From positions 5,412,268 through 5,476,267 of the forward strand of contig NZ_LT629797.1 of assembly GCF_900106015.1 (NCBI RefSeq): a stretch of DNA of 64,000 bases, given 5' to 3'. A program made the position numbers and the translations under genes. The stretch comes from Pseudomonas sihuiensis (lineage in GTDB: Bacteria; Pseudomonadota; Gammaproteobacteria; Pseudomonadales; Pseudomonadaceae). Below are positions 1 through 64,000 of this stretch, one piece after another. The notes beneath the pieces were generated by a model that searched no databases, was not told the DNA's origin, and was given only the letters and a program-made list of their open reading frames with translations. Within the stretch, counting starts at the first letter, position 1, and the number at the start of each line of letters is the position of its first letter.

Positions 1-87
1 GAAACCGCAGGCTGTGATGACCCCTACGCCGAAGGTAAGGGCGATCCAGCTAGACCAGCCGAAGTTTGAGTGCTCGGTGAGGGTCAC
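1..87 (-). CDS. N-terminal end of a membrane protein, possibly BCCT-like (partial)
   Basis: Reading leftward from a GTG at 87, 29 codons run off the window edge. The peptide ends in a hydrophobic glycine-rich stretch (SSWIALTFGVGVITACGF) that resembles the SWxAMLFxxGxGxGL region of BCCT-type transporters. In that family this stretch lies far inside the protein, and an in-frame TAA sits just upstream at 97-99. The gene is therefore either a short-start membrane protein or the remainder of a 5'-truncated transporter. The family call is tentative. Confidence 0.3.
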   Translation of the reverse strand, partial: MTLTEHSNFGWSSWIALTFGVGVITACGF

Positions 88-229
88 GTTCCCGCATTAC
101 AGATAAGTAATTTTCCAGCAAGGCTGGTGATAGGTGGTGGTGAGTAGGCTTGCTTGCACGCAATCACTTCTCATCTGCCTTACATGATGCTTCTGGGTCA
201 CACATCGAATCGAATACCGGACGGCGCTT

Positions 230-1147
230 ATGGGGGCTGCCGTGGCTGAGGTCGAACGGCAGGTGGCCAGAAGCTTCCTGACGACTGCGCGCTGTGCCAG
301 TTTTAAGCAGGCTGCTCGCAGTCTGAACCTGCCTCCCATGGTGCTACGCAGGCAGTTGCAGCGGCTCGAGAAAACTGTTGGAGAGGCGCTCTTCGTGTAT
401 CAGGAGCGCGCCCTTGCTCTAACGGTACGCGGTCGTTCTTTGCAGGCAGAGCTGGCTGCCCAGTATCAAGATTTGCGGCCAGAGGCCGCGTTGCTTGAAA
501 AACCCAAGCTTCGTTTGGCGTTACCCGACAGGGTGCTCAACGATATTCTGGGACGGCATCTGGTGGCCTTTCTGCGTAGGGATGCTGGTGTGCACCTGGA
601 ACTGATCCGCCAGGAACGTGGCCCGTTAATGCAGAGTGAGGTCATGATCTGGTTGGCCGATCCGAATCAGACTCGACCCGACCCAGGTTTCGCCATGACG
701 CGACCGCAGCGTCTGGCCTGCATCGACTTTCAGGCGTGCATAGCCAAGCGCTATGCGCGTGAGCGGCGCCTCCCCGCCAGCCTCGAAGATCTGAATGACT
801 ACATGCTGGTTCAGCAGGCCGATATCCCGACATCGGCCCTGTTCTCACCGTGGAATGCTCTGGTGGACTCAAGGCGCAGCGCAGTGACGCGAGTGCATTC
901 TCAGCAGTGGGCGATGGAACTGGTCAAGCATGCCGCCTGCGTTGGTCTGATGCCGAACTACATCACTCATCTCGATGCGAACCTGCAATCGCTACCCACC
1001 CTCTTCACGCAGCCCATGAGGCAATCGATCTGGCTGTCCTGCGCACCATTGTCCGCGCAGCGCGAGGACGTCGTTGGGCTGGTGGCGTTGATCCAGGCTG
1101 CGTTCGAGGAGCGGCGGCAGTGGTTTCTGCCTAATGACGGTGAGTGA
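230..1147 (+). CDS. LysR-family transcriptional regulator, divergent member
   Basis: A 305-residue protein with an N-terminal winged helix-turn-helix at about residues 12-72 (FLTTARCASFKQAARSLNL, then LRRQLQRLEKTVGEALF), as in LysR regulators. The recognition-helix region and C-terminal ligand domain are less canonical than in typical members. It lies 73 bases upstream of an OprD-type porin gene on the same strand, so control of that porin or of the transporter to the left is a reasonable guess. The length is normal for the family. The inducer is unknown. The ATG at 230 is used because no better Shine-Dalgarno/start pair is seen downstream. Confidence 0.75.
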   Translation: MGAAVAEVERQVARSFLTTARCASFKQAARSLNLPPMVLRRQLQRLEKTVGEALFVYQERALALTVRGRSLQAELAAQYQDLRPEAALLEKPKLRLALPDRVLNDILGRHLVAFLRRDAGVHLELIRQERGPLMQSEVMIWLADPNQTRPDPGFAMTRPQRLACIDFQACIAKRYARERRLPASLEDLNDYMLVQQADIPTSALFSPWNALVDSRRSAVTRVHSQQWAMELVKHAACVGLMPNYITHLDANLQSLPTLFTQPMRQSIWLSCAPLSAQREDVVGLVALIQAAFEERRQWFLPNDGE

Positions 1148-1220
1148 AGCTACATGTCGAACCAGGCGACATGGTTACAAAAACAACGATGCCTCACCCA
1201 TAACAATTGGAGCATAAAGC

Positions 1221-2549
1221 ATGAAACGATCCACCCTGGCACTGGCCATTACGGCGGTTGCACTCAGTCAGGCTGCTTCCGCCGATTTTCTCGGAGACAG
1301 CAAGGCGACGCTCGATATGCGCAACCTCTACTTCAATGAGGATGTGCGTGATCGCGACATTCCATCTACTCAGGAGTGGGGGCAGGGATTCATCCTCAAC
1401 TATCAGTCTGGCTTCACCGAAGGGACGGTCGGCCTGGGGGTTGATGCCATTGGACTGCTGGGGGTGCGCCTCGATAGCGGTGGCCGGTCAGGCAAGGCAG
1501 GTATTGATCGTAACCCTGGCGCCCTGTTCCCGCTGGATAGCGATGGTTCTGCGGTCAGTGACTATAGCAAGGCCGGTGTAACGGCCAAGGCGCGTCTTTC
1601 CAAGACCGAGTTGCGCCTAGGCACTCTGCAGCCGAAGTTGCCGGTGGTGACTTTCAACGATGGTCGCCTGTTGCCGCAGTTGTTCTAGGGTGGTCAGATC
1701 GTCTCCAACGAGATCGAAGGGCTGACCTTGACAGCCGGTCAGTTGGAGCACGCAAAAGGTCGGAGCTCGACTGACTCACGTGGCTTGTCCATCGCCGGAT
1801 CCAACAATGCAACCACTGGACAGTTCGTCAATACGTTCTATTTCGCGGGTGGCGACTACAAGGTCACCAAGGATCTCACCGCTCAGTATTACTTCGGCAA
1901 TCTGGAAGATTTCTACAAGCAACATTTCCTGGGATTGATCCACAACTACGCACTGGGCGGTGGCAATCTCAAGACCGACCTGCGTTACTTCTACAGCACC
2001 TCCGATGGCAAGAACAGCAGTGAGAGCGGCCGGGCTGAGGGCTATCGCAGCAACGGTTACTGGACGGTCGGTGACAGCAAGCGTGGTGAGGTAGATAACC
2101 GTACCTGGAGTGCCTTGTTCACCTACAGCCATAGCGGTCATGAGCTGAGCGCGGGTTATCAGCAGGTGTCCGGCGATAGCGCCTTCCCGTACCTGAATGC
2201 TGGCGACGGGGCAACCAGTTACCTGATCACCGATCGGCAGATCGGTCGTGGTGGTAAATTCCTCAGTGCTGGCGAGCGCACTTGGTTGGCCGGCTATGCC
2301 TATGATTTTGGCAAGCTGGGTATCTCGGGGCTAAAAGCCTCGGTGATGTATTTGTCGGGTGATAACGTCGACAGCGCACAGGGTGAGCGTAACGAATGGG
2401 AGCGTGACCTGCGCCTCGATTACGTTCTGCAGGAAGGATCACTGAAGGGACTTGGCTTCTCTCTGCGCAATGCCAGTCTGCGTGGCAATGTTGGGGCAGA
2501 CGTCGATGAGAATCGGCTTTATGTGACGTACAGCTTGCCACTGCTTTAA
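1221..2549 (+). pseudogene. OprD-family outer-membrane porin gene with one in-frame TAG
   Basis: A Shine-Dalgarno GGAG precedes the ATG at 1221. A signal peptide (MKRSTLALAITAVALSQAASA) leads into an OprD-type barrel. Codon 156 is TAG (1686-1688), and translation resumes in the same frame to 2549, giving 442 residues in total, the normal family length. The intact paralogue at 3279 reads RLLPQSFKG where this gene reads RLLPQLF-stop-GG, so the stop replaces a single residue of a conserved block. No frameshift or other stop is seen, which suggests a recent event. The context TTC-TAG-GGT would be produced by C-to-T change of a CAG codon inside a CCAGG sequence. Unless the amber is suppressed, only a 155-residue fragment is made. 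Confidence 0.85.
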
Positions 2550-2597
2550 ACCATGGAAAGTTGCCTCTTCTGTTCTGTGCAGAAGGGGCAACATGAT

Positions 2598-3038
2598 TCA
2601 CTTCAATTCGTTTTTTTCAGCGGTTGATAAAGACGAACCGCTACCGTGGCTGCTCAACTGGAGTACGATGCCACAGTATGCCATTTTTTCACTTCCTCCC
2701 TTGCAGCGCCCGAGCAATTCGCGCAACTGCGCATGCAGTGCCTGCAAATTCTGAATGCGTGCCTCGACATGAGCGATGTGTTCTTCCACCAATGTACTAA
2801 TGAGTGCGCAACTCGCATGCGGCCGATCATGCATTGCCAATAAGCGACCTATTTCTTCCAATGTCATATCGAGTGCACGACAATTGCGGATGAATGTCAG
2901 GCGCTCGAAGTGCAGCTGACTATATAAACGATAGTTACTGTTATTGCGCGAGGGGCTGGGTAGTAACCCCTGGCGCTCGTAGTAGCGAATGGTTTCCACT
3001 GGGCAGCCTGTTCGCCTAGCGAGTTCACCAATTTTCAT
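2598..3038 (-). CDS. cadR: CadR/PbrR-type MerR family metal-responsive regulator
   Basis: The protein begins MKIGELARRTGCPVETIRYY, the classic MerR helix-turn-helix; the upstream ATG at 3065 adds nine unconserved residues and is less likely. The central NCRALDMTLEEIGRLL block and three cysteines placed as in CadR (one in HASCALI, a pair in LGRC...AYCGI) point to Cd(II)/Pb(II)/Zn(II) sensing. MerR activators twist promoters with overlong spacers. No cadA P-type ATPase gene adjoins it. The best operator of this class in the window lies 4.9 kb away in front of czcRS (7931-7961). It is convergent with the broken porin gene. Confidence 0.85.
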   Translation of the reverse strand: MKIGELARRTGCPVETIRYYERQGLLPSPSRNNSNYRLYSQLHFERLTFIRNCRALDMTLEEIGRLLAMHDRPHASCALISTLVEEHIAHVEARIQNLQALHAQLRELLGRCKGGSEKMAYCGIVLQLSSHGSGSSLSTAEKNELK

Positions 3039-3149
3039 AATGATGCTTCCAGAGTACGTCAGCATGAGGTGCTGATACTGCCGTTAGAGCGGCTTGCCAT
3101 CATCTAGATTGATGGCTTCGTGACAGTCTGGAAATGAAGAGGTTCTTTG

Positions 3150-3165
3150 ATTACGAAATTGTAAT
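3150..3165. promoter_or_regulatory. Candidate response-regulator box upstream of the OprD-type porin
   Basis: ATTAC-GAAATT-GTAAT is an inverted repeat with a 6-base centre. The same arms and spacing recur at 8116-8131 before czcC, and a weaker copy is at 4654-4669. Because CzcR is an OmpR-class regulator encoded nearby, this is proposed as a CzcR site. It lies 114 bases before the porin ATG. Confidence 0.45.
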
Positions 3166-3278
3166 GCGGCGCTCATCTTCGAGTTATCTGGAGGTTGCAA
3201 GGATAGAAGGGCCAAATCCACAAGAAGAAATCGGCCTATGACAATCCCAATACTGCCGGTAAGCATCAGGAGCAATGC

Positions 3279-4622
3279 ATGAAAAAAAGTCCTCTAACCA
3301 TGGCGATCATCTCCGCGTTGGCATTCGGTGCAAGCGCGATGGCTCAGGCATCCGAGCCTCAGGCATCCGAAGGCTTCATCGAAGGAAGCAGCCTGAATAT
3401 TCTCAACCGAAACTTCTATTTCAACCGTGATTTCCGTAAGGGCGAAGCTAGAGTACTGCCCAACGGTGAGCGCAGCAGCTACACCGAGGCATGGGCGCAC
3501 GGCATCATGGCTAACTTCGAGTCCGGTTTCACTCAGGGAACCGTTGGTTTCGGCATCGACGCTTATGCCGGACTGGGCTTGAAGCTTGATACCGGTGATG
3601 GACGATATGGCCCCGGTGGTAGTGTCAACATGTTCCCGGTGGACAGCGATGATCGTGCCGAGGACTCGTACTCGAAAGTGGGGGCCGCGGTAAAGGCGCG
3701 CTTCGCTGATACGGTCGTCAAGGCCGGTGACGTATTCCCAACGACACCTGTCGTGCACTACGGGGACTCTCGTCTGCTGCCGCAGAGCTTCAAAGGTGTG
3801 ACGGTCGTCAACGAAAGCATAGAGGGCCTGACCCTGCAAGGCGGTCGTCTACATGCCATGAGCCAACCGCAGGAGAGCACTTCACGCGGTGATTTCGCGA
3901 CCTTCTATGCTGGGCAGGTGGACTCTCCCTGGGTCGGCTACTTTGGTGGTGACTACGAGCTCAACGACAACCTGGGCTTCAGCCTTTACAGCAGCCGTTT
4001 GAAGGATGCCTGGGATCAGTACTACGCTGGCATGTGGTGGACTTACCCACTTTCCGAGGACCTGTCGTTGTTTGGTGGTCTGAATTACTACAACGCCACC
4101 GACGAAGGTAAGAAGCAGCTGGGTGATTTCAGTAACAACATCTATAGCGGTAGCATCGGTGTCAAGTACGGCGCTCACCGTGTAGCGCTCTCTCACCAGC
4201 GTAACAACGGCGATGACGACTTTGACTACCTGCGTCAGTCCGACTCGATCTTCCTCGACAACTCCCTTCAGTACAGCGACTTCAACTCGCCCAAGGAACG
4301 CTCCTGGATGGTGCGCTACGATCTGGACATGGCTGACTTTGGTGTGCCAGGGCTGAGCTTCATGGCGCGTTACGCGCGGGGGAGTGATGCGGACTACTCC
4401 AACGCTAACAGCACGTACATGCGCAGGGATGATACAACTGGTAACCCGCTGACCGATCAGAAGCGCTGGGAACGCGACTTTGAGGTCAAATACGTATTCC
4501 TCGAGGGTTCTCTGAAGGATCTGTCCGTGCGCGTGCGTCAGATGACCACTCGCGCTACTGCTTACGAAAGCGACCTCGATGAAGTGCGTGTGATCGTCGA
4601 GTATCCGCTTCAGGTGCTGTAA
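3279..4622 (+). CDS. OprD-family outer-membrane porin
   Basis: A 447-residue porin with a Sec signal peptide (MKKSPLTMAIISALAFGASAMA), a GGAGC Shine-Dalgarno, and the alternating beta-strand pattern ending VIVEYPLQVL, as expected for an 18-stranded OprD barrel anchored by a terminal hydrophobic strand. OprD proteins pass small cationic or carboxylated substrates across the outer membrane; the substrate cannot be read from sequence. In Pseudomonas aeruginosa oprD is repressed through CzcR during metal stress, and here the gene sits beside a czc locus with a matching inverted-repeat motif upstream. It is followed at once by a hairpin. Confidence 0.92.
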   Translation: MKKSPLTMAIISALAFGASAMAQASEPQASEGFIEGSSLNILNRNFYFNRDFRKGEARVLPNGERSSYTEAWAHGIMANFESGFTQGTVGFGIDAYAGLGLKLDTGDGRYGPGGSVNMFPVDSDDRAEDSYSKVGAAVKARFADTVVKAGDVFPTTPVVHYGDSRLLPQSFKGVTVVNESIEGLTLQGGRLHAMSQPQESTSRGDFATFYAGQVDSPWVGYFGGDYELNDNLGFSLYSSRLKDAWDQYYAGMWWTYPLSEDLSLFGGLNYYNATDEGKKQLGDFSNNIYSGSIGVKYGAHRVALSHQRNNGDDDFDYLRQSDSIFLDNSLQYSDFNSPKERSWMVRYDLDMADFGVPGLSFMARYARGSDADYSNANSTYMRRDDTTGNPLTDQKRWERDFEVKYVFLEGSLKDLSVRVRQMTTRATAYESDLDEVRVIVEYPLQVL

Positions 4623-4630
4623 CGACATTC

Positions 4631-4651
4631 AGGGGCGGCATCGCCGCCCCT
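4631..4651 (+). terminator. Hairpin after the OprD-type porin gene
   Basis: Perfect stem AGGGGCGGC / GCCGCCCCT with a 3-base loop, starting 8 bases after the stop codon. There is no T-run, so it may stabilise the 3' end rather than terminate by itself. Confidence 0.6.
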
Positions 4652-4653
4652 GT

Positions 4654-4669
4654 CTGACAGGATTGTAAT
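4654..4669. promoter_or_regulatory. Weaker copy of the candidate CzcR-type box
   Basis: CTGAC-AGGATT-GTAAT keeps the right arm and centre of the motif at 3150 and 8116, with 3 of 5 bases in the left arm. It lies about 95 bases before the small secreted protein gene, a distance similar to the other two copies. Confidence 0.35.
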
Positions 4670-4763
4670 TTGAACCTCATGCTCATGTTAGGTGCCGATG
4701 CATAACATGGGACTGTCTTCAAAGCGTTCGTTTCCACGTTTGCTCAGTCAGTCCGAGGTGCAT

Positions 4764-4958
4764 ATGAAAGTTTTTTCCCAGTTTCTGCTTATCGTGTTTC
4801 TGGGGGCGGCCAGTATGGTTGCCTCTGCAGAGGATGGTTCGGAGCGCTCGCTCAATGCCGTCAAGCAATTCCGTGAGAATCAGCAGCGCATTCATGGTGA
4901 CAAAGCCGTTGAGCAGCAGAAGTCGTCCCCAAGTGCTCAGGGTGAGCAAGACGACTGA
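4764..4958 (+). CDS. Small periplasmic protein, possibly PtrA-like
   Basis: Predicted 64-residue protein. The ATG at 4764 follows GAGGTG at good spacing and opens a clear signal peptide (MKVFSQFLLIVFLGAASMVASA); the upstream ATG at 4692 would bury it. The mature part is hydrophilic and charged (EDGSERSLNAVKQFRENQQR) and ends in glutamate and aspartate. Small secreted proteins of the PtrA type are metal-induced in Pseudomonas and have a similar start after the signal peptide, but the match is only impressionistic. It lies between the porin and the czc locus and has a candidate metal-regulator box upstream. Confidence 0.65.
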   Translation: MKVFSQFLLIVFLGAASMVASAEDGSERSLNAVKQFRENQQRIHGDKAVEQQKSSPSAQGEQDD

Positions 4959-5046
4959 GCGCGTGAACTAGCGCAAGCCGTCCTGCTCGCTCTCTCCAGT
5001 CCATCTCTTGGTAGCTCCCGCTCCTTTGGTGAGAGATGGTTCCTTG

Positions 5047-5071
5047 GCGCCCCTTTGGGGGCGCTTTTTTT
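5047..5071 (+). terminator. Rho-independent terminator
   Basis: Stem GCGCCCC / GGGGCGC followed by seven T residues, about 90 bases after the small secreted protein gene; a strong canonical terminator on the plus strand. Confidence 0.85.
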
Positions 5072-5199
5072 GTTCGTCAAAGAATTGGGTTGGAACTGCT
5101 TAGTCTTGTGGGCGCGATATCTCTCCACTTGAGTTTGCTCTATCCCAAGTTGAGTGGGCACTGATTGATAGTGGATAGTGTCTGCCGTAATAAGTGTCC

Positions 5200-5640
5200 A
5201 TGATCCATACCAGGCGACGTTTTCCGAATAATTCAAAAGAGAGACGGTAGAGCAGTGCTTACTGGCACGACGCTTCGTCATATGTTCGAGAGACGCTTGG
5301 TATCGCTGAAAGTCTGTTGGGCAAGTGGAAGTGCTAGAACGAACAGCAGTGTGAGTGGTGAAAGTGTGAAGCTGCGCCAGCGGCTGGCTCAGGTCAACAG
5401 TAATGCGATGCTCTAAAGACGCTCGCCATCTCCTCACAGCCCACGGAGTCAAGTTTAGCGCTGTCGAGGCATTGGTCGGTCTCTATCCCGTAGCACTGAT
5501 GTGCCGGCTGCTGTGGGTATTAAGCAACGGTTTCTATGCCTGGCAGCAGCGGTCGCCCTCGGTGTGAAAGATGGCGAGTCGGCGTCTGAGCAAGGAGAAC
5601 CACACCATCTACCATGAGATGAATGTCTGTAGGGGACGAA
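5200..5640 (+). mobile_element. Eroded IS3-family transposase remnant (orfA and start of orfB)
   Basis: No intact ORF remains, but three-frame reading recovers ordered pieces of an IS3-type element: an OrfA start (MIHTRRRF near 5200), FKRETVEQCLLARRFV, LGIAESLLGKWKC, then the OrfB start FSAVEALVGLYPVALMCRLL followed by GFYAWQQRSPS (about 5455-5562). Stops and small indels interrupt every piece, and the catalytic DDE part is not visible. The remaining bases between 4959 and 5737 show only the terminator at 5047 and no gene. The ends of the element were not identified with certainty. Confidence 0.7.
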
Positions 5641-5737
5641 GTGGGCGGCTGAAACTGAGAAAATGTGTCGTCTGGTGAGGGGCTTGTATTCGACGTAGAT
5701 GGGGCAAAAAGGGGGCGCCATCCCTGGCGCAATTCGA

Positions 5738-7171
5738 TTAAGCAGTCTTTTCCGTTGAGCTTTGGCGGGCCTGCTCGATCAAGGGCTTTGGTAAAGGGAA
5801 GTACAGCGTAAAAACTGTGGTCTGATCTGCGATGCTGCTCACGCCCACGTGGCCATGGTGCAGGCTCATGATCGAATGCACGATGGCCAGGCCCAGCCCG
5901 GTGCCGCCATCAGCACGTGACCGTCCACGATCCACGCGATAGAAACGCTCGAACAGTTTGGGTAGGTGCTCGGGAGGAATGCCTGCACCTGGGTTGCTCA
6001 CTGCCAGGGTGGCGTTCGTCGCGTTAGTGACGAGGTCAATATCGATTTTCGAGCCTTCCGGGCTATGGCGGATGGCGTTGGATAGCAGGTTAGAGATAGC
6101 TCTCTGTACCATCAAGCGATCGCCATTAATTGTTGCGTACCCTGATACGTTGAGTTTGATGTCCTTTTCTTCGGCCGTGAGGCTGAAAAGCTCCACTACT
6201 TTCTCTGCCTCTTCGTGCAGTGCAATTGCCTCGAAGGGGATAAGTGCTGCCGGATGGCTGACGTGGGCGAGAAACAGCATGTCCGATACGATCCGTGTGA
6301 CCCGGCCGAGCTCCTCAGTGCAGTTCTCCAGCACCAGTTTGTATTCCTCTGGCGGGCGTTCCCGTGAGAGCGTCACCTGCGCTTTACCGATCAGATTGGT
6401 GATGGGGGAGCGTAATTCATGTGCCAGGTCGTCAGAGAATTGCGAAAGCTGTTGTACGCCACCGTCCAGGCGATGAAGCATGAAGTTGATGCTGTTAGCC
6501 AATTCGCGAAGCTCCTGCGGTAGGTTATCCAGTGGCAGGCGATGGCTCAGATCCTGGGTCGAGACGAGTTCTGCAACCTTGCGGAACTGATTCAGGGAGC
6601 TCAGGCCGCGATGAGCGATCCACCAGGCTCCGGCCGCGATCAGAGCCAGTACGAAGGGCAGGGCAATCAAGGTGGATTCGACATAGGCATGTAGCAGTGC
6701 TTGGTCAGCGGAGCGCTCCAGTGTAAGGACGGCGCGTATTCGTGATCCGTCCTTACGCAGAATAAGCTGCGAGGCGGTCAAGAGCTGCTTGTCCTGCGCA
6801 TCTCGCCAATCTTCGAAGGCGATGGTCTCGCTGGCGTTTTCTATAAAGGAAGGTAGGGCCTCCTGTGTCTGGCCCACGCTCATGATTTCCTTGGGAGACG
6901 AGCTGTCGTCATAAAGAGCGAGCGAGAGGCTGTCGTGGCCTTTGATCAAATCTCTGATGTTGTGGGCCTGGTCACCGACTTCCGGGCGAGTGTTGATTTC
7001 TCTCATGCCATGGCGGATTTGCTGAAGCTTGTCCTCGAGGCTTTGCTCTGCAATGTAGTCGAGCTGCCGGCTTAACGAGAAATAAGCCAGCGCACTCAGC
7101 AGTGCAACCAGTATCAGGCCCAGTATTGCGACCGACAGGCTGAGTTGGCTTGAGAGTCTGGCAGGCCTCAT
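5738..7171 (-). CDS. czcS: Heavy-metal sensor histidine kinase
   Basis: A 477-residue membrane kinase: TM1 near residues 12-32, a periplasmic sensor part, TM2 near 165-185, HAMP, H-box with [18 protein letters not shown], then N, G1 and G2 boxes ([28 protein letters not shown]). This is the IrlS/CusS/CzcS type that senses periplasmic metal and phosphorylates its partner regulator. It overlaps the regulator gene by 4 bases, so the pair is translationally coupled. Opposite lies the czcCBA operon. Zn/Cd/Co sensing is inferred from the metal type of the pump. Confidence 0.92.
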
Positions 7172-7842
7172 TGACGAGCCTCCAGTACATAGCCGACGCC
7201 GCGCAAGGTGTGGATCAGTTTGTTCTCGAAAGGGTCGTCGATCTTGGCGCGCAAGCGGCGGATGGAAACTTCGACGACGTTGGTATCACAGTCGAAGTTC
7301 ATGTCCCAGACCAGCGAGATGATCTGGGTGCGCGAGAGTACTTCGCCGCTGCGTCGCATCAGCAGGTGCAGCAGAGCGAACTCCTTGGTGGTCAGATCGA
7401 TTCGTTGGCCGTTGCGATAGGCGCGGTGGCGGGCTGGATCCAGCTCAAGGTCGTCGACCTTGAGCACGTCTGGCGCGCTGACCTGTTCACCTCTTCGTAG
7501 CAGCGAGCGAACTCTGGCCAGAAGCTCGGGGAACTCGAATGGCTTCACCAGATAGTCGTCGGCACCGGAGTCGAAGCCTTTGAGCTTGTCGGCCAGGCGC
7601 CCGCGTGCCGTCAGCATCATCACAGGGGTGCGACTATTACGGCGAATGCTGGCCAGTACGCCCCAGCCATCGATCTCTGGTAAGTCGACATCAAGGATGA
7701 TCAATTCGTAGGACGCCTGGGCCGCCATGTGCAAGCCGTCGACACCATTGGTGGCAATATCGACGACATAGCCGCTCTCGGTAAGTCCCTGGTGGAGATA
7801 TTCGGCAGTTTTAAGCTCGTCCTCAACAATCAGGATTCGCAT
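7168..7842 (-). CDS. czcR: OmpR-family response regulator of the czc locus
   Basis: A 224-residue protein with receiver domain (acidic pair EDE near the N-terminus, phospho-acceptor in [11 protein letters not shown], lysine in YLVKPF) and a C-terminal winged helix ([38 protein letters not shown]). It is expected to activate czcCBA and its own operon when phosphorylated by CzcS. It overlaps czcS by ATGA. The 383-base gap to czcC carries a MerR-type promoter reading into this gene and a candidate site for this regulator near czcC. Confidence 0.93.
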
Positions 7843-7930
7843 GTAGTAGTTGACCTTGGTGGGGGAGAGAAATTTTTATCGAGTCGCGATGATTGTTGGA
7901 CTTGGGGGGCGATCGGCATTTGCGTGGCGG

Positions 7931-7961
7931 ATGATGATCCCTGTAGTAACTACAGGGTCAA
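7931..7961 (-). promoter_or_regulatory. MerR/CadR-type operator and promoter reading into czcRS
   Basis: On the minus strand, -35 TTGACC (7956-7961) is followed by a 19-base spacer and -10 CATCAT (7931-7936). The spacer overlaps a perfect 9-bp inverted repeat CCCTGTAGT-A-ACTACAGGG (7939-7957). An overlong 19-20 base spacer filled by a dyad is the hallmark of MerR-class promoters, and the dyad resembles cadA promoters controlled by CadR in other pseudomonads. It lies about 90 bases upstream of czcR. The CadR-type protein encoded at 2598-3038 is the obvious candidate ligand. Confidence 0.75.
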
Positions 7962-8115
7962 GCGGGAGGCCCCTGATTTAGAGGGCTACAGCCCCGTCCG
8001 TGTACGCCGCTGGTTGCTTTTATGATGCTTTTTATATGTCCAGTTGTAACTTTATGACTCGAATGATTGTTGCATTCGCGGCATGTTAATACAGCGTTAT
8101 ATGGCGTGGCTGGGC

Positions 8116-8131
8116 ATTACGTAATTGTAAT
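8116..8131. promoter_or_regulatory. Candidate CzcR box upstream of czcC
   Basis: ATTAC-GTAATT-GTAAT, an inverted repeat with the same arms and 6-base spacing as 3150-3165. It is 95-110 bases before czcC, a plausible position for an OmpR-class activator site. Confidence 0.5.
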
Positions 8132-8187
8132 TTTGCAGTCACCTCGACGATAGGTGAGGCTCCCTAAATTCTGCACCGAATAAAGTT

Positions 8188-8307
8188 TTCGGAGGTTTCA
8201 TGCATGTCTCCGAATTTATCCAGGTGTGGAGGAAAAGCCCTTGTCGAGGCGTTATTCGAGAATTGCTGAGGCACTTTGCCTCGCTGTTGCCTGCTCATTC
8301 ATCGTGA
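8188..8307 (+). other. czcC leader: hairpin and overlapping upstream ORF
   Basis: A hairpin TTCGGAG / CTCCGAA (8188-8214) encloses a strong Shine-Dalgarno GGAGG and an ATG at 8200. That ATG opens a 35-codon reading frame (stop 8305-8307) overlapping the czcC start out of frame. The Shine-Dalgarno is partly sequestered by the stem. This could tune czcC translation; no expression evidence is available. Confidence 0.4.
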
Positions 8308-9491
8308 GCCAGGCCGTGGCATCAACGCCGATCACCCTGGGCGACGCATGGGGGCAAGTATTGCAGACCAACCCGTCGTTGATGGCGGGTGATCGCAATG
8401 TCGGCATCGCAGAAGGTGAGCGTCGCCAAGCCGGTGTGATTCCCAATCCGGAGTTGTCTTGGGAGGTTGAGGACACCCGCAGTGCTACGAGAACCACGAC
8501 GGTACAGATCAGCCAGCCTATCGAGCTGGGCGGCAAGCGCGGCGCCCGTATAGAAATGGCCGAACGCGGTATCGACAGTGCTGCGATCGGTCAGGAACAA
8601 CTGCGCAATGAGCTGCGTGCCGAGGTGGTAGGTGCTTTCCAAGGAGCCTTGTTGGCGAAGATGCGCCAAGAGTTGGCTGAGCAGTCACAGCGCCTGAGCG
8701 AGCGCGGCGTGGCGGTCGTCGATGCGCGCGTCAAGGCGGGCAAGGCCTCTGCCCTGGAGGCATCGCGTGCCCGGCTGCAGTACGAAGAGGTTCGCCTGGA
8801 GGCCGCACGGGCTCGCGATCAGCACATCAATGCCATGAATCAGTTGCTGGCCTTGATTGGGGCCTCATCGACCAATGGTGAGCCTAGCCTTAGTGGCGAT
8901 GTTACCGATATGCCCGCAATACCCTCTGAAGTCGCACTTCTGAGCCGTCTGGACAAAGTTCCGCAGATGCGTCTTGCCAGGGTCGAGATCGACCGGCAGG
9001 AGGCCGGGATCGAGGTCGAGAAGAGTCGACGGATTCCAGATCTGACGGTCAGCCTCGGCAGCCAATACAGCAGTGCGGATCGTGAGCGCGTCAACCTTGT
9101 TGGTTTGTCCATGCCTCTGCCTCTGTTCGATCGCAATCAGGGCAATGTTCTGGCTGCCTCGCGGCGGGCTGATCAGGCGCGTGACTTGCGAAATGCTGCC
9201 GAGTTACGCCTGCGCAGTGAGGTGCAGCAGGCCTATCAGCAGTGGCGAACGGCGCAGGGAGCGATTAGCGGCTTCGAAGGTGGCTTGCTCGCGTCCGCGG
9301 ACACAGCGTTGGAAAACACGACGCGTGGATTCCAGATGGGCAAGTTCGGTTTTATCGATGTGCTCGATGCCCAGCGCACATTGATCGACGTTCGCTCCCG
9401 TTACCTGCAGGCACTCGGCGAAGCACTCGATGCCTGGGTTCGCCTGGAGCGCATCTACGGCGATCTGTCTGCCCAAGCGGATAGCTACTGA
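8226..9491 (+). CDS. czcC: CzcC-type outer-membrane channel of an RND metal efflux pump
   Basis: TolC-superfamily outer-membrane factor of up to 421 residues with a signal peptide (CLAVACSFIVSQAVASTP) and two repeated helical-barrel halves (LGDAWGQVLQTNPSL..., later VNLVGLSMPLPLFDRNQG). The GTG at 8226 has no ribosome site, whereas a TTG at 8241 follows GGAGG at 8 bases and may be the true start. It forms the exit duct for the CzcBA pump encoded downstream. Spacing to czcB is short, so this is one operon. Divergent czcRS should regulate it. Confidence 0.93.
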   Translation: MEEKPLSRRYSRIAEALCLAVACSFIVSQAVASTPITLGDAWGQVLQTNPSLMAGDRNVGIAEGERRQAGVIPNPELSWEVEDTRSATRTTTVQISQPIELGGKRGARIEMAERGIDSAAIGQEQLRNELRAEVVGAFQGALLAKMRQELAEQSQRLSERGVAVVDARVKAGKASALEASRARLQYEEVRLEAARARDQHINAMNQLLALIGASSTNGEPSLSGDVTDMPAIPSEVALLSRLDKVPQMRLARVEIDRQEAGIEVEKSRRIPDLTVSLGSQYSSADRERVNLVGLSMPLPLFDRNQGNVLAASRRADQARDLRNAAELRLRSEVQQAYQQWRTAQGAISGFEGGLLASADTALENTTRGFQMGKFGFIDVLDAQRTLIDVRSRYLQALGEALDAWVRLERIYGDLSAQADSY

Positions 9492-9548
9492 TTTCCTGTC
9501 ACGACGATCGGCGCGATGCCGGTTACTGATCATCTTTTGGGGTTGTTC

Positions 9549-13983
<4,435 letters not shown>

Positions 13984-14071
13984 GAGCGAGTATATCGCGG
14001 CGCTGGTGCGGAATTATTACGAACCGGCGAAGTGGCAATGGCTCAATGGGTTGGTAACGGATGGCGCGTAA
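13984..14071 (+). other. Short coding-like remnant after czcA
   Basis: Directly after the czcA stop an open stretch reads IAALVRNYYEPAKWQWLNGL and ends with TAA at 14069-14071. It has no start codon and looks like the 3' end of an unrelated lost gene. The family is not recognised. It may mark the edge between the metal locus and the tmRNA island. Confidence 0.3.
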
Positions 14072-14142
14072 GGCCTAGTTACCCGGCCCATTTCTCAACA
14101 GAGTCTGTCGAAAGCAGCCATTTGAAGAGTGATGGCTTCGAT

Positions 14143-14190
14143 ACTGTAATCGCAAAAAATAAAGTGATCCCGCACCGGTTGGTGCGAGAT
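14143..14190 (-). terminator. Terminator of the 14213-14842 gene
   Basis: On the minus strand, stem CGCACC / GGTGCG with a 4-base loop is followed by a T-rich run (TTTATTTTTTG), about 25 bases after the stop codon of the gene. Confidence 0.65.
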
Positions 14191-14212
14191 CTAAGCTGAT
14201 GCTAGCGTTCGC

Positions 14213-14842
14213 TTACTGAAGCGGCAGGCCGCATTCTTCGCGAATCTGAAGCTCTAGATAGTAGTCTTCGTTCGGCACGCCGAATCTGCGTTCGAGCTCA
14301 TCTAGCGCATCTTCATAGCAGGCTTCCTTTCCATAGTTCTTCGGGCGTGGCTTCGAGCTACCGAACGGGGCTTGATTTTTCTTGGGGCCGACATCGTTGC
14401 GATAGGCCACGGTATTGCCTTGAGCGTCATAGTCCAGATACCAGCCATTTTCGATGAGGTAATTCCCCTGGCGTCCCTGTCCAAGCAGCGCACCGGGAGT
14501 GTATCCGTCGACCTCATTTTGAAGGGCGCATCCGTGTTCTCCACACTGCAGGGTTAAAGTCCCTGCGGTGTGTTTTACAAAGCGCTCCCCCGTTTCCCGG
14601 TTGATGAATGCCATCTGCTTTTGGCTGGGTGTGTTCTTGCCCGCCGGCCGACAGTCGTAGACGGTTCGGGTCGGCAATGAGCCATCGGCCCTTCTCAGAC
14701 CCAGAGTAGGGATCTCCATCTTGGTGTCACAGGACATAACGTTCATGGCGGGCGTGTAATCGAAGAATTCCGCTTGTTCTGCGAAGGCAGGGAGGCTGCT
14801 GATCAGCCCCAGAGCTACGAGCGACTTCCTGAATATGGTCAT
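14213..14842 (-). CDS. Secreted hypothetical protein
   Basis: A 209-residue protein with a signal peptide (MTIFRKSLVALGLISSLPAFA). The mature part has five or more cysteines (MSCDT, DCRPAG, LQCGEHGCAL, KEACYED, EECGL), compatible with periplasmic disulfides. A good Shine-Dalgarno (AGGAG) precedes the ATG. No family is recognised. It lies at the left part of the tmRNA island with no obvious partner and its own terminator. Confidence 0.7.
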   Translation of the reverse strand: MTIFRKSLVALGLISSLPAFAEQAEFFDYTPAMNVMSCDTKMEIPTLGLRRADGSLPTRTVYDCRPAGKNTPSQKQMAFINRETGERFVKHTAGTLTLQCGEHGCALQNEVDGYTPGALLGQGRQGNYLIENGWYLDYDAQGNTVAYRNDVGPKKNQAPFGSSKPRPKNYGKEACYEDALDELERRFGVPNEDYYLELQIREECGLPLQ

Positions 14843-14936
14843 GAGGACTCCTTTTCATTTATTTGGCCCATGCAGGTAGAAGCTGCATGGAGGCCATGTG
14901 GCGTAGGTGATTGCTGAAGAGTTAGGTCGGGGAGGG

Positions 14937-15281
14937 TTACTTCTTCTTTTTCTTGTAGCGAACGACGATCCGGTTGTAGGTCGGATACTTCTCGATCACG
15001 TAGTCAGGACTGAGTGTCAGCAGGTTGTGCATGGCAATGCCGGTGGCCGTGAGCAACCCCAATGCGCCTGTGATACCTCCTGCGAAGCTGCCTGCTGCCA
15101 GGCCAATTCGTCCGGCTGTGTAAACGCGGCAAGTCAGTCCAGTGACCTCAATCTTGCTTTCGACCAGGCGAACAGCTTCGAGCAACTTGCCGCCGAGGCC
15201 TACGACCTCGAAAGACTCCTTGCTGCTGATGAGTTGAGGAAGTTTGGCGGTGGCTAGGTCATGAAAAGTTAGCTTCATCAT
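14937..15281 (-). CDS. Hypothetical protein with a central hydrophobic segment
   Basis: A 114-residue protein with a charged N-terminus, a glycine/alanine-rich hydrophobic stretch at about residues 55-85 (GLAAGSFAGGITGALGLLTA) and a basic lysine tail. The ATG at 15278 is an equally good start. The layout suggests a single membrane hairpin or a phage/island accessory protein. No function can be assigned. It is divergent from the XRE regulator gene, with 80 bases between them. Confidence 0.55.
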   Translation of the reverse strand: MMKLTFHDLATAKLPQLISSKESFEVVGLGGKLLEAVRLVESKIEVTGLTCRVYTAGRIGLAAGSFAGGITGALGLLTATGIAMHNLLTLSPDYVIEKYPTYNRIVVRYKKKKK

Positions 15282-15361
15282 TTCAGTACTCCCTGTGTGA
15301 TCAAAGAAATGGGTCGTAAATACCGTGGTCGTTTTGGCAGCATAACGAAACGATTCGCGTC

Positions 15362-15607
15362 ATGCCAAGAATCTCCGCGACTCAAGATCAAGACCAAAGC
15401 CTGATGCGTCTGGGAAAGGCTGTTCGTGCCCGCAGAGCGCAGCAGGCTCTCTCCCAGGAAGCACTTGCTGATGCGGCTGGGATTGACCGCTCCCATATGG
15501 GGAAAATTGAGCGTGGGGAACGCAATGTGACCTTTCTGAACATTGCGCGAATCGCTTCTGCGCTTGGATGTAAACCATCTGACTTACTGCTGGACGCTGA
15601 TCTGTAG
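15362..15607 (+). CDS. XRE-family helix-turn-helix regulator
   Basis: An 81-residue single-domain Cro/C1-type protein: LGKAVRARRAQQALSQEALA, then DAAGIDRSHMGKIERGERNV and ALGCKPSDLLLDAD. Such island regulators usually repress the adjacent divergent gene (here 14937-15281) or transfer functions. It ends with a TAG stop, evidence that TAG is used as a normal terminator in this genome. Confidence 0.88.
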   Translation: MPRISATQDQDQSLMRLGKAVRARRAQQALSQEALADAAGIDRSHMGKIERGERNVTFLNIARIASALGCKPSDLLLDADL

Positions 15608-15635
15608 CGTCTCGCCCAACGGCGCCTGCCATCTG

Positions 15636-16133
15636 TTAAAGCAAGCCCTGTTCAGCCAGCGACACGATGCCTTCTGACCCCACGATGAAGTGGTCCAGCG
15701 TGGTGGTGCCAACCATGACCAAGGCGTTTTTGAGTGTCTGCGTCAGGCGTATATCTGCCTGGCTGGGCGAGGGATCGCCCGAAGGGTGGTTGTGCACCAG
15801 GATCACGGCAGCGGCGTTGTGAGCGAGCACTGTCTTGACCACTTCGCGCGGATACACGCTGGCCGCATCGAGGGTGCCGCGAAACAACTCCTCGAAACTG
15901 ATCACCCGGTGTTTGCTGTCGAGCAGCAGCACCGCGAAGATTTCGTGTGGTAGATCCTGCAGCAGCACCTGCAGGTGTTCTCTGACTTTGTGTGGATCAG
16001 TCAGCGCGCGTCCCTTACTAAGTCGCTGAGTGGCCAACTGCTGGGCCATGCGCAGGATGTCGGTTTCGCTGACAGGCGAGTCCACCAGGTAATTGCCGGC
16101 GACTTCACCGGCCCTGAGTTTGTGAAATTTCAT
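15636..16133 (-). CDS. RadC-family JAMM-domain protein
   Basis: A 165-residue member of the short RadC/YeeS class: the JAMM metal-binding motif is visible as HNHPSGDPSPSQAD. It lacks the N-terminal helix-hairpin-helix of chromosomal RadC. These proteins are common in integrative elements and prophages beside recombination genes; the molecular role is not established. It is the last gene of a leftward set with the three genes to its right. Confidence 0.9.
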   Translation of the reverse strand: MKFHKLRAGEVAGNYLVDSPVSETDILRMAQQLATQRLSKGRALTDPHKVREHLQVLLQDLPHEIFAVLLLDSKHRVISFEELFRGTLDAASVYPREVVKTVLAHNAAAVILVHNHPSGDPSPSQADIRLTQTLKNALVMVGTTTLDHFIVGSEGIVSLAEQGLL

Positions 16134-16174
16134 GGTGTGTCTCCGGATGGCGAGCCGATTCGGCCCGCCTATGG

Positions 16175-17071
16175 TTAGGCTGACGGTTCGAGCTGTTGGG
16201 ATTGGGCTTCGAGTTTCTCGGCGAGTGACTGGGTGTGAACGGTGCTGTCGGGCTTCGATGCGGCAGGCTGGCCGTCCGGAAAGAACTCTTCAGCAATGGC
16301 GCTGCTGTCCTCACCGTCGTCTTCGAAGATGCCGTTGCTCAGGCCGAGTCGCGCGGTGGCATCCAACGCTGCCTGATCAAAGCCAGCCGCCAGACGCGCC
16401 TCATCCAGCTCCCGTGCAGTGAGCAACGCTTGCTCCACGGTCATGCCGCTACGTAGCGTCAGATCGACGTAGAAGATCGGTGTGCCATAGCTCTGCCGCG
16501 TGGATTTGCCACGCAGACGCAGTTCCAGCGGCAGGCAGGCCAGGCGATCACCGGATATGGCCCGGAAGTATTGCAGCCGGGCTATCAGCGTGCGGATGCT
16601 ATTGAAGCCCGTGGTGCGAAACACGAAGCTGCCCAGGGCGTCCTCATCGCCAATCACCACGTTCATCCGCCCGTAGGGCTTGCAGGCGTTGCCCTTGGCT
16701 AGAGGGCAGGCATCGGGTGACGGGCAGGGCAGCGATTGGACGCCATCCTTACCGATACGCTTGCAGGTTTCACCGTTGCCGACACACATCGGTCGACCGT
16801 TCTGCCGATCAAACAGGGTGTAATCAGCGCGGAAGTTCAGCTCAGGTTCGTTGAACAGCAAGCGCACCGGGATGCTGCGCAGCTTGTCGTCCTTGCCCTG
16901 ACGTAACTCATCATTGAGTGGATGCAGCAACCAGCCGTCTTTGCCCTGCACCTGGGAGGTGATGGTGAATTGATCGTCTTTCTCCGGCAGGCGCTTGCCG
17001 TTCTTCTCGACGACCTTGCCGATCGAGATGCGCCCGAGTACGGGCGGGGTAATTGCCAGGCCTTTGAGCAT
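16175..17071 (-). CDS. Island-type cysteine-rich protein of the DUF932/YqaJ cluster
   Basis: About 298 residues from the ATG at 17071 (MLKGLAITPPVLGRISIGKV); the ATG at 17092 is less likely. It contains a conserved Cys cluster (PMCVGNGETCKRIG, LPCPSPDACPLAKGNACK) suggesting zinc binding. Proteins of this type occur in integrative elements next to YqaJ nuclease and DUF932 genes, often annotated as hydrolase or metal-binding protein. Their activity is unknown; a part in homologous recombination of the element is inferred from context. Confidence 0.75.
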   Translation of the reverse strand: MLKGLAITPPVLGRISIGKVVEKNGKRLPEKDDQFTITSQVQGKDGWLLHPLNDELRQGKDDKLRSIPVRLLFNEPELNFRADYTLFDRQNGRPMCVGNGETCKRIGKDGVQSLPCPSPDACPLAKGNACKPYGRMNVVIGDEDALGSFVFRTTGFNSIRTLIARLQYFRAISGDRLACLPLELRLRGKSTRQSYGTPIFYVDLTLRSGMTVEQALLTARELDEARLAAGFDQAALDATARLGLSNGIFEDDGEDSSAIAEEFFPDGQPAASKPDSTVHTQSLAEKLEAQSQQLEPSA

Positions 17072-17159
17072 GATGGCGCTCCTTGTAAGCAAAAAAGGCC
17101 AGCCAGCAGCGCGAACTGCATGGACTGGCCAAGGGGAGGGATGGAGTAGAAGAGGGCGA

Positions 17160-18173
17160 TCAGCCGATCAGAAAGCGCCGACTACCTTCCTTGAGCTTCG
17201 GATAACGGGCCTGCAGGTAAGGCTTTTCCTGGAGCAGGCGCTCGACATCGAGCACGGTGCTGTCTTTGGCTTTGCGCCAGCTCACGTAGCCGCTGGAGAA
17301 CTCAGCACGGGTCGATTCACCCATGGCTTGCTGCAGCATTTGCTTGAGCTCGGCCTCGCGCTTTTCTTTCTCGGAGATCGATTGACGCACAGCCTTCAGC
17401 TCCAGGAAGGCAGCCGCCAGACCGGCATTGCTGCTGAAGTCGACCACCTGGCCATTGTCCTGCGGATACAGGCAACGCAGCGCCAGCTCGGCCGATGCAC
17501 TGCCATCGGCAGGTGGTGGTGTATCCGTTTCAACGTACTGCCAGAAGCGGCGCTCCAGTTCGATCAGGCGAGCGATCATCTGCTCATCCCGCTCGATGCG
17601 ATGGATCTCCAGCGTCTGACCACCGAGCAACACCGCCACATCAGCCGCCTGCTTGCCGGTTACGGCGAGCTGGTGCATCACCTGCAACTGCACATATTCG
17701 GGGACGCCTTCTTTCCAGAGGCGTGCCCCGTTTATGCCGGCTGTCTTGCATTCGAGGATCTGCACTTCGTCTGTACCAATCACCTCGCGATCAATGTTAG
17801 CCAGCATCCAGGGCAAATCCGGATTGGGATGCTGCAGTACGGCGTTGATGCGACGTACCTTGTGCTTCGTGCGCTTGCTGTAATGCCAGGCCACGATGGG
17901 CTCCAGCACGTTGCCCCAGTATGCCGGGCTTTCCTCGTCGTGCGGATCGGTTTTCGGCAGGTTGCTGTCGCGGCCGGTTTTCTCCAGCCACAACTCCAAC
18001 TGGGATTTGTAGGGACTGAGACCGACCGCCGCCGCTGCATCCGAACTGCCGATGCCTTGTTTGCGGATCTGCAGCCAGTCCTCGCGCGGCAGCTCCTTGG
18101 TGCTGACCAGGCGCAGGGCAGGGCGTTTCTTGCTGGTGCTGCCATTCAATGACGTTGCTTTCATGGTGTTCAC
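17160..18173 (-). CDS. YqaJ-type viral recombinase (lambda-exonuclease-like nuclease)
   Basis: A 337-residue protein with YqaJ/lambda-exonuclease features: RKQGIGSSDAAAAVGLSPYK near residues 37-56, the substrate loop AYWGNVLEPIVAW, an acidic residue in LANIDREV and the PD-(D/E)XK pair in QILECKTA. The C-terminal third is a coiled coil rich in Lys and Glu. It should digest one DNA strand to make 3' tails for annealing. A Redbeta/RecT-type annealing partner is not recognisable here, although the 16175 gene or DUF932 protein might fill that role. Confidence 0.88.
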   Translation of the reverse strand: MNTMKATSLNGSTSKKRPALRLVSTKELPREDWLQIRKQGIGSSDAAAAVGLSPYKSQLELWLEKTGRDSNLPKTDPHDEESPAYWGNVLEPIVAWHYSKRTKHKVRRINAVLQHPNPDLPWMLANIDREVIGTDEVQILECKTAGINGARLWKEGVPEYVQLQVMHQLAVTGKQAADVAVLLGGQTLEIHRIERDEQMIARLIELERRFWQYVETDTPPPADGSASAELALRCLYPQDNGQVVDFSSNAGLAAAFLELKAVRQSISEKEKREAELKQMLQQAMGESTRAEFSSGYVSWRKAKDSTVLDVERLLQEKPYLQARYPKLKEGSRRFLIG

Positions 18174-18250
18174 CTCGCGGACACAAAACCGCCCGGTCAG
18201 CGCTGAACTGACCGGGCGTTATGGAGTGGATGAAGTAGAAAAGGGGAAGA

Positions 18251-19219
18251 TCAGGCGACCATTTGCAGGGCCGCATTCAGAGCGCGTTGCTTGACCTGTG
18301 CACCTTGGCCAAACCAGGCCGAGTCGAGTCGGTACTCAGTGCTGCGAGCGCGACGCTCATGGTCAACGTACTCGGTCACCGCGTTGAGCAGACCCCAGGC
18401 AGTGCCGCGAGCCGACTCCAGATCCGAACCACGCCCGCGTCCTTCGTAGAGCTCCTGCACGCGGCGCAAAGCGCGTTCGTTGGGCAACTGCTCGGGCAGT
18501 TGGCCGGTCGGACTGACCTCGCACAGCACGTTCATGAAGTAGCCCAGTGCCTCATGCCACTGCACCTTGCGCTCAGCCAGCGCGCGCATGCGGTACATGA
18601 AGTCGTCCCATTGCGAGACGGCGATGCCAAGTTGCTTCTTCACCGCCTTCGGATCGAAGCGGGTGTTGTGCGGCACCTTGATCGCACGGCTGGTGCCATC
18701 CAGGGCGACCGTCAGGGTGTTGTTGCACACCACGCGAACGGTGGTCGGTGTCGCCGTGGTGGCCAGGGTGCCGTCACAGGAAGTCGCCAGCAGCAGGTAG
18801 CCGTTGACCTGATCGTTGCCCTTGATCGACGTGCCTTGTCCGGTACGCGCCAGCGCCCAGAACTTGCGACCTCCCTTGAGCACGCCCGCAGTTTCCAGCT
18901 CATAGCCGGACACTTCGGTCAGATCGCGATAGAACTCCAGCACCTCGCGCGGTTGCACGGTGTGATAGCGGTTGGAGACTACCGATAACGGAGCCTTGGT
19001 ATCGGAGCGGTAGAGCACCTTCTGTTCAGGAAAGGAATGGATCGTGCCCAGATGACCGACAGCATCCGATTTGAAATGTACCGGCGACTCCTGGATTTGC
19101 CAGTCCATACCAGCTTGACGTTGCCAGACCTCGATAGGTTGCTTGCGAGGCAGGTTGTTGCCCAGGCCGTGCCAGGGAGTGGTGCCGACGTAAGCCATTT
19201 GTTCGACTTGATGAGCCAT
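18251..19219 (-). CDS. DUF932 (phage/plasmid-like TIGR03299) protein
   Basis: About 322 residues from MAHQVEQMAYVGTTPWHGLG, chosen because the upstream ATG at 19279 adds a non-conserved segment. The hallmark TPWHGLGN start, LSVVSNRYHTVQPREVLEFY and the NTLTVALDG region identify DUF932. Members occur in plasmids and integrative elements with single-strand annealing genes and have been proposed to act in replication or recombination; no biochemical role is certain. It is transcribed with the YqaJ and RadC genes. Confidence 0.88.
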   Translation of the reverse strand: MAHQVEQMAYVGTTPWHGLGNNLPRKQPIEVWQRQAGMDWQIQESPVHFKSDAVGHLGTIHSFPEQKVLYRSDTKAPLSVVSNRYHTVQPREVLEFYRDLTEVSGYELETAGVLKGGRKFWALARTGQGTSIKGNDQVNGYLLLATSCDGTLATTATPTTVRVVCNNTLTVALDGTSRAIKVPHNTRFDPKAVKKQLGIAVSQWDDFMYRMRALAERKVQWHEALGYFMNVLCEVSPTGQLPEQLPNERALRRVQELYEGRGRGSDLESARGTAWGLLNAVTEYVDHERRARSTEYRLDSAWFGQGAQVKQRALNAALQMVA

Positions 19220-19311
19220 GATGAATTTCCTTTGAGCAATAGCCGGCATAAAGCGCTGCGCATGGCGCAGCACCGGCATTTAGGGATGAATGAAAGAGAA
19301 GGGCGGCCGGA

Positions 19312-19638
19312 TCAGACCGTTTGATTGAAGCGGTGACCGCAGCTCAGACAGTGGTTGTGGGCCAGCACATGACGGTCAAGTTTTTCACCAAGCTGAGCGC
19401 CCATCGCACAACCACCAGCAGCACCAACCAGTCCGTTGAGAATGGCCGATGACAGGGCATTGAGGTTGACGTTGGGAGGTTTGGCTAGGCCGCTGCTGGC
19501 AATGGCCGGACCAGTGAGCAGGATGGTACCGGCACCACGCAGCGCACCGCCCAGCATGCCGATGAAGGCAGCAATCCGCATGGCGGAGAGGTGCGTGGAG
19601 ACCTGAGGAGAGCCGCAGCTCGGGCAGTGCAATGACAT
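19312..19638 (-). CDS. Small zinc-ribbon membrane protein
   Basis: About 108 residues from MSLHCPSCGSPQVST. An N-terminal CPSCG and C-terminal CLSCGHRF pair would form a split zinc ribbon around a glycine-rich hydrophobic core (IAAFIGMLGGALRGAGTILL; GLVGAAGGCAMGAQL). It lies upstream of the DUF932 gene on the same strand. Its function is unknown. Confidence 0.65.
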   Translation of the reverse strand: MSLHCPSCGSPQVSTHLSAMRIAAFIGMLGGALRGAGTILLTGPAIASSGLAKPPNVNLNALSSAILNGLVGAAGGCAMGAQLGEKLDRHVLAHNHCLSCGHRFNQTV

Positions 19639-19806
19639 GGTTGAAGACTCCATGGTGGGGATGTCATTGCGGTGATGTGTGACTGAAAAAAAATGGATTC
19701 AACGCGGCAGGAAAGGTCATCGTTGATTGACAATTGCTTTTACTTGCTCAGATTACGAAACTGTCGCTCCGCAGCCTCAGAGCTGCTGCTAAGAAGGATG
19801 CAAGAA

Positions 19807-19956
19807 ATGAGCGACCGTTTTGAAGACGATGAAGAGGAAAATACCCTCGATTTCGATCACGAAGCAGCTGAAAAAGCAGGCTATTCCGGTGTTCCTATTG
19901 AGGAGCTGGACGAAATAGCTCTTCGTGAAATAGAGCGGGTTAGCAAAGGCGAATAG
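19807..19956 (+). CDS. Small acidic protein
   Basis: A 49-residue very acidic protein (MSDRFEDDEEENTLDFDHEA) starting at an ATG 9 bases after AAGGA; the longer frame from 19693 has a poor start. Its size and charge resemble antitoxins, DNA mimics or anti-defence proteins, but no family is recognised. It ends with TAG. It precedes the nuclease-helicase pair by 236 bases in which no gene was seen. Confidence 0.5.
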   Translation: MSDRFEDDEEENTLDFDHEAAEKAGYSGVPIEELDEIALREIERVSKGE

Positions 19957-20192
19957 CCTGCCAGCTTGATCAAGCCTTGATGCTTATCTGGCGCCCGTTT
20001 CTACTTGGGTCATGGCATGCGGTTAGTTTGTCTTGGTAGCTGCATGCTGTGAGCCACGATTTGCGGCCCGCACAGCGCTAACACGATAATCCAGGTGTCA
20101 AGGATCGTCGCCCAAATGCAGATAGCGGACTCCCTCAGAACTCTCAGGCAGTGCCTGTTGCATCGTTTTTTAGACATGGATGAGAGCCGCGC

Positions 20193-20978
20193 ATGATTTG
20201 GCAAACCCTATATCAGTCGGCAGATGGCTGCGTCTCCTGGCAAGGTAACTGTGCGCAGGCTGGAGATTTGTTCAATGGCTTTCTGCAAGGTCCCGTGTCT
20301 GCACGCCTGAACGATAGTGAAGGCAGCATTGCATTGAGCCAGCATCTTCGAGGTCTTAGCCTAACTGGTATGGGGCAGGATGCCTTGCAGGCTGTGCTCG
20401 ACGCAGAGCTGCCAGAAACTCGCGATTGGGCTGCGGGTGAGGCACTGGCAGAGGTAGTGCTGCAGGAGCAGCATGACGTGGTGTTGCCCTGGAACAATGA
20501 GCGCGACAAGCGTAATCCTTTTGCATCTTTGCCAGGTGCTGACATTGTTGGCTTCCAGCGCGATGGTGAATCACATCGTCTGGCATTGGGTGAAGTCAAA
20601 TGCTCATCCGAGGATAAATGGCCGCCTCAGGTTATGACTGGGCGTAGTGGCATGATCCATCAGCTAGAGACGCTTGCTGGAAACCTCGGCACCTTGTGCC
20701 AGTTGCTCAAATGGTTACTGCCTAGAGTCAAGAATACTGAATATCAGGCAGCCTTTGATTCCGCTTGCAGGCGATATTTCGAGTCTGGAAATCGTGATCT
20801 AGCGCTATTTGGCGTTTTAATACGCGATCAGGCAGCCAGCGAGATGGATTTGAAAAATCGCGGCAAGGCTCTTGTAAAGAGCGTGCATGCCCCGACACGT
20901 TGCCACCTACTTGCCTTGTATCTGCCTTGGCCGATTGAACAACTGCCTGCTGTTATTACGCAGGGATGTGGAACATGA
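20193..20978 (+). CDS. PD-(D/E)XK-type nuclease-like protein, HamA-like partner of the helicase
   Basis: A 261-residue protein. Residues about 84-136 carry a restriction-endonuclease-like signature: an acidic helix (EALAEVVLQEQ), then LPGADIVGF (Asp117) and LALGEVK (Glu134, Lys136). It overlaps the helicase gene by 4-13 bases. A small PD-(D/E)XK nuclease coupled to a large SF2 helicase is the layout of Hachiman (HamAB) and AbpAB anti-phage systems. Whether this protein belongs to the DUF1837/HamA family proper or is a new nuclease type cannot be decided by eye. It would be the effector that degrades DNA on infection. Confidence 0.6.
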   Translation: MIWQTLYQSADGCVSWQGNCAQAGDLFNGFLQGPVSARLNDSEGSIALSQHLRGLSLTGMGQDALQAVLDAELPETRDWAAGEALAEVVLQEQHDVVLPWNNERDKRNPFASLPGADIVGFQRDGESHRLALGEVKCSSEDKWPPQVMTGRSGMIHQLETLAGNLGTLCQLLKWLLPRVKNTEYQAAFDSACRRYFESGNRDLALFGVLIRDQAASEMDLKNRGKALVKSVHAPTRCHLLALYLPWPIEQLPAVITQGCGT

Positions 20979-23900
20979 ATCACTGGCTGCTGGAAGCGAT
21001 TGCAGAACGGCGTGCACAAGCGCTGCGTGATGCTGACCGGGTGCAGTTCTACCGTGAAATGACGCCGCAAGAGCCTGATTTAGATGCTCAGACCATTCAT
21101 GAGGTAGTGGCTGCGCTGGAACTGGCCGTGCTGGATATGGAACTGGACCGCTTTGGGGATGAGAAGGATCGCCAGGCGGTACTGCACAGTGCAGCAGCAG
21201 ATGCTTTCCGACTTTTGCGGGTACTGCCCTTACCTGAAACTCCGATGGCAGCGGCTACGCACATGCTGCGGGCATCCATATTGGCGGTGATTGGTGACCG
21301 GGGAGCAGATGCTGCGCGCTGGCTCCGTGCGCTTGATGATAAAAAAGCTTGGCCCGTGCTACCCCTGAACTCGTCAGATTGGGGGGAGCGCTGTCGTGCC
21401 ACTCTTACCGATGTATGGTTGCGCCTGGTTCGCAAGCAAGGCTGGAACGACCGTGACACCGTACTTGAGCGGGTGGCTGCTCTGCGCACCAGCCAGCAGG
21501 AGTTTGAGCGAGAGTACCTGGGGTCTTTCGATCCGCTGCAAGCAAAGCGCTCGGCGCTAGAGCTTATCGCCATCTACCATTTGGCCAAAGCAGCTGACGT
21601 GCTAGCCCACTTCATCACCGATGGCGTGGTGGAGGATAGTTTTCAGATTCAGCCGATGCTGGACTCGCACTTTGACCGTGCCATTGCGGCCTGTGATACC
21701 GCTCAGTTGCTTGAGCTGGGGCCGCTAACGCGTCTGTTGGCAAGGGCAGCCGCTCAGATGGAGGCGAATTCGCTGTGGACGGTCACTCGTGCGGTGAACT
21801 CAAGGGTGACGAAATTTGTGCGCGAGTTGGTCAGTCGTGGCCGTGGTGATCGTGCCCTGTTCGATGTGCTGCCACCTCAGCGCCGCACGCTTGCTGAGCG
21901 GGGCTTGCTGGGATCTAGCCGCCGTGCCGTGGTGGTTAGTCTGCCGACTTCCAGTGGTAAGACGCTGATTGCCCAGTTTCGCATGCTGCAGGCGCTGAAT
22001 CAGTTTGATGACCGCAAGGGGTGGGTTGCTTATCTTGCACCCAGTCGGGCACTGGTGAATCAGGTTACGCGACAGCTACGGCGCGATTTCCAGCCGCTAG
22101 GCGTGGTAGTGGAGCGGGTCAGTCCAGCTATGGAGGTCAACGGCATCGAGGCGGGGGTGTTGGCCGAGCAACAGAGTGATGCTCAGTTTCGTGTTCTTGT
22201 AGCCACGCCCGAAAAGTTCGATTTGATGCTACGCCAGGGGTGGGAGGAAAAAATTGGTCGTCCGCTCACACTAGTTGTGGTGGATGAAGCTCACACGATT
22301 CAGGACAGTGAGCGCGGACTGCGGCTTGAGTTGCTGCTAGCAACTATTAACCGTGAGTGCCGCGAGGCGCAGTTCCTACTGTTGACGCCTTTCATCCAGA
22401 ACGCCCGGGAAGTTGCGCGCTGGTTGGGTGGTCTGAACTCTGAAGACATAAGCCTTGGGGTGGACTGGCAGCCGAATGACAGGGCTATCGGTATTGTCAG
22501 CGCGGTAGATGCGGGTGCCAAGAAGGGGCGAAGTCGCGATTATCAGGTGAACTTCGAGACAGTTCACACTTCTCGACCCAGTATTATCCTGGATGACGTG
22601 TTCCCTCTGGGCAGAGAACAGAGCCTGGCTACCTCGCTGACGGAGGTCAAGGCTGTGGGTACGCTAGCTGCGATCGCTGCGCGCAAGCTGGCTGCCCGTG
22701 GGCCGGTTATTGCCATGCACAACACTCCGGATAATGTCTGGAGATTGGCACATAAGCTGAAGTCTGGACGAAGCATAGAACTGTCGGCTGATTTGCGGTT
22801 TGTGCAGGACTATGTGGCGGCAGAGATGGGCGAGCAGTTCCCGTTGGTGGATTTGTTGTCCCATCGTGTGGGGGTGCACCATGGCGGGCTGCCGGAAGAA
22901 GTCCGGATGCTGATGGAGTGGCTGTTCGAGAAAGGTCATCTGGATGTCCTGGCAGCCACTACTACCCTTGCCCAGGGGGTGAACTTTCCTGTGAGCGGTG
23001 TGGTGATGGCGTCTACTCATTACCCGCAAGGAAAGAGCTCTGTTCCCATGCCGCCGGAGGACTTCTGGAATATTGCTGGTCGGGCGGGGCGTGTTTCTCA
23101 AGGGCAGTTGGGTGTGGTCGCGCTGGTGGCCAAAGACGCAGCTGACGTGGAAAAACGTCGTGACTTCATCAACCGCAACACCGGAGATCTGAACTCCGCA
23201 CTGATTCAGTTGGCTCAAGCTGCAGCCGGTGAACTGACTGACCTTGGATTGATTGTTTACCACCATCCCGAGTGGTCTAGCTTTCTGCAGTATCTAGCCC
23301 ATACCTACCGCCAGATGGGGCAGCCGTCCAACTTTGCCGATCAGATCGAGCAGGTCTTGCGTGGCACCTTCGGCTTTGAACGGCTTCGCACGTCAAACAG
23401 TCAGCTTGCTCGCAGTTTGCTTACAGGTATCCGCAGTTACGTTTCTTACATGGCTAGCCCTGCACAACCGCTAGGGCTGGTAGACAGTACGGGCTTCTCG
23501 CTGCAGAGCATCAAAACGGTCATGACCCATCGCGGTAACATCGGGCCAGATTCATGGGATCGGGACAGGCTGTTCAAGGCTGGTGACGGCACTCTGCAGA
23601 CCATGATGGGGGTGCTGCTCCGTGTGCCGGAGTTGCGCGATAACCTGAAGGCAGTTTTAGGTGGAAAAACGCCAGATGGCGACAAACTTGCGCTCATTTT
23701 GAAGGACTGGGTGAATGGTGAAGAGCTGGTCACCATTGCCGAGCGGCACTTCAGCCAGGAAGGCACGGATACAGTTACTGCCTTGACCAAGTGCGGTCAG
23801 AACCTCTTCGGTAAGCTGGCTCATACCTCTTCTTGGGGGTTGAATGCACTGCTTGCTATTACAGGATCAGAGCTTGAAGACGGCGAGCGTAGCCTATTAG

Positions 23901-24145
23901 CCAATCTACCCTCGCAGGTGTATTACGGTGTATCGACAGATGAAGCAGTTTCGCTGCGCCTTCTAGGTGTACCTCGCCGAGCCGCACCAGCTTTGGCTCG
24001 GGCGATGCAATTGAAACCAGGTGACTCCTTGCCTTTGATCCGGCAACGCCTTGAGGCCTTGCCGGAACAGGGGTGGAGTGCTGCACTGGGCGCTGATGGA
24101 CAGGTTTATCGCAAAGCTTGGCTGATCATGGACGGAGTGGAGTAG
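20975..24145 (+). CDS. SF2 DEAH-type helicase, HamB-like
   Basis: About 1056 residues; an in-frame ATG at 20966 is also possible, while 20975 gives the usual ATGA coupling with the upstream stop. Motif I LPTSSGKT (about residue 325), Ia YLAPSRALVNQV, ATPEKFD, motif II VVDEAH (about 435) and motif VI NIAGRAGR (about 700) place it among Ski2-like SF2 helicases. A long N-terminal region (300 residues) and a C-terminal region of 300 residues have no recognised domain. With the nuclease it forms a candidate anti-phage module inside the tmRNA island. Ends with TAG. Confidence 0.8.
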   Translation: MNHWLLEAIAERRAQALRDADRVQFYREMTPQEPDLDAQTIHEVVAALELAVLDMELDRFGDEKDRQAVLHSAAADAFRLLRVLPLPETPMAAATHMLRASILAVIGDRGADAARWLRALDDKKAWPVLPLNSSDWGERCRATLTDVWLRLVRKQGWNDRDTVLERVAALRTSQQEFEREYLGSFDPLQAKRSALELIAIYHLAKAADVLAHFITDGVVEDSFQIQPMLDSHFDRAIAACDTAQLLELGPLTRLLARAAAQMEANSLWTVTRAVNSRVTKFVRELVSRGRGDRALFDVLPPQRRTLAERGLLGSSRRAVVVSLPTSSGKTLIAQFRMLQALNQFDDRKGWVAYLAPSRALVNQVTRQLRRDFQPLGVVVERVSPAMEVNGIEAGVLAEQQSDAQFRVLVATPEKFDLMLRQGWEEKIGRPLTLVVVDEAHTIQDSERGLRLELLLATINRECREAQFLLLTPFIQNAREVARWLGGLNSEDISLGVDWQPNDRAIGIVSAVDAGAKKGRSRDYQVNFETVHTSRPSIILDDVFPLGREQSLATSLTEVKAVGTLAAIAARKLAARGPVIAMHNTPDNVWRLAHKLKSGRSIELSADLRFVQDYVAAEMGEQFPLVDLLSHRVGVHHGGLPEEVRMLMEWLFEKGHLDVLAATTTLAQGVNFPVSGVVMASTHYPQGKSSVPMPPEDFWNIAGRAGRVSQGQLGVVALVAKDAADVEKRRDFINRNTGDLNSALIQLAQAAAGELTDLGLIVYHHPEWSSFLQYLAHTYRQMGQPSNFADQIEQVLRGTFGFERLRTSNSQLARSLLTGIRSYVSYMASPAQPLGLVDSTGFSLQSIKTVMTHRGNIGPDSWDRDRLFKAGDGTLQTMMGVLLRVPELRDNLKAVLGGKTPDGDKLALILKDWVNGEELVTIAERHFSQEGTDTVTALTKCGQNLFGKLAHTSSWGLNALLAITGSELEDGERSLLANLPSQVYYGVSTDEAVSLRLLGVPRRAAPALARAMQLKPGDSLPLIRQRLEALPEQGWSAALGADGQVYRKAWLIMDGVE

Positions 24146-24202
24146 GCGAGGGCTCGAAAACAACCATCGATCTTCGAAAATCAGCTGATAATTTCTGGCT
24201 GC

Positions 24203-25462
24203 TTAGCGGCGTATTGGAATGATTTTTCGATCACCAAGTTGATTGATAGCTGCAGCCGAAAGATTGCCGGTAGCAGCCTTTTGAATATGCTCACTCCACC
24301 AAGCCATCATAGGGCGCCTGCGATCGATATAGTCCGCACGGTTGTAGGCACTGCGCACTTCGTCCTTATCCACATGCGCCAGCGCTACTTCGATCAGCTC
24401 AGGCTCCCAGCCGTGCTCGTTGAGCGTTGTACTGGCCATTGATCGCATTCCGTGGCTTACCAAGCGTCCCTCAAAGCCCATGCGTTTCAAGGCCATGTTG
24501 GCTGTTTGGCTATTGCAGTGAGTACGCGGATTGCGGTCAGCAGGGAACACGTATTCACGGTGCCCGCTGTAGGGTTTGATTGCTTCCAGAATGGCCAATG
24601 CTTGATCTGTAAGCGGCACCGTATGCGGGCGACGTTTCTTCATGCGTTCAGCCGGGATCGTCCAGATCCTTTTCTCGAAGTCGATATCGGCCCAGCGGGT
24701 AGTGGCAGCCTCAACGGGGCGAGTCATCGTGTGCAGTTGCCACTCGATCAGGCATCGAGTGGTTCTTTTTATGCTGGCGTTCGCGATTGCAACCATGAGC
24801 TCTTTGAGCTCATCGGGATGTAAGGCCGGCATGTTCTTTTTCTTCGGCTTCTTGAACACGCTACCAATCCCGGTAAGTGGGTTGGCGGGTATCAGGCCTG
24901 AGTTGACCCCGTAGGTCATGATTTCGTTGAGTCGCTGCGTAAGGCGTTTGACGGTTTCCAGGCTGCCTTTAGTTTCGAGCGGCTTGAGAAGGCTGATGAC
25001 TTTCGGAGCTGTTATGGATGCGATCGGCGTAACGCCCAAGTCGGGGAAGACGTGCAACGTAAGCGAGCGCCAAATGTCTTCAGCGTAGGCGGGGGTTACT
25101 GCATCTTTCTTGAGTTCATACCAGGACGTCGCTACGTTCTGCAGCGTGTGCTCGGTTGCGGCCTTTTTGGCCTGTCGATCTGCGTCGCGTCTCTCTTTGG
25201 GATCAATGCCCTGTGCTACGAGCTCACGCGCTTCAATGGTCAGTTTGCGGGCTTGAGCAAGGCTTACTTCCGGGAAGGTGCCAAGCCCCATATTCAGTCG
25301 CTTCTTGGTGATGGGGTGGATGTAGTTGAAATTCCACAATCTCGATCCATTGATTCTCACTCGCATCTGAAGGCCGTTGCCGTCAGTCAAGGTGTAGTCC
25401 TTTTCTTTGGGCTTTGCTGCTTTGACCTTCAGGTCTGAAAGGCGCGTTGTTGCGGCACCCAT
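24203..25462 (-). CDS. Tyrosine recombinase / P4-type integrase of the tmRNA island
   Basis: A 419-residue integrase with the DUF4102-type N-terminus (LSDLKVKAAKPKEKDYTLTD), a SAM-like core-binding domain and catalytic residues visible in TMTRPVEAA (Arg), SHGMRSM (His-Xaa-Xaa-Arg), LAHVDKD (His) and SAYNRADY (Tyr). It starts 185 bases from the 3' end of ssrA, a very common target of such enzymes, and reads away from it. Repeats just upstream (25483-25534) may bind it. It should integrate or excise the island to its left. Confidence 0.93.
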   Translation of the reverse strand: MGAATTRLSDLKVKAAKPKEKDYTLTDGNGLQMRVRINGSRLWNFNYIHPITKKRLNMGLGTFPEVSLAQARKLTIEARELVAQGIDPKERRDADRQAKKAATEHTLQNVATSWYELKKDAVTPAYAEDIWRSLTLHVFPDLGVTPIASITAPKVISLLKPLETKGSLETVKRLTQRLNEIMTYGVNSGLIPANPLTGIGSVFKKPKKKNMPALHPDELKELMVAIANASIKRTTRCLIEWQLHTMTRPVEAATTRWADIDFEKRIWTIPAERMKKRRPHTVPLTDQALAILEAIKPYSGHREYVFPADRNPRTHCNSQTANMALKRMGFEGRLVSHGMRSMASTTLNEHGWEPELIEVALAHVDKDEVRSAYNRADYIDRRRPMMAWWSEHIQKAATGNLSAAAINQLGDRKIIPIRR

Positions 25463-25482
25463 GGTGTACTCCAGTGCGATTT

Positions 25483-25534
25483 GTGTATTCCAAAAAATAC
25501 TGGCTTAGGGCTTGGAATACAATTTGGAATACAC
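25483..25534. repeat. Three-copy repeat upstream of the integrase
   Basis: GTGTATTCCAA (25483-25493) is matched by inverted copies TTGGAATACA at 25512-25521 and TTGGAATACAC at 25524-25534. The three iterons lie in the integrase promoter region between the gene and ssrA. Likely uses are integrase arm sites or an operator for integrase autocontrol. Confidence 0.6.
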
Positions 25535-25606
25535 GAAGGCATGGATGCAGTCAGACGTCTTTGTACGTCTATGACGCTGAAGGTCCCGTATTTGCTGGGT
25601 TTCAGA

Positions 25607-25635
25607 CACAAAAAAAGACGTCCGTGGACGTCTTT
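25607..25635 (-). terminator. tmRNA terminator
   Basis: Perfect palindrome AAAGACGTCC / GGACGTCTTT with a 2-base loop, followed on the minus strand by seven T residues; located 12 bases beyond the CCA end of ssrA. Confidence 0.85.
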
Positions 25636-25646
25636 AGATGTTGTAA

Positions 25647-26038
25647 TGGTGGAGCCGGGGGGATTTGAACCCCCGTCCGCCAGTTCTCCACTGTCGGTAC
25701 TACATGCTTAGCCGTGTCTATTGAGTTAACCCTCAGCCGCCCGACGGGCAGGGTGCATTGGGCGAGTTGTGTAAGTTTTAGCCACTTCGTCCACAACGTA
25801 CTACGCGGCGATCCTGTTCTGCATGACAATCACTTCAGGTTTACAGGCATCCCCTAGTGATCGCTGGAGCCGAAGCTACCAGAAGGACTAGTCGCGCCGC
25901 TTACGCAGCGAGAGCGTAGCCCTCGTAGTTTTCGTCATTGGCAACTATAGAAAGTTGCAACAGTTGATTTACGACTTCTGTTACCAAGTCGGCATGCACC
26001 TCGAGCTTCGCTACCGGCGTCGAATCCTAATCGGCCCC
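25647..26038 (-). ncRNA. ssrA: Transfer-messenger RNA (tmRNA)
   Basis: The 5' end GGGGCCGATTAGGATTCGA and the 3' end with T-arm GGGTTCAAATCCC and encoded CCA fit tmRNA. The tag reading frame (25904-25942, TAA at 25901-25903) gives ANDENYEGYALAA. The RNA rescues stalled ribosomes with SmpB. Length of about 392 bases is slightly long for the genus. The 3' end is intact and borders an integrase gene, so it served as the attachment target of the island. Confidence 0.97.
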
Positions 26039-26166
26039 AAAACTTTTCGGTTACAGATAGGACGTCAAGTGTACGGCAAAGGTTCCTCAGCGTCGACTGC
26101 GGATTCCATCGCGGGAAGCTATGATGGCGCCTCGCATCTGCCTGCGTCCTCTGCAAAGGAGCTGTA

Positions 26167-29082
26167 ATGCCGAGTTCTAGCCGCTACCCTCTACGTCAGT
26201 GGATCTGGCGAGCGTTCGTGCAAAGCGCGCTGATCCCGCTGATTCTGGTGGAGTCGGTGCTGATCGCGGTGTATCTGTTGAGCAATCAGGCGATTCGTGA
26301 CGCGCAGATCGAGCATCTGCAGGAAACAGCCGTGAAAGATCTGGCCAGCGCCGCGTTGCGCGAAGCGCAGATCATCGACGGGCGGCTGCGCTCTATCGAG
26401 TCGCTGGTGCAGGTGTACCGCGATGGCGCTCTCAAAGCGCTGCTCGATACCCGTTTCCAGGCCGATGAGCTTGAGCGCCAACGCCATGCGGTCACTGACA
26501 GTGGCGTGTTCTATACCCGCAGCGATGACGGGCGCGCAGCATCCTTCTATGCCAACAGCACGCCACTTGCTCAGCAGGATCACGCCAAGGTCATGCGCCT
26601 GTCGCAACTCGATCCGCTGATGCGTTCGATCCAGCAGGCCAGCCCGCTGGTAGCGGCGCTGTATTTCAATACCTGGGACAGCTACAACCGCATCTATCCC
26701 TGGTTCGATACGCCCGCGCAGTATCCCCACGACATGGTGATACCCGATTACAACTTCTATTACCTCGCCGACGCCAAGCACAATCCCGAACGCAAGGTGA
26801 TGTGGACCGAGGTTTACCTCGACCCGGCAGGCCTGGGATGGATGATGTCGGCCATCGCCCCGGTGTATCGCGAGGACTTTCTCGAAGGCGTGGTCGGTCT
26901 CGACGTGACCGTGGGCCAGATACTGGGCGAGATTGCCGAACTCAACGTGCCTTGGCAGGGCTACGCGATGCTGGTCAGCCATGACCACAACATCATGGCG
27001 TTGCCGAAGGCAGGGGAGCTGGATTTCGGTCTGCGTGAGCTGACCCAGTACTCCTACGAAGAGGCCGTGCGCCGTGAAGTACTCAAGCCCGAGGACTTCA
27101 ACCTGGCCAAGCGCGAGGGTATGGAGCCATTGCTTCAGGCGATGAACGAGGGCAATGGCAGCGTGCAGGAAGTGCTGCTCGGCGGCCGCAAGCAGCTGGT
27201 GGCCTGGAGCGAAATTCCGCAAACCGGCTGGCGCTTGCTGTTGGTGGTGGACGAGGAGCAGATCTTCCATGACACCAACCAGTTGGCCGAGCGTTACATG
27301 CAGATCGGCTATCTGCTAATTGCCGGCCTGGCGGCGTTCTATCTGCTGTTCTTCGCCCTGATGTGGCTGCGTTCGCGCAATCTCAGCAAGCAACTTGCCG
27401 AGCCCATCGATGGCATCGTCGACATGGCGACCAGCCTGGGGCAGGGCAAATATTTACCAGCCGTGCCGGACAGTCATATCGCCGAGGTCAGTCGCCTGGC
27501 TGACGCCGTGCAGCAGGCCGGCAAGCAACTTAAGGCCAGCGAGCATGAGCGGCAGGAGGCGCAAAGCATTCTGCAACTGGTGCTGGAGAGTACAACTGAA
27601 AGCCTCTGGCAGATCGATACCACAGATCTGACCATCGATCTCAGCGAGCGCTTCGTCCGGCGTTTTGGCCTGGGTGCGAATCACCTGACGCTGAGCGAGT
27701 TCAACCAGCGCGTACACCCCGATGATCTGGAGCGTTTGCGTCACCTGCGCAAGCTATTCGCTGACAGTGGCGAAGAGTATTTCGACGCCGAATACCGCTA
27801 TCTCGATTGCCGCGGCGATTACCTCTGGCTGCTCAGCCGTGGCAAGGTCCTGGCGCGCGACGCGAGCGGCTGGCCACTGCGTATTGCCGGTACGCACGTC
27901 GACATCACTCGGCTCAAACAAGTGCAGGAAGAACTGCGTCACGCCAGCCTTGAAGCGCTCGCGGCCAGCCAGGCCAAGAGTCGCTTCCTGTCGAGCATGA
28001 GCCACGAACTACGCACGCCGCTCAACGCCATCCATGGCTTCGCTCAGTTGATCGAGATGGAGGCGCAGGACAAGCAGGACGCCATGTTGGAGACCGATTA
28101 CGCGCGTGAGATCGTCAGCGCCAGCCGCCATCTCACTTCATTGGTCGACGACATTCTCGATCTGTCGAGCATCGAGAGCCGGCGTCAGCAGTTGCAGTTC
28201 CAGGCAATCGAAATCGGCGCGCTACTCAGCGGTTGTGCCGAGCTGGTGCAGCCCGAAGTGCAGCAGAAACAGTTGCAATTGCAGGTGATGGAGGCAGCCA
28301 ATCCGCCCTTGTTCGTACAGGGCGACCCGCGCCGGGTACGGCAGATTCTGCTCAACCTGCTGTCCAATGCGATCAAGTACAACAGCCCGCGCGGCATGAT
28401 CCGCATGGGCTACGAGGTGCGTGCCGACTGTGTGCGGTTGTGGGTTGACGACACTGGACCGGGTCTTTCCAGCGAGCAGCAGGCGCAGCTGTTCCAGCCG
28501 TTTCAGCGTCTCGGCCGGGAAAGCTCGAATATTCCCGGTACCGGCATCGGGCTGGTGCTCTGCCGCGAGCTGGCCACGTTGATGGAAGGCGAAATCGGCG
28601 TGCGTAGCGAGCCTGGTGTCGGTAGTCGTTTCTGGCTCGACATCCCCAGTGCGGCCAGCCCTGATGTGTTCGGCGACGAGACTGCCGAGGTGCCGGCGCA
28701 GGCCGTGAAAAGTCTGGTGCAGGTGCTGTGCGTGGAGGATCATCCCGCCTGCATGAAGATCCTGCAGGCATCGTTGCGTGAGTTTGCCGAGGTCAGGGGC
28801 GTGAGTTCATGCCAGCGGGCATTGGCCGAATTGCAGGAAAGTGAGCCGGCACTGGTGTTGCTGGATATCGACCTGCCTGACGGCAATGGGCTGGATATTC
28901 TCGACGCCATGCGCGCTGAGCCGCGTTTGCGTGATGTGCCGGTGATGGTGATCAGCGCGGTGGCCGATGCACGGTTGTTCGAGGATGCCAAAGCGCGCGG
29001 CGCTTCGGCCTGCCTGAGCAAACCGGTAGATCTGCAGGAGGTGCGTCAGGTCGCGCTGGGCTTGCTGTACAGCGGTTATTGA
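26167..29082 (+). CDS. Cache-PAS hybrid sensor histidine kinase
   Basis: A 971-residue membrane protein: TM1 about residues 18-40, a large periplasmic double-Cache domain to about 375, TM2 near 378-398, HAMP-like segment, PAS domain (about 470-600), H-box [21 protein letters not shown] and G boxes ([22 protein letters not shown]), and a C-terminal receiver with canonical [12 protein letters not shown] and LSKPVD. Its Cache domain is closely similar to that of the kinase at 52657-55146, notably [19 protein letters not shown]. The ligand is unknown. No regulator gene adjoins, so signalling must go through its own receiver or a distant partner. Confidence 0.92.
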
Positions 29083-29098
29083 GCAAGCCCAGCGTGAT

Positions 29099-29344
29099 TC
29101 ATTCGCTGGCGGCCAGCAGGTCGAGGGCTTCGCCCAGCACCTTGACCGACTCGACATGATCACCGGCCTTGTGCAGGGCTTCACCTTCGGCGCGCAGCTC
29201 CTGCACCTTGGCCAGCACCTCTGGGTCGGCAGGCGGATCGCTTTGCAACAATGCATCGATCTTGGCCATATCCTGCGGGCAATGCATGGCCCACAGTGGC
29301 AGGCTGATCAGGGTTGCGGCGAGAAACATGAGCGTGCGACGCAT
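29099..29344 (-). CDS. Small periplasmic helical protein
   Basis: 81 residues with a signal peptide (MRRTLMFLAATLISLPLWA) and a helical mature part with MHCPQDMAKIDALLQ and a TPR-like HKAGDHVESVKVLGEAL. Good AGGAG Shine-Dalgarno. This is a conserved-looking Pseudomonas hypothetical; no function is assigned. It converges on the kinase gene. Confidence 0.75.
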   Translation of the reverse strand: MRRTLMFLAATLISLPLWAMHCPQDMAKIDALLQSDPPADPEVLAKVQELRAEGEALHKAGDHVESVKVLGEALDLLAASE

Positions 29345-29416
29345 GATGACTCTCCTGAAACGGGTTAGGGGAATCTCAGTATAGGAGAGCTCAGAGCCAT
29401 CGGCGCCTGGCGGGTT

Positions 29417-30442
29417 TCAGCGACGCCGAAGCTCCACCTGCAGGGCGTGTTCATCGGTCTGAGTGCAGATGATGGCTACATTCAGGAAGTGCTGGATTAC
29501 CTGCATGTTGCTGCTCAGATGCTCGCTCATGTGCGTTGTGCTGAAGCTGCCGCCGCCAGCCATGGCCAGTGGCAGCAGCAACTGATCGGCCAGGTGCTCG
29601 GCCACGGCGGCGCCGCTGTGCAGCCATTGCCGCGCTTGACCCACGGCCCGGTCAGCGACCTGCTCGGCGCGCACGCTGCTTTGGCCGACGCTGCTGAACA
29701 CCTCGGTAAGGTGCTCGCAGGCGATTTCCAGCAGCAACACGTTGCCTGGGCCGATCTGCTTGTCCAGCCAGATGCCTTTCAGTGCCTGTTCCGGCCACTT
29801 CAGGCGCTTGCCGACACGCGCCAGTTCGCGCTCGGCCACATGGCCTGGCACGTCCGCCACTATGGCGGTTGCCAGCTGATGGTGAACGGCGCCGGGCGCC
29901 TTCAGGTGCAGCGGGCTTAGCACCGACGGTGCGACCTGCAGGGCGATTGCGCCGCCACCAGCCGGTGCGAAGCCATGGCGCAGCAGTTCGATCTCCACCT
30001 GTGCGCCCATGCGCCGGAGCAGCGGCAGCCAGGCCCGCTCGAGAAACTCGAAGGGTGGCGCCAGCGGGTTGTGCGTACCGCCGCTGATGTGCACCCGGCT
30101 GGGCTGGTCGGCTTGCAGCAGGGCGGGTAGCAGTGTCTGCATCACCAGGCTGCAGCTACCAGCGGTGCCGATGGCGAAGTCATAGTCGCCGCCCTAGATC
30201 GCGCCGGGCGCAAAGCTCAGACTCTGCGAGCCGAGCTGCGCGCCTTCCACGCGGGCCGAGCTGATCTGCGCGGCCGCTGTTACAGCCGTGAGATGCTGAC
30301 GTAGCAGGCCGGGGCGGCTGCGCTTGGCGCGGATGTTGTGAATGCGAAACGGCTTGCCGGTGATCATCGACAGGCTCAGCGCGCTGCGCAGTATCTGGCC
30401 GCCGCCGATGGCGCCGTCCAGCTCGATAAGGTCCTTGTTCAT
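29417..30442 (-). pseudogene. rtcA: RNA 3'-terminal phosphate cyclase gene with one in-frame TAG
   Basis: RtcA converts RNA 3'-phosphate to 2',3'-cyclic phosphate using ATP. The 341-codon frame (E. coli RtcA is 338) starts [20 protein letters not shown] and keeps the family motifs [30 protein letters not shown] and HLADQLLLPLA. Codon 83 is TAG (30194-30196) in the block FAPGAI-stop-GGDYDFAIG, with the frame open on both sides. E. coli has Arg here. The context ATC-TAG-GGC fits C-to-T change of CAG within CCAGG. It is the last gene of the rtc operon. Without suppression the product is an 82-residue fragment. Confidence 0.9.
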
Positions 30443-30514
30443 CTGTAATCCTTGGTGATCGTTGCCACACTATCCGCACGGTGGATATCGGATCGGCTGC
30501 GAACTGTACTCGGC

Positions 30515-31303
30515 TCAGGCGTAGCGTTTCACTGTCTCGCGCAGGTAGGCGTCGAGCAGGCTGCTGTCCGCGCGGGTACGCGGCAGGCTCGGCACCGGCT
30601 GCTGCAGTTGCGTTTCGATGAACGCATGCAGAGCGGCGCGGCGCGGGCCATAGGCGGACTCGTCGGCGCTGCGCTTGAGAACCAGCAACTCCTCCACCTC
30701 GGCCAGCAGCGCAGAGTCGTCCACCGTCTGCAGCAGGTCGGCGAAGGTCATCGGCGGCCGGCCGCGACCCTGGTCGATCCAGCGCACGGCGAGCAGCGGG
30801 CGCAGTACGTAGAAGTATTTTTTCAAGCGCACCGAGTCGCCCTGCAGGTAGCCGCGAAAGTTCTTCCTGGCCATCGACAGGTAGTGGTTGCGCGCTGCCG
30901 GCGGGCTGTAGAAGTGCTCGGCCAGCTCGCGCAGGCGCGCGGTTGCCTGATCTTCCTGGCGATACACCAGCGGCGAGTCGAGCCACTCCAGCAGCGTCGG
31001 GTTGGACTTGCGCAGCAGGCCGAGGGTCTTGCGCAGTTCCCAGCCGCTGACGTCCAGCTCGTCGTCCAGTGGGCGTTCGATCACGTCACGCGGCGCATCC
31101 ACCTGGACGAACCAGTCCGGTTTTTCCACGTATACGAAGCGCGCGTCGTAATCGCTGTCCGGCGAGGCAAAGCCCCAGGCGCGGCTGCCCGATTCGCAGG
31201 CATAGAGCACTTTGACGTTGCGCTCGCGCTCTAGCCGTTCGAGTTCGACCAACACCCGGGCGCGCATGGCGTCGCTGAGCGGGTGGCGTTGTTGCATGTT
31301 CAT
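30515..31303 (-). CDS. COG3541-type predicted nucleotidyltransferase
   Basis: About 262 residues from the ATG at 31303, which follows AAGGATAG; the ATG at 31396 would overlap the upstream gene. The pol-beta-type nucleotidyltransferase signature ACESGSRAWGFASPDSDYD gives the GS and two metal-binding Asp residues. Such enzymes recur in RNA-repair operons with RtcB and may add nucleotides to tRNA or other RNA ends; the substrate is unproven. It sits between the amber-interrupted unknown gene and rtcA, all on one strand. Confidence 0.85.
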   Translation of the reverse strand: MNMQQRHPLSDAMRARVLVELERLERERNVKVLYACESGSRAWGFASPDSDYDARFVYVEKPDWFVQVDAPRDVIERPLDDELDVSGWELRKTLGLLRKSNPTLLEWLDSPLVYRQEDQATARLRELAEHFYSPPAARNHYLSMARKNFRGYLQGDSVRLKKYFYVLRPLLAVRWIDQGRGRPPMTFADLLQTVDDSALLAEVEELLVLKRSADESAYGPRRAALHAFIETQLQQPVPSLPRTRADSSLLDAYLRETVKRYA

Positions 31304-31317
31304 TTCTCTATCCTTGT

Positions 31318-31896
31318 TCAGTCTGTCGCGCTGGCGGCCAGCGCCGACAATGTCCGGCGTCGCGGGTTGTATAGGGTGAGGCACCAAATGCCCCACAATT
31401 CCTTGCCGTCGTCAAAGTAGCTGCGCCAGGTGCTGCGCTGCGGCTCTGTATCTGCATTGCCGACCCAATCGAGCACCTGCATGCCTTCTTCTGGATACAG
31501 CCGCAGCATTTGCAGCCATTCGCGAAAGTCCGCCACGTGCAACGGAGTGCCGTAGGGCGGGTCGCGGAAATTGCGGCACAGCAGGCCGTCCTCACTGGCC
31601 AGCTCATGTAGCTCTATAAGGTTGAAAGCCGTCGGGCGTGCTTGCGCAAAATCGGGTGTCAGGTCAGGCCAGCGTTGTTTAGCAAAGCGCGAGTCCTGTG
31701 CAATCAGCTCAAGTCGGCCAAGGCGAGCGAGCTCCTCGATGAGCTCGAACAGTATCTACAGCACCTGCCGATGCTCCGCTTCGCCGGGTGTGGCGGTCGG
31801 ATCGAGCGTGGACACCACGAAGTCGAACACGCAGCCCGCCTCTTCCAGGCGGGTGCGCAGTTCATCGAGTCGCTGGCTTTGCATCGGTTGCAGCAT
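31318..31896 (-). pseudogene. Unknown rtc-operon gene with one in-frame TAG
   Basis: Reading from the ATG at 31896 (Shine-Dalgarno GAGGTG) gives MLQPMQSQRLDELRTRLEEA, then codon 47 is TAG (31756-31758), after which the same frame continues without fault through LFELIEELARLGRLELIAQD and RNFRDPPYGTPLHVADFREW to a stop at 31318. The full frame is 192 residues. The family is not recognised; the second half looks like a compact globular domain rich in Trp and aromatic residues. The CTG-TAG-ATA context could arise from CAG by one transition. Spacing to its neighbours (14 and about 48 bases) places it in the operon. Confidence 0.75.
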
Positions 31897-31944
31897 GGCT
31901 TCACCTCATTCTGCTATTCGCATTGCCTCGAGCTGGCGGTTCTC

Positions 31945-33297
31945 TCACGCCAGGCGTGTCACGCAATCTGGCGGCAGGGCACCGTTGTCCTGCAGCTCGG
32001 CAACCTGGGCAAGCAACTTACGGCGCTCGGCTGGCGCTGTGGTCGGGTCGACCATCAGGTATTGCTGCTGGCACCAGTTGGCGATCCAGGCCAGCCAGTA
32101 GTCGCGCTGCTGCACTTCGCTATCCAGGCGACGCAGCAGGTAGGCCAGCTGTTGCCAGCGCGGCCGCAGCGCCATCAGTGCGGCGCGGCGGTGGTCCGGT
32201 AGATGCTGCCAATCACGATCCAGGCGCCTGTCGAGTTCCGCTTCCAGTGCATCCCAGGGTTGGCGGCCCAGACATTCGCAGGCTTTGGCGAAGACCTTGT
32301 CGGCTGGATCATCCTGCATCGCCAACTGCTCGCTCAGGTGCTCGTCGCTTAGGCTCACTAACGCCGCTAGGCGCACGCTGGCCATGGGCGAACGTAGCGC
32401 CGCAGCACGCCAGCACTCATCCAGGCTGACCTCCAGTTCGCTGGCCAGGCCTAGTACGCCCAGCCATTCGCGTTTGGACTTGGGCAGGGCTGCGTCCAGT
32501 CGCTTTGCGAGCACTTCGCCGGCATCGAGTTGCCAGCGTGGCGCCGCCCAGCGGGCCAGGTTGCGGACCGCCGGCGAGGCGTCCAGCAGAGCATCACGCA
32601 GCATCTCGCGTGGCTCGTCGAGCCGGCTCAGCAGCGCATGCATGGCCTTGACCCGCACGCTGGCACCGGGTGTAGCCAGTGCCAATTGCAGCAGCGGCAC
32701 TGCCTGTTCCGCAGGCAGGCTCTGGCAGGCTGAAACCGCCATCTGGCGTACCGTCATCTCGCGGTGTGCCAGTGCCTTGCCGAGCAGGCTGACGGGCTCG
32801 TCGCTTGCCTCCAGCAGCAGGTCGAACAGAAACCGAGCGCTTTTGCCGTGTTGAACGAGGAACGCTGCCTGCACTGCATCGCGTACTTCGGCACCCTGCA
32901 ACACCGTGCGTGCTGCCGCCAGTGTCTCTCTGTGGTCGGCACGCTGGCGTTCTGCAAGCGCCATCAGCGGTTGCAGGGCATGTAGCAACGCTGGCGTATG
33001 CTCGGGTACGAGATAGCGCTGCACGCCCGCATTGGCCAACTGGCGTACCTGCGGCACCCAGTCGTTGACCCGTTCGAGCAGGGCGGCCAGGGCTTCTGGT
33101 GAAGGCAACTCGCTCAGTTTACGCACCGCCACCTCGCGCACGAAACCGTTGTGGTGACTGCTCAGCGTGAGCCAGTCGCCTTCGCCCTTGCAGTCGGCTA
33201 GGACCTCCAATGCCTCGTGGTGACGATAGCTTTCCCAATAGTTGTCGGGCGCTGGGCGACTATTTAGCCGCTGCAGCCAGTCTTTCAGGTGCTTCAT
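31945..33297 (-). CDS. HEAT-repeat protein of the RNA-repair operon
   Basis: About 450 residues from MKHLKDWLQRLNSRPAPDNY (ATG at 33297, just after the rtcB stop and behind AAAGGATAGAG). The sequence is a string of paired helices of HEAT type, e.g. SPEALAALLERVNDWVPQVR and ASVRVKAMHALLSRLDEPRE. HEAT solenoids bind proteins or nucleic acids; here it may scaffold RtcB, Rsr or the RNA substrates. The longer frame from 33435 would overlap rtcB heavily and is not used. No enzymatic motif is seen. Confidence 0.85.
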   Translation of the reverse strand: MKHLKDWLQRLNSRPAPDNYWESYRHHEALEVLADCKGEGDWLTLSSHHNGFVREVAVRKLSELPSPEALAALLERVNDWVPQVRQLANAGVQRYLVPEHTPALLHALQPLMALAERQRADHRETLAAARTVLQGAEVRDAVQAAFLVQHGKSARFLFDLLLEASDEPVSLLGKALAHREMTVRQMAVSACQSLPAEQAVPLLQLALATPGASVRVKAMHALLSRLDEPREMLRDALLDASPAVRNLARWAAPRWQLDAGEVLAKRLDAALPKSKREWLGVLGLASELEVSLDECWRAAALRSPMASVRLAALVSLSDEHLSEQLAMQDDPADKVFAKACECLGRQPWDALEAELDRRLDRDWQHLPDHRRAALMALRPRWQQLAYLLRRLDSEVQQRDYWLAWIANWCQQQYLMVDPTTAPAERRKLLAQVAELQDNGALPPDCVTRLA

Positions 33298-33302
33298 AGT
33301 CT

Positions 33303-34535
33303 CTATCCTTTCACGCACACCACCTGACGCAGGGTGTGCACCACTTCCACCAACTCGCGCTGGGCGTCCATTACCTGATCGATGTCCTTGTAGGCCATCG
33401 GTATTTCGTCGATCACGTCGGCGTCCTTGCGGCATTCCACATGAGCCGTGGCGCGGATCTGATCTTCGATGGTGAAGACCTTCTTCGCCTTGGTTCGGCT
33501 CATGGTGCGCCCGGCGCCGTGGCTGCAGGAGCAGAACGCCTCCTCGTTACCCAGGCCGCGCACGATGTAGCTCTTGGCGCCCATGGAGCCGGGGATGATG
33601 CCCAGTTCGCCCTTCTTCGCTGACACCGCGCCTTTACGGGTTACCAGCACCTCTTCACCGAAGTGACGTTCCTTCTGCACGTAGTTGTGGTGGCAGTTCA
33701 CTGCCTCCAGGGCCACCTCGAACGGTTTGACGATCACGCCGCGTGCCGCCGCGATCACCGCATGCATCATCAGCGCGCGGTTCTGCTTGGCGAAGTCCTG
33801 CGCCCAGCCCACAGCTTCCACATAGTCATCGAAGTGCTGGCTGCCTTCCTCGAAGTAGGCCAGGTCACGATCCGGCAGGTTGGCGATGTGCTGGCGCATA
33901 TCGGCCTGGGCCAGTTCGATGAACAGGTTGCCGATGGCGTTACCCACACCGCGCGAACCGCTGTGCAGCATGAACCAGACGCGGCCTGCTTCATCCAGGC
34001 AGACTTCGATGAAATGGTTGCCGGTACCCAGGGTTCCCAGGTGCTTACGATTGTTGGTTTTCTCCAAACGCGGGTACTTGTCGGTGATCGCCTTGAAGCG
34101 CTCGCTCAGCGCCGACCAGGCGTGGTCGGCCATCTCCGGCACGTTTTCCCAGGCTCCCCGATCACGACCGGCGCGCGTGTTGCTGCGCCCGTGCGGCACG
34201 GCTTTCTCGATGGCGGCGCGCAGCCCGGCCAGGTTATCCGGGAGGTCGTGCGCCATCAGCGAGGTGCGCGCGGCGATCATGCCGCAACCGATATCCACCC
34301 CGACCGCAGCCGGGATGATCGCGCCGACCGTGGGGATCACGCTGCCGATGGTCGAGCCCTTACCCAGGTGCACGTCCGGCATCACGGCCAGGTGCTTGAA
34401 GATGAAGGGCATCTTCGCGGTGTTCATCAACTGCTGCTTGGCGTCTTCCTCCACCGGAACGCCTTGCGTCCACAGTTTGATTGGCTTGCCGTTTGCGACT
34501 TCCAGCAGGTTGTAAGTTTTGCTCTGCATCATCAT
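33303..34535 (-). CDS. rtcB: RtcB RNA ligase
   Basis: A 410-residue Mn/GTP-dependent ligase that joins 2',3'-cyclic phosphate or 3'-phosphate ends to 5'-OH ends. Visible signatures are DVHLGKGSTIG, VDIGCGMIAAR (metal-binding Cys), HSGSRGVGN, CHHNYVQKE, GSMGAKSYIVRG and the catalytic-His region SCSHGAGRTMSR. Three ATGs stand in tandem at the start. The gene directly follows the Y-RNA-like array and precedes the HEAT gene, so ligase and tRNA-mimic RNAs are probably on one transcript. Confidence 0.97.
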   Translation of the reverse strand: MMMQSKTYNLLEVANGKPIKLWTQGVPVEEDAKQQLMNTAKMPFIFKHLAVMPDVHLGKGSTIGSVIPTVGAIIPAAVGVDIGCGMIAARTSLMAHDLPDNLAGLRAAIEKAVPHGRSNTRAGRDRGAWENVPEMADHAWSALSERFKAITDKYPRLEKTNNRKHLGTLGTGNHFIEVCLDEAGRVWFMLHSGSRGVGNAIGNLFIELAQADMRQHIANLPDRDLAYFEEGSQHFDDYVEAVGWAQDFAKQNRALMMHAVIAAARGVIVKPFEVALEAVNCHHNYVQKERHFGEEVLVTRKGAVSAKKGELGIIPGSMGAKSYIVRGLGNEEAFCSCSHGAGRTMSRTKAKKVFTIEDQIRATAHVECRKDADVIDEIPMAYKDIDQVMDAQRELVEVVHTLRQVVCVKG

Positions 34536-34577
34536 TCACTCGTAATTCGGGCTGGCTGGGCCAGCGTGCTTGCAGTG

Positions 34578-34692
34578 CGGCGACAATCGTTGGTGAAACA
34601 TGCGCGTCGCTCTATCCTGTTGAGCTACCCGTTGCCGGGGCGGGATTCGAACCCGCAACCTTCACGTCCTGTAGTTCCACCGGCATTCGCCG
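34578..34692 (-). ncRNA. Y-RNA-like unit E with permuted tRNA-like module
   Basis: Lower stem CGGCGA / TCGCCG; internal loop with ATGCC on the 5' side; upper stem GGTGGAAC paired with GTTTCACC. The enclosed module is a T-arm (GCGGG-TTCGAAT-CCCGC), a capped acceptor-like stem CCCG-GCAA-CGGG, then a D-arm (TAGCTCAACAGGATAGAGC). The T-arm before D-arm order and the GNRA cap show a circularly permuted tRNA lacking an anticodon arm, as in bacterial Y RNAs. It is the unit nearest rtcB. Confidence 0.8.
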
Positions 34693-34724
34693 GGTCAATA
34701 AAAATGGTGGATGCGGGCCTCCGT

Positions 34725-34830
34725 GCAGCGACGAGGTGATGGGCACATTTGCTCTACCGACTGAGCTACAGCCTTGCGGCTGACGGGGCTCGAACCCGCG
34801 ACACAATGTAGTACCCAAGGCATTCGCTGC
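34725..34830 (-). ncRNA. Y-RNA-like unit D with permuted tRNA-like module
   Basis: Lower stem GCAGCGA / TCGCTGC; internal loop begins ATGCC; upper stem GGG..ACAT pairs with ATGTGCCC with a bulge. Module: T-arm GCGGG-TTCGAGC-CCCGT, acceptor-like stem CAGCC-GCAA-GGCTG, D-arm TAGCTCAGTCGGTAGAGC. All paired arms differ in sequence from the neighbouring units while pairing is kept, which supports a real structured RNA. Confidence 0.8.
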
Positions 34831-34840
34831 CTGAAAAAGA

Positions 34841-34968
34841 TGCGACGACAACGAGTGGTGAAACTCGCGCTCTCCCATTGAGCTACGGCCCCCCAGTGAT
34901 GGAGCCGACGGGATTCGAACCCGCAACCTCGATCTTAAAAGGATGTAGTTCCACCGGCATTCGTCGCA
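34841..34968 (-). ncRNA. Y-RNA-like unit C with permuted tRNA-like module
   Basis: Lower stem TGCGACGA / TCGTCGCA; internal loop ATGCC; upper stem GGTGGAACT / AGTTTCACC with one bulged G. Module: T-arm GCGGG-TTCGAAT-CCCGT, 7-bp acceptor-like stem CGGCTCC / GGGGCCG closed by an 8-base loop, and D-arm TAGCTCAATGGGAGAGC. The acceptor stem has full tRNA length. A run of five T residues follows three bases after the unit and could cause partial termination or processing. Confidence 0.8.
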
Positions 34969-34984
34969 AAACCGTGAATCAGGT

Positions 34985-35072
34985 GGCACGACAAGATAAG
35001 TGACTGTTCCGTGTTGCCACGGGCCGGTATCGAAACCGGCATAACCGATGTACAGCCACTGGCATTCGTGCC
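34985..35072 (-). ncRNA. Y-RNA-like unit B lacking the D-arm
   Basis: Lower stem GGCACGA / TCGTGCC; internal loop ATGCC; upper stem AGTGGCTGT / ACAGTCACT. Inside are only a T-arm (GCCGG-TTTCGAT-ACCGGC) and a capped stem CCGTG-GCAA-CACGG; no D-arm follows. This is either a degraded or a minimal version of the tRNA mimic. Confidence 0.75.
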
Positions 35073-35079
35073 TTCGCTC

Positions 35080-35137
35080 GTAGTCGACAAGTTCGTGATG
35101 AGACGTCTTGGATGTAGTCCCATCAGCATTCGAATAC
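35080..35137 (-). ncRNA. Y-RNA-like unit A, stem only
   Basis: Lower stem GTATTCGA / TCGACTAC with one mismatch; internal loop ATGC; upper stem TGATGGGAC / GTCTCATCA (9 pairs including one G-U). The loop is 12 bases with no tRNA-like module. It keeps the conserved CGAATGC and ACTACATCC of the other units and would be a Ro-binding stem alone. Confidence 0.65.
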
Positions 35138-35156
35138 GCTTGAATCGTTGATCTGT

Positions 35157-35182
35157 GCGCCCGGCCCCAGTCGGCCGGGCGC
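35157..35182 (-). terminator. Strong hairpin between rsr and the Y-RNA-like array
   Basis: Stem of 10 pairs GCGCCCGGCC / GGCCGGGCGC with a 6-base loop, 4 bases after the rsr stop. No T-run follows, so it is more likely a processing or mRNA-stability element separating rsr mRNA from the small RNAs than a full terminator. Confidence 0.55.
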
Positions 35183-35186
35183 GTTC

Positions 35187-36737
35187 TCATATCTCCATCT
35201 GCTCGATGGCGTCGACCCAGTGGCCGGCGCCGAAGGTACCGCTGGCGAACTGCGCCACCACGTCGAACACCGCGTCGCTGAAGCCGCCGACATTCAGGAT
35301 ATCCGCACGATCCGGCGCCTGGGTGGTGCCATGGGGTTGCAGGTCGATGCAGATCAGCCGCGCTTGCGGGTTGAACTGCTTGATTCGCTCCCACTGCCGC
35401 AGCGTCTCGGTGGCGCCATGGCGGCGGGCGTCGATCCAGGATTCGTTGTCGGAAACCAGAATCAGCGTATCCACTTTCGCCTTGGCATCGGCCAACTGCT
35501 TCAGCGGGGCGGAGCAACTGGTGCCGCCGCCGCAGATCGCCGCCAGCCTCGAAGCGTTGCTCATCACGCTGTCACGCGGGTTGAGCGTCATCTTCACCAC
35601 TTTGTTCTCGAACGGCAGCAACTGGGCCTGCGGCTGCTTGCGCAGGATCGCTGCGGCCACCAGCGCCGCCACGTCGATGCAGCGCACCGCAGTGGTCGCG
35701 CCCTGGCGGTAGCCGGTCACCGGGCTCGCCATCGAGCCGGATACGTCCGGGCATACCACCACCTGACCGCTCAGCGCCGGTACATTGCTCAGCGACAGCT
35801 CCAGAGCATCCTGCAGCGCCTCGCGCACCGTCGTTGGCACGCCGTCGCCGGTCATGCGGTAGGCCGCCAGCAACTGGTACGGGTAGACCCGCGCCTTGCC
35901 GATTGCCTCGCCATCGGCCAGACGCCGCGCCGCCATTTCGGCACAGCCCTCGACCGCGAATGCGCCATGGCGCACCAGCGTATTGAGGTTCATGCGCAGC
36001 GCCTGCCAACCCATGCGTCCGGCCAGTTCGGCCCATTGCGCCGCGCTCAGCGTCTCGTTGCCGAGCAGTTGGAACGGCACGTCCGGCAACTCGCTGCTCG
36101 CGCCGCTGCGAAACGCCAGCAGGGCGTGGGTCAACGGCGGCAGGGCAGCAGCATCGGCCGGCTTGCCGATCAACCAGGCGAAGAAGGCTTCACGCCAGGC
36201 CTCGCTCGGCTTGGGGTGAACCATCTTCACCACGTCGGCCAGCGACGGCTGGTTGCCGACTGCGGCCTGCAGCAGTTGGCGTTCGCTGGCGGTGTTCAGC
36301 CAGTTCTGCACCAGACGCTTGGGCTGCGAACCGAGCGACTTGCGTCCGGTCACGCAGCTACGCAGGATCTGCACGAAGGTGCGCAGCATCTTGCCGTTAT
36401 CCACTACCTGCTCGAACAAGGCCGGCACCAGGCTCGAGCGTTGTGCGGCCAGGGCTGCCAGCAGCAGGGCCGGCATGTCCTTCATGTGGCCCTTCTTGCG
36501 GGCATAGAGCGCGGCTTTGGCCACATAGCGGGCGTCCAGCTCGCCGACCAGCTTGAGCACTTCGTCCAACTGGGTTTGCGCATCGGCATAGACGGTCTGG
36601 TTCAGGCAACCGGTGACCGCCAGCTGGGCCAGCTTGTGCTTGGGCTTGTAGGCATAAGCCGGCGCCTGCTGTTTGTTCAGCGTGTCGCTGGCCGGCAGTT
36701 GGGCTTGGCGGGTGTTGAACAGGTTGAAGTTGGCCAT
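35187..36737 (-). CDS. rsr: Rsr, bacterial Ro60 (TROVE-domain) RNA-binding protein
   Basis: A 516-residue Ro60 orthologue: a TROVE HEAT-like ring (residues about 20-330; e.g. VAKAALYARKKGHMKDMPAL, GMGW-like GRMGWQALRMNLNTL) and a C-terminal von Willebrand A domain with MIDAS motif CPDVSGSM and LILVSDNESW. Ro proteins bind misfolded RNA ends in the ring and Y RNAs on the outer surface. It is the first gene behind the sigma54-type promoter and precedes five Y-RNA-like genes and rtcB, the arrangement known from Salmonella rsr-yrl-rtcBA. Confidence 0.96.
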   Translation of the reverse strand: MANFNLFNTRQAQLPASDTLNKQQAPAYAYKPKHKLAQLAVTGCLNQTVYADAQTQLDEVLKLVGELDARYVAKAALYARKKGHMKDMPALLLAALAAQRSSLVPALFEQVVDNGKMLRTFVQILRSCVTGRKSLGSQPKRLVQNWLNTASERQLLQAAVGNQPSLADVVKMVHPKPSEAWREAFFAWLIGKPADAAALPPLTHALLAFRSGASSELPDVPFQLLGNETLSAAQWAELAGRMGWQALRMNLNTLVRHGAFAVEGCAEMAARRLADGEAIGKARVYPYQLLAAYRMTGDGVPTTVREALQDALELSLSNVPALSGQVVVCPDVSGSMASPVTGYRQGATTAVRCIDVAALVAAAILRKQPQAQLLPFENKVVKMTLNPRDSVMSNASRLAAICGGGTSCSAPLKQLADAKAKVDTLILVSDNESWIDARRHGATETLRQWERIKQFNPQARLICIDLQPHGTTQAPDRADILNVGGFSDAVFDVVAQFASGTFGAGHWVDAIEQMEI

Positions 36738-36777
36738 CTTGGCGTCTCGCAGTGTTGTCCGTTGTTGCCAGGACTAT

Positions 36778-36793
36778 TGCAGCGGCTGTGCCA
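36778..36793 (-). promoter_or_regulatory. Sigma54-type promoter of the rsr-rtcBA operon
   Basis: TGGCACAGCCGCTGCA on the minus strand matches the -24/-12 consensus (TGGCAC at -24, TGCA at -12) with exact spacing, missing only one T at the -12 element. It starts transcription about 30 bases before the rsr ATG. The divergent RtcR is a sigma54 activator. The AT-rich 36800-36960 stretch is the likely activator-binding zone. Confidence 0.8.
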
Positions 36794-36967
36794 GGTTTAT
36801 CTTTCGAGTTCTTATTTTTATTTAAAGTATTGATTTAAAAGTATTTTATTTTTGTTCGAGATGATTTTTGCTGGATCTTGAGGTGGTCGGCTTCAGCAGC
36901 ATGATATCTATATAGATCGTAATTTATCTTTTTGGATAAGATGCTGGAGGGTCTACGAGGATTGAAC

Positions 36968-38572
36968 ATGATTCGCAAGCGTACCGTCGCCATCGGCTTT
37001 ATCGGCACCACCCTGGATCGGGTCGGCAAGGGTGCCAATCGCTGGAACAAATGGCGGCCGAGTATCGGCCTGTGTCAGCAGCCGGATCTGCTGATCGACC
37101 GTCTGGAGCTGATCCACGGCTCCGACGCACGTGATATCGGCCTTGCCGAGCGCATTCGCGCGGACATCGAGCAGATCTCCCCGGAAACCGAGGTGCGCCT
37201 GCAACAAATGCAGTTGCGCAACCCTTGGGATTTCGAGGAGGTCTATGGCGCGCTGCACGACTTCACCAATGCCTATGTCTTCGATACCGAACACGAGGAC
37301 TATCTCGTGCATATCACTACCGGTACGCACGTCGCGCAGATCTGCTGGTTCCTGCTGACCGAGGCGCGCTATCTACCGGCAAGGCTGATACAAACTTCAC
37401 CCACACGCAGGCGCGCCGAGGTCGATCCGGTCACGGGCACCTACACGCTGATCGACCTGGATCTGTCGCGCTATGACCGCATCGCCTCGCGCTTTCAGAA
37501 CACACGCCTGGAGGGGCTGGCCTTCCTCAAGTCGGGCATCGCCACGCGCAATGCCGCCTTCAACCGCTCCATCGAGCAGATCGAGCGAGTCGCCGTGCGC
37601 TCCTCGGCGCCCATGCTGCTGATCGGCCCGACCGGCGCGGGTAAGTCGTTTCTGGCGCGGCGGGTGTACGAGCTCAAGCGCAGCCGCCATCTGGTCGATG
37701 GTCGCTTCGTCGAGGTCAACTGCGCCACCTTGCGCGGCGATGGCGCGATGTCGGCGCTGTTCGGCCATATCAAGGGCGCTTTCACTGGCGCGCAGAACGC
37801 TCGTGATGGCCTGCTGCGCGCTGCCGATGGTGGCATGTTGTTCCTCGACGAGATTGGTGAGCTGGGCCTGGACGAGCAGGCCATGCTGCTCAAGGCTGTC
37901 GAGGAGAAACGCTTCTTTCCCATGGGCTCAGACAAGGAGGTGAGCAGCGACTTCCTGCTGATCGCCGGCACCCACCGCGACTTGCGCGCGCGGGTGGCTG
38001 AAGGTCTGTTTCGCGAAGACCTTTACGCGCGGATCAACCTTTGGACCTTCGATTTGCCAGGCCTTGCCGGGCGCCGCGAGGATATCGAGCCGAACATCGA
38101 TTTCGAGCTGCAGCGCCATGCCCGCGAGCAGGGACGGCTGGTGCGTTTCAATCTGGAGGCGCGGCGGCGCTATCTGGCCTTCGCCAGCTCCAGCGAGGCC
38201 GCTTGGCAGGGCAACTTCCGTGAGCTGTCGGCCTCGATCACGCGCATGGCGACCCTGGCCGACAGCGGGCGTATCGATGAAGAGCAGGTGCGTGAGGAGA
38301 TCGAGCGCCTGCGCAGAGCCTGGGGCCAGGTGGAGCAGGACGATGGGCTGAAGGCCTGGCTGGGCGAGGCGGCGGACGAGCTGGATCTGTTCGACCGCCT
38401 GCAGTTACGGGCGGTGCTCGAGGTCTGTCGTCAGGCCGATAGTTTGTCCGATGCCGGGCGCCGGCTGTACCAGGTGTCGCGCCTGAGCAAGGCGCAGCCC
38501 AACGATGCCGACCGGCTGCGCAAGTACCTGGCGCGTTTCGGCCTGGAGTGGAAGGATCTGCTCGGTAACTGA
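36968..38572 (+). CDS. rtcR: RtcR, CARF-domain sigma54 activator
   Basis: About 534 residues from the ATG at 36968 (MIRKRTVAIGFIGTTLDRVG), preferred over 36932. An N-terminal CARF-type domain (residues 1-180; conserved YVFDTEHEDYLVHITTGTH) senses a ligand derived from RNA damage. A central AAA domain has Walker A GPTGAGKS, the sigma54-contacting GAFTGA loop and Walker B MLFLDEIGEL; the C-terminal part is the DNA-binding region. It should activate the divergent rsr-Y RNA-rtcB-rtcA operon through sigma54. Confidence 0.96.
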   Translation: MIRKRTVAIGFIGTTLDRVGKGANRWNKWRPSIGLCQQPDLLIDRLELIHGSDARDIGLAERIRADIEQISPETEVRLQQMQLRNPWDFEEVYGALHDFTNAYVFDTEHEDYLVHITTGTHVAQICWFLLTEARYLPARLIQTSPTRRRAEVDPVTGTYTLIDLDLSRYDRIASRFQNTRLEGLAFLKSGIATRNAAFNRSIEQIERVAVRSSAPMLLIGPTGAGKSFLARRVYELKRSRHLVDGRFVEVNCATLRGDGAMSALFGHIKGAFTGAQNARDGLLRAADGGMLFLDEIGELGLDEQAMLLKAVEEKRFFPMGSDKEVSSDFLLIAGTHRDLRARVAEGLFREDLYARINLWTFDLPGLAGRREDIEPNIDFELQRHAREQGRLVRFNLEARRRYLAFASSSEAAWQGNFRELSASITRMATLADSGRIDEEQVREEIERLRRAWGQVEQDDGLKAWLGEAADELDLFDRLQLRAVLEVCRQADSLSDAGRRLYQVSRLSKAQPNDADRLRKYLARFGLEWKDLLGN

Positions 38573-38630
38573 TGGCTGTGCTTTGCTCCGGTATGCTGTG
38601 CGCCTGATTCACTCCATGCAAGGAATGCCC

Positions 38631-39212
38631 ATGCGCCACCCTATGACCGTCGAGCAGTTGCAGCAGGCCTGCACAGCTGGGCATCGTTTCGACTATCTGT
38701 ATTTCTGGGGGCACAGCCGTGCGGCGGGGACGCCGGTTGGCAAGAGTTGTCTGAGTCAGTGGTATCCCTCGGCCTTTACCCTCGGAGGCATCCGCTACGC
38801 AACGGCCGAGCACTACATGATGGCTGGCAAGGCACGTCTGTTCGATGATGCCGATGCGCTGCAGCGCATCCTGGCAGCGCGCATACCGAATGAGGTCAAG
38901 GCGATAGGCCGTGAAATCCGTGGTTTCGACGAGGCGCTTTGGCGTGAAAACCGTCAAGCCATCGTCTTCGAGGGCAATCTCGGCAAGTTCTCCCAAGACC
39001 CGGAGCTGGCACGTTACCTGATGGGAACCGCACCTCGTTTGCTGGTGGAGGCCAGCCCGGTCGATCCCGTCTGGGGTATCGGCCTGGCAGAGGGGGATGC
39101 CAATGCTCATTCGCCCGCGACCTGGCGTGGCCTTAACCTGCTGGGCTTCGCCCTGATGCAGGTGCGTGAATGCTTGTTGAACGAGCCCGGACGCTTGCAC
39201 AGCGAGGCTTGA
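38631..39212 (+). CDS. NADAR-family N-glycosidase (YbiA-like)
   Basis: About 193 residues from MRHPMTVEQL (ATG at 38631 behind AAGGA). The NADAR/DUF1768 pattern is clear: LYFWGHSRA, SQWYPSAFTLGGIRYATAEH, MMAGKARLF and GNLGKFSQDPELARYLM. NADAR proteins hydrolyse N-glycosidic bonds of riboflavin intermediates or remove ADP-ribose from nucleic acids. It lies 58 bases after rtcR on the same strand and could be co-transcribed, putting an ADP-ribose/nucleotide-damage enzyme next to the RNA-repair switch. Confidence 0.88.
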   Translation: MRHPMTVEQLQQACTAGHRFDYLYFWGHSRAAGTPVGKSCLSQWYPSAFTLGGIRYATAEHYMMAGKARLFDDADALQRILAARIPNEVKAIGREIRGFDEALWRENRQAIVFEGNLGKFSQDPELARYLMGTAPRLLVEASPVDPVWGIGLAEGDANAHSPATWRGLNLLGFALMQVRECLLNEPGRLHSEA

Positions 39213-39280
39213 GCGAGCTGCCTGCCATCAGCGTCGAGCCTCCTTTTGGGCTGGCGAGTGGTCGCTGAGCACGGGCTCGA

Positions 39281-41134
39281 TCAGTAGTGATACCAGCGCA
39301 GCTCCAGCCTCACTTCGTTAACCGGGCTGGCCAGTTGGCTGAACTCGCGCTGGGCGCTCAGGCGCAGGCCGAGGTTGCGTGACATTTCCCACTGTTGGTT
39401 GAGCGACAGGCGCCGGCGCACTTCGCCGTTGTGGAAGTAGTCGCCGGCCGCCTCCAAGGTCAGGTTACCCAACGGGTTGCGCCACAGCAGCCCGCTGTTG
39501 AAGCCCAGCGCCGGGGCGATCACGGCAGCGAAATCCTCGTTGTATTCCAGGCGCGCGGTGCCGAGAACGAAGCCGAGCAGGTCATCGTGCAACTGCCAGG
39601 TGGCACCGGCGCCGCCGCTGATATGGCCTACCAGCCGGGTGTCGCCATCTTCGCCGAGCACCCGCTCCAGGCCTCCGCCAACCTGCCAGGACAGCGGCTG
39701 CAGCAGGGCATTGCGCGGTGTCAGCGAGCGGATGTTGGCCAGGTCCAGGCGTTGCAGTTGCCAGTGGTTGTTCTCGTACTGGCGCAGTTTGAGCTGGAAG
39801 ATCTCGATCTGTGCGCCGAGCGGGAAGCCGTCTAGGTTGTCGTTGAGGTCGTGGTAGGCCATGCGCAAGCCGTACTCGGCAAAGGCGCGATCGTCGCGGC
39901 TGCCGCCAGCCAGTTGCCAGGTGCGCGACTCATGGCCTTCCTCAGGTAGCGGCGGACGCTCGACCTGCAAAGGCGGTGGCGGGTTGCGATTGATCGCACC
40001 GAGCAACTGGAAGCTGCGCTGGGCGTTGCTGCTGCGTTCTTCATCGTTGGCGTGGTAGCGCACCAGGCGGAAGGCGGCGTCCTGGATCAGCGCGCGGCGT
40101 TCGGTGGGCAGGGCGAGAAAGTCGCTGTCGTCAAGCTGCGTTGGATCCTGGCTCAGGCGCAGGACCCACGCCTGCTCGTCGCTATCGAGCGGTTCGGCGC
40201 GCGCCAACAGTTCGCGCTCGCGCGAGGGGCGATAGTCGATGCGTTCGATCAGCCCGGCATCCTTGACCGCACGCACGGTATCGGTGGGGATGGCGGTGAG
40301 CGGGAAGTGCTCGGTCAGCTCGATGCCGGGGCGGGCGATTTCCAGTAGCTCCAGCAGGCGGTAGGAGCAGTTCTCGTCGAAGAAGAAGTAGTCGAAGCGG
40401 ATCTGCTTGAGCTCCCAGACGTGTTCGACCATGTGCGCGGTTTCTTCTGCCGTCAGATTCAGCCGGTATTCCCACAGGTCGCGGTTTTCCAGGCGGTTGT
40501 ACTCGCTGAGTTTCTCGCGATACGGCACCAGGGCGAACAGGCCGGGGTAGCCGCCCATCAGGCCACGCCAGGCATAGAGAATGCTGTTGTCGTCGCCTTC
40601 GATGAAGGCGCCGAAGTTCAGTGCGTAGCTCAGCAGCGCGGTGTTGTGGCTGTCGATATCCGGTTGATCGATGCGCAGCAGGGTATGGCCGAACATCGAC
40701 GAGGGGCTGTTCAGGTAGGCCGCTGGGAACACCAGCACCGTGCTGTGCGGATTGACGTCGGCGATCCAGTTTCGGTATTCGGCGCAGTCGGGGCTGGGCA
40801 GGTCATCGAGTTGCAATTGCGCCTTGAGCCAGCGGGTACGCGCCGGGTAGACGCATTGCGGGTGACGGTCGCCCAGTTCAGCGGGTTGGTACAGGGCCTT
40901 CAGGGTCGCCTGCAGTTCGGCTGCTGGGTTGCTGTCGCCATCTTCTGCGAGAAAGAAATCGTCGTCGTCGACATAGCTGCGCCAGCCGCCGAGCTTGCCG
41001 GTCTCGTAGTGGCCGAGGGCGATCCAGTAGGGGGCGTTGGCCAGTTGTTCGAGCGTGGCGGCATGCAGGGGAAGACTGAGGCTCAGGGCAAGGACGGCGA
41101 ATATCCGTTTCAAGATCGCTGTTCTTCTGGTCAT
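39281..41134 (-). CDS. DUF4105 (Lnb N-terminal periplasmic domain) envelope protein
   Basis: About 617 residues from MTRRTAILKRIFAVLALSLS, which gives a proper signal peptide; the ATG at 41188 adds a hydrophilic extension. The DUF4105 core includes NSPSSMFGHTLLRI, SYALNFGAFIEGDDN and FFFDENCSYRLLELLE with conserved His and Cys residues. The C-terminal 200 residues have amphipathic strands ending LRLELRWYHY, suggesting a beta-barrel in the outer membrane. A phospholipase-like or peptidase-like role is not proven. Confidence 0.85.
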   Translation of the reverse strand: MTRRTAILKRIFAVLALSLSLPLHAATLEQLANAPYWIALGHYETGKLGGWRSYVDDDDFFLAEDGDSNPAAELQATLKALYQPAELGDRHPQCVYPARTRWLKAQLQLDDLPSPDCAEYRNWIADVNPHSTVLVFPAAYLNSPSSMFGHTLLRIDQPDIDSHNTALLSYALNFGAFIEGDDNSILYAWRGLMGGYPGLFALVPYREKLSEYNRLENRDLWEYRLNLTAEETAHMVEHVWELKQIRFDYFFFDENCSYRLLELLEIARPGIELTEHFPLTAIPTDTVRAVKDAGLIERIDYRPSRERELLARAEPLDSDEQAWVLRLSQDPTQLDDSDFLALPTERRALIQDAAFRLVRYHANDEERSSNAQRSFQLLGAINRNPPPPLQVERPPLPEEGHESRTWQLAGGSRDDRAFAEYGLRMAYHDLNDNLDGFPLGAQIEIFQLKLRQYENNHWQLQRLDLANIRSLTPRNALLQPLSWQVGGGLERVLGEDGDTRLVGHISGGAGATWQLHDDLLGFVLGTARLEYNEDFAAVIAPALGFNSGLLWRNPLGNLTLEAAGDYFHNGEVRRRLSLNQQWEMSRNLGLRLSAQREFSQLASPVNEVRLELRWYHY

Positions 41135-41276
41135 GGCGATGGCCGAGCTTTGGCCAGGCTGTCGATTGGTGTCAAGGCAGTCGAACAAGACATTTCGCGC
41201 AAGTGCTGACCGGCGTCAGTCACGAGCTTCGTGCTGCGCATCACACTGAGCGCTCTTCAACGCAAGGAGACTGCTC

Positions 41277-41621
41277 ATGGCTCACCGTGATGTACTGGAC
41301 GCTCTGCTGCATGACTACACCACCCGCGCCGAGGCGATTCGCCGCGATCTGGGGCGCAGCCACTCGGCGGATTTCGCCGAACAGGCGCAGCAGCGGCAGA
41401 ACGACGAAGTGCTCGAAGCCCTGCTGGCCGAGGCCGAACATGGTGTATTGCTGGTGCGCCAGGCGCAGCGGCGCCTGGCCGAAGGGCGTTATGGCGAGTG
41501 TCTGTGTTGTGGCGAGCCGGTCGAAGCGGCACGCCTGGCCGCCCTGCCGGTTGCCGAATACTGCTTGCGCTGCGCCGAGGATCTTGGCGATTACAGCAGC
41601 CAGGCGGCCAGGCTGAAGTAG
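41277..41621 (+). CDS. DksA/TraR-family zinc-finger protein
   Basis: 114 residues: a helical N-terminus and a C4 zinc finger (CLCCGEPV...YCLRCAED) as in TraR/DksA proteins that modulate RNA polymerase through its secondary channel. It lacks the length of true DksA. Good GGAG Shine-Dalgarno. Its 3' end overlaps the convergent MgtE-type gene by 31 bases. It ends with TAG. Confidence 0.88.
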   Translation: MAHRDVLDALLHDYTTRAEAIRRDLGRSHSADFAEQAQQRQNDEVLEALLAEAEHGVLLVRQAQRRLAEGRYGECLCCGEPVEAARLAALPVAEYCLRCAEDLGDYSSQAARLK

Positions 41622-42571
41622 AACAAGAGTGTGCACAGGTCGGTGACTGCCAGGGTCACCGGCCCTGCGGCGATTTTGGGGTCAAGTCTCAGTGCGTGCA
41701 GCAGCGTCGGTACGCTGAGGCCGAGCAGGCAGGCAGCGCCGAGCGACAGCAGAATGCTGGCGCCGATGATCAGGCCGGTCCAGGCTTCGCCGCGCCAGAG
41801 CCAGACGATCAATGCCACCAGGCTGCCGCAGGTGGCGCCGAGCATCAGCGCGGTCGGCAGTTCATGGCGCAGGCTGCGCAGGTACCAGGCGAGATCGGGC
41901 CGCACGCTGCGCAGGGCCTGGATGGTCACTGACATCGATTGCATGCTCACGCTTTCGCCCAGGCCCAGCACCAGGGTGAGAAAGAACGCCAGGACGATGC
42001 TCTTGGCCAGTGTGAGCTCGTACAGGCTGGCCAGCAGGGCGCAGAGGGTGCCGCTGGCTATGGTCGCCAGCAGCCAAGGTACGCGCAGGCGAAAGGCCCA
42101 GAATGGCGAGGCGTTGCCAACCTGGGCGACGTGAAAACCCAGGGTTTCGAACAGCGCATCGGCTTGGTTGCGCTGACGCAGGTCGTGGCTTTCCTCATTG
42201 AGCAGGGCGATATCCACCAGGCCGCACAGGCGCTGCTGCTCGTCCACCACTGGCAGCGCCAGGAAACGGTGACGGATCAGCATCTGGCAGGCATCGAGGA
42301 TGGTTGCGCGATTGGGCAGCGCGATGATGGCCGTATCCATCAGTTCGACCAGCTTGGTGTCCAGCGCAGCGGTGAGCAGACGACGGCTGGGTAGCACTCC
42401 GATCAGACGCTGCTCATCGTCAACCACATAGAAATAGATGATGCGCTCGCCCAGGCCTTGGACCCGTATGTTCTCCAGCGCCTCGCGCACGCTGAGCTGA
42501 TGATTGAGTGCGGCATAGTCATGGCGAGCGACATGCAGGACGGGTAGATGCAGGTGATCGGCTCTGGGCAT
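41591..42571 (-). CDS. Short MgtE-type divalent cation transporter
   Basis: 326 residues: a pair of CBS domains (about 20-140; VVDDEQRLIGVLPSRRL, ALPVVDEQQRLCGLV) followed by five membrane segments of the MgtE type (LVLGLGESVSMQSMSV, VTLAVTDLCTLLFYF). The usual N-terminal MgtE cytoplasmic domain is missing, making it about 130 residues shorter than normal. Mg2+ or Co2+ transport is inferred. Convergent overlap with the DksA-like gene. Confidence 0.85.
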   Translation of the reverse strand: MPRADHLHLPVLHVARHDYAALNHQLSVREALENIRVQGLGERIIYFYVVDDEQRLIGVLPSRRLLTAALDTKLVELMDTAIIALPNRATILDACQMLIRHRFLALPVVDEQQRLCGLVDIALLNEESHDLRQRNQADALFETLGFHVAQVGNASPFWAFRLRVPWLLATIASGTLCALLASLYELTLAKSIVLAFFLTLVLGLGESVSMQSMSVTIQALRSVRPDLAWYLRSLRHELPTALMLGATCGSLVALIVWLWRGEAWTGLIIGASILLSLGAACLLGLSVPTLLHALRLDPKIAAGPVTLAVTDLCTLLFYFSLAAWLL

Positions 42572-42722
42572 GGCGGCTTTCGCGTGAAGGACGGTGGTGG
42601 GCAGCTTATTACGCGCTCGGATTTTTCATCCTGAGCTGAATCAAGCCTTGATCCCTTTCGCGCCACAGGCCCAGAATCACCCCATGTTTTGCGGAAACTT
42701 CCGCCCGCTATAAGGATCGCCA

Positions 42723-45212
42723 ATGTCCAAGCGTAGCCTCGATGCTTTGCGCCTTGCCCCCGACTCACTGACCCGCCCCTTCGCCCCCGAGCAGTTCAAC
42801 TTCAGCAGTACCGATGATCTCGAACCCTTCCGCGGCGTACTGGGCCAGGCCCGCGCGGTCGAGGCCCTGCAGTTCGGCGTGGCCATGCCGCGCCCTGGCT
42901 ACAACGTGTTCGTCATGGGCGAGCCGGGTACTGGACGCTTCTCCTTCGTGCAGCGCTACCTCAAGGCCGAAGCCAAGCGCATGGAGACGCCGGCCGACCG
43001 GGTTTACGTCAATCATTTTGACGAGCCGCGCGAGCCGCGCGCGCTGGAGCTGCCAGCCGGCACCGCGAGTGCTTTCATCGCCGATATCAACCAGTTGATC
43101 GACAATCTGCTGGCCACCTTCCCGGCAGTGTTCGAAACACCGACCTACCAGCAGAAGAAGAGCGCCATCGATCGCAGTTTCAACAAGCGCTACGACCAGG
43201 CGTTGGATGTGATCGAGAAACTGTCGCTGGAGAAGGGCGTGGCCCTGTACCGCGACAGCACCAATATCGCCTTTACCCCGATGGCCGAGGGCAAGGCACT
43301 GGATGAAGCCGAGTTCGCTCAGTTGCCGGAAGCCGAGCGCGAGCGTTTCCATGCGGATATCGCTGCGCTGGAAGAGCGCCTGAATGAGGAGTTGGCCAGC
43401 CTGCCGCAGTGGAAGCGCGAGTCGAGCAACCTGCTGCGTCAACTCAATGAAGAGACCATCACCGTCGCGTTGCAGCCGTTGCTGGCGCCATTGTCGGAGA
43501 AGTACGCGGAAAACGCCGGCGTCTGCGCCTATCTGCAGGCCATGCAGATCAACCTGCTGAAAACCGCCGTCGAGCAACTGGTGGATGTCGACAAGGCCGA
43601 CCCGCAGCTGCGCAAGCTGCTGGAGGAAATGTACTGCCCGAGCCTGGTGGTTGGTCACCACGCCAACGGCGGTGCACCGGTGGTGTTCGAGTCGCACCCG
43701 ACTTACGACAACCTGTTCGGCCGCATCGAGTACAGCTCCGATCAGGGCGCGCTGTACACCAGCTACCGTCAGCTGCGCCCCGGCGCGTTGCACCGCGCCA
43801 ACGGTGGCTACCTGGTGGTCGAGGCGGAAAAACTGCTCAGTGAGCCCTTCGTCTGGGAGGCGCTAAAGCGCGCCCTGCATTCACGCCAGTTGAAGATGGA
43901 GTCGCCGCTGGGCGACCTCGGCCGCATCGCGACCGTCACCCTCAACCCGCAGGTCATTCCGCTGCAGCTGAAAGTCATCATCATCGGCTCGCGTCAGCTC
44001 TATTACGCGCTGCAGGACGCCGATCCGGACTTCCAGGAGATGTTCCGCGTACTGGTCGATTTCGACGAGGACATCCCGCTCGCCGAAGAAAGTCTTGAGC
44101 AATTCGCGCAACTGATGAAAACGCGTACCTCGGAAGAGGGCATGGCGCCCTTGACCGGCGCTGCGGTGGCGCGCCTGGCTACTCACAGCGCGCGCCTGGC
44201 AGAGCACCAGGGGCGCCTGTCAGCGCGTATTGGTGACCTGTTCCAGCTGGTCAGCGAGGCCGACTTCATTCGCCAGCTTGCCGGGGAAAGCATCACCGAC
44301 GTCGGCCATATCGAGCGCGCGCTCAAGGCCAAGGCCACCCGCACCGGACGTGTATCGGCGCGGATCATCGACGACATGCTGGCCGGCATCATTCTCATCG
44401 ACACCTGCGGCGCCGCCGTCGGCAAGTGCAACGGCCTGACCGTGCTGGAGGTGGGTGACTCGGCCTTCGGTGTGCCGGCGCGGATTTCCGCCACCGTCTA
44501 TCCGGGCGGCAGCGGCATCGTCGACATCGAGCGTGAAGTCAGCCTTGGTCAGCCAATTCACTCCAAGGGCGTGATGATCCTCACCGGGTTCCTCGGCAGC
44601 CGCTACGCCCAGGAATTTCCGCTGGAGATTTCCGCCAGTATCGCCCTGGAACAGTCCTACGGTTACGTCGACGGCGATAGCGCCTCGCTCGGCGAGGTGT
44701 GCACGCTGATCTCGGCGTTGTCGCGCACCCCGCTCAAGCAGTGCTTCGCCATCACCGGCTCGATCAACCAGTTCGGCGAGGTGCAGGCGGTCGGCGGCGT
44801 CAACGAGAAGATCGAAGGCTTCTTCCGCCTGTGCGAGGCGCGTGGCCTAACTGGCGAGCAGGGGGTGATCATCCCGCACTCCAACGTCGCCAACTTGATG
44901 CTCGATGAGCGTGTGCTGCAGGCGGTGCGTGCCGGCCAGTTCAACGTCTATGCCGTGCGCCATGTCGACGAGGCATTGAGCTTGCTGGTCGGCGAGGCGG
45001 CCGGGCACCCGGACGAAAAGGGTCGCTTCCCCAAAGGCAGCGTCAACGCCCGTGTGGTCGAGCGTTTGCGCGATATCGCCGAGATCGGGCTGGAAGAAGC
45101 GCTCAAGCCGGCCGACGCGGACAAGGCGAAAGCCGAAGCCGAGGCGGCAGCGGCGAAACCGGCCAAGGCGCCACGGCGCAAGAAAGGCGAGGGCGAAGGC
45201 GCAGCGAGCTGA
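42723..45212 (+). CDS. Lon-related ATP-dependent protease (LonB/YcbZ-like)
   Basis: 829 residues. The N-terminal AAA region has a Walker A-like MGEPGTGRFS, with Arg where Lys is usual, and a long helical insertion (about 100-260). The C-terminal Lon protease domain has the catalytic Ser in GDSASLGEV and Lys in NEKIEGFF. The extreme C-terminus is Lys/Ala-rich, like a histone H1 tail. The altered Walker A resembles the degenerate ATPase of the Lon-related YcbZ group, so ATP use is uncertain. Single-gene unit. Confidence 0.93.
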   Translation: MSKRSLDALRLAPDSLTRPFAPEQFNFSSTDDLEPFRGVLGQARAVEALQFGVAMPRPGYNVFVMGEPGTGRFSFVQRYLKAEAKRMETPADRVYVNHFDEPREPRALELPAGTASAFIADINQLIDNLLATFPAVFETPTYQQKKSAIDRSFNKRYDQALDVIEKLSLEKGVALYRDSTNIAFTPMAEGKALDEAEFAQLPEAERERFHADIAALEERLNEELASLPQWKRESSNLLRQLNEETITVALQPLLAPLSEKYAENAGVCAYLQAMQINLLKTAVEQLVDVDKADPQLRKLLEEMYCPSLVVGHHANGGAPVVFESHPTYDNLFGRIEYSSDQGALYTSYRQLRPGALHRANGGYLVVEAEKLLSEPFVWEALKRALHSRQLKMESPLGDLGRIATVTLNPQVIPLQLKVIIIGSRQLYYALQDADPDFQEMFRVLVDFDEDIPLAEESLEQFAQLMKTRTSEEGMAPLTGAAVARLATHSARLAEHQGRLSARIGDLFQLVSEADFIRQLAGESITDVGHIERALKAKATRTGRVSARIIDDMLAGIILIDTCGAAVGKCNGLTVLEVGDSAFGVPARISATVYPGGSGIVDIEREVSLGQPIHSKGVMILTGFLGSRYAQEFPLEISASIALEQSYGYVDGDSASLGEVCTLISALSRTPLKQCFAITGSINQFGEVQAVGGVNEKIEGFFRLCEARGLTGEQGVIIPHSNVANLMLDERVLQAVRAGQFNVYAVRHVDEALSLLVGEAAGHPDEKGRFPKGSVNARVVERLRDIAEIGLEEALKPADADKAKAEAEAAAAKPAKAPRRKKGEGEGAAS

Positions 45213-45377
45213 TCATATCTTGCACGATTGTCCCGGATTGCCCGGGACAGGCGCGCAGGCGTTCTTGCTCACGCCTCATACACAGAGTTATCCACAGATT
45301 GCATGGATAACTTTGGCCTTCACAGTGCGATCGTTCGGGGTGTAGGCTGGAGCCTGGATTCCGCGAGGGTCGCCGCC

Positions 45378-45731
45378 ATGCCGCGCAGCCTCTGTCTCAC
45401 CCGCCAATGCCTGGGCCTGGTCACCCGAATCGAGTGCGTGATCAAGCCACTGGCAGGAGACAACGGACGTTGGACACTGCTTTGCGCTGCCGGTATGTCG
45501 GGAGCACAGCCTTCGGCTATTAAGGCGCAGGGCCCGTTCTATGGGCCCTCTGTCGCTGAAGGGGTGCTTACGGCGATTGCCGAGAGCCTAGTCCTGCAAG
45601 GCTACGTAGAATGCTACGAACCGCCGATCTGGTGTCTGCACTTGCAGGCCGAGTTGCGTCGTGTCAACGGCGAACGCCACAGCCATGGCGGTGTATTTCA
45701 GCCGCAGCCCGAGACTGACGGGCAGAGCTGA
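45378..45731 (+). CDS. Conserved hypothetical protein
   Basis: About 117 residues from [20 protein letters not shown]; the frame opens at 45228 but the earlier part looks non-coding. The sequence has a compact mixed pattern ([40 protein letters not shown]) and codon use like its neighbours. No family is recognised. It is between the Lon-like and UPF0114 genes. Confidence 0.55.
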
Positions 45732-45870
45732 AACGCCTGAAACAAGGCGCGCCAGGGCCAGCTGGGCGAGACAGCAGGGCTGTGGTTATCCACAGTGCGT
45801 TGGGCATCTTCTGCTGATGCTGGGCGATGGGTATACTCGCCGCGATTTTCCCTCCCTCAGTGAGTTCTCC

Positions 45871-46362
45871 ATGGAACGCTTCATCGAAAACACCATGTAC
45901 GCATCGCGCTGGTTGCTGGCGCCGATCTACTTCGGTCTTTCTCTCGCCGTGCTCGCCTTGTCGGTCAAGTTCTTCCAAGAGCTTTATCACATCCTGCCGC
46001 AGATCTTTTCCCTGGCCGAAGCCGATGTGATCCTGAAGCTCCTGTCGCTGATCGACATGGCGCTGGTCGGTGGGCTCCTGGTGATGGTGATGCTGTCCGG
46101 CTACGAGAACTTCGTTTCACGCCTGGATATTCACGAAGGCACCGAGAAGCTGAGCTGGCTTGGCAAGATGGACTCCAGTTCGCTGAAGATGAAAGTGGCG
46201 GCGTCCATCGTGGCGATTTCCTCCATCCACCTGCTCAAGGTGTTCATGGATGCGAAGAACTACGATCTGGAGTACCTGAAATGGTACGTGATCATTCACC
46301 TGACCTTCGTTGGTTCTGCCTTCGCCATGGGCTATCTGGACAAGGTCACCAAGCACGACTGA
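45871..46362 (+). CDS. UPF0114 (YqhA-like) membrane protein
   Basis: 163 residues from [20 protein letters not shown], the conserved start of the family; the frame's earlier ATG at 45661 is not used. Four membrane segments are predicted, with conserved [14 protein letters not shown] and [13 protein letters not shown]. Function unknown. Followed by a good terminator. Confidence 0.92.
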
Positions 46363-46391
46363 CTTGGACTGATCGGAAGCCGCTTAACAAC

Positions 46392-46418
46392 CGCCCGTCC
46401 GAACGTGACGGGCGTTTT
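46392..46418 (+). terminator. Rho-independent terminator after the UPF0114 gene
   Basis: Stem CGCCCGTC / GACGGGCG with a 7-base loop followed by TTTT, 30 bases after the stop codon. Confidence 0.85.
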
Positions 46419-46446
46419 GCTTTCTGGGCTTGAGCTTTTTCTTTGT

Positions 46447-46481
46447 TATACAAGAATTGTTTTTGTATAAGTTCTTGTATA
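46447..46481 (+). promoter_or_regulatory. 10-bp inverted repeat operator before the photolyase operon
   Basis: TATACAAGAA (46447-46456) and TTCTTGTATA (46472-46481) are perfect inverted copies, with a further TTGTATAA between them. The block ends about 22 bases before the first gene. It is AT-rich against a GC-rich background and probably holds both promoter and operator. A light- or stress-responsive regulator is suggested by the photolyase-type gene downstream, but the regulator is unknown. Confidence 0.6.
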
Positions 46482-46503
46482 GTCAAGGCCGGAGGCAAGC
46501 CTG

Positions 46504-46806
46504 ATGAACCTGAATGATCTGTCCACCCACGCCCAAGCCGGGCGCGTCGACGAACTCAATCTGATCTCCCTGGAGGGTGGCATTTATCTGCTCGAAGCGC
46601 GGATGGAAGGACGTGCCCACCCGATTCTTACCGACCAGGGCAGTACGCTTAACCTGCGTTCGGTAGAACATGCGCGTGACGTGCTGCAGGAAATGCCGGC
46701 GCTGCCGTTCTTCCTGGTGCACAGCTCGGTACATGACGAGATGTGCGGCATGCCATCGGCTGACAATAGCCTGCGCGTACCCATCGCCTTCCGTTCTGGC
46801 TGGTGA
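46504..46806 (+). CDS. DUF6482-like small protein
   Basis: 100 residues starting behind GGAGG. The sequence (YLLEARMEGRAHPILTDQGS; PFFLVHSSVHDEMCGMPSAD) resembles a Pseudomonas family annotated as DUF6482; function unknown. It is the first gene of a four-gene chain in which each stop overlaps the next GTG start. Confidence 0.75.
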   Translation: MNLNDLSTHAQAGRVDELNLISLEGGIYLLEARMEGRAHPILTDQGSTLNLRSVEHARDVLQEMPALPFFLVHSSVHDEMCGMPSADNSLRVPIAFRSGW

Positions 46807-48203
46807 CGGCGACGTTCGCTGCAGCCGCCACGCTGCAGGGCAGGGCCCTGGCAGTTGTGGAGGTGAAGACCACGGGCGTGCATCCAGCGCGCGATGCCAT
46901 CTGGGAGCTGGCGATCATTCAGGTCGATGCTGAGGGGTGTGTCGCAGAGCGCTTGCACTGGTTGTTCGAGCCATGCGTCGCGTTGCCCCCGCAGTTGCTC
47001 AGTCTAAGTGGATTACACCCTCTGGAATTAAGTGGCCAGCCACGCATCGACAGCGAAGCGCGGGCGATAGCCGATGCCATTCGCGGCCGCGTGCTGATGG
47101 GCCATAACCTGCGCTTCAGCCTGGCGTTCTTGCGCCGAGTGCTGCCTGACTGGAAGACGCTGCGTCCGCCGCAGTTGTGCACCCTGCGCTTGGCCAGAGC
47201 GACGTTGCCGCAGTTGGCGAGCGCCGGCTTCGATGCGCTTTGTGCACATTTTGGCATTACGCGTTTCTTCCGCGATCGCGCCGTGCCGGATGCCGAGGCC
47301 GTGTTGACGCTGGCTCAGCACCTGCTGCAGGAGGTCGCGCCTACGACTCTCGGGCAGCAACTGCGCAGTGCGGCGCGGCCCCCGTTGCTGGCCGCAGAGC
47401 GTTTCGCCCAGTTGCCGGAGCGTCCGGGGGTTTATTACTTCCTGGGTGATGGCGGTGCGCAACTGTATGTGGGCAAGAGCCGTAATTTGCGCCGCCGGGT
47501 GATGTCGCATTTTCAGAACGATCACCGCGACCGTCGCAGCCTGCAGATGGTGCAGCAGATCCGCGACGTGCAGCTGGCTATCACCGCCGGTGAGCTGGGC
47601 GCGCTGCTGTTCGAGTCCGCCGAGATCAAGCGTCTGCAACCCTTGTACAACCGTCGACTGCGCAAACAGCGCGAGCTGTTGACCTGGGCGCTGACGGGCG
47701 AGCCTGGTGAGCTGCACATCGAACTGCTGCAGCACCATGCATTGAGGCCCGGGCTCAGGCATGTTGGGCTGTTCCGCTCGCGTCATCAGGCGCGCCAGTG
47801 GCTACTGGAGCAGGCGCGCGAGCGGCGTCTGTGTCTGCGCGTGCTGGGGCTGGAGGAGGGCGAGGGAGCCTGCTTCGCCTATCAACTGGGGCACTGCGCG
47901 GGCGCCTGCTGTGGTGAGGAACCGCGCTCGGCCCATGACAGGCGGCTGCTTGCCGGTGCCGAGCGCCTGCAGACCCAGGCCTGGCCCTGGAACGGGCCGG
48001 TCGCGCTGGTCGAGCGCGACGAGCAGCACGGCCTCACTCAGTGGCACGTGCTCGATCAATGGCGTCATCTCGGTACGGTCGATCAACTCGATCATGCCCA
48101 GCCGCTGCTGGCCGCGCGTCGTGGCGGTTTCAATCTCGATACCTATCACATCCTGCTCGGCCATCTGCGCCGCCACCCGAATATGGAGATCGTGCCGCTG
48201 TGA
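46803..48203 (+). CDS. Exonuclease-GIY-YIG nuclease fusion (Cho/UvrC-like)
   Basis: 466 residues from a GTG overlapping the previous stop. Residues about 15-180 form a DEDD-type 3'-5' exonuclease domain like Pol III epsilon (VVEVKTTGVHPARDAIWELA, MGHNLRFSLAFLR), with Glu/Lys where the first DxE motif is expected (normally D-E-T), so its activity is uncertain. Residues about 205-290 are a GIY-YIG domain (PGVYYFLGDGGAQLYVGKSR, ALLFESAEIKRLQPLYNRRL) as in UvrC N-terminus and Cho. The fusion is known in proteobacteria; a nucleotide-excision-type repair role fits its place before a photolyase. Confidence 0.88.
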   Translation: MTATFAAAATLQGRALAVVEVKTTGVHPARDAIWELAIIQVDAEGCVAERLHWLFEPCVALPPQLLSLSGLHPLELSGQPRIDSEARAIADAIRGRVLMGHNLRFSLAFLRRVLPDWKTLRPPQLCTLRLARATLPQLASAGFDALCAHFGITRFFRDRAVPDAEAVLTLAQHLLQEVAPTTLGQQLRSAARPPLLAAERFAQLPERPGVYYFLGDGGAQLYVGKSRNLRRRVMSHFQNDHRDRRSLQMVQQIRDVQLAITAGELGALLFESAEIKRLQPLYNRRLRKQRELLTWALTGEPGELHIELLQHHALRPGLRHVGLFRSRHQARQWLLEQARERRLCLRVLGLEEGEGACFAYQLGHCAGACCGEEPRSAHDRRLLAGAERLQTQAWPWNGPVALVERDEQHGLTQWHVLDQWRHLGTVDQLDHAQPLLAARRGGFNLDTYHILLGHLRRHPNMEIVPL

Positions 48204-49735
48204 GTGCGCGCCGTCTGATTCTGATCCTGGGTGACCAGCTTACCCATGGCCTCGGTGCATTGAAGGACATCGACCGCGAGCACGACCACGTGCTGCTGGC
48301 CGAAGTGATGGAGGAGGCCAGTCATGTGCCGCATCACCCGAAGAAGATCGCCCTGATCTTCAGCGCCATGCGCCATTTTTCCGAGGCTCTGCGCGCGCGG
48401 GGCATCCAGGTTCACTACGTGACTCTGGATGATCCCGATAACAGTGGTTCGTTGGCGGGCGAGCTGCTGCGCTGGACGCAACGGCTCGACCCTGCCGAGG
48501 TGCATCTGACCGAGTGCGGCGACTGGCGCCTGGAGCAGGCGCTGCGTCACTGTGGCGTGCCGATTCACTGGCATCAGGACAGCCGCTTTATCTGCAGCCG
48601 CGATGCGTTCGCTGCCTGGGCCAAGGGGCGCAAGCAGTTGCGCATGGAGTTCTTCTACCGCGAGATGCGCCGCGACAGCGGGCTGCTGCTCAACCTGGAC
48701 GGCACGCCAGAGGGCGGTGCCTGGAACTTCGATGCGGACAACCGCAAGGCATTGCCCAAAGGCGTGCGTCCACCCGCGCCGCTGAGTATCGAGCCGGATG
48801 CCATCACCCGTGATGTACTGGCGCTGGTCGAGCGGCGTTTCACCAGTCATTACGGCAGCCTGGAGGGTTTTGATTATCCGGTCACGGCCGAGCAGGCCGA
48901 ACACCTCTGGCAGTATTTTCTGGCCCAGGGCCTGGCAGACTTCGGTGACTACCAGGACGCCATGGCCGATGGTGAGCCATTTCTCTTCCACTCGCGCATT
49001 AGCGCTGCGCTGAACATCGGCCTGCTCGATCTGCGGCGGATCTGCGCCGAGGTGGAGGCGGCCTATCGTGCCGGCGACGTGCCGCTGAACGCCGCCGAAG
49101 GCTTCATCCGTCAACTGATCGGCTGGCGCGAGTACGTGCGCGGCATCTACTGGCTACGTATGCCGGAGTACGCCGAGGGCAACCGCTTTGGCAATTCACG
49201 AGCGCTGCCCGAGTTCTACTGGACCGGCAAGACGCGGATGAACTGCATGCGTCAGGCCATCGGCCAGACTCTGGAGCATGCCTACGCGCACCATATCCAG
49301 CGGCTGATGGCCACCGGTAACTTCGCCTTGCTCGCTGGCATCGCGCCCAAAGCCATCTGCGACTGGTACCTGGCCGTTTACATGGACGCCTTCGACTGGG
49401 TGGAGCTGCCCAACACCCTGGGCATGGTGATGCATGCCGACGGTGGCTACCTCGGCTCCAAGCCTTATTGCGCCAGTGGTCAGTACATCAAATGCATGTC
49501 CAACCATTGCCAGGGCTGCAGCTACAAGGTGAGCGAGAGCACCGGCGAATCGGCCTGCCCGTTCAACGCGCTGTACTGGCATTTTCTGATGCGCCACCGC
49601 GAGCCTCTGGAACGCAACCCGCGCATTGGCATGGTCTACCGCAACCTGGCGCGCATGACCGAGGCCAAGCAGCAGGCGCTGTGGGATTGGGGCGAGCGCC
49701 TGTTGGCGAAACTCGATGCCGGAGAAATGCTGTGA
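48200..49735 (+). CDS. Fe-S cryptochrome/photolyase-related protein
   Basis: 511 residues from a GTG in a GTGA overlap. The start [19 protein letters not shown] and internal [20 protein letters not shown] with [19 protein letters not shown] define the FeS-BCP/(6-4) photolyase-like group. Four cysteines for a 4Fe-4S cluster are visible in the C-terminal region ([20 protein letters not shown]). It should bind FAD and repair UV lesions in light. The DUF2256 gene that follows is a frequent neighbour. Confidence 0.92.
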
Positions 49736-49860
49736 AGAAGAGTGAGCTGCCGGTGAAGACCTGTGCGGTCTGCGGCCTGCCGTTCACCTGGCGCAAGAAG
49801 TGGGCACGCTGCTGGGACGAGGTGCGCTACTGCTCAGAGTGCTGTCGGCGTTCGCGCTGA
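49732..49860 (+). CDS. DUF2256 small zinc-finger protein
   Basis: 42 residues from a GTG overlapping the photolyase stop: [20 protein letters not shown], then [14 protein letters not shown]. The CxxC...CxxC arrangement fits DUF2256, usually encoded next to photolyase-type genes. Its role is not known. Confidence 0.88.
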
Positions 49861-49901
49861 GCGGGTGACCGGAGTCGGCTCCGGGCACCCGCTGCGAAGG
49901 C

Positions 49902-51542
49902 TCAGACCTGAAAGCGCGCGACCATGCCCTGCATGTTGGCGGCCAGGCTCGACAGCGCGCGGCTGGCGGTGCTGGTCTGTTCCGAACCAGCCGAGTTCTG
50001 CAGCGACAGGTCGCGAATGTTGATCAGGTTGCGATCCACTTCACGGGCGACGTGGGCCTGCTGTTCGGTGGCACTGGCGATCACCAGGTTGCGGTCGCCG
50101 ATCTCGGCAATCGACTGAATGATCTGATCCAGCGCGACTCCCGCGCCCTCGGCGATGTCCAGCGTCTGCTTGGCTAGCCCGTTGCTCGATTCCATGGCGC
50201 GCACCGCCTGTTCGGTGTCACCTTGCACGGTACTGATCATGGTCTCGATCTCGCGGGTGGATTGCCCGGTCTTGTGCGCCAGGGCGCGCACTTCATCGGC
50301 AACCACGGCAAAACCGCGACCCGCTTCGCCTGCACGTGCAGCCTCGATGGCGGCGTTGAGGGCAAGCAGGTTGGTCTGTTCGGCGATGCTGCGAATCACG
50401 TCGAGTACCTGGCTGATGCCACGGATCTTGCCGGCCAGTTGGCCGAAGTTGCTTGAGGTCGAATCGACATCGGCAGCCAGTTGGTTGATCGACGACAGCG
50501 TCTGAGTGATGCGCTCGCTGCCCTGGCGGGCAATGCGCCCGGATTCGCTGGAGCTTTCCGAGGCACTGGCGGCGTTACGCGCCACCTCATCCACGGCGCT
50601 GCTCATTTCGGTGACGGCGGTGGCGGCCTGGTCGATCTCCAGGCTTTGCTGGTGCAGGTTGCGCGCGGTGCCATCGGTGACGGCACTCAGTTGTTCAGCG
50701 GCCGATGCCAGTTGATTGGAGGCGTCGGCGATCTGTTCGATGGTGCCGCGCAGATTGCCCTGCATGCTCTTGAGCGCCTGCAACAGCTTGGCCGGCTCGT
50801 CATTGCCCTGGGTGTCGATATTCAGGGTCAGATTGCCGCTGGCCACCGAGTCCGCCACCTGTACCGCGTCGGCCAATGGCTTGACGATGCTGCGAGTCAG
50901 CAGCGCGGCGAGTATCACCGTGGCAATGGCCGACAAGGCCATGACCAGCAACGTTCCCCGGGTGGCCTGGGTGTAGACCTGATCGGAGGCCTTGGCCGCA
51001 GCCGAGGCACCGTCGCGGTTATGCATGATCAACTCGTTGAGCGCCTTGATCATCACGTCAGCTTGCGGGTTCAGGCTGTTATAGAGCAAGGCCAGTGCGG
51101 CCGGCCGATCATTGTTGGTCAGGTGCTGGACAAGCTGGGTACGGGTCGCAAGGTAGGTGCTCTCGTAGCGCTTGAAGTCATCGTAATGCCCTCGCTCTTC
51201 GTCGGAGCTGATCAGCCCTTCATAACGTTGCTGAACGCGCTCCAGGTCACTGAGCAGGCTCTGCGCGAGCGTGGTGCTCTCCTGCAATTGCAGGGGCGTC
51301 TCACTGAGCAGCATGCGCAAGGTGGCGGCGCGCAGGCGCAGGACGTCCTGAGACAGGTCGCCCAGGGTATTGATGCTGGGGACCCAGTTGTCGTCTACCT
51401 CATTAGAGCGGTCATGCATGCTGCTCATCTGCAGCAGCGAGAAGCCGCCGAGGGCGAAAACCAGCAATGCGATCAAGCCAAATCCTATTGCAGCACGAGG
51501 GGCTATGGAGATGGATCTGAAGTTCATGGTGGCAGTACTCAA
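49902..51542 (-). CDS. Methyl-accepting chemotaxis protein
   Basis: 546 residues: TM1 near 12-38, a four-helix-bundle periplasmic sensor (about 40-190), TM2 near 190-212, HAMP and a cytoplasmic signalling hairpin with the universal tip [19 protein letters not shown]. Methylation regions flank the tip. The ligand is unknown. It lies next to the HD-GYP regulator and hybrid kinase on the same strand, suggesting shared sensory input, though the gap of 54 bases is not proof of an operon. Confidence 0.93.
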
Positions 51543-51596
51543 AGATTTAAGAGATGACTAGCGGGCTGAGGCGTTACATGTCGTTATCAAGGTCCA

Positions 51597-52667
51597 TCAG
51601 TCTCCTTGCGGGCAATCGCTGAGGTCGTGCTGGAGCGTCTCGATCTGCTCATAGAGGCTCTCCACCAGCGAGACCAACTCTGGGTCGAAATGCTTGCCGG
51701 ACTGTTCACGAATAAACGCCTGGGCTTTTTCGATGGGCCAGGGCGCCTTGTATGGGCGTGGCATGCGCAAAGCGTCGTAGACGTCGCAGATGGCGACGAT
51801 GCGTCCGGACAGAGGAATCTGTTCGCCACGCAGCCCGCTCGGGTAGCCGCTGCCATCCCATTTCTCGTGGTGGGTCAGGGCGATTTCTGCCGCCAGCGTG
51901 GTCAGCTCGGAGGCATGCTGGTCGGTCAGAATGGCGTGGCCGATGGCGGGGTGCTCCTGCATCTGCCGGCGTTCATCATCGGTCAGAGCGCCGGGTTTGA
52001 GCAGGATATGGTCGGCGATGCCGATCTTGCCGACATCGTGCATCGGCGCCGCCTGACGAATCAGCTCGACCCAGTCGGCGCTCATGCCATAGGCCTCGGC
52101 AATCAACGCGGCTGACTCACCGATACGCACGATATGGTTGCCAGTCTCACTGTCTCTGTAGGCCGATGCTCGGCACAGCGTGCGTACCAACGCCGAATAG
52201 CTCTGGCTCAATTGTGCAGTGCGCTCGCGCACGCGTTGTTCCAGGGTCGTGTTGGCTTCGTACAGGGCCAGGCTGGCCTGGCTCAGTTGCAGGTTGCTGC
52301 GCACTCGCAGGATCACCTCGGGCAGGTCGACGGGTTTGCTCAGATAATCGTTGGCGCCCAGTTCCAGGCCGGTGCGGCGGCTGGCCGCGTCGTTCAGCGC
52401 GGTGATGATGATGATCGGGTTGCTGCTGCGATCACGGTCGGCCAGCGCGCGGAGAATATCGAAGCCGTTCGGCGCCGGCATGTCCAGATCGAGCAGCAGC
52501 AGGCTCCAGGGGTTGTGCTGCAACCAGTCCAGCGCGGCGGCCGAATCGGAGAAACTGATGGTGTCGCGCAGGCCAAAGGCCCGGAGGCTGGACTCCAGCA
52601 GGCGACTGTTGGCGATCACATCATCGACGATGACCACGCGTGATTGGCGAAAGTCCTTAGACAGCAT
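51597..52667 (-). CDS. HD-GYP response regulator (c-di-GMP phosphodiesterase)
   Basis: 356 residues: receiver domain with phospho-acceptor in LLLLDLDMPAPNGF and Lys in YLSKPVD, a coiled linker, then an HD-GYP domain (MHDVGKIGIADHIL, HPAIGHAIL, HHEKWDGSGYPSGLRGEQIP). Such proteins hydrolyse c-di-GMP. The gene overlaps the upstream hybrid kinase by 11 bases, so the kinase is the likely phosphodonor. Confidence 0.94.
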   Translation of the reverse strand: MLSKDFRQSRVVIVDDVIANSRLLESSLRAFGLRDTISFSDSAAALDWLQHNPWSLLLLDLDMPAPNGFDILRALADRDRSSNPIIIITALNDAASRRTGLELGANDYLSKPVDLPEVILRVRSNLQLSQASLALYEANTTLEQRVRERTAQLSQSYSALVRTLCRASAYRDSETGNHIVRIGESAALIAEAYGMSADWVELIRQAAPMHDVGKIGIADHILLKPGALTDDERRQMQEHPAIGHAILTDQHASELTTLAAEIALTHHEKWDGSGYPSGLRGEQIPLSGRIVAICDVYDALRMPRPYKAPWPIEKAQAFIREQSGKHFDPELVSLVESLYEQIETLQHDLSDCPQGD

Positions 52668-55146
52668 CGTTAGCCTCCTTACCGGTCAGGTCGCAGACCA
52701 GTTGGTGTAGTTCATCAGGATCGATGGGCACGCCGAGCAAGGCGCTGGCACCCAGGCCGACCAGTTCCTGCAGCTGATCTTCACGGCTCAGCAGAATCAC
52801 CGGCAGGTCCGCCAGCTCGGCGCTCTGGTGCAGGGCGCGGAGCAGGTCGCGGCCGTCCAGGCCATTCAGTTCGACGCTGAGCAGCAGCACGTCAGGGCAC
52901 CTGTTGTGCAGCGCCGCCAGCAGTTGCTGGCCATCCTCGAACTGTTGCAGATCGATATCGGCCAGCGCCTGGCTGACGATTTCACGGTTCGTGCGGTCCA
53001 GGTCGCCGTGATAGACGCATGCCTGGTGCGACGTCGATTCAACTGCTTCAGCTTGTACCGGGGTGACGTGGCGCGGCAGGTCGATCCAGAACTGGCTGCC
53101 CTTGTTCGGCTCGCTGTGCAGGCCCATCTCGCCATTCATCAGCGCTGCATATTCCTTGCACAACGATAGGCCAATTCCGGTGCCCTGGATGGCGCCGTTC
53201 TCCTGGCCCAGGCGCTGAAAGGGTTCGAACAGCAGCGGTTGCAACTCACTGGCGATACCCATGCCGGTGTCGCTGACCATCAGCCGTACACGGTCATCAT
53301 GTTCGGTGCAGCTCAGGCTGATACTGCCGGATGGGGTGTACTTGATGGCGTTGGACAGCAGGTTGAGCAGCACCTGGCGCAGGCGCCGCTGGTCCGCCAG
53401 TACCGGCACGGCTGTTTCCGGCAGCGTCAGCTTGAGTTCCAGGCCATGGGCTTCGACTTCCGGTGCGACCAGGTCGGCGCACTCGTTCATCAGGGCGACG
53501 GCGTCGACCTTGGTCATGTCCAGGCGTGGCTGGTCGCTCTGCAGGCTCGACCAGTCGAGGATATCGCCCACCAACTGGTTGAGGTGGCGGCTGGCGAGCA
53601 GGATTTCTTCCAGGTAGTCGGTGTCCTGCTTGTCCGGTTGAGCCTGTTGCATGCGCATCAATTGCGCGAAGCCCTGGATGGCGTTGAGCGGGGTGCGCAG
53701 CTCATGGCTCATGCTGGAGATGAACTGGCTCTTGGCACGACTGGCTTCCTGGGCTTCGTGGCTGGCGCGCTGAAGCTGGGTGGCGCTGCGCTCCAGGCGC
53801 TGCCCCATGGATTCGACATCATCGATGATCGCCTCGAGTTCGGCGATGGTGGTCGCCGGGCGCTTGGGCTTCCAGTTGCCCTGGCCGATTTCGCGAAGCA
53901 TGGCAACGATGCCGCCGATGGGTTTGCGCAGGCGCTCGGTCAGTTCACGGGCACGGCCCCACATGAAGGCGAAGAACACCAGGTAGAACAACACCAGGCC
54001 GCCGATCAGCAGGTAGCCGATGTTGCGGTAGTGGCTGGCCAGTGCGTTGGTCTGGCTGAAGACTTCGGCCTCGTCGACGACGGTGAGCATGTGCCAGTCG
54101 GTAGCCGGGATCGTGGCCCAGGCGACCAGGTGCGGACGGCCGTTGAGTCGGACCGAGAGTACGCCTTTGTCCTGCTGTGCGATGGCTTTGGCGAGGTCTT
54201 CGGTATCGGCACGTTTGCCCAGGTTGAAGTCTTCAGGCTTGAACAGCTCCGAACTGATGGCTTCGTCGTAGGAGTGGGTGGTTAGCTCGTCCAGGCCGAA
54301 GTCGTCTTCGCCTGCGGGAGGCAGTGCCATGATGTTCATCTGCTTGCTGACGATCACGCCATAACCATTCCAGGGCACGTCGAGGCTCTGAATGTGTTCG
54401 AGCAGCTTGCCGACGGTGATGTCCAGGCCCACCACACCTTCGAGAAAGTCCCCACGCAGCACGGGGGCAACGGCAGAAAGCATCCAGCCCTGGCCAGCCG
54501 GGTCGAGGTAGACGTCGGTCCAGGCGACCTTGCGTTCGGGGTTGTGCTTGGCGTCTGCCAGGTAATAGAAGTTGTAGTCGGGTATCACCATGTCGTGGGG
54601 ATACTGCGAAGGTGTGTCGAACCATGGAAAGATGCGGTTGTAGCTGTCCCAGCTGTTGAAATAGATGCTGGCTACCAGCGGGTTTTGCCGCACGGTTTCA
54701 CGCATCAGCGGGTCGAGGGTGGCCAAGCGCGCTACCTTGTCCAGATCCTGCTTATCCAGGGGCGTGACGTTGGAGTAGAAGGAGGCCGCGCCACCGTCAT
54801 CGCGTGGGCTGTAACGTACGCCGCTGGGCGTCACGGCCAGTTCTGCCGGCGCACTCGACTGGCTGTTGTCCAATGCTTGCTGGGTCAGGGAGGCATAGGT
54901 GCTGGTGAGACGCGCGATATGGCCCAGCTCGCTCTCGACCCGATGCGCTTCCTGGCTGGCGGCCGCTTGCAGGTCGCTCAGGGTTGTCTCGCGCAGATGG
55001 GATATCTGCGCATCGCGGATCGATGCGTTGCTGATCAGGTAGACGCTGATCAGTACCGTCTCCACCAGAATCAGCGGAATCAATGCCGTCTGTACGAATG
55101 CGCGCCATATCCATGTCCGAAGACTGACTCGAGAGCAGTTTTGCAT
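52657..55146 (-). CDS. Cache-domain hybrid histidine kinase with a degenerate receiver
   Basis: About 829 residues from [19 protein letters not shown] (ATG at 55146 behind AGGAG). TM1, a large Cache domain closely like that of the 26167 kinase, TM2, HAMP, H-box [22 protein letters not shown] boxes ([22 protein letters not shown]). The C-terminal receiver fold reads LLLSVELNGLDG where the phospho-Asp should be, and LLGVPIDPDEL where Lys is expected, so Asp and Lys are lost. No PAS domain, unlike its paralogue. It overlaps the HD-GYP gene and probably signals to it directly. Confidence 0.92.
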   Translation of the reverse strand: MQNCSRVSLRTWIWRAFVQTALIPLILVETVLISVYLISNASIRDAQISHLRETTLSDLQAAASQEAHRVESELGHIARLTSTYASLTQQALDNSQSSAPAELAVTPSGVRYSPRDDGGAASFYSNVTPLDKQDLDKVARLATLDPLMRETVRQNPLVASIYFNSWDSYNRIFPWFDTPSQYPHDMVIPDYNFYYLADAKHNPERKVAWTDVYLDPAGQGWMLSAVAPVLRGDFLEGVVGLDITVGKLLEHIQSLDVPWNGYGVIVSKQMNIMALPPAGEDDFGLDELTTHSYDEAISSELFKPEDFNLGKRADTEDLAKAIAQQDKGVLSVRLNGRPHLVAWATIPATDWHMLTVVDEAEVFSQTNALASHYRNIGYLLIGGLVLFYLVFFAFMWGRARELTERLRKPIGGIVAMLREIGQGNWKPKRPATTIAELEAIIDDVESMGQRLERSATQLQRASHEAQEASRAKSQFISSMSHELRTPLNAIQGFAQLMRMQQAQPDKQDTDYLEEILLASRHLNQLVGDILDWSSLQSDQPRLDMTKVDAVALMNECADLVAPEVEAHGLELKLTLPETAVPVLADQRRLRQVLLNLLSNAIKYTPSGSISLSCTEHDDRVRLMVSDTGMGIASELQPLLFEPFQRLGQENGAIQGTGIGLSLCKEYAALMNGEMGLHSEPNKGSQFWIDLPRHVTPVQAEAVESTSHQACVYHGDLDRTNREIVSQALADIDLQQFEDGQQLLAALHNRCPDVLLLSVELNGLDGRDLLRALHQSAELADLPVILLSREDQLQELVGLGASALLGVPIDPDELHQLVCDLTGKEANDAV

Positions 55147-55362
55147 GACGCACGCTCCTGCGTGATGTAAGGGCGAACAGTGTGATATCAATATGATATC
55201 CCTGCTTTCCTTAAGGATGGCTTAGCTAAAGGTACTAGTAATTGTTGCAGGTCAAGGGAGCCGTGGCTGCCTTGAGCCGGCAGATCAATGGCGGGGGTGG
55301 GGGGCGTGCGGTTCTATGCTAGGCTGGCCGACCTTTTTTGATAGCCCCAAGCGGAGCCCTTC

Positions 55363-55992
55363 ATGTCCGAATTCAACTTCAGCCCCGACCTGTCCTCCGA
55401 TGAAGGCCGCGTCAGTTACGGCATCGGTCGTCAACTCGGTGGTCAGCTGCGTGACAACCCGCCGCCCGGGGTCGATCTGAACGCCATTCTCGCCGGTCTG
55501 ACCGACGCCTTCACCGGCCAGGCCAGCCGCGTTTCCGAGGCCGAGCTGGGCGCCAGCTTCAAGGTCATCCGCGAAATCATGCAGGCCGAAGCGGCCGCCA
55601 AGGCTGAAGCCGCTGCCGGCGAAGGTCGTGCCTACCTGGCCGAGAACGCCAAGCGCGAAGGCGTGACCGTATTGGCCTCCGGCCTGCAGTACGAAGTGCT
55701 GGTCGCTGGCGAGGGCGCCAAGCCGTCCGCCGAGGATCAGGTGCGTACCCACTACCACGGCACGTTGATCGACGGCACCGTGTTCGACAGCTCCTACGAG
55801 CGTGGCCAGCCGGCTGAGTTTCCGGTCGGTGGCGTGATTCCGGGCTGGGTCGAGGCGCTGCAACTGATGGGCACCGGCAGCAAATGGCGCCTGCACGTAC
55901 CGAGCGAGCTGGCCTACGGCGCTCAGGGCGTCGGCAGCATTCCGCCGCACAGTGTGCTGGTATTCGATGTCGAGCTGCTGGATATTCTGTAA
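55363..55992 (+). CDS. fklB: FKBP-type peptidyl-prolyl isomerase
   Basis: 209 residues: an N-terminal dimerisation helix region (SYGIGRQLGGQLRD, LAGLTDAFTGQ) and a C-terminal FKBP domain (VRTHYHGTLIDGTVFDSSYE, VIPGWVEALQLMGTGSKW, SELAYGAQGVGSIPPHSVL). It resembles E. coli FklB/Mip and catalyses proline isomerisation in folding. No signal peptide is seen, so it is cytoplasmic. Single-gene unit. Confidence 0.94.
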   Translation: MSEFNFSPDLSSDEGRVSYGIGRQLGGQLRDNPPPGVDLNAILAGLTDAFTGQASRVSEAELGASFKVIREIMQAEAAAKAEAAAGEGRAYLAENAKREGVTVLASGLQYEVLVAGEGAKPSAEDQVRTHYHGTLIDGTVFDSSYERGQPAEFPVGGVIPGWVEALQLMGTGSKWRLHVPSELAYGAQGVGSIPPHSVLVFDVELLDIL

Positions 55993-56029
55993 GAACCGCC
56001 AACGGCCTGCTGCGCGTCGGCGCTACTGC

Positions 56030-56203
56030 GTTAAAAACAAGCTCGAAATGCTCATGTACAAAAGTACACTCCGCTTTCTCCCTTGTTTTTGCCTTGTATC
56101 GCTCTAGCTCGCGATGCCTCCAAAAGGTTTGTAGGGTGGGCAATGCTGTTTTTGTCCACCATCGCGACCACGGTGGACGGGTGAAGCGTCGTCCACCCTA
56201 GGC
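56030..56203. repeat. Two adjacent intergenic palindromic elements
   Basis: Element 1 has arms AAAAACAAG (56033-56041) and CTTGTTTTT (56082-56090) around a GTAC-AAAA-GTAC mini-palindrome. Element 2 has outer arms TAGGGTGG (56132-56139) and CCACCCTA (56193-56200) and inner arms GTCCACC / GGTGGAC (56154-56178). Both look like short dispersed intergenic repeats of pseudomonads. No gene is present between 55993 and 56249. Confidence 0.55.
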
Positions 56204-56211
56204 TACGTACG

Positions 56212-56245
56212 AACGGCCCTTCTGCATTGCACAAGGGCCGTTTTG
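56212..56245. terminator. Bidirectional terminator
   Basis: AACGGCCCTT (56212-56221) pairs with AAGGGCCGTT (56233-56242), followed by T residues; it lies just beyond the stop of the minus-strand 56250-56480 gene and can serve both strands. Confidence 0.75.
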
Positions 56246-56249
56246 TCTT

Positions 56250-56480
56250 TCAGGATGGGCGCAATGCCCGGGCGTAGCAGTACAGAAACAGGCTGCGCAC
56301 CAGTTCCTTGAGGACGATGGGTTCGCTGGAGCTGAGCTCGTGTAAATCCAGGTCGCCCTGATCACGCAGTTCGTCCAGGGCTTCTTCTTCGAGCATGGCG
56401 CAGACTTCACCGGTTTCACGGTTGAGGATGCGCAGATAGGGATGCGGGCGGTCCAGCCAGGCATCGATCAGGTAGGTCAT
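56250..56480 (-). CDS. Small conserved protein behind a Fur-like site
   Basis: 76 residues, soluble, acidic: RILNRETGEVCAMLEEEALD, then DLDLHELSSSEPIVLKELVR and a hydrophobic end. Pseudomonas genomes often encode such a small protein in iron-regulated context, and a Fur-like box lies 30-50 bases upstream. No biochemical function is known. It starts behind AGGAG. Confidence 0.75.
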   Translation of the reverse strand: MTYLIDAWLDRPHPYLRILNRETGEVCAMLEEEALDELRDQGDLDLHELSSSEPIVLKELVRSLFLYCYARALRPS

Positions 56481-56510
56481 GGCAGGTCTCCTTGGCCGTC
56501 ATTACGTAAC

Positions 56511-56529
56511 TGAGAATAATTCCTATTAC
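56511..56529. promoter_or_regulatory. Fur-box-like site
   Basis: TGAGAATAATTCCTATTAC resembles the Fur consensus (GATAATGATAATCATTATC) in its GAGAATAATT core and AT-rich right arm. It is placed 31-49 bases before the ATG of the small minus-strand gene. The rest of 56530-56709 contains no recognisable gene. Confidence 0.45.
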
Positions 56530-56709
56530 ATAAATAGCAAGGGTTAATTGCGACCTTTTGTCGTTTACCTGTTCTCAGTCCGCCCTGTGTACCTTCCCCG
56601 CCAACGAGCTGGAGGGCCGCAGCCTGCGTCACGGCGTCCATTCTGCTGCGCAGGCTGTCGGCGCCGGGGCGAACCGCGCGCTGCGTGCCACGCCGGTTTG
56701 CAAGTTGGC

Positions 56710-58335
56710 TCAGGAGCCCAGACGGCGAGTCACTTCGCCCAGTTGGCCGGACATGTCATGCAGGTTGCGGCTGGCCTGCTGCGTGCGCTCGACGTTGTCC
56801 TGGTTGGCGCTGGCGATGGCGGTCAGCTCGGTGAGGTTGCGCGAGATGTCCTCGGCCACCGAGGTCTGCTCTTCGGCGGCGGTGGCGATCTGCTGGTTCA
56901 TGTCGCGGATGGCCTCTACCGCCTCGGTGATGCGCTGCAGCATGGCGCCCGCCTCGGTGACCTGGGTCACGCCCTGTTCGCTGCGCTGCTGGCCGCTCTC
57001 GATGGCGCGCACGGCATTCAGTGCGCCGTTCTGCACGGTATCGATGATCTGGTTGATCTCGGCGGTGGATTCGGCTGTGCGCTGGGCCAGGGTGCGCACC
57101 TCGTCGGCGACCACGGCGAAACCACGGCCCTGTTCGCCGGCGCGCGCGGCCTCAATGGCGGCGTTGAGCGCCAGCAGGTTGGTCTGCTCGGCGATGCCGC
57201 GGATCACTTCCAGCACCTTGCCGATACGCCCGCTGTCGCTTTCTAGGCGACGGATCACCTCGGCGGTGTTGGCGATCTCGCCGCGAATGTCGGTGATGGT
57301 GGCGATGGTCGACTGCATCACCGTGCTGCCCTGGCGGGCTGAGTCGTCGGCATCGTTGGCCGCGTGCGCGGCATCAGCGGCATGCCGTGCGACTTCCTGA
57401 GCGGTGGCGGACATCTCGTGCATGGCGGTGGCGACCTGATCGGTACGCTCGAACTGCTCGCTGACGCCCTCGGTCATGCGTGAGGCGATGGCGTTCAACT
57501 CGCTGCTGGCGCTATCGAGGTTCTGCGTGCTCTGGTGCAGACGCTCGCTGGTGCTGGCGAGAAAGTCGCGCAGGGTGTTCGCGGCGCGCGCCAGCAGGCC
57601 CAGCTCATCCTGCCGAGTGCTTTCCACGCGTTGACCGAAGCGACCTTGGCTGAGCTGGTCGACATGGCCGATCAAGTGGCGGATGGGAATGATCAGATTG
57701 CGATTGACCAGCCACAGGCTGAATACGGCGATGACCAGGGCGGCGGCCAGCATCACGATGGTGCCGCTGAGAATGGTGCGTGCGGCGCTGGCGTTGATCT
57801 GCTCGGCCTGGCTCAGGCTGTTCTGGCGCAACTGCTCGACCAGTGCAGTCATCTGCTCACTGGCGGCGCGGTCGATGCCTTTGACGGCTTCATCGCCTGC
57901 CCTGGCATCGGCACCAGCGGCCACGAAGGCGTCGCGGCCCTTGCGGTAATTGCCGCCGAGCGCCTGATGTTCACTGCGCAGGCGTTCGACCTGCGTCTTC
58001 AAGGCCGGGTCGGCAGTGGCGACCTGGGTCAACTGGCCGAGAATGTCCTGCACCTTGCGCTCCTGCGCTTCGAACTGGCTCCAGTAGCGTTGCAGGTTGG
58101 CGCTGTCCTGGCCGCGCAGCAGGACGTTCTTCCATTCCTGCACCTGGATCTTGAATTCGACATTGGCCGCGTCGATCAGGCGTGAAGATTCCAGCGGCCC
58201 ATCGAGCAGGCCGCGGTAGGACTGAATGCCGCTGGAGAGGAAGCTGAAGCAGGCCAGGGCGGTGATCAGGATCAGCGCCAGACTGCCGCCGAGCAGGGCG
58301 AGAATCTGCGCGCGCAGGGATTTTTGCAGGAACAT
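56710..58335 (-). CDS. Methyl-accepting chemotaxis protein
   Basis: 541 residues: TM1 near 10-32, a helical periplasmic sensor, TM2 near 185-207, HAMP and a signalling domain with tip [19 protein letters not shown]. The sensor is unlike that of the 49902 protein; the domain order is the same. Ligand unknown. It appears to be transcribed alone. Confidence 0.93.
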   Translation of the reverse strand: MFLQKSLRAQILALLGGSLALILITALACFSFLSSGIQSYRGLLDGPLESSRLIDAANVEFKIQVQEWKNVLLRGQDSANLQRYWSQFEAQERKVQDILGQLTQVATADPALKTQVERLRSEHQALGGNYRKGRDAFVAAGADARAGDEAVKGIDRAASEQMTALVEQLRQNSLSQAEQINASAARTILSGTIVMLAAALVIAVFSLWLVNRNLIIPIRHLIGHVDQLSQGRFGQRVESTRQDELGLLARAANTLRDFLASTSERLHQSTQNLDSASSELNAIASRMTEGVSEQFERTDQVATAMHEMSATAQEVARHAADAAHAANDADDSARQGSTVMQSTIATITDIRGEIANTAEVIRRLESDSGRIGKVLEVIRGIAEQTNLLALNAAIEAARAGEQGRGFAVVADEVRTLAQRTAESTAEINQIIDTVQNGALNAVRAIESGQQRSEQGVTQVTEAGAMLQRITEAVEAIRDMNQQIATAAEEQTSVAEDISRNLTELTAIASANQDNVERTQQASRNLHDMSGQLGEVTRRLGS

Positions 58336-58561
58336 GGTGGGATGCCTCGGAGGTCAGGCGGAGCGGGACATATTCAGCGTAGTTGGTGAATGTTGCAGAT
58401 TTGTGAAATGTCTAGACGAGTCGGGCAAATGGCCATGAACAGGCCTGGCATTGTCGGGGATTCTGATACTTGAATGATTGCGCAATCATCTTAATCTGAC
58501 TCGGGTTGTCCATTTTCGGCGGCCCAACGGGGGCGTCGAGTTTCATCACGAGGAAGATGTC

Positions 58562-59716
58562 ATGACCGATAACGCCACCCCACGCGCCGACGATGACCGT
58601 ATCACCTGGCTCAGCCTGCGCTCGGTAGCGCTGCCGCTGGCCAACCCGATCAGCGATGCCAAGGTGCTCACAGGTCGGCAGAAGCCGATGACCGAGATCG
58701 CCATCCTGATCGCCGAGATCGAAACCCGCGACGGTCACCGTGGCCTGGGCTTCAGCTACTCCAAGCGCGCCGGTGGCCCCGGTCAGTTCGCCCACGCCCT
58801 GGAAGTGGCGCCTAATCTGATCGGCGAGAACCCCAGCGATATCGCCAAACTCTGGGACAAACTGTGCTGGGCTGGCGCCTCGGTGGGGCGCAGCGGCCTG
58901 GCGAGCCAGGCCATCGGCGCCTTCGACGTTGCCCTGTGGGATCTCAAGGCGCGCCGCGCCGGTCTTTCGCTGGCGCGACTGCTCGGCAGTCATCGTGATT
59001 CGGTACGTTGCTACAACACCTCCGGCGGCTTTCTGCATACGCCGCTCGATCAGTTGCTGAAGAACACCGACATTTCCCGCGAAAAGGGCATCGGCGGCAT
59101 CAAACTCAAGGTCGGCCAGCCCGACTGGGCGCTGGATATCCATCGCGTCAGCACGGTGCGTGAGCACCTGGGCGAGAGCTTCCCGCTGATGGTCGACGCC
59201 AACCAGCAATGGGACCGCCCGACCGCACGGCGCATGTGCCGTCGTCTGGAGCCCTTCGACCTGATCTGGATCGAGGAGCCGCTGGACTGCTACGACGCCG
59301 AAGGCCATGCCGAGCTGGTGCGCCTGTTCGATACGCCGATCGCCACCGGTGAGATGCTCACCAGCCCCGCCGAGCACTGGGAGTTCATTCGCCAGCGCGG
59401 CGCCGACTTCCTTATGCCCGATGCGCCGCGTGTTGGCGGTATCACGCCTTACCTGCGCGTGCAGACGCTGGCCGAGCAGGCCGGCATGACCCTGGCACCG
59501 CACTTCGCCATGGAGCTGCACGTGCACCTGGCCGCCAGCCATACCCGCGAGCCCTGGGTCGAGCATTTCGAATGGCTGGAACCGCTGTTCAACGAGCGCC
59601 TGGAAATTCGCGACGGGCGCATGTTGGTGCCGACTCGTCCGGGCCTGGGTCTGAGCCTGAGCGAGCAGGTTGCCGGCTGGACGGTTCAGCAGGCAGAGGT
59701 CGGCAAACGCGCTTAG
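58562..59716 (+). CDS. Galactarate/talarate dehydratase-type enolase-superfamily enzyme
   Basis: 384 residues from the ATG at 58562 behind AGGAAG. The mandelate-racemase-type active site is visible: Lys-x-Lys in GGIKLKVG, Asp in MVDANQQW, Glu in IEEPLDCYD and TGEM, and His in LAPHFAMELH. The sequence is closest in feel to L-talarate/galactarate dehydratases, which abstract the alpha proton of acid sugars; exact substrate cannot be fixed by eye. It converges on a truncated LysR gene that may have been its regulator. Ends with TAG. Confidence 0.85.
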   Translation: MTDNATPRADDDRITWLSLRSVALPLANPISDAKVLTGRQKPMTEIAILIAEIETRDGHRGLGFSYSKRAGGPGQFAHALEVAPNLIGENPSDIAKLWDKLCWAGASVGRSGLASQAIGAFDVALWDLKARRAGLSLARLLGSHRDSVRCYNTSGGFLHTPLDQLLKNTDISREKGIGGIKLKVGQPDWALDIHRVSTVREHLGESFPLMVDANQQWDRPTARRMCRRLEPFDLIWIEEPLDCYDAEGHAELVRLFDTPIATGEMLTSPAEHWEFIRQRGADFLMPDAPRVGGITPYLRVQTLAEQAGMTLAPHFAMELHVHLAASHTREPWVEHFEWLEPLFNERLEIRDGRMLVPTRPGLGLSLSEQVAGWTVQQAEVGKRA

Positions 59717-59720
59717 AGCG

Positions 59721-59994
59721 TCAGTTCTGCGGATAGATGTCGCGAGCGGCCTGGCGCACAGCTGCGATCATCGACGGCAAGGCCGGGTTGTCGTTGTCGT
59801 CGCGCCAGACCAGATGCAACTCCCCGCATACGCCTGACGGTAGCGGCAGCTCGCGGAAACGTACCTGCTCGAAGCGGATGGCACTGGCGCTGCGCGGCAC
59901 CAGTGCCAGCCCCATGCCGGCATTGACCAGCGACAGGATGGTCAGGGTCGAGCCCAGCGCCTGAACGAATTCAGGCTGGATGCTGTGCAGGCTT
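59721..59994 (-). pseudogene. 3' part of a LysR regulator gene cut by a prophage
   Basis: Residues from SLHSIQPEFVQALGSTLTIL to DIYPQN form the C-terminal part of a LysR ligand-binding domain (SLVNAGMGLALVPRSAS). Upstream, coding similarity stops at about 59994 and prophage sequence begins, so the DNA-binding half is missing here and should lie at the other prophage end. The gene is 4 bases from the dehydratase stop, tail to tail. Confidence 0.85.
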
Positions 59995-60109
59995 GAGAAA
60001 AATAACACAGGGAAAGCGCGATAAAGGCGGGATATAAAGGAACGAAGGGGAAAATAGCGGGACGGGGTTTGTAACAGTGTTGCCGTAGGTGAAACGGCGG
60101 CGGCCGGGG

Positions 60110-60478
60110 TTACAGGCCGTCGCCGAGGTCGAGTTTGTGCTGATCGCGGTCGAACTTCCTGTCCTGCGTTCTCTTGAGTAGCTTGTAGATCGCATTCTCT
60201 GTCATGTCGTACTCAACGGCCAGCGCGTGGTGGTTGCGGCCGTTGAATTTGCCCAGGATCTCCAGATCCCGCTGAGTGATACGCCAGCGGAAGTCCTTCG
60301 GGAACGTGACGCAGCTTCCCGCCCAGGTATTGGACAGATGCTCGACCACCGCAGCGCCGGCCTGCTCGGCGATCTTCGCGTCGACACCGTGCTCAGAAAC
60401 CACAGCCGCAACGTGGTCGGCGATATCGCTGAGTAGTTCGTGGCGCTTCTCCGCCATCGCTGTGGGCTTGTTGCTCAT
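60110..60478 (-). CDS. Mor-family phage transcription activator
   Basis: 122 residues with the Mor/C features VVEHLSNTWAGSCVTFPKDF and RDLEILGKFNGRNHHALAVE, the latter being the helix-turn-helix. Mor activates middle or late transcription in Mu-like phages. It is the last gene before the phage end and overlaps its upstream neighbour by 4 bases. Confidence 0.88.
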   Translation of the reverse strand: MSNKPTAMAEKRHELLSDIADHVAAVVSEHGVDAKIAEQAGAAVVEHLSNTWAGSCVTFPKDFRWRITQRDLEILGKFNGRNHHALAVEYDMTENAIYKLLKRTQDRKFDRDQHKLDLGDGL

Positions 60479-61023
60479 GCGCTCCCCCTTGCCGCTGCTA
60501 TGCGGCGTTCGGCTTCCTCTTCATTAATAAGGCCCAGGCGGCGATCGGCTTCGATGCGGCCGAGGGCGTCCTGCAGGATCTGTTGAGTGGTGGCAGCCGC
60601 GCGGGCCGGCTTGGCCGGCGCGGTTGCTTGAACCTGTACGGGATCGCTGGCGATGCCGTAGACCACCGCACGCAGGTAGTTGTGGTTCTCCAGCGGCAAC
60701 GTCAGGCGATCGCGGGCGATCAGCATTTGCTCGATGCCGGCCGTCCAGATCCTGGGCGGCGCCGGCTTGGTGTCGTTGGTGCGGGCGTCCTTTTGCACCG
60801 TGCCGGCGTTGACCAGGTCGAGCAGCTCCTCCAGCAGCTTGATGGCGCGGGTCATGCGCAGGCTGCGTTTGGCCGGGCTGAACAGGCGCAGGTAGTTGAG
60901 CACCGCCCGGCCCAGCTTCGGATCGAGGCCGGCGAGCATTGCCGCCAGCTTCTTGCCGTCAGCGTCTGCAAAGCCGGCCTCGATCGGAAACTGCTCGCCG
61001 CAGCAAGGGCATTGCAGCTGCAT
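60475..61023 (-). CDS. Phage early protein with N-terminal zinc-binding pair
   Basis: 182 residues: MQLQCPCCGEQFPIEAGF at the start offers a CxxC pair; the middle is helical and the C-terminus is Ala-rich and charged. It is coupled to gemA (1-base overlap) and to mor. Such proteins are common in B3-like early operons; function unknown. Confidence 0.7.
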   Translation of the reverse strand: MQLQCPCCGEQFPIEAGFADADGKKLAAMLAGLDPKLGRAVLNYLRLFSPAKRSLRMTRAIKLLEELLDLVNAGTVQKDARTNDTKPAPPRIWTAGIEQMLIARDRLTLPLENHNYLRAVVYGIASDPVQVQATAPAKPARAAATTQQILQDALGRIEADRRLGLINEEEAERRIAAARGSA

Positions 61024-61589
61024 CAGTCGCCCTCCTGCGCGTTGACCGCCGCATTCAGGGCATCCACCAGGGCCTTGAGGATTGGACGCTGCCTACGCCA
61101 ACCCTCGGGCAGCTCTTCCAAACCCTCCAGGCGCTCTGGAGTGTCCACCCCGAGGCGCTTGCAGAGGGCTTCCACCTGGTGGAGCAACTGGCGCTTCTCC
61201 TGCTCGACGTGCAGAGCAGCGATCAAGGCATCGAGGTGCTCGGCCTTTTTCAGCCAGGCCACCCGCTGAACCTTGAACATCTGCAACGCCATGGCGTCGG
61301 CATAGGCCCACGGCAGCCCCATGTCAGCGAGCTGGGCCTCGATCTTGTCGATACGCGGCCCGAGCTGCTTGGCGTTGTGCGGTTTGCCTGCTGCCTTGCT
61401 GCTGGGCTTCGGCTTGAAGCCCAGGCGCTCCAGTTCGACCATCAGCCGCCCGGCCTGGCGCTGGTTGAGGTCTTTCGAGGACTCGACGCCGGCCACGCGG
61501 CGCAGCAGCGCGCGATAGCTGTCGTCATCCATGCGCAGCTGCTGCTTGGCGATGTGGATCTTGCTGAGTACGCCTTTCGAGATCGACAT
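61023..61589 (-). CDS. gemA: GemA / gp16-family phage regulator
   Basis: 188 residues with the DUF1018 signature IHIAKQQLRMDDDSYRALLR, QAGRLMVELERLGFKPK, and a helical C-terminal part. Mu GemA (gp16) alters host gene expression and DNA supercoiling in early infection. It sits in the early operon directly before mor, the usual Mu order. Confidence 0.9.
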   Translation of the reverse strand: MSISKGVLSKIHIAKQQLRMDDDSYRALLRRVAGVESSKDLNQRQAGRLMVELERLGFKPKPSSKAAGKPHNAKQLGPRIDKIEAQLADMGLPWAYADAMALQMFKVQRVAWLKKAEHLDALIAALHVEQEKRQLLHQVEALCKRLGVDTPERLEGLEELPEGWRRQRPILKALVDALNAAVNAQEGD

Positions 61590-61814
61590 CTATTTGCCCT
61601 CGTGGCCGATCTGCAGGAAGCCGCTACCAGCAACGCCGCCGAGATGCTCCAGGGCCTTCACTTCGACCTTGGCGGACTCAACGATCACTGTACCGACCAG
61701 CGCGATGGCCTTGGCACGCTCGATATCGAGTGGCTCATCCTTGTCCAGGAGGCCTTCGATGGTCTCGAACAGGTGATTGCGCAGATCCTCAATTTTGTTC
61801 TTCATCTTGCTCAA
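61590..61814 (-). CDS. Small phage protein
   Basis: 74 residues, helical (IEDLRNHLFETIEGLLDKDE; IALVGTVIVESAKVEVKALE). The genes on both sides overlap or abut it, so it belongs to the early operon. No function recognised. Confidence 0.65.
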   Translation of the reverse strand: MSKMKNKIEDLRNHLFETIEGLLDKDEPLDIERAKAIALVGTVIVESAKVEVKALEHLGGVAGSGFLQIGHEGK

Positions 61815-62520
61815 CCTCTCTGATGGTGCGTTTGAGCTTGGCTACCGTGCGGATTGCGGCTTTCAGCTCCGGCGGGTAGCGATGGATGGTGTTTCGCTGC
61901 ATGCGCTCTGCCCTGGTGAGCAGCTCTAGGTTGTCCAGGGCGATGTTCTGCTTATTGCCGTCCTTGAAGCAGAGGATCAGCCCCTTGGGTACCGGGCCGT
62001 TGTGCTCCTCCCACAACATGACGTGCACCTGTTTCCAATCGCTGCGATGACGGGTATCAGTGACCTTTCGCCATAAGTAGCCATCGCGGATCTGCTCGGT
62101 ACCTACCGGCACCCAGTTGTGCGGCATGTGCCCCTTGCCGAACTGGGTTTCCTTGGCTCGGCCTCCGGCCTTCCAGCCTTTCATGCCCTTGTTCCAGGTT
62201 GTGTGGCCCTTCTGGAACCTGAACGCCGCGCCAGTCTCTGGGGTGAGGTTTCGGCAGTGCTTCTCGATGAACGCCTGGGACTTATGCAGGCCCATCTTGT
62301 TGGCCTTCGCGAGCACCTTGGATACCGAGCGCCCGAGTTCGCCGGCGAGTACCTCGGTCAGCTCATCTGCGTAGCGCTCGCGAAGCAGCTGCTCCTCCTC
62401 GGCCGACCAGAACTGCTTTGTCTGGCGGCCTTCGAGCTGGTCCATACGCTGATGAACAGCCGCAACCATCACCCTCAGGTCGCGCAGGGCTTTGGCTGCA
62501 TTGCTGGTGCTGCCCATCAC
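61789..62520 (-). CDS. HNH endonuclease with N-terminal SANT-like segment
   Basis: 243 residues. The N-terminal half has a Myb/SANT-like helix set (FWSAEEEQLLRERYADELTE, RSVSKVLAKANKMGLHKS) for DNA binding. The C-terminal HNH motif is VMLWEEHNGPVPKGLILCFK, DGNKQNIALDNLELLT. It overlaps the following small gene by 26 bases. It may be a homing-type or phage early nuclease; similar proteins occur in Mu-like phages. Confidence 0.83.
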   Translation of the reverse strand: MMGSTSNAAKALRDLRVMVAAVHQRMDQLEGRQTKQFWSAEEEQLLRERYADELTEVLAGELGRSVSKVLAKANKMGLHKSQAFIEKHCRNLTPETGAAFRFQKGHTTWNKGMKGWKAGGRAKETQFGKGHMPHNWVPVGTEQIRDGYLWRKVTDTRHRSDWKQVHVMLWEEHNGPVPKGLILCFKDGNKQNIALDNLELLTRAERMQRNTIHRYPPELKAAIRTVAKLKRTIREVEQDEEQN

Positions 62521-62726
62521 TGCGCGCTCTGCAGATCCTGCAGCCCTTCGAGGATGCGACCTGTGGCTTCCAGGTCGTCGGCCAGTACGGCCACCAGGAT
62601 CAGCTGACGACCGCTGTCGAGTTCCAGACGGATCATGTCGAAGTGGCTGGAGTCGGTAGCTTCTGCAGTTTGGATAACGTCCAGGAGCGTGGTGGTTTCG
62701 GTGTCTTTCCCATGGAGAAGGCTCAT
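62517..62726 (-). CDS. Small phage protein
   Basis: 69 residues (LLDVIQTAEATDSSHFDMIR; LILVAVLADDLEATGRILEG). It overlaps both neighbours by 4 bases. The pattern is a small alpha/beta fold; function unknown. Confidence 0.6.
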   Translation of the reverse strand: MSLLHGKDTETTTLLDVIQTAEATDSSHFDMIRLELDSGRQLILVAVLADDLEATGRILEGLQDLQSAQ

Positions 62727-62968
62727 TGCAGTACCTCCGGCGCCAGATCGTCGTTGTCCTCGAAGTCTTCCTTGAGGATCAGCAGTGTCTCGTCGGCAGC
62801 AGCCTCGATGACCTCGCGGAAGCTCTCGAACTGCTTGCCGGTTACAGGATGGTGTGAGGGAGCCCCCATCGCATGCTTGGTCGCGGTTCTTGCCCAGCTG
62901 GGCATGGCCTGGAAGCTGCGATCCAGGCGGTCGATCAGGCGTGCGCGGTCTTCGGTAGAAAGTGCCAT
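62723..62968 (-). CDS. Small phage protein
   Basis: About 81 residues from MALSTEDRARLIDRLDRSFQ; an ATG at 63013 would overlap the DUF3164 gene more. It is acidic at the C-terminus (LKEDFEDNDDLAPE). Function unknown; part of the early operon. Confidence 0.6.
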   Translation of the reverse strand: MALSTEDRARLIDRLDRSFQAMPSWARTATKHAMGAPSHHPVTGKQFESFREVIEAAADETLLILKEDFEDNDDLAPEVLQ

Positions 62969-62969
62969 C

Positions 62970-63584
62970 TCACACCCCCGCCAAGCCAAGGTTGACGGGT
63001 TCGTAGCGGTCATCGCCTACGCGCTTATAGACGCGGATATAGACGGCCTTGCCGTTGACCTGGATCGCATCCTTGAGGGCGCGCATGGCGGTTTTCCACT
63101 CGGGGTCATCGATATCCAGGCGCAGCAGGCCAAGCACGTCGTTGGTGCGAATCTGGCCGTTGCGGCCGGTGAAGGCTCGGTCGACCAGAGCCAGCAGGTG
63201 CGTGTGAGCACCGGCGCTCCACTTGTGGATGCAGGTGTAGATCAACTCCTTGGTCGCGAGGATCTCTTCGGTGAAGGTAAGGCGATCAGCCAGGGCCTTC
63301 TCGATCTTGAACTCGCCGTCATAGGTGGTGATGGAGACGTTGCCCTTCTTGCCGCCCAACTTGACCTGGTAGCGCTCCAGGGAGATGGCGATCAGGTCGT
63401 CGATATCGGCCAGGGCCTTGGCCTTGAACGCGGCAAGCGCTTCGCTGATCGCCACGGCTTGTGTGGCCAGCTCGCGGGCGACGCTGTCGCGCAGCTTGTC
63501 GTGCTCGCGCACCTGGTGCTCCGGCACCAGGTGGCCGGCGGCGTTTTTGACGAAGCCGGCGGGGATTTCGATTTGGTCAGCCAT
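62970..63584 (-). CDS. DUF3164-family phage protein
   Basis: About 204 residues from MADQIEIPAGFVKNAAGHLV, which opens the family domain; the frame's ATG at 63677 adds a non-conserved basic stretch. The motif LVPEHQVREHDKLRDSVARE and IRVYKRVGDD are typical. DUF3164 proteins are common in Mu-like phage early regions and are of unknown function. Confidence 0.85.
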   Translation of the reverse strand: MADQIEIPAGFVKNAAGHLVPEHQVREHDKLRDSVARELATQAVAISEALAAFKAKALADIDDLIAISLERYQVKLGGKKGNVSITTYDGEFKIEKALADRLTFTEEILATKELIYTCIHKWSAGAHTHLLALVDRAFTGRNGQIRTNDVLGLLRLDIDDPEWKTAMRALKDAIQVNGKAVYIRVYKRVGDDRYEPVNLGLAGV

Positions 63585-63762
63585 GGGTTTCTTCCTCGGC
63601 TTGTTGGGTATTGACTTCGATTTCGGCCTGTACCGCCTCGCGGAAGCGGCAGATCTCGTCGTTGAGCTTGTGACCACCGATGGTCGGGTAGGCCGAGGCG
63701 TAGCCGGCGCTGCGTTTGAGCAGCTCCAGGGCTTCGCGCAGGCGTGCTTCGAGGTTCATCAA
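63577..63762 (-). CDS. Small phage protein
   Basis: 61 residues (LRILE-type helices: ARLREALELLKRSAGYASAY; ICRFREAVQAEIEVNTQ). Overlaps the DUF3164 gene by 8 bases and the upstream gene by 4. Function unknown. Confidence 0.6.
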   Translation of the reverse strand: MMNLEARLREALELLKRSAGYASAYPTIGGHKLNDEICRFREAVQAEIEVNTQQAEEETHG

Positions 63763-64000
63763 TGCACCCTCCCGTCAGCGGGCTTGAGGTTGGCGCGGTA
63801 GGCCTGGGTGAACTGCTCGACCTGGCGCATGACCAGCGCGTTATCGCCGGCCATGTGGGCCTCGCACATCACAGCGATCTGAGCGCAGAGCAGATTGCTG
63901 GCCTGGGTGAGGTGGTGCAGCGCGAGCGAGAGCTGGTTGTAGCGATCGTCCATGCGCTGCATGGACTCCCGCATCTCGGTCAGTTCCTGCTGCAGTTGTT
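63759..64000 (-). CDS. Phage early protein, 5' end beyond the window
   Basis: At least 71 helical residues (YNQLSLALHHLTQASNLLCA; MRQVEQFTQAYRANLKPADG). The frame stays open to the window edge upstream of the ATG at 63974, so the true start is not fixed. Coiled-coil-like; function unknown. Confidence 0.5.
   Translation of the reverse strand, partial: QLQQELTEMRESMQRMDDRYNQLSLALHHLTQASNLLCAQIAVMCEAHMAGDNALVMRQVEQFTQAYRANLKPADGRVH

Follow-up and report, generated by a model that had tools for sequence, protein, structure and literature searches.

A probable cluster of five bacterial Y RNA genes with stepwise tRNA mimicry between rsr and rtcB of Pseudomonas sihuiensis

The window, the whole 64,000-nucleotide stretch of Pseudomonas sihuiensis DNA that was analysed, contains an RNA-repair gene set in which a divergent rtcR and rsr are followed by an array of small units and then by rtcB, a HEAT-repeat protein gene, the RlaP gene and rtcA. 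The array lies on the minus strand, in the gap bounded by the rsr stop (35187) and the rtcB start (34535), and consists of five units at 34578-35137. An earlier note, made from the sequence alone, had placed five minus-strand units bearing the heptamer CGAATGC between rsr and rtcB, and we confirmed this layout. From the regulator to the cyclase, the features are:

36932..38572, plus strand: rtcR, RNA-repair transcriptional activator (NF038308, 849.6 bits, cut-off 650)
36778..36794, minus strand: sigma-54 type promoter motif CTGGCAC-N6-TGCA, 40 bases 5' of the rsr start codon
35187..36737, minus strand: rsr, coding for a 516-aa Ro60 ortholog (Pfam vWA_Ro60, 76.9 bits, cut-off 27.7; TROVE, 29.6 bits, cut-off 23)
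35080..35137, minus strand: U1, bare Y hairpin of 58 nt, absent from the Rfam report; 31 distinct orthologues covary
34985..35072, minus strand: U2, Y hairpin with a T-arm-like hairpin and a GCAA-capped 5-bp stub; Rfam YrlA at 27.0 bits, below cut-off
34842..34967, minus strand: U3, YrlA-type, with T arm, D arm and closed 7-bp acceptor; YrlA 64.9 bits (cut-off 69); covariation
34886..34907, minus strand: acceptor hairpin of U3, CGGCTCC, an 8-nt loop starting with A, and GGGGCCG; G3:U70 and A73 in tRNA numbering
34725..34830, minus strand: U4, YrlA, T and D arms present, stub CAGCC/GGCTG capped by GCAA; 69.3 bits (cut-off 69); covariation
34578..34692, minus strand: U5, YrlA, T and D arms present, stub CCCG/CGGG capped by GCAA; Rfam 88.1 bits; covariation
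33303..34535, minus strand: rtcB, RNA ligase (Pfam RtcB, 441 bits)
31945..33435, minus strand: HEAT-repeat protein, 3' of rtcB (Pfam HEAT_2, 36.1 bits)
30515..31396, minus strand: RlaP, RNA-repair polymerase-beta family (Pfam RlaP, 318.7 bits)
29417..30442, minus strand: rtcA, RNA cyclase, in two open pieces (ORF pieces)

The best solved relative of the rsr product is 2nvo, itself an Rsr, and the product scored 91 bits against the NCBIfam Rsr model, below the cut-off of 900. It is 100% identical to Rsr of P. chengduensis DSM 26382, a strain in which the sequences of all five units are also identical to those of the window. The HEAT-repeat ORF as listed overlaps rtcB, and its true start is probably internal. 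The Salmonella Typhimurium rsr-yrlBA-rtcBA operon likewise combines RtcR, Rsr, Y RNAs, RtcB, RtcA and sigma-54 control (PMC7790460). Two Y RNAs are named for that operon, whereas the window has five units, and the HEAT-repeat protein and RlaP between rtcB and rtcA set the window apart from it.

The motif 5' of rsr matches a looser form of the sigma-54 pattern, the strict form TGGCACN{4,6}TTGC having no match in the window. Of the 79 loci with sufficient sequence 5' of rsr (out of the 80 named loci introduced below), 69 have a counterpart within 160 nt of rsr; its distance from the rsr start is mostly 52-60 nt, and the background predicts 0.07 matches per 160 nt. Consensus scans of 34300-37000 found neither internal sigma-70-like promoters (0.7 expected by chance) nor terminators (3.3 expected by chance), and the array therefore probably rides on the operon message. 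A GC-rich hairpin at 35157-35182 (minus strand) follows immediately 3' of the rsr stop codon; since it lacks a T run, it may protect the end of the rsr message. By eye, several relatives have a hairpin of different sequence at this position.

All five units share a stem of the Ro60/Rsr type with an internal loop, as is typical of bacterial Y RNAs. The lower helix ends in CGA/TCG (YGA/TCR in relatives) and each unit carries the anchor CGAATGC, with the conserved strand AATGC lying between the two helices. It is faced by TTG, or TCG in U4, just before the closing strand, and the upper helix adjoins CTACA, or GTACA in U2. A rule-based scan of both strands of the window scored the five units at 15-16, and the best of the 15 other matches reached 14. 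What stands on this common stem differs stepwise among the units in its tRNA mimicry, and this gradation is the less ordinary feature of the array. U1 consists of the lower stem (with one mismatch), CGAATGC, the upper stem, CTACA and TTGTCG, and has no effector module; the class is a bare hairpin in 41 Pseudomonas units. In U2, a T-arm-like hairpin is followed directly by a GNRA-capped stub without a D arm, an arrangement that resembles a tRNA minihelix; some species lack the stub or the entire module. U3, U4 and U5 are topped by a circularly permuted tRNA-like domain composed of T arm, acceptor hairpin and D arm. The U3 of most species combines T and D arms with an acceptor of 7 or 8 bp; one of 18 rows (L050) has only three contiguous acceptor pairs. 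U4 and U5 carry short stubs, namely CAGCC GCAA GGCTG, CCCG GCAA CGGG or others. By a script check, as stubs stand outside the pair tables, the stub fails to close in one of 26 U4 rows (L041) and in two of 21 U5 rows (L050, L054), and four further U5 rows close it only beyond a basal mismatch.

Departures from this layout were seen among relatives. At the U1 position, Pseudomonas sp. URMO17WK12:I2 (L041:5602-5722) has a 115-nt unit with extra hairpins, one of them T-arm-like. P. ovata (L056) and a P. viridiflava isolate (L104) have the U1-U2 pair duplicated in tandem, and their U2 copies measure 61-62 nt, with the module absent.

Bacterial Y RNAs are an already known kind of RNA, and two of the units are members of an Rfam family: against a YrlA (RF02553) cut-off of 69 bits, U5 (88.1 bits) and U4 (69.3 bits) pass. 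U3 (64.9 bits) and U2 (27.0 bits) miss it and were reported at a loose threshold, at which Rfam still gave no YrlA report for U1. The permuted order of T arm, acceptor hairpin and D arm that characterises YrlA is present in U3, U4 and U5, and U1 and U2 lack this domain. Stem, anchor, both arms, acceptor hairpin and the position beside rsr and rtcB are thus common to YrlA and U3-U5. The window differs from YrlA in having three diverged tandem copies, and U3 in having a 7-bp acceptor with an 8-nt loop, compared to 6 bp and a 3-nt loop in the Rfam YrlA consensus. U2 is also weakly similar to a second bacterial Y RNA family, YrlB (RF02565; 15.8 bits, E 4.6), far below the cut-off of 97 bits, and its T-arm-like hairpin and its stub under a GNRA cap set it apart from YrlB. 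In the whole genome, the YrlA cut-off was passed nowhere outside the array; seven weaker places were listed there at E <=10, six of them on tRNA clusters. Across the genus, YrlA matches over the cut-off were found in 14 of 298 genomes. Among the literature matches listed, judged by titles and the starts of abstracts, none concerned multi-unit Pseudomonas Y RNA arrays, and primary papers may describe them. Likewise, none of the listed matches covered a tandem Y RNA set with graded modules, a prior description of which is possible, for example in Wang 2018, Chen 2014 or Sim and Wolin 2018.

We next turned to related loci, where conservation had been named in the earlier note as a check. With the own genome counted, 27 of the 298 genomes examined in the genus encode Rsr (E <=1e-30), as do four of 369 genomes drawn from the class. 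The comparison comprised 80 named rsr loci (42 from Pseudomonas, 38 from other genera) and four more, one being the window's own. As 95 loci matched a query-protein pattern and the named set consists of the best 80, distant relatives are under-sampled. The units sit beside rsr in the same place in these relatives, within the rsr-rtcB gaps of Pseudomonas and of other genera, and they are specific to these gaps. Across 59.5 kb of rsr-rtcB gaps the scanner counted 265 units; in 683 kb of flanks (taken from loci whose gap was in stored orientation) it counted three, in about 297 kb of shuffled gaps one, and on the antisense strand of the rsr-rtcB gaps none. Overlapping matches were merged, and matches scoring <14 or lacking T.G before the closing strand were dropped; as this filter drops real units (e.g. 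U1 of L040, score 13), the counts are lower bounds. With this reading, the 84 loci hold no unit in two cases, one in 10, two in 11, three in 31, four in 13, five in 16 and eight in one. The 42 Pseudomonas loci hold at least two units in three cases, three in 18, four in eight and five in 13; P. protegens and P. chlororaphis are among the species with arrays.

A covariance model built from U1 alone, R1, gave 75 plus-strand matches at E <=0.1 in 34 of the 38 non-Pseudomonas loci, along with two minus-strand matches (E 0.03 and 0.046), and no match in the other four loci. In the window, it found U1 and U5 and missed U2, U3 and U4. The union of scanner and R1 over the 38 other-genus loci gives no unit in one (L084, negative by both methods), one in one, two in 12, three in nine, four in seven, five in five, six in two and eight in one. 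The suggestion that five tandem units would be an unusually expanded set did not survive these counts: three to five units are normal in Pseudomonas, other genera range from 0 to 8, and the rsr-rtcB gap of Andreprevotia lacus (L113:5500-8100) holds at least eight Y RNA units. In the same gap, two further candidates were seen by eye, one of which the scanner scored at 13, and some D-arm regions (GTGGCGGAATTGGTAAACGC) look tRNA-Leu-like by eye.

The earlier note had observed that the arms differ between units while pairing is kept, a comparison of paralogous units. The stronger test compares orthologues, and it was positive in all five classes. Pairs were counted over distinct Pseudomonas sequences aligned per class, using 18 of 19 U3, 21 of 21 U5, 26 of 31 U4, 31 of 41 U1 and 40 of 44 U2 rows; one more unit (L041, first position) was excluded as 'other'. 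For U3, 99.8% of cells are paired and both sides change at 5 of 34 pairs, three of these in the acceptor. U5 is paired in 99.1% of cells, with both-side changes at 3 of 27 pairs, all in the anticodon-like stem. The corresponding values are 93.3% and 6 of 26 pairs for U4, 90.3% and 9 of 16 for U1, and 92.9% and 7 of 26 for U2. In every class, the observed percentage paired or covariation score (for U1, 0.408 vs 0.132 in shuffles) was reached by none of 500 shuffles, which take no account of relatedness, and when the partner was displaced by 1 to 3 columns, the share of paired cells was 27.7 to 57.8%. The plain count of both-side changes discriminates less: it was reached by 3 (U3), 5 (U2), 21 (U1), 28 (U4) and 353 (U5) of the 500 shuffles, and is thus not raised for U5 and modestly raised for U4 and U1. 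The count of further standard pair types was raised in no class, with 242 (U3), 137 (U5), 248 (U4), 50 (U1) and 500 (U2) shuffles reaching it. Pairing is incomplete at the first upper-helix position of U1 (unpaired in 25 of 31 rows), in the anticodon-like stem of U4 (pairs formed in 67% and 46% of cells) and in the T-arm-like hairpin of U2 (81% of cells).

Given the Rfam matches, the covariation among orthologues, the gap-specific units and the matches of the U1 model, we consider it very likely that the units at 34578-35137 are five clustered Y RNA genes of the bacterial kind, lying within an RtcR-type RNA-repair operon, and that this accounts best for the array as a whole. The Y-RNA-like identity proposed from the sequence is thereby borne out by Rfam, by the neighbouring proteins and by covariation in relatives.

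The alternative with most to recommend it would restrict the Y RNAs to U3, U4 and U5 and treat U1 and U2 as cis structures of the operon message, e.g. mRNA stabilisers or processing sites separating rsr from the Y RNAs. It would fit the missing Rfam report for U1, the 27 bits of U2 and the lack of a full tRNA-like domain in either. However, both units keep the anchor, the internal-loop strands and the stem geometry of U3-U5 and covary; the U1-U2 pair is doubled in P. viridiflava and P. ovata; and R1, built from U1 alone, finds U5 of the window as well as Y hairpins in other genera. We therefore regard this alternative as unlikely and treat all five units as Y RNA genes.

Within this set, the acceptor of U3 deserves separate consideration. 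Over both strands, all seven pairs including G3:U70, it is identical to the acceptor of the host tmRNA, an ordinary copy of which Rfam places at 25647-26038. In the window's group, it reads CGGCTCC/GGGGCCG, then A, and the U3 acceptor of P. khazarica (L042), CGACTCC/GGGGTCG, shows a both-side change. Among the 42 distinct tRNAs of the genome, a GGGG start is confined to tRNA-Ala genes, and G3:U70 is the alanine identity pair. U3 also shares with permuted tmRNA (RF04321) the order of T arm, acceptor 3' strand, loop and acceptor 5' strand, scoring 29.9 bits against a cut-off of 47. It is unlike permuted tmRNA in having no CCA, in standing on a Y stem and in matching over the T arm and acceptor only (model 36-95 of 213). 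One could thus imagine that U3 is opened at the acceptor like a two-piece tmRNA and undergoes tRNA-type chemistry, i.e. an RNase P cut, CCA addition and alanylation, possibly with resealing by RtcB, and the acceptor identity with G3:U70 and A73, together with the tmRNA match, would speak for it. Of the 18 distinct U3 rows, 10 retain U70:G3, and these all come from the window's group with P. otitidis and P. alcaligenes, whereas the other eight carry G-C there. Moreover, the acceptor loops are closed and short, U3, U4 and U5 all lack a CCA after the acceptor, and a script found NCCA at the expected place in one of 40 units with acceptors of at least 6 bp (7-bp register; 108 of 252 units had a parsable acceptor, nine of those without any contiguous pair). 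We hold such processing of U3 to be highly improbable.

An aminoacylatable permuted tRNA as a general property of the units was rejected, because the U3 acceptor has no CCA and the acceptor loops, besides being closed, vary. Mimicry of a specific isotype was rejected as well: when the D and T arms of U3-U5 were compared with the 42 distinct tRNAs, no isotype fitted both arms of any class. The best D-arm match, often tied, varies among Gly, Arg, Trp and Leu for U3, among Thr, Trp, Phe and Val for U4, and among Trp, Arg, Val, Thr and Ala for U5. T arms are more uniform: the best match, again often tied, is Gly(tcc) for 20 of the 25 U4 rows parsed and for 15 of 21 U5 rows, and Asp for 10 of 18 U3 rows. 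The arm parser put the T arm in the wrong place in three U3 rows (L053, L054, L055) and left one U4 row (L041) unparsed.

Rfam also calls a tRNA at 34775-34892 (minus strand; 32.8 bits, cut-off 29). This call is a chimera that joins the 3' D-arm half of U3 to the 5' T-arm half of U4 across a long insert, illustrating how tandem permuted modules can mislead tRNA annotation; ARAGORN found no normal-order tRNA gene in the window. That the array is decaying tRNA-derived sequence, i.e. a set of tRNA pseudogenes, is extremely improbable: T and D arms do closely resemble those of real tRNAs (up to 100% across an arm) and Rfam made the call just mentioned, but that call is chimeric, ARAGORN detects no tRNA, pairing is conserved across species and no single isotype fits both arms of a unit.

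Reading the array as Y RNA genes, we can outline how it might work. The transcript would start at the RtcR-activated sigma-54 promoter 5' of rsr and would then be cut into separate Y RNAs. The Rsr ring would hold each RNA by the common stem, and the tRNA-like top may tether PNPase or another tRNA-recognising protein, as for YrlA. In YrlA, the basal stem is the tether to Rsr and the tRNA-like domain binds PNPase, and TruB and DusA introduce pseudouridine and dihydrouridine (PMC8394870). The crystallised Y RNA 6CU1 is described as a circular permutation of tRNA in PMC11472068. Rsr binding, PNPase tethering and RtcR control are thus carried over from the literature on these known systems and would apply here by analogy. 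The cutting into separate RNAs and a division of labour, in which all five share Rsr and differ in effector, are what we infer beyond that; bare U1, for instance, would bind Rsr without recruiting a PNPase-type partner. A doubtful, more far-reaching idea is that the locus encodes an adapter set, with one Rsr ring and five stepwise tRNA mimics coupling it to several tRNA-handling partners simultaneously, and with U3, whose acceptor copies that of tmRNA and tRNA-Ala including G3:U70, as the one that could engage tRNA enzymes at its acceptor.

The stubs of U4 and U5 have a bearing on this adapter-set idea. They differ from each other in all 15 loci holding both units, as would be predicted if each had to remain distinct from the other, and the types CAGCC and CCCG each occur in both U4 and U5 across species. 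When U5 stubs were permuted among loci, zero identical U4/U5 pairs arose in 1.1% of 20000 trials. Since the loci are related and a swap between types may have happened few times, the difference is a hint that the two units stay distinguishable. More generally, the array raises the question of why an RNA-repair operon answering broken tRNAs encodes tRNA-mimicking RNAs, for which PMC7790460 mentions, as possible roles, taking part in tRNA decay and inhibiting a tRNA nuclease competitively. The graded paralogues, with no module, T arm and stub, T and D arms and short stub, or T and D arms and full acceptor, provide a ready-made test of the parts of the mimic, in Pseudomonas species open to culture and manipulation.

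Some observations concern the protein genes of the operon. In the window, codon 82 of rtcA is followed by an in-frame stop, beyond which the remainder of the protein continues in the same frame, and the interruption may be a pseudogene or a sequence error; in one relative (L172), rtcA is uninterrupted and encodes 341 aa. In another Pseudomonas genome with a Y RNA array (L014; G108:C1:2335605-2337153), rsr was matched in two pieces, each with one internal stop codon. Beside rtcR, at 38505-39212 on the plus strand, the window carries a gene for a NADAR/RibX-like N-glycosidase (TIGR02464, 159.3 bits, cut-off 73.7).
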